A stretch of DNA of 33,893 nucleotides, from positions 1 through 33,893 of the forward strand of contig JALSSW010000184.1 of the NCBI GenBank assembly GCA_026984035.1, in the 5' to 3' direction. The notes beneath the pieces were generated by a model. That model made no database searches and was not told the origin of the DNA. It was given only the letters and a program-made list of their open reading frames with translations. The stretch comes from Planctomycetota bacterium. Lineage in GTDB: Bacteria > Planctomycetota > UBA1135 > GCA-002748355. The position numbers and the translations under genes are program-made. Shown here piece after piece: positions 1-33,893 of this stretch (its first letter is position 1; each line of letters begins with the position of its first letter).

Positions 1-2
1 CC

Positions 3-596
3 CCCGGCCCCTTGGTTCTTAAGGCTCCAGATGAGGGACACCCTTTGTTGGCCCAACTCTCCACGCCCCCCATCCTGCTCCATCCAGGTTGCGATGAGTC
101 TGCACGCTGGAGATTTCGGCGAGGGGTCGCTCGACGCCTCTGGCCTCTAGGACACTGGAAAGCCCTGGCAATAGGGCTGAAGAAATGGGGAAGGACCGCT
201 GTCTTCGTGTCAGGAACCAAGCGGGAAGGTCGCTGGATCCACCGTTTTTTAAAACGGGAAGGGCTCCACTTCCCACACCTCCAAGGGCTTTCTCTTCCAC
301 TCTTGGCCGGAACCATGGCCCAGTCCCAAGCCCTGATTGGGGTGGATTCTGGTCCGCTCCATCTAGCAACCGCCTTGGGACTCCCTTCGATCGGCCTCTA
401 TGGCCCAAGCCCCGTCAGTTTCACGGGCCCCTGGTCCCAAAATGGTTCCAGCCGAGTCATACAAAAACCCCTTCCCTGTAGCCCATGCCAAGGGAAAGGG
501 GTTCATTGCCCCAGGAATGTCTGCATGGAGGAGATCCAGCCCGAAGAAGCCCTGGAAGCCCTCAGAACTCTTCTCCAAACAGTAAGCCACACCTAG
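3..596 (+). CDS. Glycosyltransferase family 9 (heptosyltransferase-like), 5'-truncated by window edge
   Basis: This is the C-terminal part of an ADP-heptose:LPS heptosyltransferase-like GT9 enzyme, which transfers a sugar onto lipopolysaccharide core or a related glycan at the inner face of the cytoplasmic membrane. The reading frame is open to the window edge, so the TTG at 12 is probably not the real start. About 195 residues are present, against about 330-350 in the family. The GT9 nucleotide-sugar site is clear: GVDSGPLHLATALGLP, then IGLYGPS. It is followed by the cysteine cluster CSPC...C...C near the C-terminus that is common in heptosyltransferases. The neighbouring polysaccharide export gene fits an envelope-glycan role. 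The acceptor sugar cannot be read from the sequence. Confidence 0.88.
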   Translation, partial: PGPLVLKAPDEGHPLLAQLSTPPILLHPGCDESARWRFRRGVARRLWPLGHWKALAIGLKKWGRTAVFVSGTKREGRWIHRFLKREGLHFPHLQGLSLPLLAGTMAQSQALIGVDSGPLHLATALGLPSIGLYGPSPVSFTGPWSQNGSSRVIQKPLPCSPCQGKGVHCPRNVCMEEIQPEEALEALRTLLQTVSHT

Positions 597-622
597 CCCG
601 AGGCCTGACGGAGAAAATGAAG

Positions 623-656
623 TGATGGCTCCTCGCGGATAGGGAAAAGGCCATCA
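623..656. terminator. Possible terminator hairpin between convergent genes
   Basis: A perfect 7-bp inverted repeat (TGATGGC at 623-629, GCCATCA at 650-656) lies 27 bases after the glycosyltransferase stop. It reaches into the last codons of the convergent Fis-type gene. A T-rich stretch (TATTTGTTTTAG) follows on the plus strand. The 20-base loop is long, so this is only a weak candidate. Confidence 0.25.
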
Positions 657-1100
657 GCTATTTGTTTTAGCCTCTCCCACGCTCTGCGCCGCCGCAGCAG
701 TATTTGCTGCTTTGTTTCGCGACCGAATCATCCCAACCTGATAACTTTTGAGCTTGTTATAAAGCGTTTTTGTATCAATCCCAAGGATCTTAGCTGCCCG
801 GGTTTTGTTCCCTCCAGTGCTGGACAGGACACGAAAAATATGCCGTTTTTCGATTTCGGCCAAGGGAAGGGTTAACAAGTTTTCGGGCTCATCCTCCCCA
901 GTTGCTTGGAGGAATCGGTCCCGGACTCCACGAACATCTATCAAAATGAAGTCAGCCAGGCCACCTTCGATAAAACCGCGAAGTTGGTCAAAATCCTTGA
1001 CGCGATCAACTTGGCAGGGAAAACCCCGAATGCAATCTTCGAGTTGCCCAGCAGCCTCGCCATGGTCGGAATAAACAAAGATCTTATTTGCCAAAGGCAT
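654..1100 (-). CDS. Small Fis-type DNA-binding response regulator without AAA+ domain
   Basis: This is a predicted 148-residue DNA-binding regulator. Residues 80-120 form a Fis/NtrC-type C-terminal helix-turn-helix (GGNKTRAAKILGID, then TLYNKL), as found at the end of sigma-54 activators. Residues 5-65 resemble the first half of a receiver domain, with an acidic residue at the end of strand 1 (Asp12) and FILID at the position of the phosphorylated aspartate (Asp55). The second half of the receiver and the whole AAA+ ATPase are missing. I chose the ATG at 1100 because AAGGAG lies about 6 bases upstream; the frame extends to 1208 without ribosome-binding support. The tail after residue 125 is Ala-rich and probably disordered. 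It may regulate the neighbouring envelope genes, but that is inference. Confidence 0.8.
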   Translation of the reverse strand: MPLANKIFVYSDHGEAAGQLEDCIRGFPCQVDRVKDFDQLRGFIEGGLADFILIDVRGVRDRFLQATGEDEPENLLTLPLAEIEKRHIFRVLSSTGGNKTRAAKILGIDTKTLYNKLKSYQVGMIRSRNKAANTAAAAQSVGEAKTNS

Positions 1101-1461
1101 GGATCTCTCCTTTGCCATCCTTTTTGGATGGAACCAAATGACTTTTCGGGGGAGAATCGTCTCAGTTGAGGGGGAATTCAACTTAATTTCGGATTTGAGC
1201 AAAAGCAATGCAGAACAAAGACCTTGGCACCCGGCCTTTATTTCAGACCAGCTAGCTCAAAACCAAGAGCTGGTTACGAATGTTTCCCACCTTCGTTTGA
1301 GATTTTACGAAAAAAAACCCCAGTCCGCCGAATTGCCTCCGAGTTTCTGAGTGTCACCCGCCTTGAAGAGAACCAACAATCCACAAGGCCAAGGAAGCGG
1401 GAAGCGAATAGGCAGAGGACTTGGCTCTGAGAATCCTCCGCCACCCAAGGAATGTAAGAAA
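1101..1461. other. Gene-free stretch upstream of the Fis-type regulator
   Basis: No convincing coding frame is seen in these 361 bases. They should hold the promoter of the minus-strand Fis-type gene and the 3' end of the polysaccharide export transcript. A 7-bp inverted repeat, ACCAGCT/AGCTGGT, lies at about 1248-1275. A run of eight A at about 1310 would read as a U-run for the minus-strand export transcript, but no good stem precedes it. Confidence 0.5.
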
Positions 1462-2172
1462 TTAATTCCCAGTCGGAACAGCGATCCCTGTGATGGGGAC
1501 TGGAAGAATCCTCCGGATATACAGTTCCACCCAGTTCCCCACATCGGCAATGCCAGAAGTTTGGGCATAAACCACATCCCCAGGCAACACAAGGAAGTCC
1601 GGAGTGCCATCATGCAGGATCGTATCTGCGTTGACCCTATATGTGTGGTCCCTGCCCCGGCCGTTGTTACGAAGAACCCTGACGTCACTCCATTTTGCAG
1701 TAATGGCCAACCCCCCCGCGGCAGCGATGGCTTGGGAGAGTATCATCCCCTGGACATAAGGGATCGGACCGGGGTTTTTTACTTCTCCAGCCACATAAAC
1801 GGAGCGAAGGGCAGCCTCAGTAAGAGAAACCGTCACTTCCGGATTGTTGAGGAATTTGGCATAAGCGGCCTGGACTTCCCTCCTAAAAGCTCCAATGGTT
1901 TTCCCCGAGGCTCTCAGGGCAGCCGGGAGTCGCTTTAAAGCCACCATTCCATTAGGCGAAACAATCAACTCCTGGGACAATTCCTCATTCTTGAACACAG
2001 AAACAAGGATTTTATCCCCTCCTCGGAGAATGTAGTCTTGATCCATAAAGGTCCTCCATTCCCTCACAACCGCCTTTGCATCAAAGGGGGGTGCAGAACT
2101 GCAAGACGCCAGAATGCCCGCAAACAAAAGGAACAGCAAAGTCCAAGGACGGAGGAATGAAGCAGGTTTCAT
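1462..2172 (-). CDS. Wza-type polysaccharide export lipoprotein (Poly_export + SLBB)
   Basis: This is an outer-membrane polysaccharide export protein that would form the channel for exopolysaccharide or capsule secretion. The signal peptide (residues 1-23) ends in a lipobox with Cys24 (LASC). A Poly_export domain follows (about 44-125; YILRGGDKILVSVF, then a NPEVTVSL strand). After it comes one SLBB beta-grasp domain (VYVAGEVKNPGPI, then LSQAIAAAGG) and the typical closing LVLPGDVVYAQ. At 236 residues it is shorter than E. coli Wza and has only one SLBB, which is common outside the Wza group. GGAG lies about 6 bases before the ATG. No Wzc or Wzx/Wzy partner is in view. Confidence 0.92.
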   Translation of the reverse strand: MKPASFLRPWTLLFLLFAGILASCSSAPPFDAKAVVREWRTFMDQDYILRGGDKILVSVFKNEELSQELIVSPNGMVALKRLPAALRASGKTIGAFRREVQAAYAKFLNNPEVTVSLTEAALRSVYVAGEVKNPGPIPYVQGMILSQAIAAAGGLAITAKWSDVRVLRNNGRGRDHTYRVNADTILHDGTPDFLVLPGDVVYAQTSGIADVGNWVELYIRRILPVPITGIAVPTGN

Positions 2173-3049
2173 GGAATTCTCCAGAAAGACAACCGATACA
2201 GGTCCATCAGCAAGACCGAAGGAAAAGGAACTGTGCTCAAGGTATCGACACTATCGGCGTTTTCCTACAAAGGCTTTATGCCATCTGCTCGGATTCCTCG
2301 TCCTCCCTCTTCTCCTGCTTCCCAGTTGCCTACCGATTCAAATAGAACCTGCCCCAGGTTGGGAGGAGGCAGATTTGGGAGGAGGGAAGTGGTGGGAAAA
2401 CTTAAGCCAGCACCTAGACCCCATCCATACCCCAGAAGGGAGGCCTCTCTCAGTCAGGATCTACGGGAAAGGCCCAAAAACGGTGATGATCATTGGGGGA
2501 ATCCACGGATCAGAACCCGGAAGTGCAATGTTGGTGGAAGATTTTGAGCGCTGGATCCAACAAGAGGGCCCTCCAAAAAGCTTCACCCTTCTGTTTGTGA
2601 ACCCAGCCAACCCTGACGGTCTGGCAAAAGGGGTCCGGAAAAACGCCCATAGAGTCGATCTAAACCGGAATTTTCCTGCCTCAAACTTCAAAAGCCTGCC
2701 TAGTTCCGGCCCTAAACCCCTCTCCGAACCAGAGAGTCGGTTCCTTGCAAACCTTATTAAGCAATTTCACCCCAACTTTATCCTTTCTGTCCATCAACCC
2801 AGGCGAAGTGTCAATTGGGATGGACCGGCTAGGGAGTTGGCCCAAATCATGGCAAAGGCAAATGGATACCGACTAGAGGCCAGTGTGGGGTATCCTACCC
2901 CCGGAAGCCTCGGTTCTTGGGCAGGAATCGATCTGCAGATCCCCATCATTACCCTCGAACTGCCTCGATTCCCCGACAGCCAAGAAGGTTTCTTCGCCGA
3001 TAACAAGGAGGCCATCCTCCTGGCTCTCCACAGGGTGGCGACCCAATAG
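2171..3049 (+). CDS. M14-family zinc peptidase lipoprotein, MpaA-like
   Basis: This is a predicted zinc carboxypeptidase of the M14 family, closest in motif style to murein-peptide amidase MpaA or succinylglutamate desuccinylase-like enzymes. HGSE in IGGIHGSEPGS gives the first two zinc ligands. VDLNRNFP supplies the substrate-binding Arg, LSVHQP the third zinc ligand, and ITLELPR the catalytic Glu. A hydrophobic stretch with lipobox LLPSC suggests an envelope lipoprotein acting on cell-wall peptides. The start is uncertain. The only in-frame ATG before the signal peptide (2171) overlaps the start codon of the divergent export gene and leaves an unusually long 37-residue basic n-region. A CTG at 2231 has a purine-rich AAGGAAAAGGAA before it. 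Confidence 0.85.
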   Translation: MEFSRKTTDTGPSARPKEKELCSRYRHYRRFPTKALCHLLGFLVLPLLLLPSCLPIQIEPAPGWEEADLGGGKWWENLSQHLDPIHTPEGRPLSVRIYGKGPKTVMIIGGIHGSEPGSAMLVEDFERWIQQEGPPKSFTLLFVNPANPDGLAKGVRKNAHRVDLNRNFPASNFKSLPSSGPKPLSEPESRFLANLIKQFHPNFILSVHQPRRSVNWDGPARELAQIMAKANGYRLEASVGYPTPGSLGSWAGIDLQIPIITLELPRFPDSQEGFFADNKEAILLALHRVATQ

Positions 3050-3072
3050 GGATCCGATATTTTGGAAAAAAT

Positions 3073-3151
3073 CCAAGGGTTTCGAAAACCCCCTTGCTTG
3101 GAGGTAAAAAGACTTTTCATGGCTTTAGGCCGGTTTTTGTCCTGAAACCGG
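3073..3151 (+). promoter_or_regulatory. Two hairpins upstream of the ECF sigma gene
   Basis: In the 179-base gap between the M14 gene and the sigma gene lie two perfect short stems. One is GGGTTT/AAACCC (3077-3082 with 3086-3091), extended by CCAA/TTGG. The other is CCGGTTT/AAACCGG (3130-3136 with 3145-3151). The first could end the M14 transcript, though no U-run follows. TGAAACC at 3143-3149 resembles the -35 element of ECF promoters and could mark autoregulation. No convincing -10 partner was identified. Confidence 0.3.
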
Positions 3152-3228
3152 GGTTTCCCGGGAGTTTATCTCGCTTATAACCGTCCAGACTCGCGGCCTT
3201 TTTCTTAAAATTCTCGAGCCAAACCCTT

Positions 3229-3795
3229 ATGGAAACGAACACAGCCCTTGACCCTCTGGTCCTGGCCGCATACAAGCGAGCCGTAAGAGAATTCGCCGGA
3301 CCGCTCAAAGGATTCTCCGCCCGGGTCTTGGGACCCGACGCAGAATGGGCGGAAGATGTTTCGCAGGATGCACTCCTGGCTCTCTATCGTCACCTGCATC
3401 AAATCCCGGAGCATTCCTGGAAACCCTGGCTCTATCGAGTCGCGCGCAACCTCTGCCTGGACCGCCTCCGGCGACGCAAACACCGCCCAAGGAATTTTCG
3501 TGACATTCGGGATGACGACAGTCCAGAGATTGCCCCCCCAACCTCATGGACTCAGAGACCCGACATCCGCCTCCAAGACAAGGAAACCCAAGAGGCTCTC
3601 GAAAAGGCAATCCAAGAACTCTCCCCAAAATTCCGAGAAGTCTATCTCCTCTGCGAACGTCAAGAGCTCAGCTATGAACAAGCGGCCAGTGTCCTCAAGA
3701 TCCCACTGAAAACCGTTTCCACTCGGCTCTTCCGAGCTCGCAAGAAATTAATCAAAGCAATGCAACCATATTTGGGTGATCATCCTCATCGTTAA
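3229..3795 (+). CDS. RNA polymerase ECF sigma factor
   Basis: This 188-residue protein is an extracytoplasmic-function sigma-70 factor. Region 2 (about residues 20-85) includes WAEDVSQDALLALYRHL and PWLYRVARNLCLDRLRRRK, the part that contacts core polymerase and the -10 element. Region 4 (about 125-180) is a helix-turn-helix beginning LSPKFREVYLL and continuing YEQAASVLKIPLKTVSTRL, which reads the -35 element. There is no region 3, as expected for ECF factors. It is followed directly by a zinc-binding anti-sigma factor, so it is probably held inactive until an envelope signal arrives. Target genes cannot be named, though nearby envelope genes are plausible. Confidence 0.95.
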   Translation: METNTALDPLVLAAYKRAVREFAGPLKGFSARVLGPDAEWAEDVSQDALLALYRHLHQIPEHSWKPWLYRVARNLCLDRLRRRKHRPRNFRDIRDDDSPEIAPPTSWTQRPDIRLQDKETQEALEKAIQELSPKFREVYLLCERQELSYEQAASVLKIPLKTVSTRLFRARKKLIKAMQPYLGDHPHR

Positions 3796-3820
3796 TTCAA
3801 CAAGTGACACCCTTCCTAAG

Positions 3821-5197
3821 ATGACGAACGGAAACCACAAACATACTGAGAGTTCATCCAAGAATCCGGCGACTCTGTCCTGCAGAGAAACCCAAGCCCT
3901 GATTTCGGAATCACTCGATCACCGCTTGCAGTCCAGCCTGGATCGGGGACTTCGCAAACACATCTTCAGCTGCCCCCCTTGCCGAAAAGTTTACCAAGAT
4001 CTTTTAGCCCTTCAGGCTTTGGTTAAGGGACAACCCGAAGATCAGGTTTCCCCCGACTTTATGGAAGTTCTCGAAAGGCGGATCGCATCAGGAGAAGGAA
4101 CGCCCACTGCCGCCCTCGATTCCCCCATTCCCCTTGCGCGAAAGTTGAAGCTCTTCAGCTCAGGTATGGCGACAGCCGCAGCACTTCTCCTCTCGGCTTG
4201 GCTTGTTCTGGATGAGATCACCCCTCCTCCCATCAAACCAGAAAACGCGCCTATTTTCGTTCAACCCGGGAACCAAAAAATGGCAATGACTCCCGGCAAG
4301 ATTTTCAGCAGTCGAGTCAGCGACAACAACTCCAACATTGGAGACATCAACAGGAGGTCTTTTTTCCAAGATTCACCTATGTCCCAGAAGGTTTTCCAGG
4401 GGACAATGAACTCCATTAACAATGAGAAACTTTCTGCTGATGCTGAAGGATTTCCCTCCATTCCCTATAGCAGAAGTCGCAGGCTGACCCCCCTCTCCAA
4501 GACTTCGGCAAAAACAACGTCTTCACCAGGCCTGCAACCCGAAAACCTCGAAAAGTTCCGGAGGCATTTTCAACCTCATACAACTCCTCTAGGAGAGACA
4601 CCCTTTGCCAGAACACAGTTCCCTGGTGACATGGATTTGGTTGACCCCTCCCTTTTTGCTCTAGGCCTCTTCAAAGGAACTTTAAAAAGCCTGGAAGACC
4701 TAAAGGCCAACACGCAGAGGTTCAAACATTTCCCACCCCATAAAGCCATTCAAGAGATCCTAAAATCCGCTCAGGAAGCACGCGACTGCACCAGCCTCCT
4801 GCTTAAATTGGACAGAAGATTACTCGACCTGAACCCCGCAAATGGAACATGGCTCAAGAAGGTCCATCACCAACTTCAAAAAGTTACGGAACTCGGCACC
4901 ACAATACAAAGCGATGGTAAGGGCGTTCGAGACTCTCTCCAGAAGATCCAGCTACTGCTGAAGGATATCCAAACGAAAGACGCCTTAAAATCCCGCGTCA
5001 CAATCCGTCTTAAGTTCGAATCCAACCTTCGGGACTCCCTTCTTGGTACTGGGATGCCCCCACCTTCCCTTCAGCGAGTCCTCAAGGTAATCTCGCGGGC
5101 ATCGGATGGTGATCCCGAAACTCCAAGCAGCTCCTTCTTCCTTTTCGGAGGTAGTGGCGAACTTCGGATCTTCGTCTTGCATGGGAAACAGAAATAG
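3821..5197 (+). CDS. ZAS-type transmembrane anti-sigma factor with long outer domain
   Basis: This protein is predicted to bind and inhibit the ECF sigma factor encoded just upstream. The N-terminus carries the zinc-binding anti-sigma signature Cys21, His47, Cys51, Cys54 (HIFSCPPC), followed by an amphipathic region. One transmembrane helix lies at about 111-130. The remaining roughly 325 residues would sit outside the cytoplasmic membrane. They are Ser/Pro-rich at first, then contain long charged helices (about 285-400) that look coiled-coil. The family usually has 200-250 residues, so the outer part is unusually large and may sense the signal. I chose the ATG at 3821; an in-frame GTG at 3776 would overlap the sigma gene by 20 bases. 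Confidence 0.88.
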   Translation: MTNGNHKHTESSSKNPATLSCRETQALISESLDHRLQSSLDRGLRKHIFSCPPCRKVYQDLLALQALVKGQPEDQVSPDFMEVLERRIASGEGTPTAALDSPIPLARKLKLFSSGMATAAALLLSAWLVLDEITPPPIKPENAPIFVQPGNQKMAMTPGKIFSSRVSDNNSNIGDINRRSFFQDSPMSQKVFQGTMNSINNEKLSADAEGFPSIPYSRSRRLTPLSKTSAKTTSSPGLQPENLEKFRRHFQPHTTPLGETPFARTQFPGDMDLVDPSLFALGLFKGTLKSLEDLKANTQRFKHFPPHKAIQEILKSAQEARDCTSLLLKLDRRLLDLNPANGTWLKKVHHQLQKVTELGTTIQSDGKGVRDSLQKIQLLLKDIQTKDALKSRVTIRLKFESNLRDSLLGTGMPPPSLQRVLKVISRASDGDPETPSSSFFLFGGSGELRIFVLHGKQK

Positions 5198-5205
5198 TTC
5201 TTAGA

Positions 5206-5559
5206 CTATCCTTTCCGCCGCCCTTTAATCTTCTTCCGTTTGTCTTTACAGAAAGGAACAAACACCAAGATTAGGGCCCCAAAAACCATAAGGGAAAAGG
5301 CTACTCTTTTGGAATGCACCAAATAGCTCTCGGGCATCTCCGAGAGGGCAAGCGCAACCTGGTTTTCATTGGGCTGCAAAAAGAAGGTCGCATACCCAAT
5401 CTGGCGGAAAACGAAGAAGGTCGAATTCACCTCTTCGCGCATGAATTTGGCAGTCTTTACCTGGCCAAAGAGGAGAAGGCCGGTCCCGACGAACAAACCG
5501 GACATGAACAGAAGAAAGCCTCGAACCAGATGAAGGTAATGTTTGGGGATGGGGATCAT
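5206..5559 (-). CDS. Small two-helix membrane protein, unknown function
   Basis: I do not recognise this 117-residue protein. It has two hydrophobic segments, at about residues 9-31 and 86-104, separated by a roughly 55-residue hydrophilic stretch. It ends in a very basic tail (KDKRKKIKGRRKG). This predicts both termini in the cytoplasm and a short outer loop. It is the last gene of the minus-strand run containing the two PilT-family ATPases, 68 bases after the second one, and converges with the anti-sigma gene at 8 bases. A membrane partner for the ATPases is possible but unproven. The ribosome-binding site is weak. Confidence 0.65.
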   Translation of the reverse strand: MIPIPKHYLHLVRGFLLFMSGLFVGTGLLLFGQVKTAKFMREEVNSTFFVFRQIGYATFFLQPNENQVALALSEMPESYLVHSKRVAFSLMVFGALILVFVPFCKDKRKKIKGRRKG

Positions 5560-5627
5560 GAAAGAAGATGATTCCCTGCTTCTTCGGAGAAAAAAAGGGC
5601 GGGGGAAAACTTACTAGAACGAAAAGA

Positions 5628-6695
5628 TCAGACTCCCACAGGACTTGCAATGCGCCCTTCGAATCGGCGTCGATCCCCTGCAAAAGTTGCGGCGGTTTCA
5701 GGGCTGACCAGCTTCCTCGTCACTAGAGAATATAAGGCCTGATCCAAAGTACACATCCCAACGCCTCGGCTCTTTTCCATCAAAGCTCCAAGGGCATCAA
5801 AGTTCCCTTCCCCAATAACCTCTCGGATTTCCGGAGTTGCCATAAGAGTCTCGATCGCCGGGATCTTTCCCGTTCCATAGGCTCGATCCAAGAGGACTTG
5901 ACCAAAAGCTGCTGAGAGAGTCTGGGACAAACGTTTCCGAAAACTGTCCCTGAGTTCCGGCCGAATCATATCTTCCATCTTGCAGAGGCTCTGCATCGAA
6001 GAGCCGGAATGAATGGCAGCTATCACCAAAAAGCCCGACTCCGCTGCAGAGAGGACTTCCAAAACAGTTTCTTCACAATCCAAATCCGCGACGACAAGAA
6101 TATCCGGACCAAGGCTTCGTGAGAGAGCCACGCCTTCGGCCAAGCTGGAAATATGGACTCCAACCTCAAGCTGTTGCACAATCCCAAAACCCTCTTCATG
6201 TCGATATTCGATAGGGTCCTCCAGGAAAACCACATGGCGGGAACGCTGTTTACGAAGTTCTGCAACAAGAGAGTGTAGGGTTGTGGACTTCCCTGAACCG
6301 ACGGGACCAGTGAAAAGGAGTAAGCCCGATTCCAAGGCCATAAATTCACTGAGAAAAACAGGGAGTCCGAGTGTCTCGGGATCCGGAACACAGTCGGGAA
6401 GCTCCCTAAGCACGAGCAAGATGCCTTCCAATGTCTGGCTAAGGTTGGCCCGAAACTTTGAATTCCCTGATTCAAGTAAAAAAGAGTGACTCCCCTCTCT
6501 TTCCAAATTTTCCCACTGGGATTCCTTGAGACACCCATTGAAGGCCCCCATCAGGGATTCCTTCGAAATCGGCTCTATCTCCGAGGGGATCAGCTTTCCC
6601 TCAATTCGGAAGAGAGGAACCGCCCCTTCCCGGAGAAAAACCGCCGTGGCTCCAGTCGCTTCGATCTTTTCATGAATTCTTTCGAGAATCGTCAC
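5628..6695 (-). CDS. PilT-family secretion/pilus ATPase with altered Walker B
   Basis: This 355-residue protein matches PilT-type hexameric ATPases that drive type IV pilus retraction or related filament machines. The N-terminal PAS-like domain (1-100) precedes the RecA-like core. Walker A is GPVGSGKS (130-137), the Asp box is EDPIEY (159-164), and the His box keeps its histidine (AAIHSG, His229). The Walker B region is divergent. Where PilT has LVGEMRD, this protein has VVADLDC, so the catalytic Glu is replaced by Asp204 and the Arg-Asp pair is lost. The start is GTG, with GAGGAGG 5-6 bases upstream and overlapping the stop codon of the preceding ATPase gene, which points to translational coupling. 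Confidence 0.88.
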   Translation of the reverse strand: MTILERIHEKIEATGATAVFLREGAVPLFRIEGKLIPSEIEPISKESLMGAFNGCLKESQWENLEREGSHSFLLESGNSKFRANLSQTLEGILLVLRELPDCVPDPETLGLPVFLSEFMALESGLLLFTGPVGSGKSTTLHSLVAELRKQRSRHVVFLEDPIEYRHEEGFGIVQQLEVGVHISSLAEGVALSRSLGPDILVVADLDCEETVLEVLSAAESGFLVIAAIHSGSSMQSLCKMEDMIRPELRDSFRKRLSQTLSAAFGQVLLDRAYGTGKIPAIETLMATPEIREVIGEGNFDALGALMEKSRGVGMCTLDQALYSLVTRKLVSPETAATFAGDRRRFEGRIASPVGV

Positions 6696-6704
6696 GTTTC
6701 CTCC

Positions 6705-7994
6705 TCAGCGCACAGCCTTTAACATGCGGGGGCAGTCCATAGCGCGAGAGATCGCTTCATCCACATCAATACGATCCTCCTCAACCAGATCCATCAAGTT
6801 CTCATCCAACGACTTGCCGGTTTCTTGATCCCCAAGATTTAAAAGGAGGACTAGGTTTTCGAAATCTCCTTTTTCAAGAGCTGCCGATGCATCAGCATCC
6901 ATGCGTAGCTCCTCTCGAGTCAGGATTAAACTTTTGCGGTCCCTGGAAGGAATGAGCTCCTGTTGGACCACCGCGAGAAGAGTAGATGCCAAACTTTTTT
7001 GCACGGGAGCCCTTCTTGCGGGAGAAAAACTGCCAACGATCGACTTTAGGGTTCTTACAGTTCCGGTCCCCCGGACTGCCGCAATGACCAGTTTCCCCAT
7101 CTCGGCTGCCTGTAAAGCCACTTCCATTGCATCAGATCCATTGAGTTCATCGAGGACCAGGATGTCAGCATCGGATCTTAGGGCAGCCCTCAGAGCCTTG
7201 GCCAACCCATTCCCTTTCTCATCAAAAAGCTTTGTTGTTACCAGGCTTCTCTCCCCCCTGAGACAGAACTCCCCATGGGAGGTCAAAACTTGGATATGCA
7301 ACCCTGTTTGTTTAGAGAGATAATGGACCATGGACGCAAGCGTCGTTGTTTTCCCCGAACCGGATCTTCCTGAAATCAGGAATAGGCCGTTTTTTTCTAA
7401 TTGCCCCAGGTGCCAAGGACCATATCCCAGATTCGTAAGAGTAGGGATCTCTGAAGGGAACAAACGAAGAACCGCCGAAATCCCTTTGCTATCGTGGAAG
7501 GCATTGATTCTGGCCCAAAAACCGCTTTCCAGTTGCATCCGACACTGGATAAAGCCCTTCCCCTCGAAGATCTCCTTTTCTTCTTCACTCAAAACAGTAT
7601 CCAAAAAACCTTCCATCCACGCCTGAGTCAAAGGAAGTGCAAATAGTTTACTGAGCCTCCCCCCCAAACGAACAAAGGGGGGCTGAGCGGTGCCAAGGAG
7701 CAAATCTGTGACTTCCAAAGAAAGGGAGCGATGCAACAACTCTTGCAAGGTCGGGATTCTCCCATTATGGGTTTCGCCCAGAATGCGCTCCTCCTCGATC
7801 CGCTCTCGCCGGCGCTCCTGGACATCCAGGACAAGCTTGAGCACATTTTCGTGAATCAAGCCCTCTTCGAGGATGATCTGCCCTAAAGGCTTTGTATTCC
7901 CTCCAAGGAACTGAAGCTGAAGACAACGGTCAATGTCCTCTTTTCCAACGAATTTAGTCTCGAGAAGAATGATCCCGAAACGAGTATCTTCCAT
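6705..7994 (-). CDS. GspE/PilT-family ATPase lacking Asp and His boxes
   Basis: This 429-residue protein is a second ATPase of the same superfamily. Residues 1-62 form a GspE/MshE-type N-terminal helical domain (FGIILLETKFV, then KPLGQIILEEGLI), which often binds a membrane platform or c-di-GMP. After a linker comes a PilT-like N-domain (about 85-195) and the RecA core. Walker A is GRSGSGKT (209-216). Walker B keeps a DE pair (ILVLDELN, Asp282-Glu283). The Asp box is lost (TSHGE replaces EDPIE) and the His box is lost (AAVRGT, Arg308 where His is expected). GGAGG lies about 6 bases before the ATG. It is cotranscribed with the PilT-like gene, 9 bases away. Confidence 0.85.
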   Translation of the reverse strand: MEDTRFGIILLETKFVGKEDIDRCLQLQFLGGNTKPLGQIILEEGLIHENVLKLVLDVQERRRERIEEERILGETHNGRIPTLQELLHRSLSLEVTDLLLGTAQPPFVRLGGRLSKLFALPLTQAWMEGFLDTVLSEEEKEIFEGKGFIQCRMQLESGFWARINAFHDSKGISAVLRLFPSEIPTLTNLGYGPWHLGQLEKNGLFLISGRSGSGKTTTLASMVHYLSKQTGLHIQVLTSHGEFCLRGERSLVTTKLFDEKGNGLAKALRAALRSDADILVLDELNGSDAMEVALQAAEMGKLVIAAVRGTGTVRTLKSIVGSFSPARRAPVQKSLASTLLAVVQQELIPSRDRKSLILTREELRMDADASAALEKGDFENLVLLLNLGDQETGKSLDENLMDLVEEDRIDVDEAISRAMDCPRMLKAVR

Positions 7995-8051
7995 GTGTCC
8001 TCCGGGGAATAGGGGGTGTCCTTCTTCCCTTCGGAAAAGGAAGGTCTCTGA

Positions 8052-8594
8052 CTAAAACTTGGCCAAGGATTTCAAGTCTTCAGATTTAAGGGAAATCCCA
8101 AGGAGGGCTCTTTTGTTCCCTGAAGATCCAGAATGCAGAAGGACCAGATCCTTGGAGTCAATTCGGTCCTTTCCAGCCTCAAGGGATAGGCTTGGCCCCT
8201 CCATCAGAATGCGTCCATGGCGAAAAACCCGAACCCTTCCCTTGAGCTGCAGGCCTTCATGCATCCAAATCCCCTTCTCGGCCTCAAAGTTGAGACCTTT
8301 GACCCTCACTCGAACTTCTTCGAATCGAAAATGATTCGGGACGCCGGCGATGACAAGTGGACCTAAAGTGGGCAACTGGGGAAGTCCTCGTTTGGCCTTC
8401 AACCTGACACCTTCGACTCCCAGGAGTTGGAAAGGAACCTCAAGATCATTGATAACTTCCAAATCCCATTTGGAGGTAGGGATCTGTCCCTCTCTGAGCG
8501 CTTTCCGAAGCCAAGCGGAAGAAGAATGGGGCGATTGATATAGCAACAAAACAAAAGCCCAAAGCAATGCCAGGAAGAAACCTGACCGTGCCAT
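8052..8594 (-). CDS. Membrane-anchored LptC-like protein
   Basis: This 180-residue protein has an N-terminal signal anchor (about residues 4-20). A beta-rich periplasmic domain follows whose repeats (FEAEKGIWM, LQLKGRVRV, LMEGPSLSLEAGKDRI) recall LptC/LptA, the jellyroll proteins that carry lipopolysaccharide across the periplasm. Length and layout match LptC (about 190 residues), but similarity is at the level of pattern only. The start codon overlaps the stop codon of the upstream lipoprotein gene in TAATG, so translation is coupled. No lptA or lptB is in view, so an LPS-export role is tentative. It could be another envelope protein with the same fold. Confidence 0.55.
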   Translation of the reverse strand: MARSGFFLALLWAFVLLLYQSPHSSSAWLRKALREGQIPTSKWDLEVINDLEVPFQLLGVEGVRLKAKRGLPQLPTLGPLVIAGVPNHFRFEEVRVRVKGLNFEAEKGIWMHEGLQLKGRVRVFRHGRILMEGPSLSLEAGKDRIDSKDLVLLHSGSSGNKRALLGISLKSEDLKSLAKF

Positions 8595-10714
8595 TAGAAG
8601 ACCATTAGGACCGGACGGGTGCGATCCCCCCCGCTGCGACCACTTCCTGGATCAAAGCCCTGCGAACGAACACGCACAAGCCTTCTCCGTGGACTGCGTC
8701 CAACGCCTGCTTGATTCATCAGGGGGAGAAGAGGAACTCCGATCTCAAGACCACCTTTTCCCAAAGCCACAGCGCAGGGGACTTCAGGATTCCCAACGAC
8801 CCGAAGCATGGCCTTTGCTTGAGTCCCCAAAAGGTTCACAAGGATAGTAAAGGAGACCTTCTTCTCCTTGATTGAGTCCAGATCCCGAACACGGATTTCG
8901 TAAACCCTCGCAATCTTAGGGTGCAGTTTGGGATCTCCATCCCCAAGGTCAATGCGCACAAAGAAATTCCGCGAAGAGATCGCAAGCGCAAAACTCCGGA
9001 GATCCAAGGCTGTTAGATATCCGAAAACGGTAGAATCTCCCACTGGGTCTCGAGGCAATAAAACTTCTGATGAGGTGGGCCAATCCCCGAAAAGGCCATC
9101 CACCAGGATTGTCGCCTTTGTCAACTGGGCACGTGTGGCCAACTCTGCCAGATTGGTTGCTTGATCCTGGGTCATCCCGGGGAAGAGCCCCCCTAGTGTC
9201 GGATCCTTCAGAGACCGGCCCCCCAAGGGAAGGCGGTGATCAAAAGAGGGGAGCAAGCCTCGGAAAGCGATTCCGGAGCCTTCAAAAAACCGTGCTGGAT
9301 CCAAGGAAAACTTGAGAGGAAACCTGCCCAAGGAACGCCGAGAGCCTTCCTTAAAAGCGGAAAACCAGGAATCGAACTCGAACAGAAAAAGATCCCGATC
9401 TTTTTCTCCAAAGCCCTTCCTAAATGCAATTAAGTCATCCCCTTGGTCATCCTCCTCCTTGCGAATCGAAACAAAGGCATCTCTGAAGAGGGAAGCCGCT
9501 TTCAGAAAACCGGCCCTTGCCTTGGACAACTTTGAAGTTCGAAGCTTTCCCAATTGAGGGAACAAGGACAATAACTCTGCAAAACCCTTCCCAGCTCGAA
9601 CTTCATTCCAGAGTTTATTGAGATCAAAATCCAAGTCGTAGGATTCAAGGACATCGAGGGCTGCTCGTAACCCTTCAATGGAAGAAAGAAGGAGCAAGAC
9701 ATCCCCTTCATCAAGCTCCCTTACCCCCCCATAGTTGCTTAAAAAACCCGAAAGGTAAAGAGGTGAACGGAAACCTCCTCCAACCCGGTCCAGCTCATCT
9801 TCCACTCGATCTAAAGCGGGAAGAAAACGTTTTCGAAAAAACTCAAAAACTTCGGAGGCCTTCGGAGGATTCCGCCCTGGTCTCAGTTGTCCGGGCCAGT
9901 CCCCCTTGAGAACCCGCATAAAGAAGGGATTCGCGGAGCGTGGCATCCCCAAGCGATCAAGGGCCTCCCCCACACTATTGATACCTGGCCCTGTATCGGA
10001 TTCGTCATTTACCAATTGTGTCAAAAGGGTGAGTGCTGTGTAAAAATGAGCATCCCCATTGAAGGGATCCGCTTGGAGGGCTTGCCCAAGGAAAATCAAA
10101 GCTTTGTTCAGGGCGGGGGGATCCATCCGCTTCCATAAACCGACAGCTTTCCCCACGAGACCGGCAGAATCTCCGATTCTCCGGGGATTTTTGGAAAGAA
10201 CCACTCGAACCAGGCCGAAGGAATCCGCTTTGGCCTCGAAAAACTTCCGCCGCTGATCCAAACCACCGCCAGGGGAACTGGGGATCCAAATGGGAGGACG
10301 CCCCCCTCCTCGTTTTTTTTGTAAAAGCGCGACAACATCCCGAGGGTCACGAAATCTCGGCATCTTGACAGGAATCCGGATTTGAATTGGTTTTTTCAAG
10401 CGACCGGGATCCGGGGAAACCTCAAAACGAAGTTCAGGTCCAATCGAAGGATTCCCATCCACCGAAGCGCTTTGCCCGCCGGCCATTCGGATGGAAACAA
10501 AACGATCCAGAGCCCCAAAGGGAACAGTGACCTTTACACCTTCGAGTTCTGTTCCAAGAGGACCGATGAGCTCTCCTCCGGAAGGCCCCATAGAACGAGT
10601 CGTAAAACCTGGAGTCCGTGCCCCTCCTCCTCCCCCCCCGCACCCGGACAGGACAAGGAAACCGCCGGCCAGAAGGCTGATCTTGGGAGAACGTAATAAG
10701 GGAATTTTTATCAT
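8594..10714 (-). CDS. Large lipoprotein with ZU5-like and CBM9-like domains
   Basis: This is a 706-residue predicted lipoprotein. The signal peptide ends with lipobox LSGC (Cys25), followed by a Gly-rich linker. Residues about 44-115 look like a ZU5 domain (GGELIGPLGTELEGVKVTVP). Around 195-235 there is a TPR-like helical stretch (FLGQALQADPFNGDAHFYTA). The middle is helical and charged without a recognised family. Residues about 548-690 resemble the CBM9/DOMON-like beta-sandwich (VDGLFGDWP, then FFVRIDLGDGD). It heads the run with the LptC-like protein and the two ATPases. A surface-assembly role is plausible, but I do not know its function. No clear ribosome-binding site precedes the ATG. 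Confidence 0.75.
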   Translation of the reverse strand: MIKIPLLRSPKISLLAGGFLVLSGCGGGGGGARTPGFTTRSMGPSGGELIGPLGTELEGVKVTVPFGALDRFVSIRMAGGQSASVDGNPSIGPELRFEVSPDPGRLKKPIQIRIPVKMPRFRDPRDVVALLQKKRGGGRPPIWIPSSPGGGLDQRRKFFEAKADSFGLVRVVLSKNPRRIGDSAGLVGKAVGLWKRMDPPALNKALIFLGQALQADPFNGDAHFYTALTLLTQLVNDESDTGPGINSVGEALDRLGMPRSANPFFMRVLKGDWPGQLRPGRNPPKASEVFEFFRKRFLPALDRVEDELDRVGGGFRSPLYLSGFLSNYGGVRELDEGDVLLLLSSIEGLRAALDVLESYDLDFDLNKLWNEVRAGKGFAELLSLFPQLGKLRTSKLSKARAGFLKAASLFRDAFVSIRKEEDDQGDDLIAFRKGFGEKDRDLFLFEFDSWFSAFKEGSRRSLGRFPLKFSLDPARFFEGSGIAFRGLLPSFDHRLPLGGRSLKDPTLGGLFPGMTQDQATNLAELATRAQLTKATILVDGLFGDWPTSSEVLLPRDPVGDSTVFGYLTALDLRSFALAISSRNFFVRIDLGDGDPKLHPKIARVYEIRVRDLDSIKEKKVSFTILVNLLGTQAKAMLRVVGNPEVPCAVALGKGGLEIGVPLLPLMNQAGVGRSPRRRLVRVRSQGFDPGSGRSGGDRTRPVLMVF

Positions 10715-10948
10715 TGCGAATTCGGGAATTACCCGATTTTTGGGAAGAAAGCGGCTTCGGAGGTAAATTTTTTATCAATCACCCTCTTAATCCGCCCGTA
10801 ACTTTCCTTTGTCTGAATATACTGAAGTTTAGAATCAAAATCCTACTCCGGTAATCTATCTCAGGGGATTCATACAATTGTGCAATCTCTTGACTCAGCT
10901 TTCTTCTCGCTTTCTTCTCTGAACTTTCGACAACAAGGGTCCTTTACA

Positions 10949-13411
10949 ATGAGTTTCATTCTTCCCATTTTCCTTGCTTCGGCCTTCCAAGGCATTCCTC
11001 CTACACCCCCCATTCAAACCAAACCTGAATCCCACAACCTGGTCGTGGTCCCGATCAAGGATGCCAGGACTCTCGCCACCATGAATCGTTTGGATCTTGA
11101 CCTCGCCGGATGCACCGCACCTGAGCTCCCAGCAAAAGAAATTGAAGTCATTGCGACCAAAAAGGACATCCAACGCATGACCGCCGCCGGACTCCAATTT
11201 CGGATTGCAATTCGGAATCTTGAAGACAGCATTGAGCAAAGGCTCTCCCGCTTCAGCTTCCCCATGGCCCTGACCCCGGCCGTGGGGAAAGGGGCCATGG
11301 GTGGGCACTACACCCTTGCTCAAATTACTTCCATTCTGGATTCCTTCGCAAAAAACCATCCCAAAATATGCGCAAAAAAGATCAGCCTCGGAAAAAGCAT
11401 CGAGGGGAGGGACATCTGGATGGTCAAGATCTCCGACAACGTCAATGTCGATGAGAATGAACCTGAGGTTCTTTTCGATGCGGTCCATCATGCTCGTGAA
11501 CCCCTCTCAGTAACAACGACCCTCCTGTTTATGGATTGGCTCGTGTCAAACTATGGAAAGGACAAAGAAGCCACTCGCCTTGTCAATTCGAGGGAAATGT
11601 TCTTTGTTCCCGTCCTCAATCCCGACGGGTACGAATACAACCGCAAGATTCGACCGAACGGTGGAGGATTGTGGCGCAAAAACCGCCGAAACAATGGAGG
11701 CGGTAGGTATGGTGTTGACCTCAACCGCAACTGGCCCACTGGCTGGACGGCTCCCTTTGGAGGAAACAGCACGAATCCCTCATCCAACGTGTATCGAGGA
11801 AAAAGCCCTCTCTCCGAACCCGAAACAAAGGCCCTGGATAATTTCATCAAATCTCGCAAGTTCACCCTGGGTTGCTCCGCACATACGTACACAGATGTCC
11901 TCCTAAGGCCTTGGGGGTATAAGCGCGGAGATCCAGCCAATGCGACCCAGTACAAAAAGATCGAAGCCCTCGCGACTAAAACCAATGGAATCCGTGCAGG
12001 AGGAGCTTCGACCCTCCTTTACGTTGCTGCAGGGGTGGCTATTGATCACTACCATACGGCCTACAAGATGTTCGCCTTCACCCCCGAGCTTGGGAAGAGT
12101 TCCGAAGGAGGGTTTTGGCCCAACCCCACCAACCAAGTTCGGATCGCCAATCGCCACCAGAACATGTTCCGCACCTTTGCAAGTGTGGCAGGTGCAAATG
12201 TTCAGATAAAAAACCTAAGCCTCAGCGAAAGTGGGGGAAATGGAAACGGGAAGATTGAGCCGGGAGAAAAGGGCGCAGTTGTACTCACATTGGATAACCT
12301 GGGTGCGGCTAAGACTCTCACCGCCACAACAGCCCTTCTCAAATCTCTGACTCCAGGGGTCACTGTCCTGAAAAGCAGTTATAACTTTGGAATCATCCCT
12401 GCATTTTCGACGGCAACGAACCAGGCAGCCCCTCTCCTTCTCAAAGTGGCTTCCAACTTCCAAGGAATCTCTGCGCGCCTCGAAGCCTCGGTGAACTTTG
12501 AAGGATTCACGATCAAGAAGATTCTCGATATCCCCTTTGTGACCCCCGGAACCATTATTAGCGATAACTTTGAAACTGATCTCGGTTTTGCTAGATCCAC
12601 TTCGGACACTGCGACCACGGGCCGTTTTGTAAGAATGGCTCCCCAGAAGACTTCTTACTTTGGCCGAACGTATCAGCCAGGTTCGGATCACACTCCAGGT
12701 TCAGGCACGAAGTGTTGGGTGACCGACGGACGAGCTGGATCCAGCGTCGGAAGCTTCGACGTCGATGGAGGCGTCACCACGCTCCTCTCTCCGCTCATGG
12801 ATCTCCGGCACGTCTCCCTCCCATCTCTGTCAGTCTGGATTTACTATTCGGAATCGGTCAACCCCGGCGACCCTTTCCGCATCGATGTATCCACCAATGG
12901 AGGAAGCAGTTGGTCAAGCCTCTACACAAGAAACAATTCAACATCGGGGTGGATCCATCTGGACCTGAAGTTGACAGGAACCATGACAGATAGGGTTCAG
13001 TTCAGGTTCCGCGCACAGGATCTCTCGCCATCCCTTGTGGAAGCTCTTGTGGACGATTTGTCCATCAAAGGTGTTGTCGCCCCGGCTTCTACAACAGTCC
13101 TCGGGAGTGGCCGCAGGGGGACGACGCTAAGGTTCGCCCTTCAAGGAGCTAGGAGCGGCCTTGGGCTCTTGATGCTCTCTCTGGGCACTGCGAATCTCCA
13201 AATTCCAGGGGTACAGGGACGCCTTCTCATTGACCCCGGAACGGCCTTTCCCCTCCCAGCCTTTGCGTATGGGACGCAAACAAGGGTCAGCTTCGATGCA
13301 GGGATTCCCAACGATTCATCCCTTCTTGGAAAAACCTTTTATATGCAACAGCTCCTCATTCGAGGAACCGCTCTAAGACTTGGCAACCGCACAAAAACGA
13401 CGGTACGATAA
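10949..13411 (+). CDS. Secreted M14 zinc carboxypeptidase with multidomain C-terminus
   Basis: This is an exported M14A/B carboxypeptidase of 820 residues. The ATG at 10949 follows AAGGGT and starts a clean signal peptide (MSFILPIFLASAFQG); the frame extends 23 codons upstream without support. Zinc ligands are His181 and Glu184 (HHAREP) and His312 (CSAHTY). VDLNRNWP supplies the substrate Arg, and Glu380 in FTPELG is the catalytic base. After the peptidase come a CARDB-like domain (about 415-530), a jellyroll domain like those of immune inhibitor A peptidases (about 540-720), and a roughly 90-residue tail (SLGTANLQIPGVQG, then IPNDSSLLGKTFYMQQL). Similar tails recur, from memory, at the ends of planctomycete secreted proteins. 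It probably degrades external protein. Confidence 0.92.
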   Translation: MSFILPIFLASAFQGIPPTPPIQTKPESHNLVVVPIKDARTLATMNRLDLDLAGCTAPELPAKEIEVIATKKDIQRMTAAGLQFRIAIRNLEDSIEQRLSRFSFPMALTPAVGKGAMGGHYTLAQITSILDSFAKNHPKICAKKISLGKSIEGRDIWMVKISDNVNVDENEPEVLFDAVHHAREPLSVTTTLLFMDWLVSNYGKDKEATRLVNSREMFFVPVLNPDGYEYNRKIRPNGGGLWRKNRRNNGGGRYGVDLNRNWPTGWTAPFGGNSTNPSSNVYRGKSPLSEPETKALDNFIKSRKFTLGCSAHTYTDVLLRPWGYKRGDPANATQYKKIEALATKTNGIRAGGASTLLYVAAGVAIDHYHTAYKMFAFTPELGKSSEGGFWPNPTNQVRIANRHQNMFRTFASVAGANVQIKNLSLSESGGNGNGKIEPGEKGAVVLTLDNLGAAKTLTATTALLKSLTPGVTVLKSSYNFGIIPAFSTATNQAAPLLLKVASNFQGISARLEASVNFEGFTIKKILDIPFVTPGTIISDNFETDLGFARSTSDTATTGRFVRMAPQKTSYFGRTYQPGSDHTPGSGTKCWVTDGRAGSSVGSFDVDGGVTTLLSPLMDLRHVSLPSLSVWIYYSESVNPGDPFRIDVSTNGGSSWSSLYTRNNSTSGWIHLDLKLTGTMTDRVQFRFRAQDLSPSLVEALVDDLSIKGVVAPASTTVLGSGRRGTTLRFALQGARSGLGLLMLSLGTANLQIPGVQGRLLIDPGTAFPLPAFAYGTQTRVSFDAGIPNDSSLLGKTFYMQQLLIRGTALRLGNRTKTTVR

Positions 13412-13455
13412 AAAAACCGAACTCATCCGATGCTCCTCTGCCTACAATCCTATGG

Positions 13456-13788
13456 ATGAGCATCGGCTACAAGGTCCACGTATTTGTCTGCGAAAACGAA
13501 CGCCCTGAAGATCACCATCGGGGTTCCTGCGCTCGTAGGGGAGGGCCTCAAATCCGGCGGTGGTTCAAAGAGGCCATGCAGCGAGAAGGTCTCGTTCAGG
13601 ACACTCGGGTGAACAAAAGTGGCTGCTTAGCCCATTGCGAGAGCGGTCCGATCGTCGTTATTTATCCCCAAGGGATCTGGTATCGCCCCAAAACAAAAGA
13701 AGACGTCGATGAAATCGTTGGGGGTTTAAAAGAAGGCAAGGTGGTCGAGCGGCTGCTCCTTGATCATTATTGGGAAGGATCGGAATGA
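13456..13788 (+). CDS. Thioredoxin-like [2Fe-2S] ferredoxin
   Basis: This 110-residue protein is a thioredoxin-fold 2Fe-2S ferredoxin, an electron carrier of unknown partner. The four cluster ligands are visible as Cys12, Cys25, Cys57 and Cys61, with CX12C and CX3C spacing (GCLAHCESGP) typical of the Aquifex and Clostridium proteins. Its stop codon overlaps the ATG of exonuclease III in ATGA, so the two are made from one message. The 44-base gap after the M14 peptidase gene includes TACAAT at 13443-13448, a possible -10 element. Another ATG at 13452 is in a different frame. Confidence 0.92.
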   Translation: MSIGYKVHVFVCENERPEDHHRGSCARRGGPQIRRWFKEAMQREGLVQDTRVNKSGCLAHCESGPIVVIYPQGIWYRPKTKEDVDEIVGGLKEGKVVERLLLDHYWEGSE

Positions 13789-14573
13789 CCAAAGTCACCA
13801 TTGCAACCTGGAACGTCAATTCGATTCGCGCCCGTCTCCCTCGTCTGATTCCTTGGTTAAAATCGCGGAATCCAGACATTGTTTGCCTACAAGAGACAAA
13901 AGTTGTGGATGAGCTCTTCCCTAAAGAGCCCATCGAAGAGTTGTACTACAATATCGCCACCTTCGGACAAAAAACCTACAATGGAGTAGCAATCCTGAGT
14001 AAGGGGCCCATGGAAGACATCACCAAGGGCTTTCCCGGGGACGATGAAAACGAGCAGAAACGAGCCATCGCCGTTCGAACAATGGGATTTCACGTCTTAG
14101 ATCTTTATGTGGTCAATGGGAAAGAGGTTGGAAGCGACAAATACAACTACAAGCTCATGTGGCTAAAAAAGCTTCGGGAATACGTAAAAAATGAGTTTGA
14201 TCTCGAAAAGGAGAGGGTGGTACTCACAGGAGACTTCAATATCACTTTCGATGATCTGGACGTTTACGACCCTAAGGCTTGGGAAGGGAAGATTCTCTGC
14301 TCCAAAAAGGAACGAGAAGCCCTCAAAGAACTCATCAATCTTGGGTTGACAGATGCTTTCCGCCAACTCCATGGGAATGAAGAGGGGCAATATACTTGGT
14401 GGGATTTTCGGACTCGGGCTTTTCAAAGGGGAAATCGAGGCTTGAGAATCGACCACTTTCTCCTCTCTCACCCTGCTATGGAAGTATGCACCAAGGTTTG
14501 GATCGATCGAGAGGCTCGAGAGGGGGAAAAACCCAGCGATCATGCCCCCGTCCTCGCGGAATTCGAGGTTTAA
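13785..14573 (+). CDS. xth: Exodeoxyribonuclease III (AP endonuclease)
   Basis: This 262-residue enzyme belongs to the ExoIII/AP endonuclease family, which cuts DNA at abasic sites and trims 3' ends during base-excision repair. The family residues are present in order: WNVNSIRARL with the active-site Asn, CLQETK with the metal-binding Glu37, NGVAILSK, GDFNI with the catalytic Asp, RIDHFLLS, and the C-terminal SDHAPV catalytic pair. Length is normal (about 260). I chose the ATG at 13785, which overlaps the ferredoxin stop in ATGA and follows AAGGAT; the upstream GTG at 13770 is less likely. Confidence 0.95.
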   Translation: MTKVTIATWNVNSIRARLPRLIPWLKSRNPDIVCLQETKVVDELFPKEPIEELYYNIATFGQKTYNGVAILSKGPMEDITKGFPGDDENEQKRAIAVRTMGFHVLDLYVVNGKEVGSDKYNYKLMWLKKLREYVKNEFDLEKERVVLTGDFNITFDDLDVYDPKAWEGKILCSKKEREALKELINLGLTDAFRQLHGNEEGQYTWWDFRTRAFQRGNRGLRIDHFLLSHPAMEVCTKVWIDREAREGEKPSDHAPVLAEFEV

Positions 14574-14636
14574 CCTCATCGCTCCCTCATGTCTATGCAA
14601 AACCTTTCCTTACAATGAAACTTGAGTTAGAAGAAT

Positions 14637-14775
14637 GGGGGACCGATGCGTAGGCTAGGGCAAAGCCTGCGTGATTCTTGAAATCGTTTCAACAGAATAC
14701 GCAACCCTTTCAATGCCTTGGTGAAGACCATTGTAGTCGGAACAAGGGCATGAATCCTGTAGGCTTAGGTCCTCC
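14637..14775 (+). ncRNA. Candidate structured RNA or leader upstream of the desaturase
   Basis: This gene-free stretch folds by eye into a closed multi-branch structure. An outer 8-bp stem pairs GGGGGACC (14637-14644) with GGTCCTCC (14768-14775). Inside are a 9-bp hairpin (14648-14656 with 14664-14672, two G-U pairs), a perfect TTGAAA/TTTCAA hairpin (14678-14683 with 14687-14692), and an ATGCCTTG arm (14713-14720 with 14743-14751, one bulged G). TACAAT at 14611-14616 could serve as a -10 box for it. I could not match it to 6S, SRP, RNase P, tmRNA or a riboswitch class. It ends 57 bases before the desaturase start, so it may be a cis-acting leader. Confidence 0.4.
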
Positions 14776-14831
14776 AGTCACCAGGAGAGTGTTAGAGGAA
14801 AGGTTTTATCACCGTTTGGAGAGAAGTTTTT

Positions 14832-15719
14832 ATGTCGAGTCAGCGTCCCTTGGACAAGGTCAACACCTACTTTATCTTGTCCGCCCATTTACTTGCAGCT
14901 TTTGCCGTTCTCTACATCATCTTTGTGCAGTTCTCCTGGTGGAGCCTAGGACTTGGAATCTTTTATGGATGGATCTGCTCTCTCTCCATTACGGCCGGCT
15001 ACCATCGACTCTTCGCCCATCCAACCCATCGCGCCCATGCCGTTCTTAGAGCGCTCTATCTTTTCTTTGGTGCGGCTTCAATTCAAAACTCCGCCCTCAA
15101 ATGGTCCTCGGATCATCGCATCCACCATGGGAGGGTCGATCGCGAAGAAGACCCTTATAACATCCAAAAGGGTTTTTGGTGGGCCCACATTGGTTGGGTC
15201 TTGCACAAAGCCCCCACCCCAAGCTTCAAAAATGTTTCTGACCTCAAGAAAGACCCTTTGGTCATGTGGCAGCATAATCACTATTTGCTCACAGCCATCC
15301 TCTCCACCGGAGTTCTCCCCTTCCTTCTGGGGCTTCTCTGGGGAGATCCCATCGGCGCTCTCCTGATCGCGGGCTTTTTACGTCTCATCCTTGAGTGGCA
15401 CAGCACCTTTTCCATCAATTCGGTGGCGCATGTCATTGGTCGCCGCCCCTATTCGCTCACTAACTCTGCACGAGACTCCTTTATCACAGCATTGGTCACA
15501 TTGGGTGAAGGCTATCACAACTTCCATCACCGCTTCGCAAACGATTACCGGAATGGAGTCCGTTGGTTCCACTTTGACCCTACAAAATGGTGGGTTTGGA
15601 CCCTCTCCAAATTGCACCTCACCTGGGATCTCCGTCGGGTCCCCAAAGAAACAATTCTAAATGCGAAAGAAAAAGTGAAAGCAGAACTCCGCGAAAAAAA
15701 GATCGAAGCAACCCGCTGA
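14832..15719 (+). CDS. Delta-9-type fatty acid (acyl-CoA) desaturase
   Basis: This is an integral-membrane di-iron desaturase that introduces a cis double bond into saturated acyl chains, probably to keep membranes fluid. At 295 residues it has the classic three histidine boxes: HRLFAH (58-63), HRIHH (95-99) and GYHNFHH (227-233). An extra His lies in SVAH (His200), as in stearoyl-CoA desaturases. Two pairs of hydrophobic helices (about 13-55 and 150-185) match the usual topology. GGAGAG lies about 8 bases before the ATG. The structured stretch just upstream may control its expression. Whether the substrate is acyl-CoA or a lipid-bound chain cannot be told. Confidence 0.94.
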   Translation: MSSQRPLDKVNTYFILSAHLLAAFAVLYIIFVQFSWWSLGLGIFYGWICSLSITAGYHRLFAHPTHRAHAVLRALYLFFGAASIQNSALKWSSDHRIHHGRVDREEDPYNIQKGFWWAHIGWVLHKAPTPSFKNVSDLKKDPLVMWQHNHYLLTAILSTGVLPFLLGLLWGDPIGALLIAGFLRLILEWHSTFSINSVAHVIGRRPYSLTNSARDSFITALVTLGEGYHNFHHRFANDYRNGVRWFHFDPTKWWVWTLSKLHLTWDLRRVPKETILNAKEKVKAELREKKIEATR

Positions 15720-15735
15720 AAATATCTAACCCCGT

Positions 15736-16560
15736 TTATTGTTGAGATCGTGCTTTAAAATCATTGAGAGTTTCTGTCTCAATTTGGATCCGACGGAAAA
15801 GGGTCCACTCGCGCACAATCTTCTTTCCTGAGGGGCCCCGGATGGCTCCTCGCCACAGAATGCTGATATAAGCATCGCTGTTTGTTCGATGGACGTAAAA
15901 ACGAAACTCACCCTCATCCCCATTTTCGGCAAAGGAGCGTAGCGACGGATCTAAAATGGCAGAGGTCCCTTTCTCCCGCACCATCCGGACGAGTGTCTCA
16001 GGACCTAAGCCAAATCGGCACCCGATCCGCTCCTTGGCAACGAAAAGCCCCCCTTCCTCATCGAAAACAGCCGACTTCCACCAAGTCCAAGGCAAGCCGA
16101 ATCCTCCAAGGAGAAGGAGAAAGATCTCCGCTCCATAGGCGATTCCTAAAACCCCGGGAGAGACAAATCCGCTACTTCCGGGAATCGGATCTCCCTTGCT
16201 GAATTTTGCCCGGAGGGCGGGAATCAACCCTTCAACGCCAATGGACCACCCGCCCATCGCAAAATCTAAGGCAACGGAATAAAAAACAATGAAAAAACCC
16301 CAGAGCAAAAACAGAGCGACTTTCCGGTTTCGAACCCCCCCGAGCCTGAGACAAGCGATTCCCAGCCCCCCTAATAAGAGACCGAAGAGGATTGTAAGGA
16401 GAGGGGAAAGCAGGATCAGAGGATTGAGATCCAGCAGCTTCTGGTAGAGAAAGCCAAAAGCACCTGCAATAAGCAAGTCGACAAAACCAACCCAGGCGAG
16501 GCGGGAGGAAACCCGCCCCGAAAATTCATAAGCCTTAAGGGGTTTTTGTCCCTCAGCCAT
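15736..16560 (-). CDS. Predicted membrane protein, unknown function
   Basis: I do not recognise this 274-residue protein. It has about four hydrophobic helices: roughly 21-40, 47-70, 80-100 and 135-160. A soluble C-terminal part (about 165-270) of beta-strand character follows, resembling the pleckstrin-like or DUF-type cytoplasmic tails of small membrane proteins. The ATG at 16560 lies 8 bases inside the end of the upstream dehydrogenase/hydratase gene, so the two are probably cotranscribed. A TTG two codons upstream is possible. The ribosome-binding site is poor. It converges with the desaturase gene at 16 bases. Confidence 0.75.
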   Translation of the reverse strand: MAEGQKPLKAYEFSGRVSSRLAWVGFVDLLIAGAFGFLYQKLLDLNPLILLSPLLTILFGLLLGGLGIACLRLGGVRNRKVALFLLWGFFIVFYSVALDFAMGGWSIGVEGLIPALRAKFSKGDPIPGSSGFVSPGVLGIAYGAEIFLLLLGGFGLPWTWWKSAVFDEEGGLFVAKERIGCRFGLGPETLVRMVREKGTSAILDPSLRSFAENGDEGEFRFYVHRTNSDAYISILWRGAIRGPSGKKIVREWTLFRRIQIETETLNDFKARSQQ

Positions 16561-18586
16561 GGACAAAGGGGGCTTTAGATCTTGGGCCGTTTGTTAAGAA
16601 GTTTTCAACTCCAATCCGGAAATCCTTCAACTTACACACTTCACCAAAAGCTTTGGCTTCGAGCCTCAGCCCATCGGCAAGAGGTAGCTTGGCCCCCTCA
16701 AGGATCGTGTTGCAAAGGATCTGATCAACCGCCCTGGACAAATGTTTCAAGTTGATTTCAGGAAGGGTCTCGGGGACATTTTCCATCGGAACTTCAGGAG
16801 TCTTATGGGACTCCAGAGTCCCAGCAGCAAGGGCTTTTGCAATCTCGATAGAACGTTCCCGGAGAGTCACAACATCTCCATCAACAAGCTCCTGCACGAG
16901 ACCAAGCTCCTTGGCTTCCGAAGCCGAAATGGGCCTCCCCGTCCGCAGCAAGGATTGAGCCGCCTCGAGACCAATCAGACGGGGTAAACGTTGCGTCCCA
17001 CCTGCCCCGGGGATGATTCCAAGGTTTGGCTCCGGTTGCGCTGCCAGAACCTTAAGATCGGAGCGGGCGACTCTATAGTGACACCCCATGGCCAACTCGT
17101 TCCCTCCTCCAAAAGCCAAGCCATTGTAGGCACAAACCACTGGCTTCTTACAGGATTCCACTTGGTTGATCGCAGCTTGGGAGTCGAGGCTTGTCGCCTC
17201 GGCCTGTTCGGGAGTTTCGATCTTGGCCAAGAACCGAACATCGGCTCCAGAAACAAAGGCTTTGACTCCAAAGCCCATGAGGACCACGGCCTCAACAGTA
17301 GAATCCTCATCCAAAGCAGGAAAGATTTGGCGTAGTTCATCAAAAACTTCCTGATTCAGCGCATTGAGAACCTTAGGCCGCCGAATCTTGAGCACAGCCA
17401 CTCCATCCCGATCCTCGCGTTGAATGGAATGAATCGAAAACGGTTGGTTAGAGTCCCCCTTCTTCTTGAGAATCTCCGGAACGGGAAAGGCTGGCGATTC
17501 CGCGTGGTAAGCCTCTACAAGACGAAGAGCCTCGGCGGTTCCCAAGCTGTTCATAAAACTAAAGGGGGCCCGCATATCCAGGCCCAGCTCCACGGCCATG
17601 TTCATGTCATCGACGGTTGAGATCCCTGCATCAACAATCTCCGAACAGATCCCAAAGAAAGCCCCCTGCAAGGCCTCGGTAATCCGCTTAGTCTTGGATG
17701 GATCGACTTCAACCTTCTCACCCCTTCCCGGGACCTCCCACCTAGCCCCAGTTTCAACCGCCTTCTGAAGGATTTCGGGGGAATGGTACCAAGCATTGAT
17801 CTTTGTGGTGTAGTTGCTAAGCCCAACGTTTGTGATGGGGTTTCCCCCGGTCAGGTTCATCGCTGTAAAAGGTCCAACCGTCAGTCCAAGGGCTTTGGTA
17901 GCAACAGCATCGATCTCCTTGGGGCTTGCCACTCCTTTTTGGGCAAGAAGGGCTGCCGCGAGGAAAACCCCTTCAAACACAGGGTCAATCGCATAGCCAT
18001 AACGAGACCCAACCTTGATGGGGACCTTTCCTATGGACTCATATAAATCCATCAACCAAGAAACAACCTCCGGCGCGGTCTCTTTCGCAGGGACAATCTC
18101 CACCAAGGGATTCCGCTCAGCAGGGAAAAAGTAGTGAATCACTAAACAGCGGTCCTTTTTTTCCATCCCCTCGAAAATTTGTTCGGGCTCCAAATGAGAG
18201 GAGTTGCTGGCAAAGATCGTCTCCGGACTACAGCGAGCCTCAAGATCGGCAAAAATCCTGCCTTTGAGCCCCTTGTCCTCAGTGGCTGCCTCCACAATGA
18301 AATCGGCGTCGCTTACCAAGCCATAATCCGAAGAGAAGGTCACGGCTTCCTTCATTGCAGCGGCCCACTCATCCGAAAAAGCCCCACTTTCATTTCCTCG
18401 GTCGATCTTTTTAGTCAGCTTCGCTTCCCCCTTCGCAAGGGCCTCTTCACTGATATCCACTACAACAACTTTCACTCCCTGCCGGGAAAAAACCTTGGAA
18501 AAATAGAGCGCAATATCCGGCCCAATCTGCCCAGATCCGATGACTCCGATCTTATGGATCTCCCTACCGTGAAACACAAATGTCAT
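16553..18586 (-). CDS. 3-Hydroxyacyl-CoA dehydrogenase / enoyl-CoA hydratase fusion (HAD-ECH order)
   Basis: This 677-residue bifunctional enzyme should hydrate enoyl-CoA to (S)-3-hydroxyacyl-CoA and oxidise it with NAD+. The dehydrogenase comes first. Its Rossmann motif is GSGQIG (17-22), followed by NSS (128-130), catalytic His151 (IHYFFPAERNP) and a C-terminal helical domain to about 365. The crotonase domain is at about 390-590, with both catalytic glutamates (Glu497 in GGGNELAMG, Glu519 in PEPNLGIIPGAGG). FadB and FadJ have the opposite order. This order is known from archaeal crotonyl-CoA hydratase/3-hydroxybutyryl-CoA dehydrogenases. TAGGAGAT precedes the ATG at good spacing. No thiolase or acyl-CoA dehydrogenase is nearby. 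Confidence 0.93.
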   Translation of the reverse strand: MTFVFHGREIHKIGVIGSGQIGPDIALYFSKVFSRQGVKVVVVDISEEALAKGEAKLTKKIDRGNESGAFSDEWAAAMKEAVTFSSDYGLVSDADFIVEAATEDKGLKGRIFADLEARCSPETIFASNSSHLEPEQIFEGMEKKDRCLVIHYFFPAERNPLVEIVPAKETAPEVVSWLMDLYESIGKVPIKVGSRYGYAIDPVFEGVFLAAALLAQKGVASPKEIDAVATKALGLTVGPFTAMNLTGGNPITNVGLSNYTTKINAWYHSPEILQKAVETGARWEVPGRGEKVEVDPSKTKRITEALQGAFFGICSEIVDAGISTVDDMNMAVELGLDMRAPFSFMNSLGTAEALRLVEAYHAESPAFPVPEILKKKGDSNQPFSIHSIQREDRDGVAVLKIRRPKVLNALNQEVFDELRQIFPALDEDSTVEAVVLMGFGVKAFVSGADVRFLAKIETPEQAEATSLDSQAAINQVESCKKPVVCAYNGLAFGGGNELAMGCHYRVARSDLKVLAAQPEPNLGIIPGAGGTQRLPRLIGLEAAQSLLRTGRPISASEAKELGLVQELVDGDVVTLRERSIEIAKALAAGTLESHKTPEVPMENVPETLPEINLKHLSRAVDQILCNTILEGAKLPLADGLRLEAKAFGEVCKLKDFRIGVENFLTNGPRSKAPFVHG

Positions 18587-18688
18587 GATGATCTCCTAAG
18601 AAATAAAGGGGGGTTCGGCCGAGGATCATGCCCCCTGGTCCCTTTGCTCACAATGCCCACCCCCAAGAATCAGAGGATCGATTCCCCC

Positions 18689-18716
18689 TTGCATGCCCTC
18701 GCCGGCCTGCTAGTAT
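18689..18716 (+). promoter_or_regulatory. Candidate promoter for rpmG
   Basis: TTGCAT (18689-18694) and TAGTAT (18711-18716) are separated by 16 bases and roughly match the -35 and -10 consensus (3/6 and 4/6). Transcription from here would begin near 18723, just before the first of three hairpins, and read into rpmG. The match is modest. Confidence 0.3.
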
Positions 18717-18731
18717 GTTCGCCCTTGATTC

Positions 18732-18831
18732 TCGGGGGCCAACACCCCGAAAGCCTGAATTCATTGAATCGAGCCAAAAGAACCTCAAGTTCCCTTTGAG
18801 CTTGGCAGGCCATGGTTGGTGATCCACCAAC
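18732..18831 (+). promoter_or_regulatory. Structured leader upstream of rpmG
   Basis: Three consecutive stems lie in the 302-base gap before rpmG. The first is a perfect TCGGGG/CCCCGA (18732-18737 with 18745-18750). The second is GCCAA plus CTCAA closed by TTGAG and TTGGC (18773-18806). The third is a perfect GTTGGTG/CACCAAC with a three-base loop (18815-18831). No U-run follows the last stem. The arrangement suggests a folded 5' leader, possibly for autogenous control of the ribosomal protein gene. No coding frame is convincing between 18587 and 18888. Confidence 0.35.
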
Positions 18832-18888
18832 TTAAAAGAGACTCGAGAAATGAATAGCTAAGATCAAGAAACTCGAAGGAGAAGTGGA

Positions 18889-19053
18889 ATGGCACGACCG
18901 AAAAAGAAAAAAGAGATTGTCCACCTCGTCTGCGCCGAAACGGGGGACAAGAATTACACGATCCGGAAAAAAGCTGGAACTCCTAAGCTCTCGCTGAAGA
19001 AATATTGCCCCAGACTTCGGAAGCACACGATTCACAACGAGAAGAAAAAATAA
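18889..19053 (+). CDS. rpmG: 50S ribosomal protein L33
   Basis: This 54-residue protein is large-subunit ribosomal protein L33. It has the typical [18 protein letters not shown] start and a [14 protein letters not shown] ending. L33 zinc-binding forms carry four cysteines in two CxxC pairs. Here only one cysteine of each pair remains (CAETG and CPRL), a pattern I recall from planctomycete L33 rather than a fully metal-free form. AAGGAG lies 7 bases before the ATG (18876-18881). It is very basic, as expected for an rRNA-binding protein. It stands alone on the plus strand, with no secE, nusG or tufB following, unlike many genomes. Confidence 0.93.
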
Positions 19054-19147
19054 ACATATCCCAGCAGCCATTTCAATTCTTCAGCCGGGGGCGAGGCAAG
19101 GGGTCTCCTCCTTCGGATGGGAAAGAATCGGGTTGAAAAAGATGGCC

Positions 19148-19903
19148 TCAGAGCTTCGAGGAGGAAGTGGGGGGGAGCAACACCCCCCGGACCTGAGCCA
19201 AGGCCACGAGTCCTTTATAAAAGGCCAAAAAGGCATCTTCTTCCGTACTCTGTTCTCCTTCTTGTCCCTCCAGCCACGCTTCCGCAAGCTTTTCTACTTT
19301 CTGGATCCGCCCATCCTCCAGGCATCGAATTAGAAGGCTTAAGTCCGCCCCTGACTCCTTCCAAAACGGCATCCCTTCTTGATCCCGGGAACAGAGCAAG
19401 TCCTCCTTCCCCCTCCAGAGCCGGACCCAAGGAGCAAGCCTCACCGAAGAACCTAGAAGATCCCCAACCGTTCCTCCCAGGTCCTGCAAATCATCCGGAT
19501 GAAGAATCTTTCCTTCTCCATTTTCGGCATAAAAGCATTGGAGCTCCAAAAGCATGCGCTCCATCCGTCCTTTCAAGCCAGCCTTGCCCTCAAACATTTC
19601 CTCTCGATAAGCGAGAACCCAAGAGAGAAAACGCTCCGCCAACTCCCGCGAACTCTGAGTCCGAGGTGGGTTTTCCCGAAGCATCTCCAACAGGAGGCCA
19701 TCGAGATCAAGCTCCTCACCCTTGACCAAAGCCTCCAGGGTCTCCTCAAAAGCAAAAGAAAGCTGACCGGAGGCTGCACCAAGAATCAACTGCTGATACA
19801 AATCGATCCTGTCCCGCTCAGGAAGAAATCGTGAGGCTTCGGAGGAAAGCTCTCTCCCCAGGATGGCATCCCGAAAGGCCAATTCAATCTCTTCCAGATT
19901 CAT
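19148..19903 (-). CDS. bufC: DUF2063-like partner of DUF692 maturase (BufC/MbnC-type)
   Basis: This 251-residue protein occupies the place of the DUF2063 partner in bufferin, methanobactin and HvfABC loci, where it pairs with the DUF692 enzyme and presents the precursor peptide. The N-terminal half fits the family loosely: an opening helix (EIELAFRDAILG), ERDRIDLYQQLI, a PPRTQSSRELAERFLSWV segment, and LLELQCFYAE. The family's usual helical signatures are eroded, so this is a divergent member, and the call rests partly on position. Its ATG overlaps the stop of the DUF692 gene in ATGA, indicating coupled translation. The C-terminal half has no recognised motif. Confidence 0.68.
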   Translation of the reverse strand: MNLEEIELAFRDAILGRELSSEASRFLPERDRIDLYQQLILGAASGQLSFAFEETLEALVKGEELDLDGLLLEMLRENPPRTQSSRELAERFLSWVLAYREEMFEGKAGLKGRMERMLLELQCFYAENGEGKILHPDDLQDLGGTVGDLLGSSVRLAPWVRLWRGKEDLLCSRDQEGMPFWKESGADLSLLIRCLEDGRIQKVEKLAEAWLEGQEGEQSTEEDAFLAFYKGLVALAQVRGVLLPPTSSSKL

Positions 19904-20799
19904 ACAGATTTCTCCACGGCATTTTTCTTGGTAAAATTTTCCTTGGAAAAACGACCCTCGGGGAAAGTCTGGTCTAAAACAGCTCCGACTTTCCGGAGTT
20001 CTGGAAGCAACTCCTCCAAGTCCGGGATGTTGAAATCCCTCTCAAGGAGGATTGAGATCGGTCGAGAACACCTGCTCACCGCATCTTCATAAAGTTCCCA
20101 GACGGCATCAATGACCGGGGCCCCGTGGGTATCCAAAAGAAGCCGCCCCTCCATTTCATGGCCCGCCATATGCATTTGCCCTACACGATCAAAGGGAATC
20201 CCATCGAGATATTCCCTTGAGGAAAACCCATGGTTCCAAGCATTGACAAAGATATTGTTCACATCGAGCAACATCCCACAGTCTCCCTCCTCCAGAACCA
20301 GGCGAACAAATTCCCATTCGGGCATCCGCCCATCCACCTCATATTCGAAGTAGCAGCTCACATTTTCAACGAGGAATGGCAGCTCCAAGAAGTCCTGAAT
20401 CATCCGAACTCTTCCCGCGACATGGGCAGCCGCTTCTTCGGTATAGGGAAGAGGAAGAAGCTCTCCGAGATATTGGTCTCCCACCCCTGTAAAGCAGAGA
20501 TGATCAGAAATCCAGAGTCCTCCCAGCTCGTGGACATAAGCCTTAAGCCGTTTTAAATAATCAAAATCAAGAGGGTCCGTAGAGCCAAGGTTTAGGGAAA
20601 TTCCATGGAAGGCAACTGGATATCGTTCGGCCGCTTCCCTTACCTGCCGGTCCAGCAAACCTCCCCTATCGATGGAATTTTCGGGGAGGATCTCCAACCA
20701 ATCAACTTCCGAACATCCTTCGAGCAGATCTTCAACATGTTTCCTACGAAAACCAAGACCTGCCCCTAATCCTGGGCACCGCAAATGTTGTTCCTTCAT
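19900..20799 (-). CDS. bufB: DUF692 multinuclear iron maturase of RiPP precursor (BufB/HvfB/MbnB family)
   Basis: This 299-residue TIM-barrel enzyme belongs to DUF692 (MbnB/TglH/ChrH), whose members use two or three iron ions and oxygen to modify cysteines of peptides, for example to oxazolone-thioamide or thiooxazole groups. Metal-ligand motifs run in order: HGISLNLGS (His65), WISDHLCF (Asp99, His100), LVENVS (Glu145), LLDVNNI (Asp179, Asn182), HMAGH (His210, His214), DTHGAPV (Asp223, His225) and LLERDFNIP (Glu253). Length is normal. GAGG lies 7 bases before the ATG. The substrate is very likely the Cys-Gly-Gly repeat peptide encoded upstream. A terminator in the 253-base gap should lower its expression relative to the precursor. 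Confidence 0.93.
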   Translation of the reverse strand: MKEQHLRCPGLGAGLGFRRKHVEDLLEGCSEVDWLEILPENSIDRGGLLDRQVREAAERYPVAFHGISLNLGSTDPLDFDYLKRLKAYVHELGGLWISDHLCFTGVGDQYLGELLPLPYTEEAAAHVAGRVRMIQDFLELPFLVENVSCYFEYEVDGRMPEWEFVRLVLEEGDCGMLLDVNNIFVNAWNHGFSSREYLDGIPFDRVGQMHMAGHEMEGRLLLDTHGAPVIDAVWELYEDAVSRCSRPISILLERDFNIPDLEELLPELRKVGAVLDQTFPEGRFSKENFTKKNAVEKSV

Positions 20800-20820
20800 T
20801 TTTTGCCTCGACCCGAACCG

Positions 20821-20866
20821 CCTTATTCACAAGATCCCGTCAAAGGGAGTTTTCTCATGAATCAGG
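20821..20866 (-). repeat. Long hairpin A between bufA and bufB
   Basis: A 46-base imperfect inverted repeat pairs CCTTATTCA (20821-20829) with TGAATCAGG (20858-20866), one mismatch. An inner TCCC/GGGA stem closes around GTCAAA. Its left arm is nearly identical to that of hairpin B, so the two look like copies of one element. It ends 21 bases before the bufB start on the transcribed strand and could affect bufB translation or message stability. Confidence 0.5.
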
Positions 20867-20894
20867 CTTGACTTGATCATGAAGGCAAAGGTAC

Positions 20895-20945
20895 AAAAAA
20901 AAAGGTTCGCGTTGTTTTTCCCTTTCAGGAAACACGCTTCGAACC
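20895..20945 (-). terminator. Intrinsic terminator between bufA and bufB
   Basis: On the minus strand a perfect GGTTCG/CGAACC outer stem (20940-20945 with 20904-20909) encloses an inner CGTGTTTCC/GGAAAAACAACG stem. It is followed at once by nine U residues (20895-20903). This is a textbook rho-independent terminator for the bufA transcript, 108 bases after its stop. Five T follow the stem on the plus strand too, but no plus-strand gene approaches from the left nearby. Partial read-through would explain how bufB and bufC are expressed. Confidence 0.8.
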
Positions 20946-20960
20946 CTTTTTCGCCGCCCA

Positions 20961-21011
20961 CCTTATTCATGAGATCGTTTACAAAAACGAGCTCGTGATC
21001 ATGGATAAAGG
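20961..21011 (-). repeat. Long hairpin B downstream of bufA
   Basis: A 51-base inverted repeat has an outer stem of about 12 bp (20961-20972 with 20999-21011, one bulge, one G-T pair) and an apical TCGTTT/AAACGA stem with a four-base loop. The left arm CCTTATTCA followed by AGATC nearby matches hairpin A. It lies about 42 bases after the bufA stop and directly before the intrinsic terminator, where it could protect the 3' end of the bufA message. Confidence 0.55.
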
Positions 21012-21052
21012 GGGGGGGAGACCTAAGTTAGTTTTGGCCTAGATCTTGGTGA

Positions 21053-21331
21053 CTATTTTTTGCCGCCGCAACCTTTGGCTCCACCACAACCTTTGGCCCC
21101 ACCACAACTTTTTGAGCCGTCTTTTTTCTTGGCTCCACCGCAACCCTTAGCTCCACCACAGCCTTTTGAGCCGCCGCAACCTTTTTTTCCCCCACAGCTC
21201 TTTTGGCTCATGTCGCTCTTTGAGCTTTTCTGGCTCGGACTACAGGATGTGAAGGAAAATGTCGCGAGAGCACCGGTCACAAGCGCAGCGGTTGAAAGAT
21301 TTCTTAGGGTAGAGAATGCCTTCTTTTTCAT
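21053..21331 (-). CDS. bufA: Bufferin-type RiPP precursor with Cys-Gly-Gly repeats
   Basis: This 92-residue peptide is the likely substrate of the DUF692 enzyme downstream. An export signal (about 1-28) ends in FTSC, possibly a lipobox with Cys30. The mature part is a low-complexity array of K-G/S-C-G-G units. Cysteines stand at 46, 52, 58, 64, then 76, 82 and 88, a strict six-residue period in which the unit expected at 70 is replaced by KKDGSK. Bufferins and HvfA-type peptides are exported, have cysteines modified to sulfur heterocycles, and bind copper. Copper binding here is inferred from that. AGGAA lies about 7 bases before the ATG. It is the first gene of its operon. Confidence 0.82.
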   Translation of the reverse strand: MKKKAFSTLRNLSTAALVTGALATFSFTSCSPSQKSSKSDMSQKSCGGKKGCGGSKGCGGAKGCGGAKKKDGSKSCGGAKGCGGAKGCGGKK

Positions 21332-21460
21332 ACTAAGTTCCTGTTCGTAAGAGGTTCAATTGAGTGATCCGGACAATCCTTTATCAACAGATATAAATCC
21401 TCGTCACAGAAGATCTCCTATCTGAAGAAGGAATGCAATAAGAAGAACGGGAATAAGAAC

Positions 21461-21494
21461 TTTTTTTCTTGCGGTTCCCAAGAGAACGAAAAAA
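21461..21494. terminator. Possible bidirectional terminator after the DUF72 gene
   Basis: An A/T-rich imperfect inverted repeat pairs CTTG (21468-21471) with CAAG (21479-21482). It is flanked by a T-run (21461-21467) and an A-run (21489-21494), directly behind the stop codon of the minus-strand DUF72 gene. The A-rich plus-strand flank would be U-rich at the start of the hairpin on the minus strand, and the T-run reads as A there, so the fit to a classic terminator is only partial. Confidence 0.3.
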
Positions 21495-22328
21495 TTACAC
21501 TCCATCTTCATTGAGAAGAAGGCGATAAAGCTCTCGAGAGGTAAATGGTGCGAAACCTGCAAAGGTATTCGCCGCAAGGGCAAAGACTTCCATCTTCCAC
21601 GCAGCCCTCCGGATCCAATTCGCCCAACCTTTGAGTTTCCAGGTCCGATCCAACAGAGCCTTCCGATAAGGCCCTCCGCCTCCCGGTAATTCCCGAGGAT
21701 GCCCAACCAAGCGAATATAGCTAAACCCCCCAGTAAGCAGATCCTGCCGATCCAAGATCATGTCAGGATCCGGAGTCCATGGCACATCATTGATCACCAT
21801 CCCAACCTTTGCCTCCCGCATCACATCCAAAACATCCTTTCTCCAAAGATGCGGGGAGGCCAATTCCAACCCAAGACGAAAATGAGATGAGTACCGCCGA
21901 TTCCAAGATTTAAGGAATGAGCACAACAATCCCGGCAAGGTATCTCGATCCACTCCACCTCCCTCCCCAATCGGAAGAACAAAGGGTCCCAAATCGCCCT
22001 CAATTGGGAGAAACCTATCCATGGCCTGAAAGAGTGTTTCCTTACCGTTCAAGAGGGCTTCTTTTCCGGTGTTCCAAGGAAAACGAAAGCAAAACAAAAA
22101 GCCCAAAGGGGTATTCCTGCTCCATGCTTCCAAAAGCTCTTTCTTGTAGCCTTGAGGAAAAGGAATCTGGACCTCGACAACGGAAAATTGCTTACAGTAA
22201 TGGGAAAGCCACCCTCTCCCCGGCCTCGGATCCGAGTAGAAAGGTCCCACCCAATCCTTGTGATTCCAACCCATGGTACCAAACCGGACCGGATGACTAC
22301 GATTCCCCTGTGTTCCCATGCCCCACAT
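21495..22328 (-). CDS. DUF72 family protein (YecE-like)
   Basis: This 277-residue protein belongs to DUF72, a TIM-barrel family of unknown biochemical role. Recognisable parts are the opening strand RFGTMGWNHKDWVGPFY, the FSVVEVQIPF segment (usually VEVNSTFY in the family), the YIRLVGHP strand, and the closing AANTFAGFAPFTSRELYRLL (NNHYAGHAPATA in many relatives). The family's central catalytic-looking residues are partly replaced, so this copy is divergent. AGGA precedes the ATG. It follows the giant FG-GAP lipoprotein gene by 86 bases in the same direction, possibly in one operon, although no functional link is evident. Confidence 0.85.
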   Translation of the reverse strand: MWGMGTQGNRSHPVRFGTMGWNHKDWVGPFYSDPRPGRGWLSHYCKQFSVVEVQIPFPQGYKKELLEAWSRNTPLGFLFCFRFPWNTGKEALLNGKETLFQAMDRFLPIEGDLGPFVLPIGEGGGVDRDTLPGLLCSFLKSWNRRYSSHFRLGLELASPHLWRKDVLDVMREAKVGMVINDVPWTPDPDMILDRQDLLTGGFSYIRLVGHPRELPGGGGPYRKALLDRTWKLKGWANWIRRAAWKMEVFALAANTFAGFAPFTSRELYRLLLNEDGV

Positions 22329-22414
22329 TCCTGCCGAGAGGGCCCTCTCTTGTCAATGGGAAGAATGGAGTAGAGAAGGGAAACCTCCTCCTTTTCCATC
22401 CAAGCCGGATGAAC

Positions 22415-25400
22415 CTATCTCGACAGCAAGATTTTTTCCCGGAAGATCAGGTCATCCAAACCATTACTATCCAAATCCCCGACCAAAACTGACCCCGGAC
22501 TCCAGTTCTTTAGAGAAGAAACGACTGGGAAAACATAAGCAGACCCTAAAGATCCGCCGCCTAAACCTTTGAACAAGGTAAAGCGCATGGGACTGTCAGG
22601 AGAAAGCAGGAGAGATCCAAGAAAAAGAATATCAACGATGCCATCTCCATCGAAATCTCCAGAAAGGATCTCCAAGGGGGTCCCAAGGGGCCGAAGTTTA
22701 GGGGAAATCACTTCTGCAAAAGGAGTCTTTGAATGAGGAAGTTGATTCAAGAACACCCGTAAAAAGGGATCATCCTCAGAGTAAGTCACCAAATCTAAAT
22801 CCGAGTCTCCATCCATATCCACCATCAGCGGAGCTGAAGGGGAAACCCCGATCTCAAGAGAAGAAAAAACTGGATCCGTGGCGAACAGGAGGCGATCTTT
22901 AATGGAACCGCCATTCCCTTTTACCCAAACCGTTTTGCGGAAATGCAAGAAACGCCCGGACACCCAACAGAGATCGATCCCGGGATCTTGGCGAGGAAAA
23001 AGCCTCCCCGCAGAAAGAAGATTCATCCAGTTAATGTTGACAGGATCCGGGACACTGAATTCTGTAGCATACTTTCCGGAGAGAACCACCCGGAAAGGAA
23101 AGGTCTTTCCAGAGGCCACGCCCTTGCGCACTAGCCCCAGAGCAAAAGTCCGCTGCTCAACCCCTTGCACAATCCCCGAAGTCACGAAAACACCCACCAA
23201 ATCCAATAACCCATCTCCATTAAGATCGGCGGGAAAAAAGCGAGACCCTTCCAAAAAAGTATCCGTGGAATTCATATTAACAAGATAAGGCTTGATCCCC
23301 CCAGGAAGCACCACCGGTGAGGCGCTACCTGGCGGCACATAGGCAATGGTTCCAGTCTTTTGCAAATACATCAGACCTGGTGGATCTCCAAGCCTCTCTG
23401 AAATATTGACCATGGAAGAGCTAATGAGAGAGTTCACTGCCCAGGAATCTTCGTTTTTATATTTGGCAGGACCGAGGATGCGAATCCGGTTGAAAGTGTT
23501 TTTTCCCAAAGCATAGAAAACGGGTTTTGTACTTGGCTTTAAGTTTTTAGGAGCCGTCACCCGAACTGCATGGGAAGTTATGGGAAGCCTGATCTCTCTG
23601 TCTTGCAATTTCCCACCCAACAAGGGGAAGGTGGAAAGGACCGAGAAGAACCGACCATCCACAAACTCCTCATGAAGCAAGGCGAGAGCGGTATCTCCAC
23701 TATCCAACTGAACGGAGAGAAGGTTAATGGGGTTAAAAACCCCATCTAGGGAAGGAAAACTACTTTTCTCCAGCTTCGGTGCTCCTTGGCCCAAAAGCAC
23801 AGCCTTAAACTCAAGGCCTAGATCTCCCTGAAGGATAAGAAAAAGCCGTTGAACATTCTCAGAACCCCGAGGAGCTAATATTTCTAATTTGTGGACTCCT
23901 ATTTTCGGAAGGGACAGGAAATCTCCGGCTCCGGGGAGAGCGAACCCTCCAATCGGGACGGTATTGCGGATCGGTAAGAACCGCAAATCATTCCCACCTT
24001 TGGGTTGCGCAACCAAGAGCAAATCGGGATGAGACTTTCCCTTGGGAGTAAAGGCTTCGAGCCCCACAAGCTCATCGATCTTTCCCAACCATTTATTTTT
24101 TGTTCCCACAGATAAAACCACTTTGGGATAAATCAGCCCAGCCCGGCTTCCCTTTGCAACCCAAAGCCGGAAGGGTTGGGCCTTTTCCATGAGGGCCAAA
24201 TCGACATAGCCATCGCCATCAAAGTCCCCGGAAACTTCGAATCCACCCGCCCAATTTTTTGGAAGGTCAAAAAAGATAGGGCTTGCCTTGGTGACGTCCC
24301 CCAGGCGGAGGGCGAGGGCAACGATGCTTGATGTTTTTTGAACTTGAACAACAAAATCAGAAACCCCATCCTTGTTAAAGTCAGCCGCCAAACCTTTGGA
24401 TTTCGGCTCCAAAGGAGAGGAAATCCCCATGGGAAAAGAGGAAAGAAGGTGGTTCGGATCCCCGGTCCCATACTGGAGAGCATGGACAAAATTGCTAAGT
24501 GGAATGGGTGCACCGGAAAGAAGCAAGAGGTCATCGAGACTGTTCCCGCCAAAGGAACCCGCCATCAGCCCAACTGGTTTTTCAACACCTGGGAACTGAG
24601 CTCCATTTCCAGTGGAAATGGTCCCACCAATTTGGCGATAAAGCCCAAAACCTGAGGGAAGGAAGAGCCCATAACCGGCCAGCCTTCCCGCCCGCAGCAG
24701 AACCGCAAGCTCATCCCCCTTTCTTTCTGCGGGAGTACGGAAAAAATGCCCCTCTTGAACATCGAATCCAGCACTATCCAAAAGCGAGGATAACCCACCA
24801 AACCTGGGTTGCGAGATTCCATACCGTGGAGGCCCTAAAAGGAAACTCCCACTCTTTGGCTCAAGCGAAACCTTTGACTGTTCATTTGCGGGCTGCTTGA
24901 TGAATTGCCTCAATACCAACCTTGAGACTCCCGGCCTTCCATCAGGTGAAGGAGGTAGAAAGAAAAAGATTCGAGTGTCATCTGATCGCAAGCGCAGGAT
25001 CGATTCGGAAGGCACCACCCTCTTCTTTCCATTTTTTTCAATCGACAATTCGATCTCATCAAAAAGATACTGGATCGTTGTTTTTGTTCGATCCACAGGG
25101 ACGAGGCCTTCTCCCACCAAAACCACCAAGGCTCCCCCCCTTACAGGAGCCACTCCCGGACCTACGCCATAAAGGGTCGGGGTATAAAGGATTTTCGAAG
25201 GGTCAGATCTCCCCCCAAACTTATCCTTAAGAATCAAATAACCAATGCCTGGAAAACGGGTCCCGGGAATTGCGACTTTAATGTCTGCACTGGTCTCGCC
25301 CCTCCTTTTGAACTCAAGAATCGATGCTCGAAGGCGCCGGAAGAAAACCTTCCCGTTCCCTCCTGCCCGATCCCATTGATAAACCTCCACCGAAAGATCC

Positions 25401-26044
25401 CCGGGGGTTTTTGCGTGAAGAAAATCCACTGGGATATTGTAGACAGAGCGGCCATCCACCCGGACTGGGAGGGCCTTGCCTCCATTTTTAGGAGGATCCG
25501 GTAAGACATTGGCCAAGTTGAATTGGGGAAAACGGTAAAAGTAAAAGGGAACCGGTCCCGCAAGGGGCTCTCCATTTACGGTCACGGTTAAAGCGACCTC
25601 AATATCTTGAGGTAAAAGGTTTTTGGCGAGAACCTTCTGCCAAAAAGGCTGTGGGTTCACCTGAAAAAACAGGTCCACAGAAGAGCTCCCCGAAAGCAGA
25701 GATGCGGTGGTAAGGGTCTCTTCCCGAACGCCCAGGGTTTCACTATTCAGGATAACCTTAAACTGCCCTCCCTTGTCCCTGAATGCCTCCGGGAGATTCA
25801 AGACCCGCAGCTTCCGAATCCCCACATCCTTATCGGAGGGAAGGTTGAATTGAGACAACTGAAGGACCCTGAGAGGAGCAAAATTGTCACCCGTACTTAT
25901 GTCAATGGAAGGCGGACGCAGTTCACCCGTCCTACCGGAGGATCCAGCCCCCCTTCCTCCGGCAAAGACACCCGCGACTACACCGCTTCCACAGGAGGAG
26001 AATAGAAAAATGAGCCCCAAGGCTAGATGGTATCGTCGCATCAT
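22415..26044 (-). CDS. Giant FG-GAP/VCBS repeat lipoprotein
   Basis: This 1209-residue protein is a predicted surface lipoprotein. The signal peptide ends in FSSC (Cys18), followed by a Gly/Ser linker. The N-terminal third contains beta-sandwich regions, including an IPT/TIG-like part around 290-400 (LYGVGPGVAPVRGGALVVLV). The C-terminal two thirds hold FG-GAP-type calcium-binding loops of the form DxDGDGxxD: DFNKDGVSD, DFDGDGYVD, DLNGDGLLD, DMDGDSDLD, DFDGDGIVD and DLDSNGLDD. These suggest a beta-propeller used for adhesion or ligand binding. It has no visible catalytic domain. The ATG doublet lacks a clear ribosome-binding site. I infer surface location from the lipobox and repeats. Confidence 0.85.
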   Translation of the reverse strand: MMRRYHLALGLIFLFSSCGSGVVAGVFAGGRGAGSSGRTGELRPPSIDISTGDNFAPLRVLQLSQFNLPSDKDVGIRKLRVLNLPEAFRDKGGQFKVILNSETLGVREETLTTASLLSGSSSVDLFFQVNPQPFWQKVLAKNLLPQDIEVALTVTVNGEPLAGPVPFYFYRFPQFNLANVLPDPPKNGGKALPVRVDGRSVYNIPVDFLHAKTPGDLSVEVYQWDRAGGNGKVFFRRLRASILEFKRRGETSADIKVAIPGTRFPGIGYLILKDKFGGRSDPSKILYTPTLYGVGPGVAPVRGGALVVLVGEGLVPVDRTKTTIQYLFDEIELSIEKNGKKRVVPSESILRLRSDDTRIFFFLPPSPDGRPGVSRLVLRQFIKQPANEQSKVSLEPKSGSFLLGPPRYGISQPRFGGLSSLLDSAGFDVQEGHFFRTPAERKGDELAVLLRAGRLAGYGLFLPSGFGLYRQIGGTISTGNGAQFPGVEKPVGLMAGSFGGNSLDDLLLLSGAPIPLSNFVHALQYGTGDPNHLLSSFPMGISSPLEPKSKGLAADFNKDGVSDFVVQVQKTSSIVALALRLGDVTKASPIFFDLPKNWAGGFEVSGDFDGDGYVDLALMEKAQPFRLWVAKGSRAGLIYPKVVLSVGTKNKWLGKIDELVGLEAFTPKGKSHPDLLLVAQPKGGNDLRFLPIRNTVPIGGFALPGAGDFLSLPKIGVHKLEILAPRGSENVQRLFLILQGDLGLEFKAVLLGQGAPKLEKSSFPSLDGVFNPINLLSVQLDSGDTALALLHEEFVDGRFFSVLSTFPLLGGKLQDREIRLPITSHAVRVTAPKNLKPSTKPVFYALGKNTFNRIRILGPAKYKNEDSWAVNSLISSSMVNISERLGDPPGLMYLQKTGTIAYVPPGSASPVVLPGGIKPYLVNMNSTDTFLEGSRFFPADLNGDGLLDLVGVFVTSGIVQGVEQRTFALGLVRKGVASGKTFPFRVVLSGKYATEFSVPDPVNINWMNLLSAGRLFPRQDPGIDLCWVSGRFLHFRKTVWVKGNGGSIKDRLLFATDPVFSSLEIGVSPSAPLMVDMDGDSDLDLVTYSEDDPFLRVFLNQLPHSKTPFAEVISPKLRPLGTPLEILSGDFDGDGIVDILFLGSLLLSPDSPMRFTLFKGLGGGSLGSAYVFPVVSSLKNWSPGSVLVGDLDSNGLDDLIFREKILLSR

Positions 26045-26278
26045 AAAACCCCGATATGAAGGTGAACGCTCAATTGTAACCCAAAAGAGAGGGGAGCTGG
26101 CGCGGTCGTTTCAGGAGAACGCCAAAGGCCGAGGAATCCAATGCTTGGAGTAAAAACCCCTGGGAGATAAAACGAAGACATGAAACCTAAGGAAGCCTTC
26201 CGATTTCTTTTCCCCGGTCGCTCCAGCCAGGGCTTAGCTGTCCGCAATTAACAGTAGACACAACGATCAAGCGCCTTC

Positions 26279-27046
26279 ATGGACCGATCAAAATCTCCCA
26301 TTCTTCTTGGCAGTGTCCCCTACCAGGTGGGTGCCCCTCTTCTTGAGGGTCTCACAGCCCATCCCGAGGTGGAACTCCGCCAACAGGTTCCGACCGAACT
26401 CATAAAAAGCCTGAGAAAAGGCAAAATCGAGGGTGCCCTCGTTTCATCCATTGAAGCCTTTCGAAGCGAGGGGCTTTTCGCACTCGGAGACCTTGGGATT
26501 GCTGCCGATGGGGAAGTCGGTTCCGTCCGCCTCTTCTGCCGAACAAAGCCAGAAGAAGTTCAAAGCCTAGCCATTGATTCCTCCAGTGCGACCTCTGTAG
26601 CCCTCAGCCATATTCTTCTCCGAAAACGATTCGGCGCCCGGATCCAAAGAGAGATTCCGATTTCACCAACCATTGACCCTGATACCATTGATGCAGACGC
26701 AGTCCTTTTGATTGGTGATGCGGGAGTCGCTGCGCACAGCAAGCGCCCCCATATCCTTGACCTCGGCGAAGAATGGACCCAATGGAAGGGGCTTCCCTTT
26801 GTCTTCGCCCTCTGGCTCTTCCGAACTTCCAGGGTCCGGGTTCTGAAGGCCGGGACGATCCTCCATGCTTGTCGAGAGAAAGCCCGCCTCTTTGGAACTA
26901 GAGATGGAACCGGCGGCAAGATCCGTCATGATTTAGATGCGAGGTTCCTTTCTGGACTCGCTGCTTTTCATCAAGAAGCCGCCTCCCTGAGGCTTTGCGA
27001 TGCGTCCATCGAACCGACTTGGATCCATTCGGAACAAAATGGATAA
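26279..27046 (+). CDS. mqnA: Chorismate dehydratase (menaquinone biosynthesis, futalosine pathway)
   Basis: This 255-residue protein matches MqnA, which removes water from chorismate to give 3-enolpyruvoyl-benzoate, the first step of the futalosine route to menaquinone. Family marks are the opening LGSVPYQVGAPLLEGL, the helix PTELIKSLRKGKIEGALVSS, IAADGEVGSVRLF, LAIDSSSATSVAL for the substrate pocket, and the signature LGEEWTQWKGLPFVFALW. Length is slightly below the usual 270-290. No other mqn gene is in the window. It starts a plus-strand run that continues with topoisomerase VI, 33 bases downstream. The ATG at 26279 lacks a strong ribosome-binding site. Confidence 0.87.
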   Translation: MDRSKSPILLGSVPYQVGAPLLEGLTAHPEVELRQQVPTELIKSLRKGKIEGALVSSIEAFRSEGLFALGDLGIAADGEVGSVRLFCRTKPEEVQSLAIDSSSATSVALSHILLRKRFGARIQREIPISPTIDPDTIDADAVLLIGDAGVAAHSKRPHILDLGEEWTQWKGLPFVFALWLFRTSRVRVLKAGTILHACREKARLFGTRDGTGGKIRHDLDARFLSGLAAFHQEAASLRLCDASIEPTWIHSEQNG

Positions 27047-27079
27047 AGAACGGGAAAAGGGCAAAATAGGATCCCAAAG

Positions 27080-28840
27080 ATGAATCACAGACAAAAAGAG
27101 CTGTTTCCAATTTTTGGTGCGGAGCCTGTAAAGGAACCTACCCCACAGGAATCAGCCGCACAGGAACAAGCCATACAGATGACTGAGACAAAAAAGAAAA
27201 AAACAAAAAGAAGAGCCACGGCCGAGAGCATGGCCAAGAAACAACGCGAGATTTCGGTCTCTGAGTTCTTCACAAAAAACAGACATCTCCTGGGTTTCGA
27301 CAATCCCCGAAAGGCCCTGCTCACCGGAGTCAAAGAAGCCGTGGACAATAGCCTCGACGCATGCGAAGAGGCCGGGATTCTCCCGGATATCCTTGTAGAA
27401 ATCCGCCCCATTCCCAGCCAAGAACACCGATTCACCATGATTGTCGAGGACAATGGCCCTGGCATTGTTAAGGCCCAAATCCCCAATATCTTTGGAAAGC
27501 TCCTCTATGGCTCCAAATTCCATCGCCTTAAACAGAGCCGCGGACAACAAGGGATAGGGATCTCGGCTGCGGGAATGTATGGGCAACTCACTACTGGAAA
27601 TCCAGTTCGGATCATTTCCAGGACGGGAAGCCGAAGGCCGGCTCACCGCTTTGAGGTCCGGATCAACACAACAAAAAACAAGCCCGAGTTCACCGATGAA
27701 GAATGCGAATGGGATCGCCCCCATGGAACCCGTGTCGAAATTGACATGCAAGCTGAGTTTCGAAAGGGCTCACGTTCCGTGGGGGAGTACCTTAAACAGA
27801 CTGCAGTAGCTAACCCACATGTCCGCATCGTGTATCGTTTTCCCGGAAACAATGAAGTCTTTTATGACCGCGCTGTTACGGAGCTTCCTCCCGAAACCAA
27901 GGAGATTCGGCCCCATCCCCATGGGGTTGAACTAGGCCTTCTAATTAAGCTGCTCAGCGACAGCAAAGAACGCACCCTAAGTGCATTCCTCCAAAAAGAA
28001 TTCAGCCGTGTCTCTGCGGCAGTGGCCAAAAAAATCTGTGAAGGCGCAAAACTCTCTTCCCGTGCCCACCCCAAGAGGATCGCCCGCCAAGAGGCGGATG
28101 CCCTTCATCAATCGATCCAAAGCACCAAGATCATGGCCCCGCCCACAAACTGCATTGCGCCCATCGGCGAGGATGTCCTCTTGGCTGGACTTAAAAAAGA
28201 GATCAAGGCCGATTTCTACGTGGCTGCAACCCGTCCCCCCTCCGTATACCGAGGCAACCCATTCTTGGTCGAAGCCGCCCTCGCCTTCGGACGTGAAGGG
28301 GATACCATGGAGGTAACCGAGACGGGCAAGATCGTCGCGCGAAAGAAAGCAGCCTCAGCCGATACAGAGCTTCTTGGGAATGCAGATGAAGCCATTCGCC
28401 TGGTTCGCTTTGCCAACCGCGTCCCTCTTCAATACCAGCAAAGTGCCTGCTCCATCTCTAAGGGAGTCATTAGTATCAACTGGCGTTCGTATGGAATGCA
28501 GCAACCCAGAGGGGCACTTCCCATCGGCCCCATGGTCTTGGTGGTTCATATTGCCTCAGTTTGGGTTCCCTTCACTTCCGAAAGCAAGGAGGCAATCGCT
28601 TCCTATCCCGAAATCCTGAAGGAGATCAAGCTAGCTGTCCAAGAATGCGGTCGCAAGCTGGGAACCCACATCCGCAAAGGCAAACGGATTGCCACAGAAC
28701 ATCGCAAGCGATCCTATATCGAGCTTTACCTCCCACATATCGGGATCGGACTCCAAGAGATCTTGAACTTTGATGACAAGACGCGGGATGAAGATGTAGA
28801 AATCCTTCGCGGGATCCTGGAAAGGAGCCGCAAGATCTAG
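27080..28840 (+). CDS. top6B: DNA topoisomerase VI subunit B
   Basis: This 586-residue protein is the GHKL ATPase subunit of type IIB topoisomerase VI, which passes one duplex through another to relax supercoils and unlink DNA. ATP-site motifs are [11 protein letters not shown] (catalytic Glu86, Asn90), VEDNGPGI (Asp124) and [18 protein letters not shown] (152-169). A helix-two-turn-helix region (about 285-370) and the transducer domain follow ([20 protein letters not shown]). The N-terminus carries about 55 extra Lys/Glu-rich residues, so M34 or M51 are possible starts. AGGA precedes the ATG at 27080. The partner subunit A gene begins 77 bases downstream, completing an A2B2 enzyme. Confidence 0.95.
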
Positions 28841-28882
28841 AAGAGGAATCCTTACTAGAAAATAGCGGGAAACAGAAAACCC

Positions 28883-28899
28883 CGAGGAAAGCCCCCTCG
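28883..28899 (+). promoter_or_regulatory. Small hairpin just before top6A
   Basis: A perfect 5-bp stem CGAGG/CCTCG (28883-28887 with 28895-28899) and a seven-A run lie 18 bases before the top6A start. They could influence its translation, which has only a weak ribosome-binding site. Evidence is limited to the inverted repeat. Confidence 0.2.
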
Positions 28900-28917
28900 A
28901 AAAAAACGGAACCATCA

Positions 28918-30078
28918 ATGGCAACAAAACGAAGAAAAGTCCGCAAAGCAAGATCACGTCCTCTTGAAGCTCTCGACAAAAGAACCCTCAAATGTATCAA
29001 GGATTCCGCAATTAAGATCCACGAGACGATTCAAAAGAAAAAGAAGCCGGAGATCGTCTTTCCCGTTCGTTCTCTCAAGAACGTGAAGTACGAAAAAAAG
29101 GTCGGCTACTTCCAGCTTGGGCGCGGTCGAAAGAGGCGTGACCTGACTTTCAATTCCGTGAAAGCCTTTGCCCAAATGCTCCGAATGATGGCGGCTTCTA
29201 TGGAGTTGATCGAAACTGATGACACCGCAACCAAGAGGGAGGCCTATTACAACTCCAAAAACTGGGGAGAGGCTAAGTTTAAGGAGCAAACCGAGTCCGA
29301 TACGGTCATGGATGACATCGAAGCCATGTTCAGCCTCCAGAAGATTTCCCGCGAACAACTCCGATTTAAGCCTGCTGAACATGGAGGATCGGTTGCGGGC
29401 AATCTCATCGTCGTCGACAGGGATCTGGAGACCGGTGAACGGGAAGAAATAGACTGCACACGAATGGGCTCATCCGCCTGGCGCATTCCCGCGCGAGTAG
29501 AGCATCTAGACTTCAAGACAAAAGCGGACTTCATCCTCGCCATTGAGACCAACGGAATGTATGAGCGACTTTCCTCCCACAAGTTTTGGAGGACCCACAA
29601 CTGCATCCTTGTTGAAATGGGAGGAGTCCCCACTCGAGCCTGTCGGCGATTCCTCCGCCTCCTCAGCGAAAAAAAGAAGATTCCCGTCTATGCCTTTGTC
29701 GACTGCGACCCCTACGGAATCGCTAATATTTATCGCTCTCTCAAGGTGGGATCTGGCAACGCTGCTCACATCAACAATTTTTTCTGTGTCCCTGGGGCAA
29801 AATTCTTAGGGGTGACCCCACAGGACATCGTGGATTACGGACTCAGAGAGAAGGACGCGGTCCATCCCCTCAAAGAGGTGGACATCAAGCGGGCCAAGGA
29901 TGCCCTCAAAAATGATCCTTTTTTCCAAAGCCACCGCCCATGGAAAAAAGCCTTAGAACAACTTCTCAAAATGGGGATCCGCGCAGAGCAACAGGCTTTT
30001 GCAGCCTACGATCTTAATTTTGTCACCCGCGAATACCTTCCTGAGAAGTTGAAGAATCCCAGTTCCTTCCTACCCTGA
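28918..30078 (+). CDS. top6A: DNA topoisomerase VI subunit A (Spo11 family)
   Basis: This 386-residue protein is the DNA-cleaving subunit of topoisomerase VI, homologous to Spo11. The 5Y-CAP domain holds the cleaving tyrosine in TKREAYYNS, most likely Tyr111. The Toprim domain shows Glu210 (LAIETNGMYERL) and the DxD pair Asp262/Asp264 (VDCDPYGI), which bind magnesium. Length is close to archaeal subunit A (about 370-390). A basic N-terminus (KRRKVRKARSR) is extra. With all catalytic residues in both subunits, the pair looks functional. Archaea often have the two genes adjacent as here, with B before A. Confidence 0.95.
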   Translation: MATKRRKVRKARSRPLEALDKRTLKCIKDSAIKIHETIQKKKKPEIVFPVRSLKNVKYEKKVGYFQLGRGRKRRDLTFNSVKAFAQMLRMMAASMELIETDDTATKREAYYNSKNWGEAKFKEQTESDTVMDDIEAMFSLQKISREQLRFKPAEHGGSVAGNLIVVDRDLETGEREEIDCTRMGSSAWRIPARVEHLDFKTKADFILAIETNGMYERLSSHKFWRTHNCILVEMGGVPTRACRRFLRLLSEKKKIPVYAFVDCDPYGIANIYRSLKVGSGNAAHINNFFCVPGAKFLGVTPQDIVDYGLREKDAVHPLKEVDIKRAKDALKNDPFFQSHRPWKKALEQLLKMGIRAEQQAFAAYDLNFVTREYLPEKLKNPSSFLP

Positions 30079-30094
30079 TAACCCTTGTTTTTTT

Positions 30095-30136
30095 GGATCT
30101 CCCCCTCGGGAGATCCCTTGGCAGTTTCCCAAACTG
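30095..30136 (+). repeat. Two tandem hairpins after top6A
   Basis: A perfect 9-bp stem GGATCTCCC/GGGAGATCC with loop CCTC (30095-30116) is followed by a perfect 6-bp CAGTTT/AAACTG stem with loop CCC (30122-30136). Both lie in the 88-base gap between top6A and the TPR gene. A T-run lies before, not after, the first stem, so this is not a standard plus-strand terminator. It may stabilise the topoisomerase message or partly separate the downstream gene. Confidence 0.4.
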
Positions 30137-30166
30137 GGCTCTTTGTGAACCCTAAGAGGACTGTGA

Positions 30167-33100
30167 ATGATGCTAACTCCCTTTGTTACTGTAGCTCTCC
30201 TTGCCGTTTTCTTCCCCAAGCAGGTTGGGAACAGGGCGAAAGCCGGAGTCACCCCTCCAAATCAGCAAGATGTCCTCCCCAAGGAGCAAACTCTCAAAGA
30301 GATCCTGGACGCTACCCTATGGTCATCTTTTGACCTCAAGGTAACACGAACCAAGATCCTGACCCTTTTGAAAAAAGAAGGGAGTAGCCCGCTGGCTGAG
30401 GAGCTCGCCAAAAACCTGATCACTCTCGCGACCAAGCAAAGGGAACCGGGGAAAACGTGGAAAGCCATCCTTGACCTCAGCCAAGACCCCAAGCTTCATG
30501 GGCTCGCCCGTCTTGCTCTTCGAAAAGGAGCTTATGCCTACAAGGTTATGACGGGCAAATTTCAGGAAGCAATCCAAATAGATCCCAGCCAAGATTTCTT
30601 ACAAAAAGGTTGGGCTATTGGCCCCTTTGGTGGGCGGGATTCCAACTTCACCGGGGTTACCTTTGCTGTGGAAAAGAACCCTGTGGATCTCGACAACAGG
30701 TTCATGGGCCGCTTCGGTCCTGTGAAATGGCGCCGGATCCAACGACCTCAAGGGAATACCCAGATCACACTTGAGCCGCATATCCCCCAAGGGAGAACCA
30801 AAGGTTGCCAATATGGTTTTTTTCAACTCTCAGCCCAGCGAGCCATCCAAGCATATCTCGAACTCCGCACAGTCGGATCTTTCGAAGTCTGGTGGAATGG
30901 CAAGCAAATCAGCTCGGTGAACCGTCCCCTCTCTCCAACCCCTTTAAAACTCTATCTTCCCATTGGAATCGCCCAAGGTTGGAACCACCTTTTGGTCAAG
31001 ACAACCTCAACCGTTACTTCGTCCATTTCCCTGCGCATCTGTGATGCACAAGGAAACACCATCCGGGGTTTGAGCGAGGAAGCAAAAAAACTTGTTCATC
31101 CGCAAGGGACCGCAGTCGCACCAGGGGGTCCTTTTGTCCGGGCTACAAGCTTTTTGGAAAAGGGGTTGGGAAACGAGAACCTCAAAGGAAGCCCCTATCT
31201 GAAGGCACTTCTCGGTCTATTCTTAGGAACCCAAGCTCAATATGACAGGGGGCTTCAATTTGCAAAGGATGCCTTCGAACAAAACCCGAAGGACCTTTCA
31301 CTGAGGTCGGCTTATATCCAGGCTTGGAGTCGGGCTCGGCATATCCCCTCCGATCTGCGGCGAACAGCCATCCGAAAAGCCCTCGAAATCGATGATAAGG
31401 CAGCGTTAACCCACCGCTTTTTGTTTCGGAACAAAGTACAACGCCTCTATGCCGACGATCAAAAAGAAGCTGCTCTCAAACTCTGCAAAAAGGGGGAAAC
31501 ACAGCACCCCTCAGCACTGGTTGCATGGAACTTGGAGTTAGACATCCTTTCGAAAATGGGCTGGCGGGGCTCCTACAACAAGCTTCTCGATGAACTTCTC
31601 ACAAAAAACCCCCATAACCCAAGTCTAATCCTCAAAAAGGTCCAATGGTTCGATAACTATGAGAACACTGCCGGCGCCCTCAGCCTCCTTCAAAAGGAAC
31701 TCCAGGAGTTCCCGGGGAGAAAGGATTTTATCCAAGCAGCTCTCGGGCTTAGCCGACAACTCCAGAAAGACGATCTGACCAATGACCTTTTAAGGCGCAG
31801 ATATTGGCGCAACCCCAAGAGTTACAAAGCTCTCAAGGCTTTCGCCGAAGAAGCCGAGACTCAGGGACGTTATGCCGATGCCTTGGCTTTGGCAGCCCAG
31901 TTCCCCACCTCGATCCAAAAAAGCCCCTCTCACCTTGCATGGAAGGGGGACATCCTTTTTAAAATGGGAAGAACCGAAGAAGCATTGGTGGCGATGGAAG
32001 AGGCCCGACGGCTCGACCCCGAGCGTCAGCTTCTCAGGGAGCAAATCGCGACGATTAAGGGGACCGAGGAGTTTCCGGAATTCCTTCCCTTCAAGGTGGA
32101 TGGAATCGCAGAAATTGCGGCCTTCAAAGAAAGACCGGAGGATCGCTCCGCCCCTTCTACGCTCCTTGTGGACCAAATGCTTGTTCGTGTCTATCCGGAT
32201 GGCTCTTCAGTAAATGAGGTCTATCAAATCCGTCGCATCAATGACCAAAAAGGGATAGAGATGCACAAGGAGGATGCCGAAGCGGCCCGGGCCGAAGAAC
32301 TTCTCGATGTGCGGACAATTCACAAGGATGGAACCTCTTATGCCCCACATCTGGTGGATAACAGCTTTCAGATGCCGCAGATGGAGCCGGGTTGTTTCCT
32401 CTTGCACCATTACAGGAATTATCACGGAGCCCCCCGAGAAAAATTGATGGACTTTCCTAGGTTCTACTTTCAAGCCAAAGATGAACCCTTCCGCTTTAGT
32501 CGCCTTGTGGTCCTTCTGCCAAAGGACCAGGATCTCGGTGAGTTTGTTCTGCGCAACTTCCCAAAGAAAGAGGTGCGTAAACAGGAAGTAGGTAAGCTCA
32601 TTGCCTGGATTTTTGAGAAGAAGGATATGCCCAGGTTGGAGACGGAGCGTTACGCTCCTCCCTTAGAAACATTGGTGCCTTGGGTGACCTTCGGAAAAGA
32701 AGCGGATATCCAACCTACCGTTCGATCCCGTCGAATGAGCCTTCTTGCTCGGACTTATCCCTTCTTGGAAATTCGAGAGAAAGCCGCTGAGCTTTGCAAA
32801 GGAAAGGTTGGGGATCTGGCCAAAGCAAAAGCAATCCACGCCTTTGTTAATGAGCACTGCCCCGACGCAAACCAGCGACCGGGCTCTCCCGACCCCGTGA
32901 GTGTCTTACTGAAGGGTGAAGGGGAACGATTCTATCTTGAGGTCTCCCTTTTGCGATCCCAAGGGATCCCTTGGACTTCGGCCCTGATCCATCCTGCCCC
33001 CCCCGAATTGGACAACAATCCAGCCCCATTCTTCGACCCCAATCAGTTTTGGGTCTTCCCTGCGGTCCGAGTGGAACCTCGGGATGGACCCAAGTATTGG

Positions 33101-33877
33101 CTGATGCCGGGAACGGCACGTTACTTTCCCTTTGGCAAAACCATTCCCCGCTTGGGTCGTAACCCCCTCGGGGGAGCCCCGGCGATTCTTCTTGAGGGAG
33201 ACGCAGGAACCCCCATCCGAATGCCCAAGGTCGACCTGATGGAATTGGCCCCAACCATCGTCAAGGCCAAACTCCGATTGCAGGGTAATGACGGAATCCT
33301 TGAGGCAAGCATTCTTTTTCCCGGCCTTCAGGGTTTTGCCAACAAAGAACTCGTCAAAGCACAACCGGTCAATGTGCGCAAGATCATCGCTCAAAGGATC
33401 GCAGGACGAACCTTTCCAGGTTTCCGAGTCAAAAAAGTGATCTATCCGGATATCGATCGCAAGGGAACACCTTTGCGGATCGACCTTCGGTTGCTGCGGC
33501 GGGATCTTGTGGACAAGATCGGGAGTCGCTGGAGTATTCCCCCCCTTCTCCCACCAATAAACTTGACTCGTTCCTTTGGTGGAAGACCCACCCGAAAACT
33601 CCCGATGGATCTCAAGGTTTTCGCAGTCAACGATTTTACTCTGGAAATCGATCCCGGTGACTATTCCTTAAAGGAGATGCCCAAGGGTCATTTAGTGCGC
33701 AAGTTTAATATTGATTTCGCCACAAGCGTTAAACCCTCAGGGGAGAATGGAGTCAGCATTCATCGAAGATTCTTTCTCCTTCCGGGAAAGGTAGCGCCTG
33801 ACAGGTATGCTGAGTTCCTGGAGACGTGCCGTAAGATCGATGAAGCGGGTCGAAGTCGAATCTATCTGAGAAAATAG
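30167..33877 (+). CDS. TPR / DUF3857 / transglutaminase-fold protein with lost catalytic triad
   Basis: This 1236-residue protein starts with a likely export signal (about 1-26). A beta-sandwich domain lies around 140-300 (WAIGPFGGRDSNFTGV, then VGSFEVWWNGKQIS). Tetratricopeptide repeats run from about 340 to 640. A DUF3857 domain begins near 664 (VDQMLVRVYPDGSSVNEVYQ), followed by a transglutaminase-like fold (about 860-1000). At the triad positions Cys is replaced by Arg921 (GEGERFY for GWGDCKD), His by Gln960 (NQFWV for NHxWV) and Asp by Met980 (WLMPG for WLDPT), so it should be inactive as an enzyme and serve for binding. AAGAGG precedes the ATG doublet. It follows the topoisomerase genes by 88 bases. 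The window ends just after its stop. Confidence 0.85.
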   Translation: MMLTPFVTVALLAVFFPKQVGNRAKAGVTPPNQQDVLPKEQTLKEILDATLWSSFDLKVTRTKILTLLKKEGSSPLAEELAKNLITLATKQREPGKTWKAILDLSQDPKLHGLARLALRKGAYAYKVMTGKFQEAIQIDPSQDFLQKGWAIGPFGGRDSNFTGVTFAVEKNPVDLDNRFMGRFGPVKWRRIQRPQGNTQITLEPHIPQGRTKGCQYGFFQLSAQRAIQAYLELRTVGSFEVWWNGKQISSVNRPLSPTPLKLYLPIGIAQGWNHLLVKTTSTVTSSISLRICDAQGNTIRGLSEEAKKLVHPQGTAVAPGGPFVRATSFLEKGLGNENLKGSPYLKALLGLFLGTQAQYDRGLQFAKDAFEQNPKDLSLRSAYIQAWSRARHIPSDLRRTAIRKALEIDDKAALTHRFLFRNKVQRLYADDQKEAALKLCKKGETQHPSALVAWNLELDILSKMGWRGSYNKLLDELLTKNPHNPSLILKKVQWFDNYENTAGALSLLQKELQEFPGRKDFIQAALGLSRQLQKDDLTNDLLRRRYWRNPKSYKALKAFAEEAETQGRYADALALAAQFPTSIQKSPSHLAWKGDILFKMGRTEEALVAMEEARRLDPERQLLREQIATIKGTEEFPEFLPFKVDGIAEIAAFKERPEDRSAPSTLLVDQMLVRVYPDGSSVNEVYQIRRINDQKGIEMHKEDAEAARAEELLDVRTIHKDGTSYAPHLVDNSFQMPQMEPGCFLLHHYRNYHGAPREKLMDFPRFYFQAKDEPFRFSRLVVLLPKDQDLGEFVLRNFPKKEVRKQEVGKLIAWIFEKKDMPRLETERYAPPLETLVPWVTFGKEADIQPTVRSRRMSLLARTYPFLEIREKAAELCKGKVGDLAKAKAIHAFVNEHCPDANQRPGSPDPVSVLLKGEGERFYLEVSLLRSQGIPWTSALIHPAPPELDNNPAPFFDPNQFWVFPAVRVEPRDGPKYWLMPGTARYFPFGKTIPRLGRNPLGGAPAILLEGDAGTPIRMPKVDLMELAPTIVKAKLRLQGNDGILEASILFPGLQGFANKELVKAQPVNVRKIIAQRIAGRTFPGFRVKKVIYPDIDRKGTPLRIDLRLLRRDLVDKIGSRWSIPPLLPPINLTRSFGGRPTRKLPMDLKVFAVNDFTLEIDPGDYSLKEMPKGHLVRKFNIDFATSVKPSGENGVSIHRRFFLLPGKVAPDRYAEFLETCRKIDEAGRSRIYLRK

Positions 33878-33893
33878 GAAACTCGGGCTAGCC

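Follow-up and report, generated by a model that had tools for sequence, protein, structure and literature searches.

An ancient tandem of PilT-family ATPases, whose first member (A) has gained an N-terminal domain of the MshE type, is encoded in the Planctomycetota DNA analysed here (the window: 33,893 nucleotides, contig C184 of genome G000, whose assembly of 3.8 Mb in 210 contigs is about 90% complete). In the class to which this genome belongs, the ATP site of A has eroded under continued purifying selection, and the second member (B) keeps its nucleotide-binding residues. The best way to understand the pair, to which we give an even chance of being right, is that A is a degenerate, probably c-di-GMP-responsive regulatory subunit of the PilT-like ATPase B.

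Both open reading frames lie on the minus strand, where the sequence-only reading had placed them. Gene A (6705..7994) starts with ATG and encodes 429 aa, an MshE-type four-helix-bundle-like N-terminal segment followed by a degenerate PilT-like ATPase; gene B (5628..6695) starts with GTG and encodes 355 aa, a PilT-like ATPase with an altered HIS box. The two proteins are only about 28% identical. Their junction (6693..6710, minus strand) holds the stop of A, a Shine-Dalgarno-like GAGGAGG and the start of B: the TGA of A is followed after 9 nt by the GTG of B, and a good ribosome-binding site for B, TGAGGAGG, overlaps the A stop. This layout is consistent with translational coupling, as had been proposed; in relatives the two genes are separated by 9, 3 or 2 nt or overlap by 1-4 nt. 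Among named relatives the Planctomycetota MAG HyVt-539 comes closest, with a protein 77% identical to A.

The family assignment is to PilT. TIGR01420 is the best NCBIfam match of both proteins (A: E 2.6e-60, 204.5 bits, residues 83-419 aligned to profile positions 2-339 of 343; B: E 5.6e-73, 246.1 bits, residues 5-342 aligned to 3-341), at scores below the curated cut-off of 319.1 bits in each case. Homology to the two-domain PilT core extends over its full length in both, by TIGR01420 and by phmmer against solved PilT. Tandem proteins from outside the class score higher (A of G345, 417.9; B of G342 and G173, 436.7 and 429.2). The window's own genome yields 11 T2SSE matches. Four of them are canonical PilT-like proteins in which every motif is present; the two of these that were scored reach 480.2 and 476.2 bits. 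At another locus of this genome (L047, contig C190), a PilT gene is flanked by two PilB/GspE-like genes.

The tandem of A and B is of long standing and occurs widely, in the window's class and in other classes of Planctomycetota. A search of 154 genomes of the window's class with a 17-row A profile found full-length orthologs in 35, those of G142, G150 and G053 being partial matches; the 35 belong to two families, f1 (6 of 8 genomes) and f6 (29 of 34), and the other families have none (0/112). B lies directly downstream in 34 of the 35; in G142 the contig ends. Outside the class, 15 more genomes of a 392-genome phylum sample carry an A-like protein with the N-terminal domain, followed by a PilT-type gene in 14 of them (a contig end cuts two of these); in G267 no second PilT-type gene was found after A. 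A second profile led to 15 further loci, one of which (L142) repeats the place of another (L103), and 12 of the 15 have two adjacent PilT-type genes. A tree of 109 proteins, built by a quick search with SH-aLRT support and no bootstrap, puts 47 A rows on one side of a branch (support 96) and the B rows, together with two f23 second genes, on one side of another (97); class A and class B are each supported at 100. The tree leaves out four wrong-strand rows (L029, L032, L033 and L035) and the fragmentary rows G436_B, G216_B, G142_A, G150_A, G136_B and G053_A, which enter the motif counts where the column is present. The tandem is more than a chance arrangement, because the same asymmetry between its members recurs in 34 class genomes. 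A literature search of titles and the beginnings of abstracts met no such tandem, and no MshEN-bearing PilT, in Planctomycetota, which is not proof of absence.

In the window, motif positions were read from an alignment with the canonical PilTs of the same genome; all motifs lie on the minus strand. Walker A of A (GRSGSGKT, G209-T216; 7347..7370) keeps K215. The Asp box is lost (TSHGEF, 7266..7283), T238 replacing the Glu, and so is the HIS box (7071..7094), with K301 and R308 in place of both His. To this extent the original description of A holds. It had also credited A with keeping a Walker B Asp-Glu (D282-E283, 7146..7151); the Asp is really an unusual gain, because that position is typically Gly in PilT-like ATPases, in which the Asp-box Glu is reported to hold magnesium (PMC5424180). 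Among class A proteins an Asp at this site is confined to G000, G001 and G002; the A proteins of these genomes are without the Asp-box Glu, have the Lys and the catalytic Glu, and make up three of the five Lys-keeping class A proteins. Given the usual Gly and the role of the Asp-box Glu, D282 may restore the classical form of Walker B and so offset the lost Asp box, possibly by a swap of magnesium ligands, a suggestion drawn from three genomes. With Lys, Glu and a regained Walker B Asp all present, A of the window's genus may still hydrolyse ATP.

In B, Walker A (GPVGSGKS, 6285..6308) keeps K136 and the Asp box (EDPIEY, 6204..6221) keeps E159; D204 stands at the catalytic Glu (6084..6086), and D206-C207 where Arg-Asp is expected. 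These points had been read correctly. The HIS box (6009..6032) had been listed as kept and is so only in part: the second His is there (H229) and the first has given way to F222, which had gone unmentioned. Both arginines are retained in window A and in window B.

How far these features reach was examined in the relatives. Counted by automatic alignment of MAG sequences, with related genomes not independent of each other, the Walker A Lys of A is present in 5/35 class proteins and 15/15 outside, the Asp-box Glu in 0/35 and 15/15, the catalytic Glu in 7/35 and 13/15, the first HIS-box His in 2/35 and 15/15, and the second in 3/35 and 13/15; all five are intact in 13 of the 15 outside A. For B, the Lys is found in 30/34 class proteins and 14/14 outside, the Asp-box Glu in 34/34 and 13/13, the catalytic Glu in 25/34 and 12/12, the second HIS-box His in 8/34 and 12/12, and the first in none at all (0/34 and 0/12; 0/46 overall). 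The full set of these five residues occurs in 0/35 class A and 0/34 class B. Placed on the tree, the changes amount to one loss of the A Asp box, two losses of the A Lys and eight losses of the B catalytic Glu. From the counts and these changes, B was marked long ago by the loss of its first His, and loss of the Asp box is a mark of class A; D204 of window B is young, because the sister species G001 has Glu. Many f6 A proteins are without both arginines.

The losses in A are thus lineage-wide, as a check on persistence across the 35 class genomes makes plain. The sequence-only reading held that homologs with full motifs would indicate local mutation; such homologs do exist beyond the class, where 13 of the 15 are complete, but local mutation is ruled out as the cause, since the same losses are found throughout the 35 class genomes.

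Related erosion is seen elsewhere. Five A proteins outside the class (L120-L124: G216, G295, G322, G266 and G334) have all lost the Arg-Asp pair, and those of G216 and G334 have lost the catalytic Glu and second His as well; decay in these five is partial and apparently separate from that of the class. Second genes of tandem loci across Planctomycetota (L087-L104, L139-L153) have also lost the first HIS-box His.

One account of such uneven losses is that A and B form a mixed hexamer, each subunit supplying the catalytic parts that the other lacks. The window lends itself to it: A has the catalytic Glu where B has Asp, the Asp and HIS boxes lost from A are wholly or partly present in B, and the genes are coupled. 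The relatives speak against it. Of the 34 pairs, 7 are without the catalytic Glu in both proteins, and 4 are without the Walker A Lys in both; in G001 the Glu is present in both. Complementary losses are peculiar to the window, and the claim that each type completes the other is not supported. The geometry of the site is a further obstacle: the Lys of Walker A, the Glu of the Asp box, the catalytic Glu and the HIS box all belong to the C-terminal domain of one chain, so a partner cannot lend these residues, and mixing cannot mend two defective sites. In PilB and PilT rings, Walker A and the Asp-box Glu are described as acting within one packing unit, to which the neighbour adds only arginines, as in the PilB structure (PMC5424180), and a threonine, as is proposed for PilT (PMC6858323). 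Nor is a mixed ring what would be assumed by default, as PilT and PilU of V. cholerae are reported to form separate homohexamers (PMC6821130). Catalytic complementation is rejected on the pair counts and the site geometry, and a mixed hexamer of this kind is very unlikely. AlphaFold2, run with two rows per protein (window and L039), gave unusable models (pLDDT 45.0 and 43.9).

The V. cholerae example suggests another arrangement, in which A and B are separate homohexamers that cooperate at one pilus, both hydrolysing ATP with altered motifs. PilT and PilU are reported to form independent rings that interact (PMC6821130), and the window proteins could be cast in these parts, A keeping the Lys, the Glu and both arginines, and B the Lys and Asp-box Glu. 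The rest of the class fits poorly: A has lost the Walker A Lys in 30 of 35 genomes and the Asp-box Glu in all, and both arginines are gone as well from many f6 A proteins. We regard this arrangement as unlikely.

Progressive motif loss in A and partial loss in B might also be taken for a locus on its way to becoming a pair of pseudogenes. Both genes are, however, under purifying selection. In four species pairs, the first with synonymous sites near saturation, dN/dS of A is 0.06, 0.15, 0.29 and 0.16; the corresponding values of B are 0.04, 0.12, 0.38 and 0.19. The frames are open, and the tandem has been kept in 35 genomes of two families. Pseudogene decay is rejected on dN/dS, and hardly any likelihood is left to it. 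Constraint is uneven along A: between G000 and G001, 5 of 68 N-terminal residues have changed, against 94 of 361 elsewhere (Fisher p 0.0005). The N-terminal segment is also the best-kept part between G006 and G007 (93%), and is not clearly so in two f6 pairs.

This segment, absent from the earlier description of A, resembles the c-di-GMP receptor domain of MshE. Residues 5-59 (7818..7982, minus strand) comprise two 24-residue motifs similar to those of MshEN, set 7 residues apart. The profile NF053729 matches window A at E 2.9e-5 with a score of 23.8, below its cut-off of 38; it matches 16/17 class A and 15/15 outside A, and the A proteins of G047 (39.4) and G345 (46.6) exceed the cut-off. Measured against the MshEN consensus of two 24-residue motifs by the relaxed pattern given in PMC5013675, motif II of window A conforms, and motif I departs from it in lacking the Gly; 7 residues separate the motifs, as against 5, and motif II begins with Pro. 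Across class A, the Arg, Gly and Gln of motif I are each present in 34/34 (G150 is cut by its contig), and the Gln of motif II in 33/34. Like the extension ATPases of the MshE/PilB type (in which the domain is called MshEN, GSPII or N1D), A is a secretion ATPase with two such motifs at its N-terminal end, and the A of G345 exceeds the profile cut-off; it differs from them in that its core is PilT-like and not PilB-like, that this core is preceded by no more than the four-helix part, of about 60 residues, and that the spacer is longer.

Departures from the motifs are also reported for Thermus PilF, an assembly ATPase that, unlike A, has three GSPII domains. Its GSPII-B is reported to bind c-di-GMP with Lys or Leu in place of the motif arginines, and GSPII-C to do so with a Pro opening motif II (PMC11731258); in a GSPII-A construct, a Ser at this opening position abolished binding (PMC12002112). 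Binding of c-di-GMP by A is plausible on these comparisons. The motif I Arg, which has been gained in the class (34/34, against 0/15 outside), was considered as a binding switch and set aside, as GSPII-B binding with Lys or Leu (PMC11731258) means that the gain proves little. The window's own genome has four GGDEF matches over the cut-off.

The regulatory reading brings these features together. A would be a degenerate ATPase, weakly active or inactive, that works as a regulatory subunit: it would sense c-di-GMP through the N-terminal domain and gate B, whether the two share a ring or a ring of A docks on B. B would bind ATP, hydrolyse it, probably slowly, and act on a type IV pilus-like platform in the manner of PilT or PilU. 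Of the two options offered at the outset, a mixed hexamer or one motor and one regulator, the second is favoured, since A decays throughout the lineage and B keeps the nucleotide-binding set. The GGDEF matches and the T2SSF platform genes of the window's genome also fit this reading. Against it count the sub-threshold c-di-GMP motif of window A, with its missing motif I Gly, longer spacer and initial Pro of motif II, the less clear conservation of the N-terminal segment in the two f6 pairs, and the distance of the tandem from T4P genes among the matches listed. B itself also tells against it, as the second HIS-box His is gone from 26 of the 34 class proteins. The H229A substitution is reported to abolish twitching in P. 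aeruginosa PilT (PMC6858323), so that B may not be a motor either; f6 B, in which this His is mostly lost, may hydrolyse ATP slowly or serve as a switch that binds ATP. The more specific proposal, that a PilT-type motor subunit has become a pseudo-ATPase which senses c-di-GMP and either forms part of its tandem partner's ring or docks on that ring, is tentative, and we lean somewhat against it.

Genomic context bears on whether the pair serves a pilus at all. It may have left pilus work for some other envelope process, the motif losses marking the new role. T2SSF is present in all 23 genomes searched, including platform genes in the window's own genome, but in these 23 genomes none lies beside the tandem among the matches listed, the nearest (in G003) being about 20 kb away; four canonical PilT-like genes elsewhere in the window's genome could also point this way, as could the company that the tandem keeps in f1. 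Upstream in the window lie a 180-aa single-TM protein (8052..8594, minus strand), linked to the tandem within f1 only, and a 706-aa lipoprotein-like protein (8594..10714, minus strand) with no Pfam match, relatives of which precede the tandem in G001, G002 and G056; the gene itself is seen before the tandem in G000, G001 and partly in G002. Downstream, a 117-aa two-TM protein (5206..5559, minus strand) adjoins the tandem in f1 genomes. Most f6 genomes have other genes on the flanks, which tells against this reading, and a conserved operon partner was sought and none is common across families. Genes for pilT and pilU are, moreover, often located away from other pilus genes. A non-pilus role is accordingly rather improbable.

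Other genes of the window were also noted. At 27080-30078 (plus strand) a Topo-VIb transducer gene and a TOP6A/Spo11 Toprim gene adjoin, so that DNA topoisomerase VI is encoded with its two subunits in a Planctomycetota genome. At 19148-20799 (minus strand) the gene for a RiPP-modifying enzyme of the MbnB/TglH/ChrH type adjoins a DUF2063-like gene; a 92-aa ORF nearby (21053-21331, minus strand) is a possible candidate for its precursor. A 1209-aa protein with FG-GAP repeats is encoded at 22415-26044 (minus strand).

Among known systems, one of the nearest is the PilT-PilU pair of Pseudomonas and Vibrio, which drives pilus retraction. The genes pilT and pilU are neighbours, as are A and B, and all four proteins have the two-domain PilT-like core. 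PilT and PilU are described as cooperating PilT-family ATPases, one of which depends on the other (PMC6821130). The A-B pair differs in that the first protein, and not the second, is degenerate, in that this first protein has the MshE-type N-terminal domain, and in that A and B occupy branches of their own, to which the genome's canonical PilT does not belong.

Action of c-di-GMP on pilus extension ATPases through MshEN domains is known. If a PilT-type protein combined an MshEN-like domain with a dead ATP site, the c-di-GMP signal would reach a retraction-type motor. The series of A proteins would then give natural material for the study of how motor subunits become regulators, and the intact-site tandems of other Planctomycetota a ready ancestral control for assays of binding, ATPase activity and ring mixing. 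If the more specific proposal of a pseudo-ATPase on the partner's ring is true, the tandem would be a second-messenger clutch on a retraction-type motor, with several stages in the loss of an ATP site preserved within one class.

Follow-up and report, generated by a model that had tools for sequence, protein, structure and literature searches.

Gadgil et al. distinguish three types of precursor, namely DUF2282, Lys-Cys (EGKCG) and Cys-Lys precursors (PMC13097082). The enzymes that act on them differ at two active-site positions: those of the Lys-Cys type carry Arg15-Arg16 and Phe250 in the numbering of FonB, whereas in those of the Cys-Lys type the conservation of Arg16 is lost and position 250 is occupied by Asp (PMC13097082). 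In its own repeat, FonB tolerates only Gly or Ala after the Cys and forms a 5-thiooxazole, which is the product of all characterised MNIO-PME1 systems, and a single modification was reported for a substrate that carries an NVCGG motif (PMC13097082). With respect to lipidation, about 16% of the Buf2 precursors are predicted lipoproteins (PMC12452194), and the oxazolin NedA, made in E. coli, was isolated in triacylated form with a loss of 4 Da on each EGKCG motif (PMC12636315).

Here, a stretch of 33,893 nucleotides from a Planctomycetota bacterium (contig JALSSW010000184.1), referred to as the window, was analyzed for a locus that had been predicted to be a bufferin-type RiPP triad of precursor, MNIO and DUF2063-type partner. 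The three open reading frames of this triad could be identified on the minus strand, with the following features:

21053..21331, minus strand: precursor peptide gene, 92 aa, with a lipoprotein-type signal peptide, a Ser/Lys-rich linker and eight six-residue units (seven CGG)
21245..21331, minus strand: predicted signal peptide (residues 1-29), with the lipobox residues F-T-S as its last three before Cys30 (PROSITE-like pattern)
21242..21244, minus strand: codon of Cys30, the predicted lipidation site (lipobox pattern)
21056..21199, minus strand: core of the precursor, whose seven Cys are the likely MNIO targets
21110..21127, minus strand: degenerate unit KKDGSK (alignment with the intact GCGGSK of the congener G001)
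20894..20951, minus strand: hairpin followed by a U-run in the gap between precursor and MNIO genes, likely a partial terminator (attenuator; folding z-scores)
19900..20799, minus strand: MNIO maturase (DUF692, MbnB_TglH_ChrH), 299 aa (Pfam profile, residue alignment)
19148..19903, minus strand: divergent DUF2063-type MNIO partner, 251 aa (sub-threshold DUF2063, fold match)

The start of the partner gene overlaps the MNIO stop codon by 4 nt, and the precursor and MNIO genes are separated by a gap of 250 bp. The lack of a DoxX-like fourth gene, noted earlier, was confirmed, as no DoxX (PF07681) was found at the locus or anywhere else in the ~90% complete assembly. The locus belongs to a known family of bacterial metal-binding peptides, of which it is a new sequence variant, and does not represent a new kind of system. 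With a probability of about 0.72, its product is taken to be a captophorin of the oxazolin side, which would be a lipidated peptidic thiooxazole metallophore for copper.

The oxazolin, fontiphorin and gonophorin systems (HvfABC, FonABC) are similar to the locus in their Cys-Gly repeat core, signal peptide, MNIO with Arg-Arg and Asp-Phe, and DUF2063-type partner. Their unit is EGKCG with a period of 5 (or two EGKCG per 17 residues), whereas the unit in the window is G/S-C-G-G-x-K with a period of 6. The window locus further differs in that Lys is not adjacent to Cys, DoxX is absent, a lipobox is present and the precursor was unmatched at E 10 by the HvfA models NF050137 and NF050188. NedABC of Neisseria dentiae (PMC12636315) has a lipoprotein signal, a Cys-Gly repeat core, an MNIO and a partner in common with the locus, but it carries EGKCG motifs and stems from Pseudomonadota; the triacylation of NedA and its loss of 4 Da per motif are experimental. 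Bufferin-2 (BufA2, Buf_6/12Cys) shares Sec export and the gene order precursor-MNIO-partner; it is set apart by a CKG-type core with 6 or 12 Cys and an MNIO that lacks the second Arg, and an NCBIfam profile search gave no match of the window precursor to BufA2 (NF050166). Bufferin-1 (DUF2282) likewise has an MNIO, a DUF2063 partner and a Sec signal. It contains four conserved Cys, whereas the window precursor contains seven core Cys in repeats and gave no DUF2282 match in Pfam or NCBIfam. In the same model searches, relatives from the order matched BufA2, and three Cys-Gly reference precursors matched the HvfA domain model NF050137. New at the locus are the G/S-C-G-G core with a period of 6, the pairing of an oxazolin-like active site with such a core in this lineage, and the very divergent partner.

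The precursor consists of MKKKAFSTLRNLSTAALVTGALATFSFTSCSPSQKSSKSDMSQK followed by the units SCGGKK, GCGGSK, GCGGAK, GCGGAK, KKDGSK, SCGGAK, GCGGAK and GCGGKK. All seven CGG share one phase of 6; when the residues were shuffled 200,000 times, no more than three did so, and the predicted period-6 precursor clearly stands. The predicted replacement of one unit was also observed: the fifth position is taken by KKDGSK, opposite which G001 has an intact GCGGSK in the alignment. Each of the seven core Cys is followed by Gly, and Lys is located at positions -2 and +4 of most of them, which is neither the Lys-Cys nor the Cys-Lys register. Since the precursor has no BufA2, HvfA or DUF2282 match and a Lys register of neither type, it is placed as a captophorin that would work on the oxazolin side and lies outside the curated precursor families. 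At the DNA level, the tandem repeat registers only 2.4 copies in the precursor gene, indicating that it is maintained at the protein level and does not stem from recent DNA slippage. The repeat was also considered as a DNA-level artefact; this was rejected, as the 2.4 DNA-like copies are accompanied by a protein repeat that is kept through synonymous change.

In the congeneric genome G001, the triad has the same genes, gene order and neighbors as in the window, and the G001 precursor contains six CGG and no degenerate unit. Comparison of the window with G001 resulted in a dN of 0.045 and a dS of 1.83 for the precursor and in dN values of 0.11 for the MNIO, 0.27 for the partner and 0.22 for the neighboring DUF72 gene, for which dS was saturated; of these four genes, that of the precursor is under the strongest constraint. 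A locus in G222, from another family of the phylum, encodes MKDLKKKLSVGTLAVAISLGGLSLAVTGC, a linker and repeated SCGGDK units, followed by an MNIO and a partner that scores above the DUF2063 cut-off. Given the syntenic triad in G001 and the similar CGGDK/lipobox/MNIO/DUF2063 locus in G222, it is concluded from the sequence comparison that the precursor is not a chance ORF. Homologous loci that pair the DUF692 enzyme with a different peptide would have spoken against the original prediction; they were found among distant homologues only, while the close orthologue in G001 keeps the peptide.

The DNA pattern CGGxKxCGG was searched in 154 genomes of the order and in 392 genomes sampled from the phylum. 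MNIO-linked CGG repeats were identified only in the window genome and G001 among the former and in G222 among the latter, and the class of G222 (6 genomes) contained no further MNIO-linked CGG locus. Pattern matches in G071, G136, G293, G380, G416 and G480 were discarded as unrelated to the MNIO-linked CGG precursors. The match in G071 (C41, 14125-14204; L084, L087) has six HCGGxx units (CGGQQ/CGGRK/CGGQK) with a period of 6 in an open frame that is not linked to an MNIO, and may be non-coding.

The recurrence of the CGG lipoprotein next to an MNIO in G001 and in another family, together with the covariation of the CGG core and the enzyme active site (see below), makes it highly improbable that the lipoprotein is unmodified, with a metal-binding or structural role, and lies beside the MNIO gene by accident, a reading for which the 250-bp gap with its terminator-like hairpin might be quoted.

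The signal peptide of the precursor was judged by pattern and hydrophobicity, and lipoprotein status was assigned on sequence criteria. Cys30 fits a PROSITE-like lipobox (FTSC), as had been suggested, and this candidate lipobox is kept in G001 (LSSC, same position) and G222 (VTGC, similar). Genes for both Lgt and LspA are present in the genome. The product of the precursor gene is probably an exported, membrane-anchored peptide. The original prediction had added that a membrane-tethered peptide would set the locus apart from the bufferins described so far, which is outdated in view of the predicted lipoproteins among Buf2 precursors (~16%, PMC12452194) and of lipidated NedA (PMC12636315). Among the Buf2-like precursors of the window's order (L052-L073, L075 set), 19 of 21 show the strict lipobox pattern, far above the ~16% for Buf2 overall.

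The 299-aa protein was identified as an MNIO by Pfam (PF05114, E 3.5e-96), and sequence matches were obtained to the solved structures of TglH, MbnB and the DUF692 protein 3BWW. Across 74 homologues, no variation was seen at the metal-ligand positions H65, H100, E145, D179, N181, H210, D223, H225 and E253 or at the catalytic base, D255. The window MNIO also has H214, a residue that varies in 3 of the 74. By these sequence criteria, the identity of the enzyme as an MNIO with complete metal ligands, as predicted, is beyond doubt. The alignment further showed that Arg18-Arg19 and Asp255-Phe256 of the window MNIO correspond to Arg15-Arg16 and Asp249-Phe250 of FonB.

At the position of FonB Arg16 (R19), Arg was found in 3 of 74 MNIOs, those of the window, G001 and G222, which are exactly the CGG loci. 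The Phe250 position is Phe in the window and G001 and Asn in G222. Proteobacterial reference loci were drawn from plasmid records (13 loci), and Arg16 together with Phe250 was present only in the three with Cys-Gly repeats. When precursors were scored, Arg was found in 6 of 7 Cys-Gly loci and in none of the 25 remaining loci (Fisher p 7.7e-6, without correction for relatedness). The sole exception is L011 (Myxococcales), in which the precursor gene upstream of the MNIO gene (4703-5581) encodes a lipoprotein-like peptide with NGCGAK/SCGAK/GCGSK repeats and the MNIO lacks the Arg and Phe signature.

In the phylogenetic tree, the MNIOs of the window and G001 group with oxazolin-type MNIOs with a support of 98/92, and of 96/88 once the two signature columns were removed, a grouping that could partly be due to long-branch attraction, because the enzyme branches are long. 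The position of G222 in this tree is uncertain, and one CGG clade, with a single origin of all CGG precursors, was neither shown nor rejected (p-AU 0.475). Nearly all relatives in the window's order have Cys-Lys precursors of the bufferin-2 type. Two further kinds of locus were noted in the comparison set. Acidobacteriota loci L025 and L036 encode Lys-rich precursors in which GCGGKGGCGSK is mixed with repeated NSCKGKDGCKGKDGKKDK units. The oxazolin-type cluster L116, on plasmid pPALO11 of Pseudomonas aeruginosa, comprises a precursor with GSCGG/GSCGA units, an MNIO, a DUF2063 protein and DoxX, and adjoins genes for an ECF-type sigma factor and a zf-HC2 protein.

These results bear on the label bufferin-type, of which the RiPP triad is retained and the placement within the bufferins is not, since both the enzyme tree and the active-site residues put the locus on the oxazolin/EGKCG side and not with Buf1 or Buf2. 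It could still be argued that the locus is a divergent bufferin-2, in which the Cys-Lys lipoprotein precursor ancestral in the order has decayed to a simple CGG repeat and the enzyme is still a bufferin maturase. The lipobox-bearing Buf2-like precursors of the order relatives (19/21) have similar signal peptides, the core of the L075 precursor is simplified, repetitive and Buf2-like, and the window MNIO scores slightly higher with the curated NCBIfam model for BufB (297 bits, cut-off 310) than with that for HvfB (284 bits, cut-off 360). However, L075 still reaches 29.5 bits with BufA2, whereas the window precursor gives no match, and the MNIO, with its RR and DF residues, is found in the tree among oxazolin-type enzymes and not among the Buf2 enzymes of the order. 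A decayed bufferin-2 is considered unlikely.

The partner had been described as a divergent DUF2063 protein. This label is right, because its DUF2063 score in Pfam is 21.8 bits and the cut-off is 27.2. With a profile built from the partners of related loci it reached 4.4 bits, compared with 126 to 327 for those partners themselves; a full-length alignment to them could nonetheless be obtained. A phmmer search of the partner against the PDB gave no match. In the structural model, the helical N-terminal half has a pLDDT of about 80-90 and the C-terminal (RRE) half is poorly modelled. The top PDB fold matches of this model are two entries of TglI, the partner of the MNIO TglH, with a probability of 0.99 but an E of 0.45. 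Because the sequence is so divergent (4.4 bits), the function of the partner is assigned by its position and the weak fold match.

Such an extremely divergent partner, together with a register absent from characterised substrates, in which -1 and +1 are both free of Lys, would fit an MNIO that makes a different modification on G-C-G-G, such as an oxazolone-thioamide or some other oxidation of the Cys, giving a new chemotype with another metal or function. This appears quite improbable, as the characterised MNIO-PME1 systems all give 5-thiooxazole (PMC13097082) and the active-site residues are those of FonB. For the thiooxazole metallophore preferred here, chemistry and function are taken from characterised relatives (PMC13097082), and by this analogy MNIO and partner very likely turn the precursor Cys into copper-binding rings.

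The gap between the precursor and MNIO genes of the window folds better than 200 of 200 shuffles (z -4.7), and the hairpin alone has a z of -2.7. In G001, a different hairpin followed by a U8 run is located at the same place, with a whole-gap z of -0.9, which is no better than shuffles. The intergenic DNA itself is not conserved between the window and G001. The hairpin at 20894..20951 was not listed in a consensus terminator scan, and the sole Rfam hit in the region, to a eukaryotic snoRNA, is attributed to chance. From folding and position, the hairpin is likely an attenuator that lets the precursor exceed the enzyme. An imperfect 19-nt direct repeat (84%; 20818-20836 and 20958-20976) was also observed in the window gap; the G001 gap is shorter and largely unalignable there.

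The following mechanism is proposed. Because of the attenuator hairpin, more precursor than enzyme would probably be made. The partner would recruit or hold the precursor in the cytoplasm, where the MNIO would oxidise all seven Cys in the G/S-C-G-G units of the core, converting them to 5-thiooxazoles with a predicted loss of 4 Da each and 28 Da in total. The modified peptide would then be exported by Sec, diacylated at Cys30 by Lgt and relieved of its signal peptide by LspA. The expected result is a 63-residue copper-binding tail that is tethered to the membrane and sequesters copper at the cell envelope.

No copper or heavy-metal genes were recognised beside the locus or in the window. For the captophorin class, a copper role is supported by two plasmid-borne bufferin clusters, one of which (L109) adjoins a heavy-metal P-type ATPase with a MerR regulator and the other (L112) a copper-resistance multicopper oxidase. 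Elsewhere in the window, an ECF-type sigma factor gene followed by a gene for a zf-HC2 (anti-sigma-like) protein was found at 3229-5197, and adjoining genes for the B and A subunits of DNA topoisomerase VI were found at 27080-30078, beside a menaquinone-biosynthesis (MqnA-type) gene (26279-27046).

It is tentatively suggested that the G-C-G-G period-6 lipoproteins might be a separate thiooxazole metallophore family of this lineage. Its recognition register would be distinct in that the Cys has no Lys on either side, an extremely divergent partner would be specific to it, and a regular array of copper-binding heterocycles would be fixed to the envelope. The near-perfect six-residue repeat, with one natural Cys-less unit, is a handy substrate for studies of processivity and spacing. 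The locus also allows the published proposal that substrate choice depends on two active-site residues to be examined in nature, as Arg-Arg marks all but one of the Cys-Gly loci in an independent sample. On the reading preferred here, the peptidic thiooxazole metallophores would be extended to a minimal Cys-Gly-Gly repeat, in a lineage that is mostly of the Cys-Lys bufferin type.
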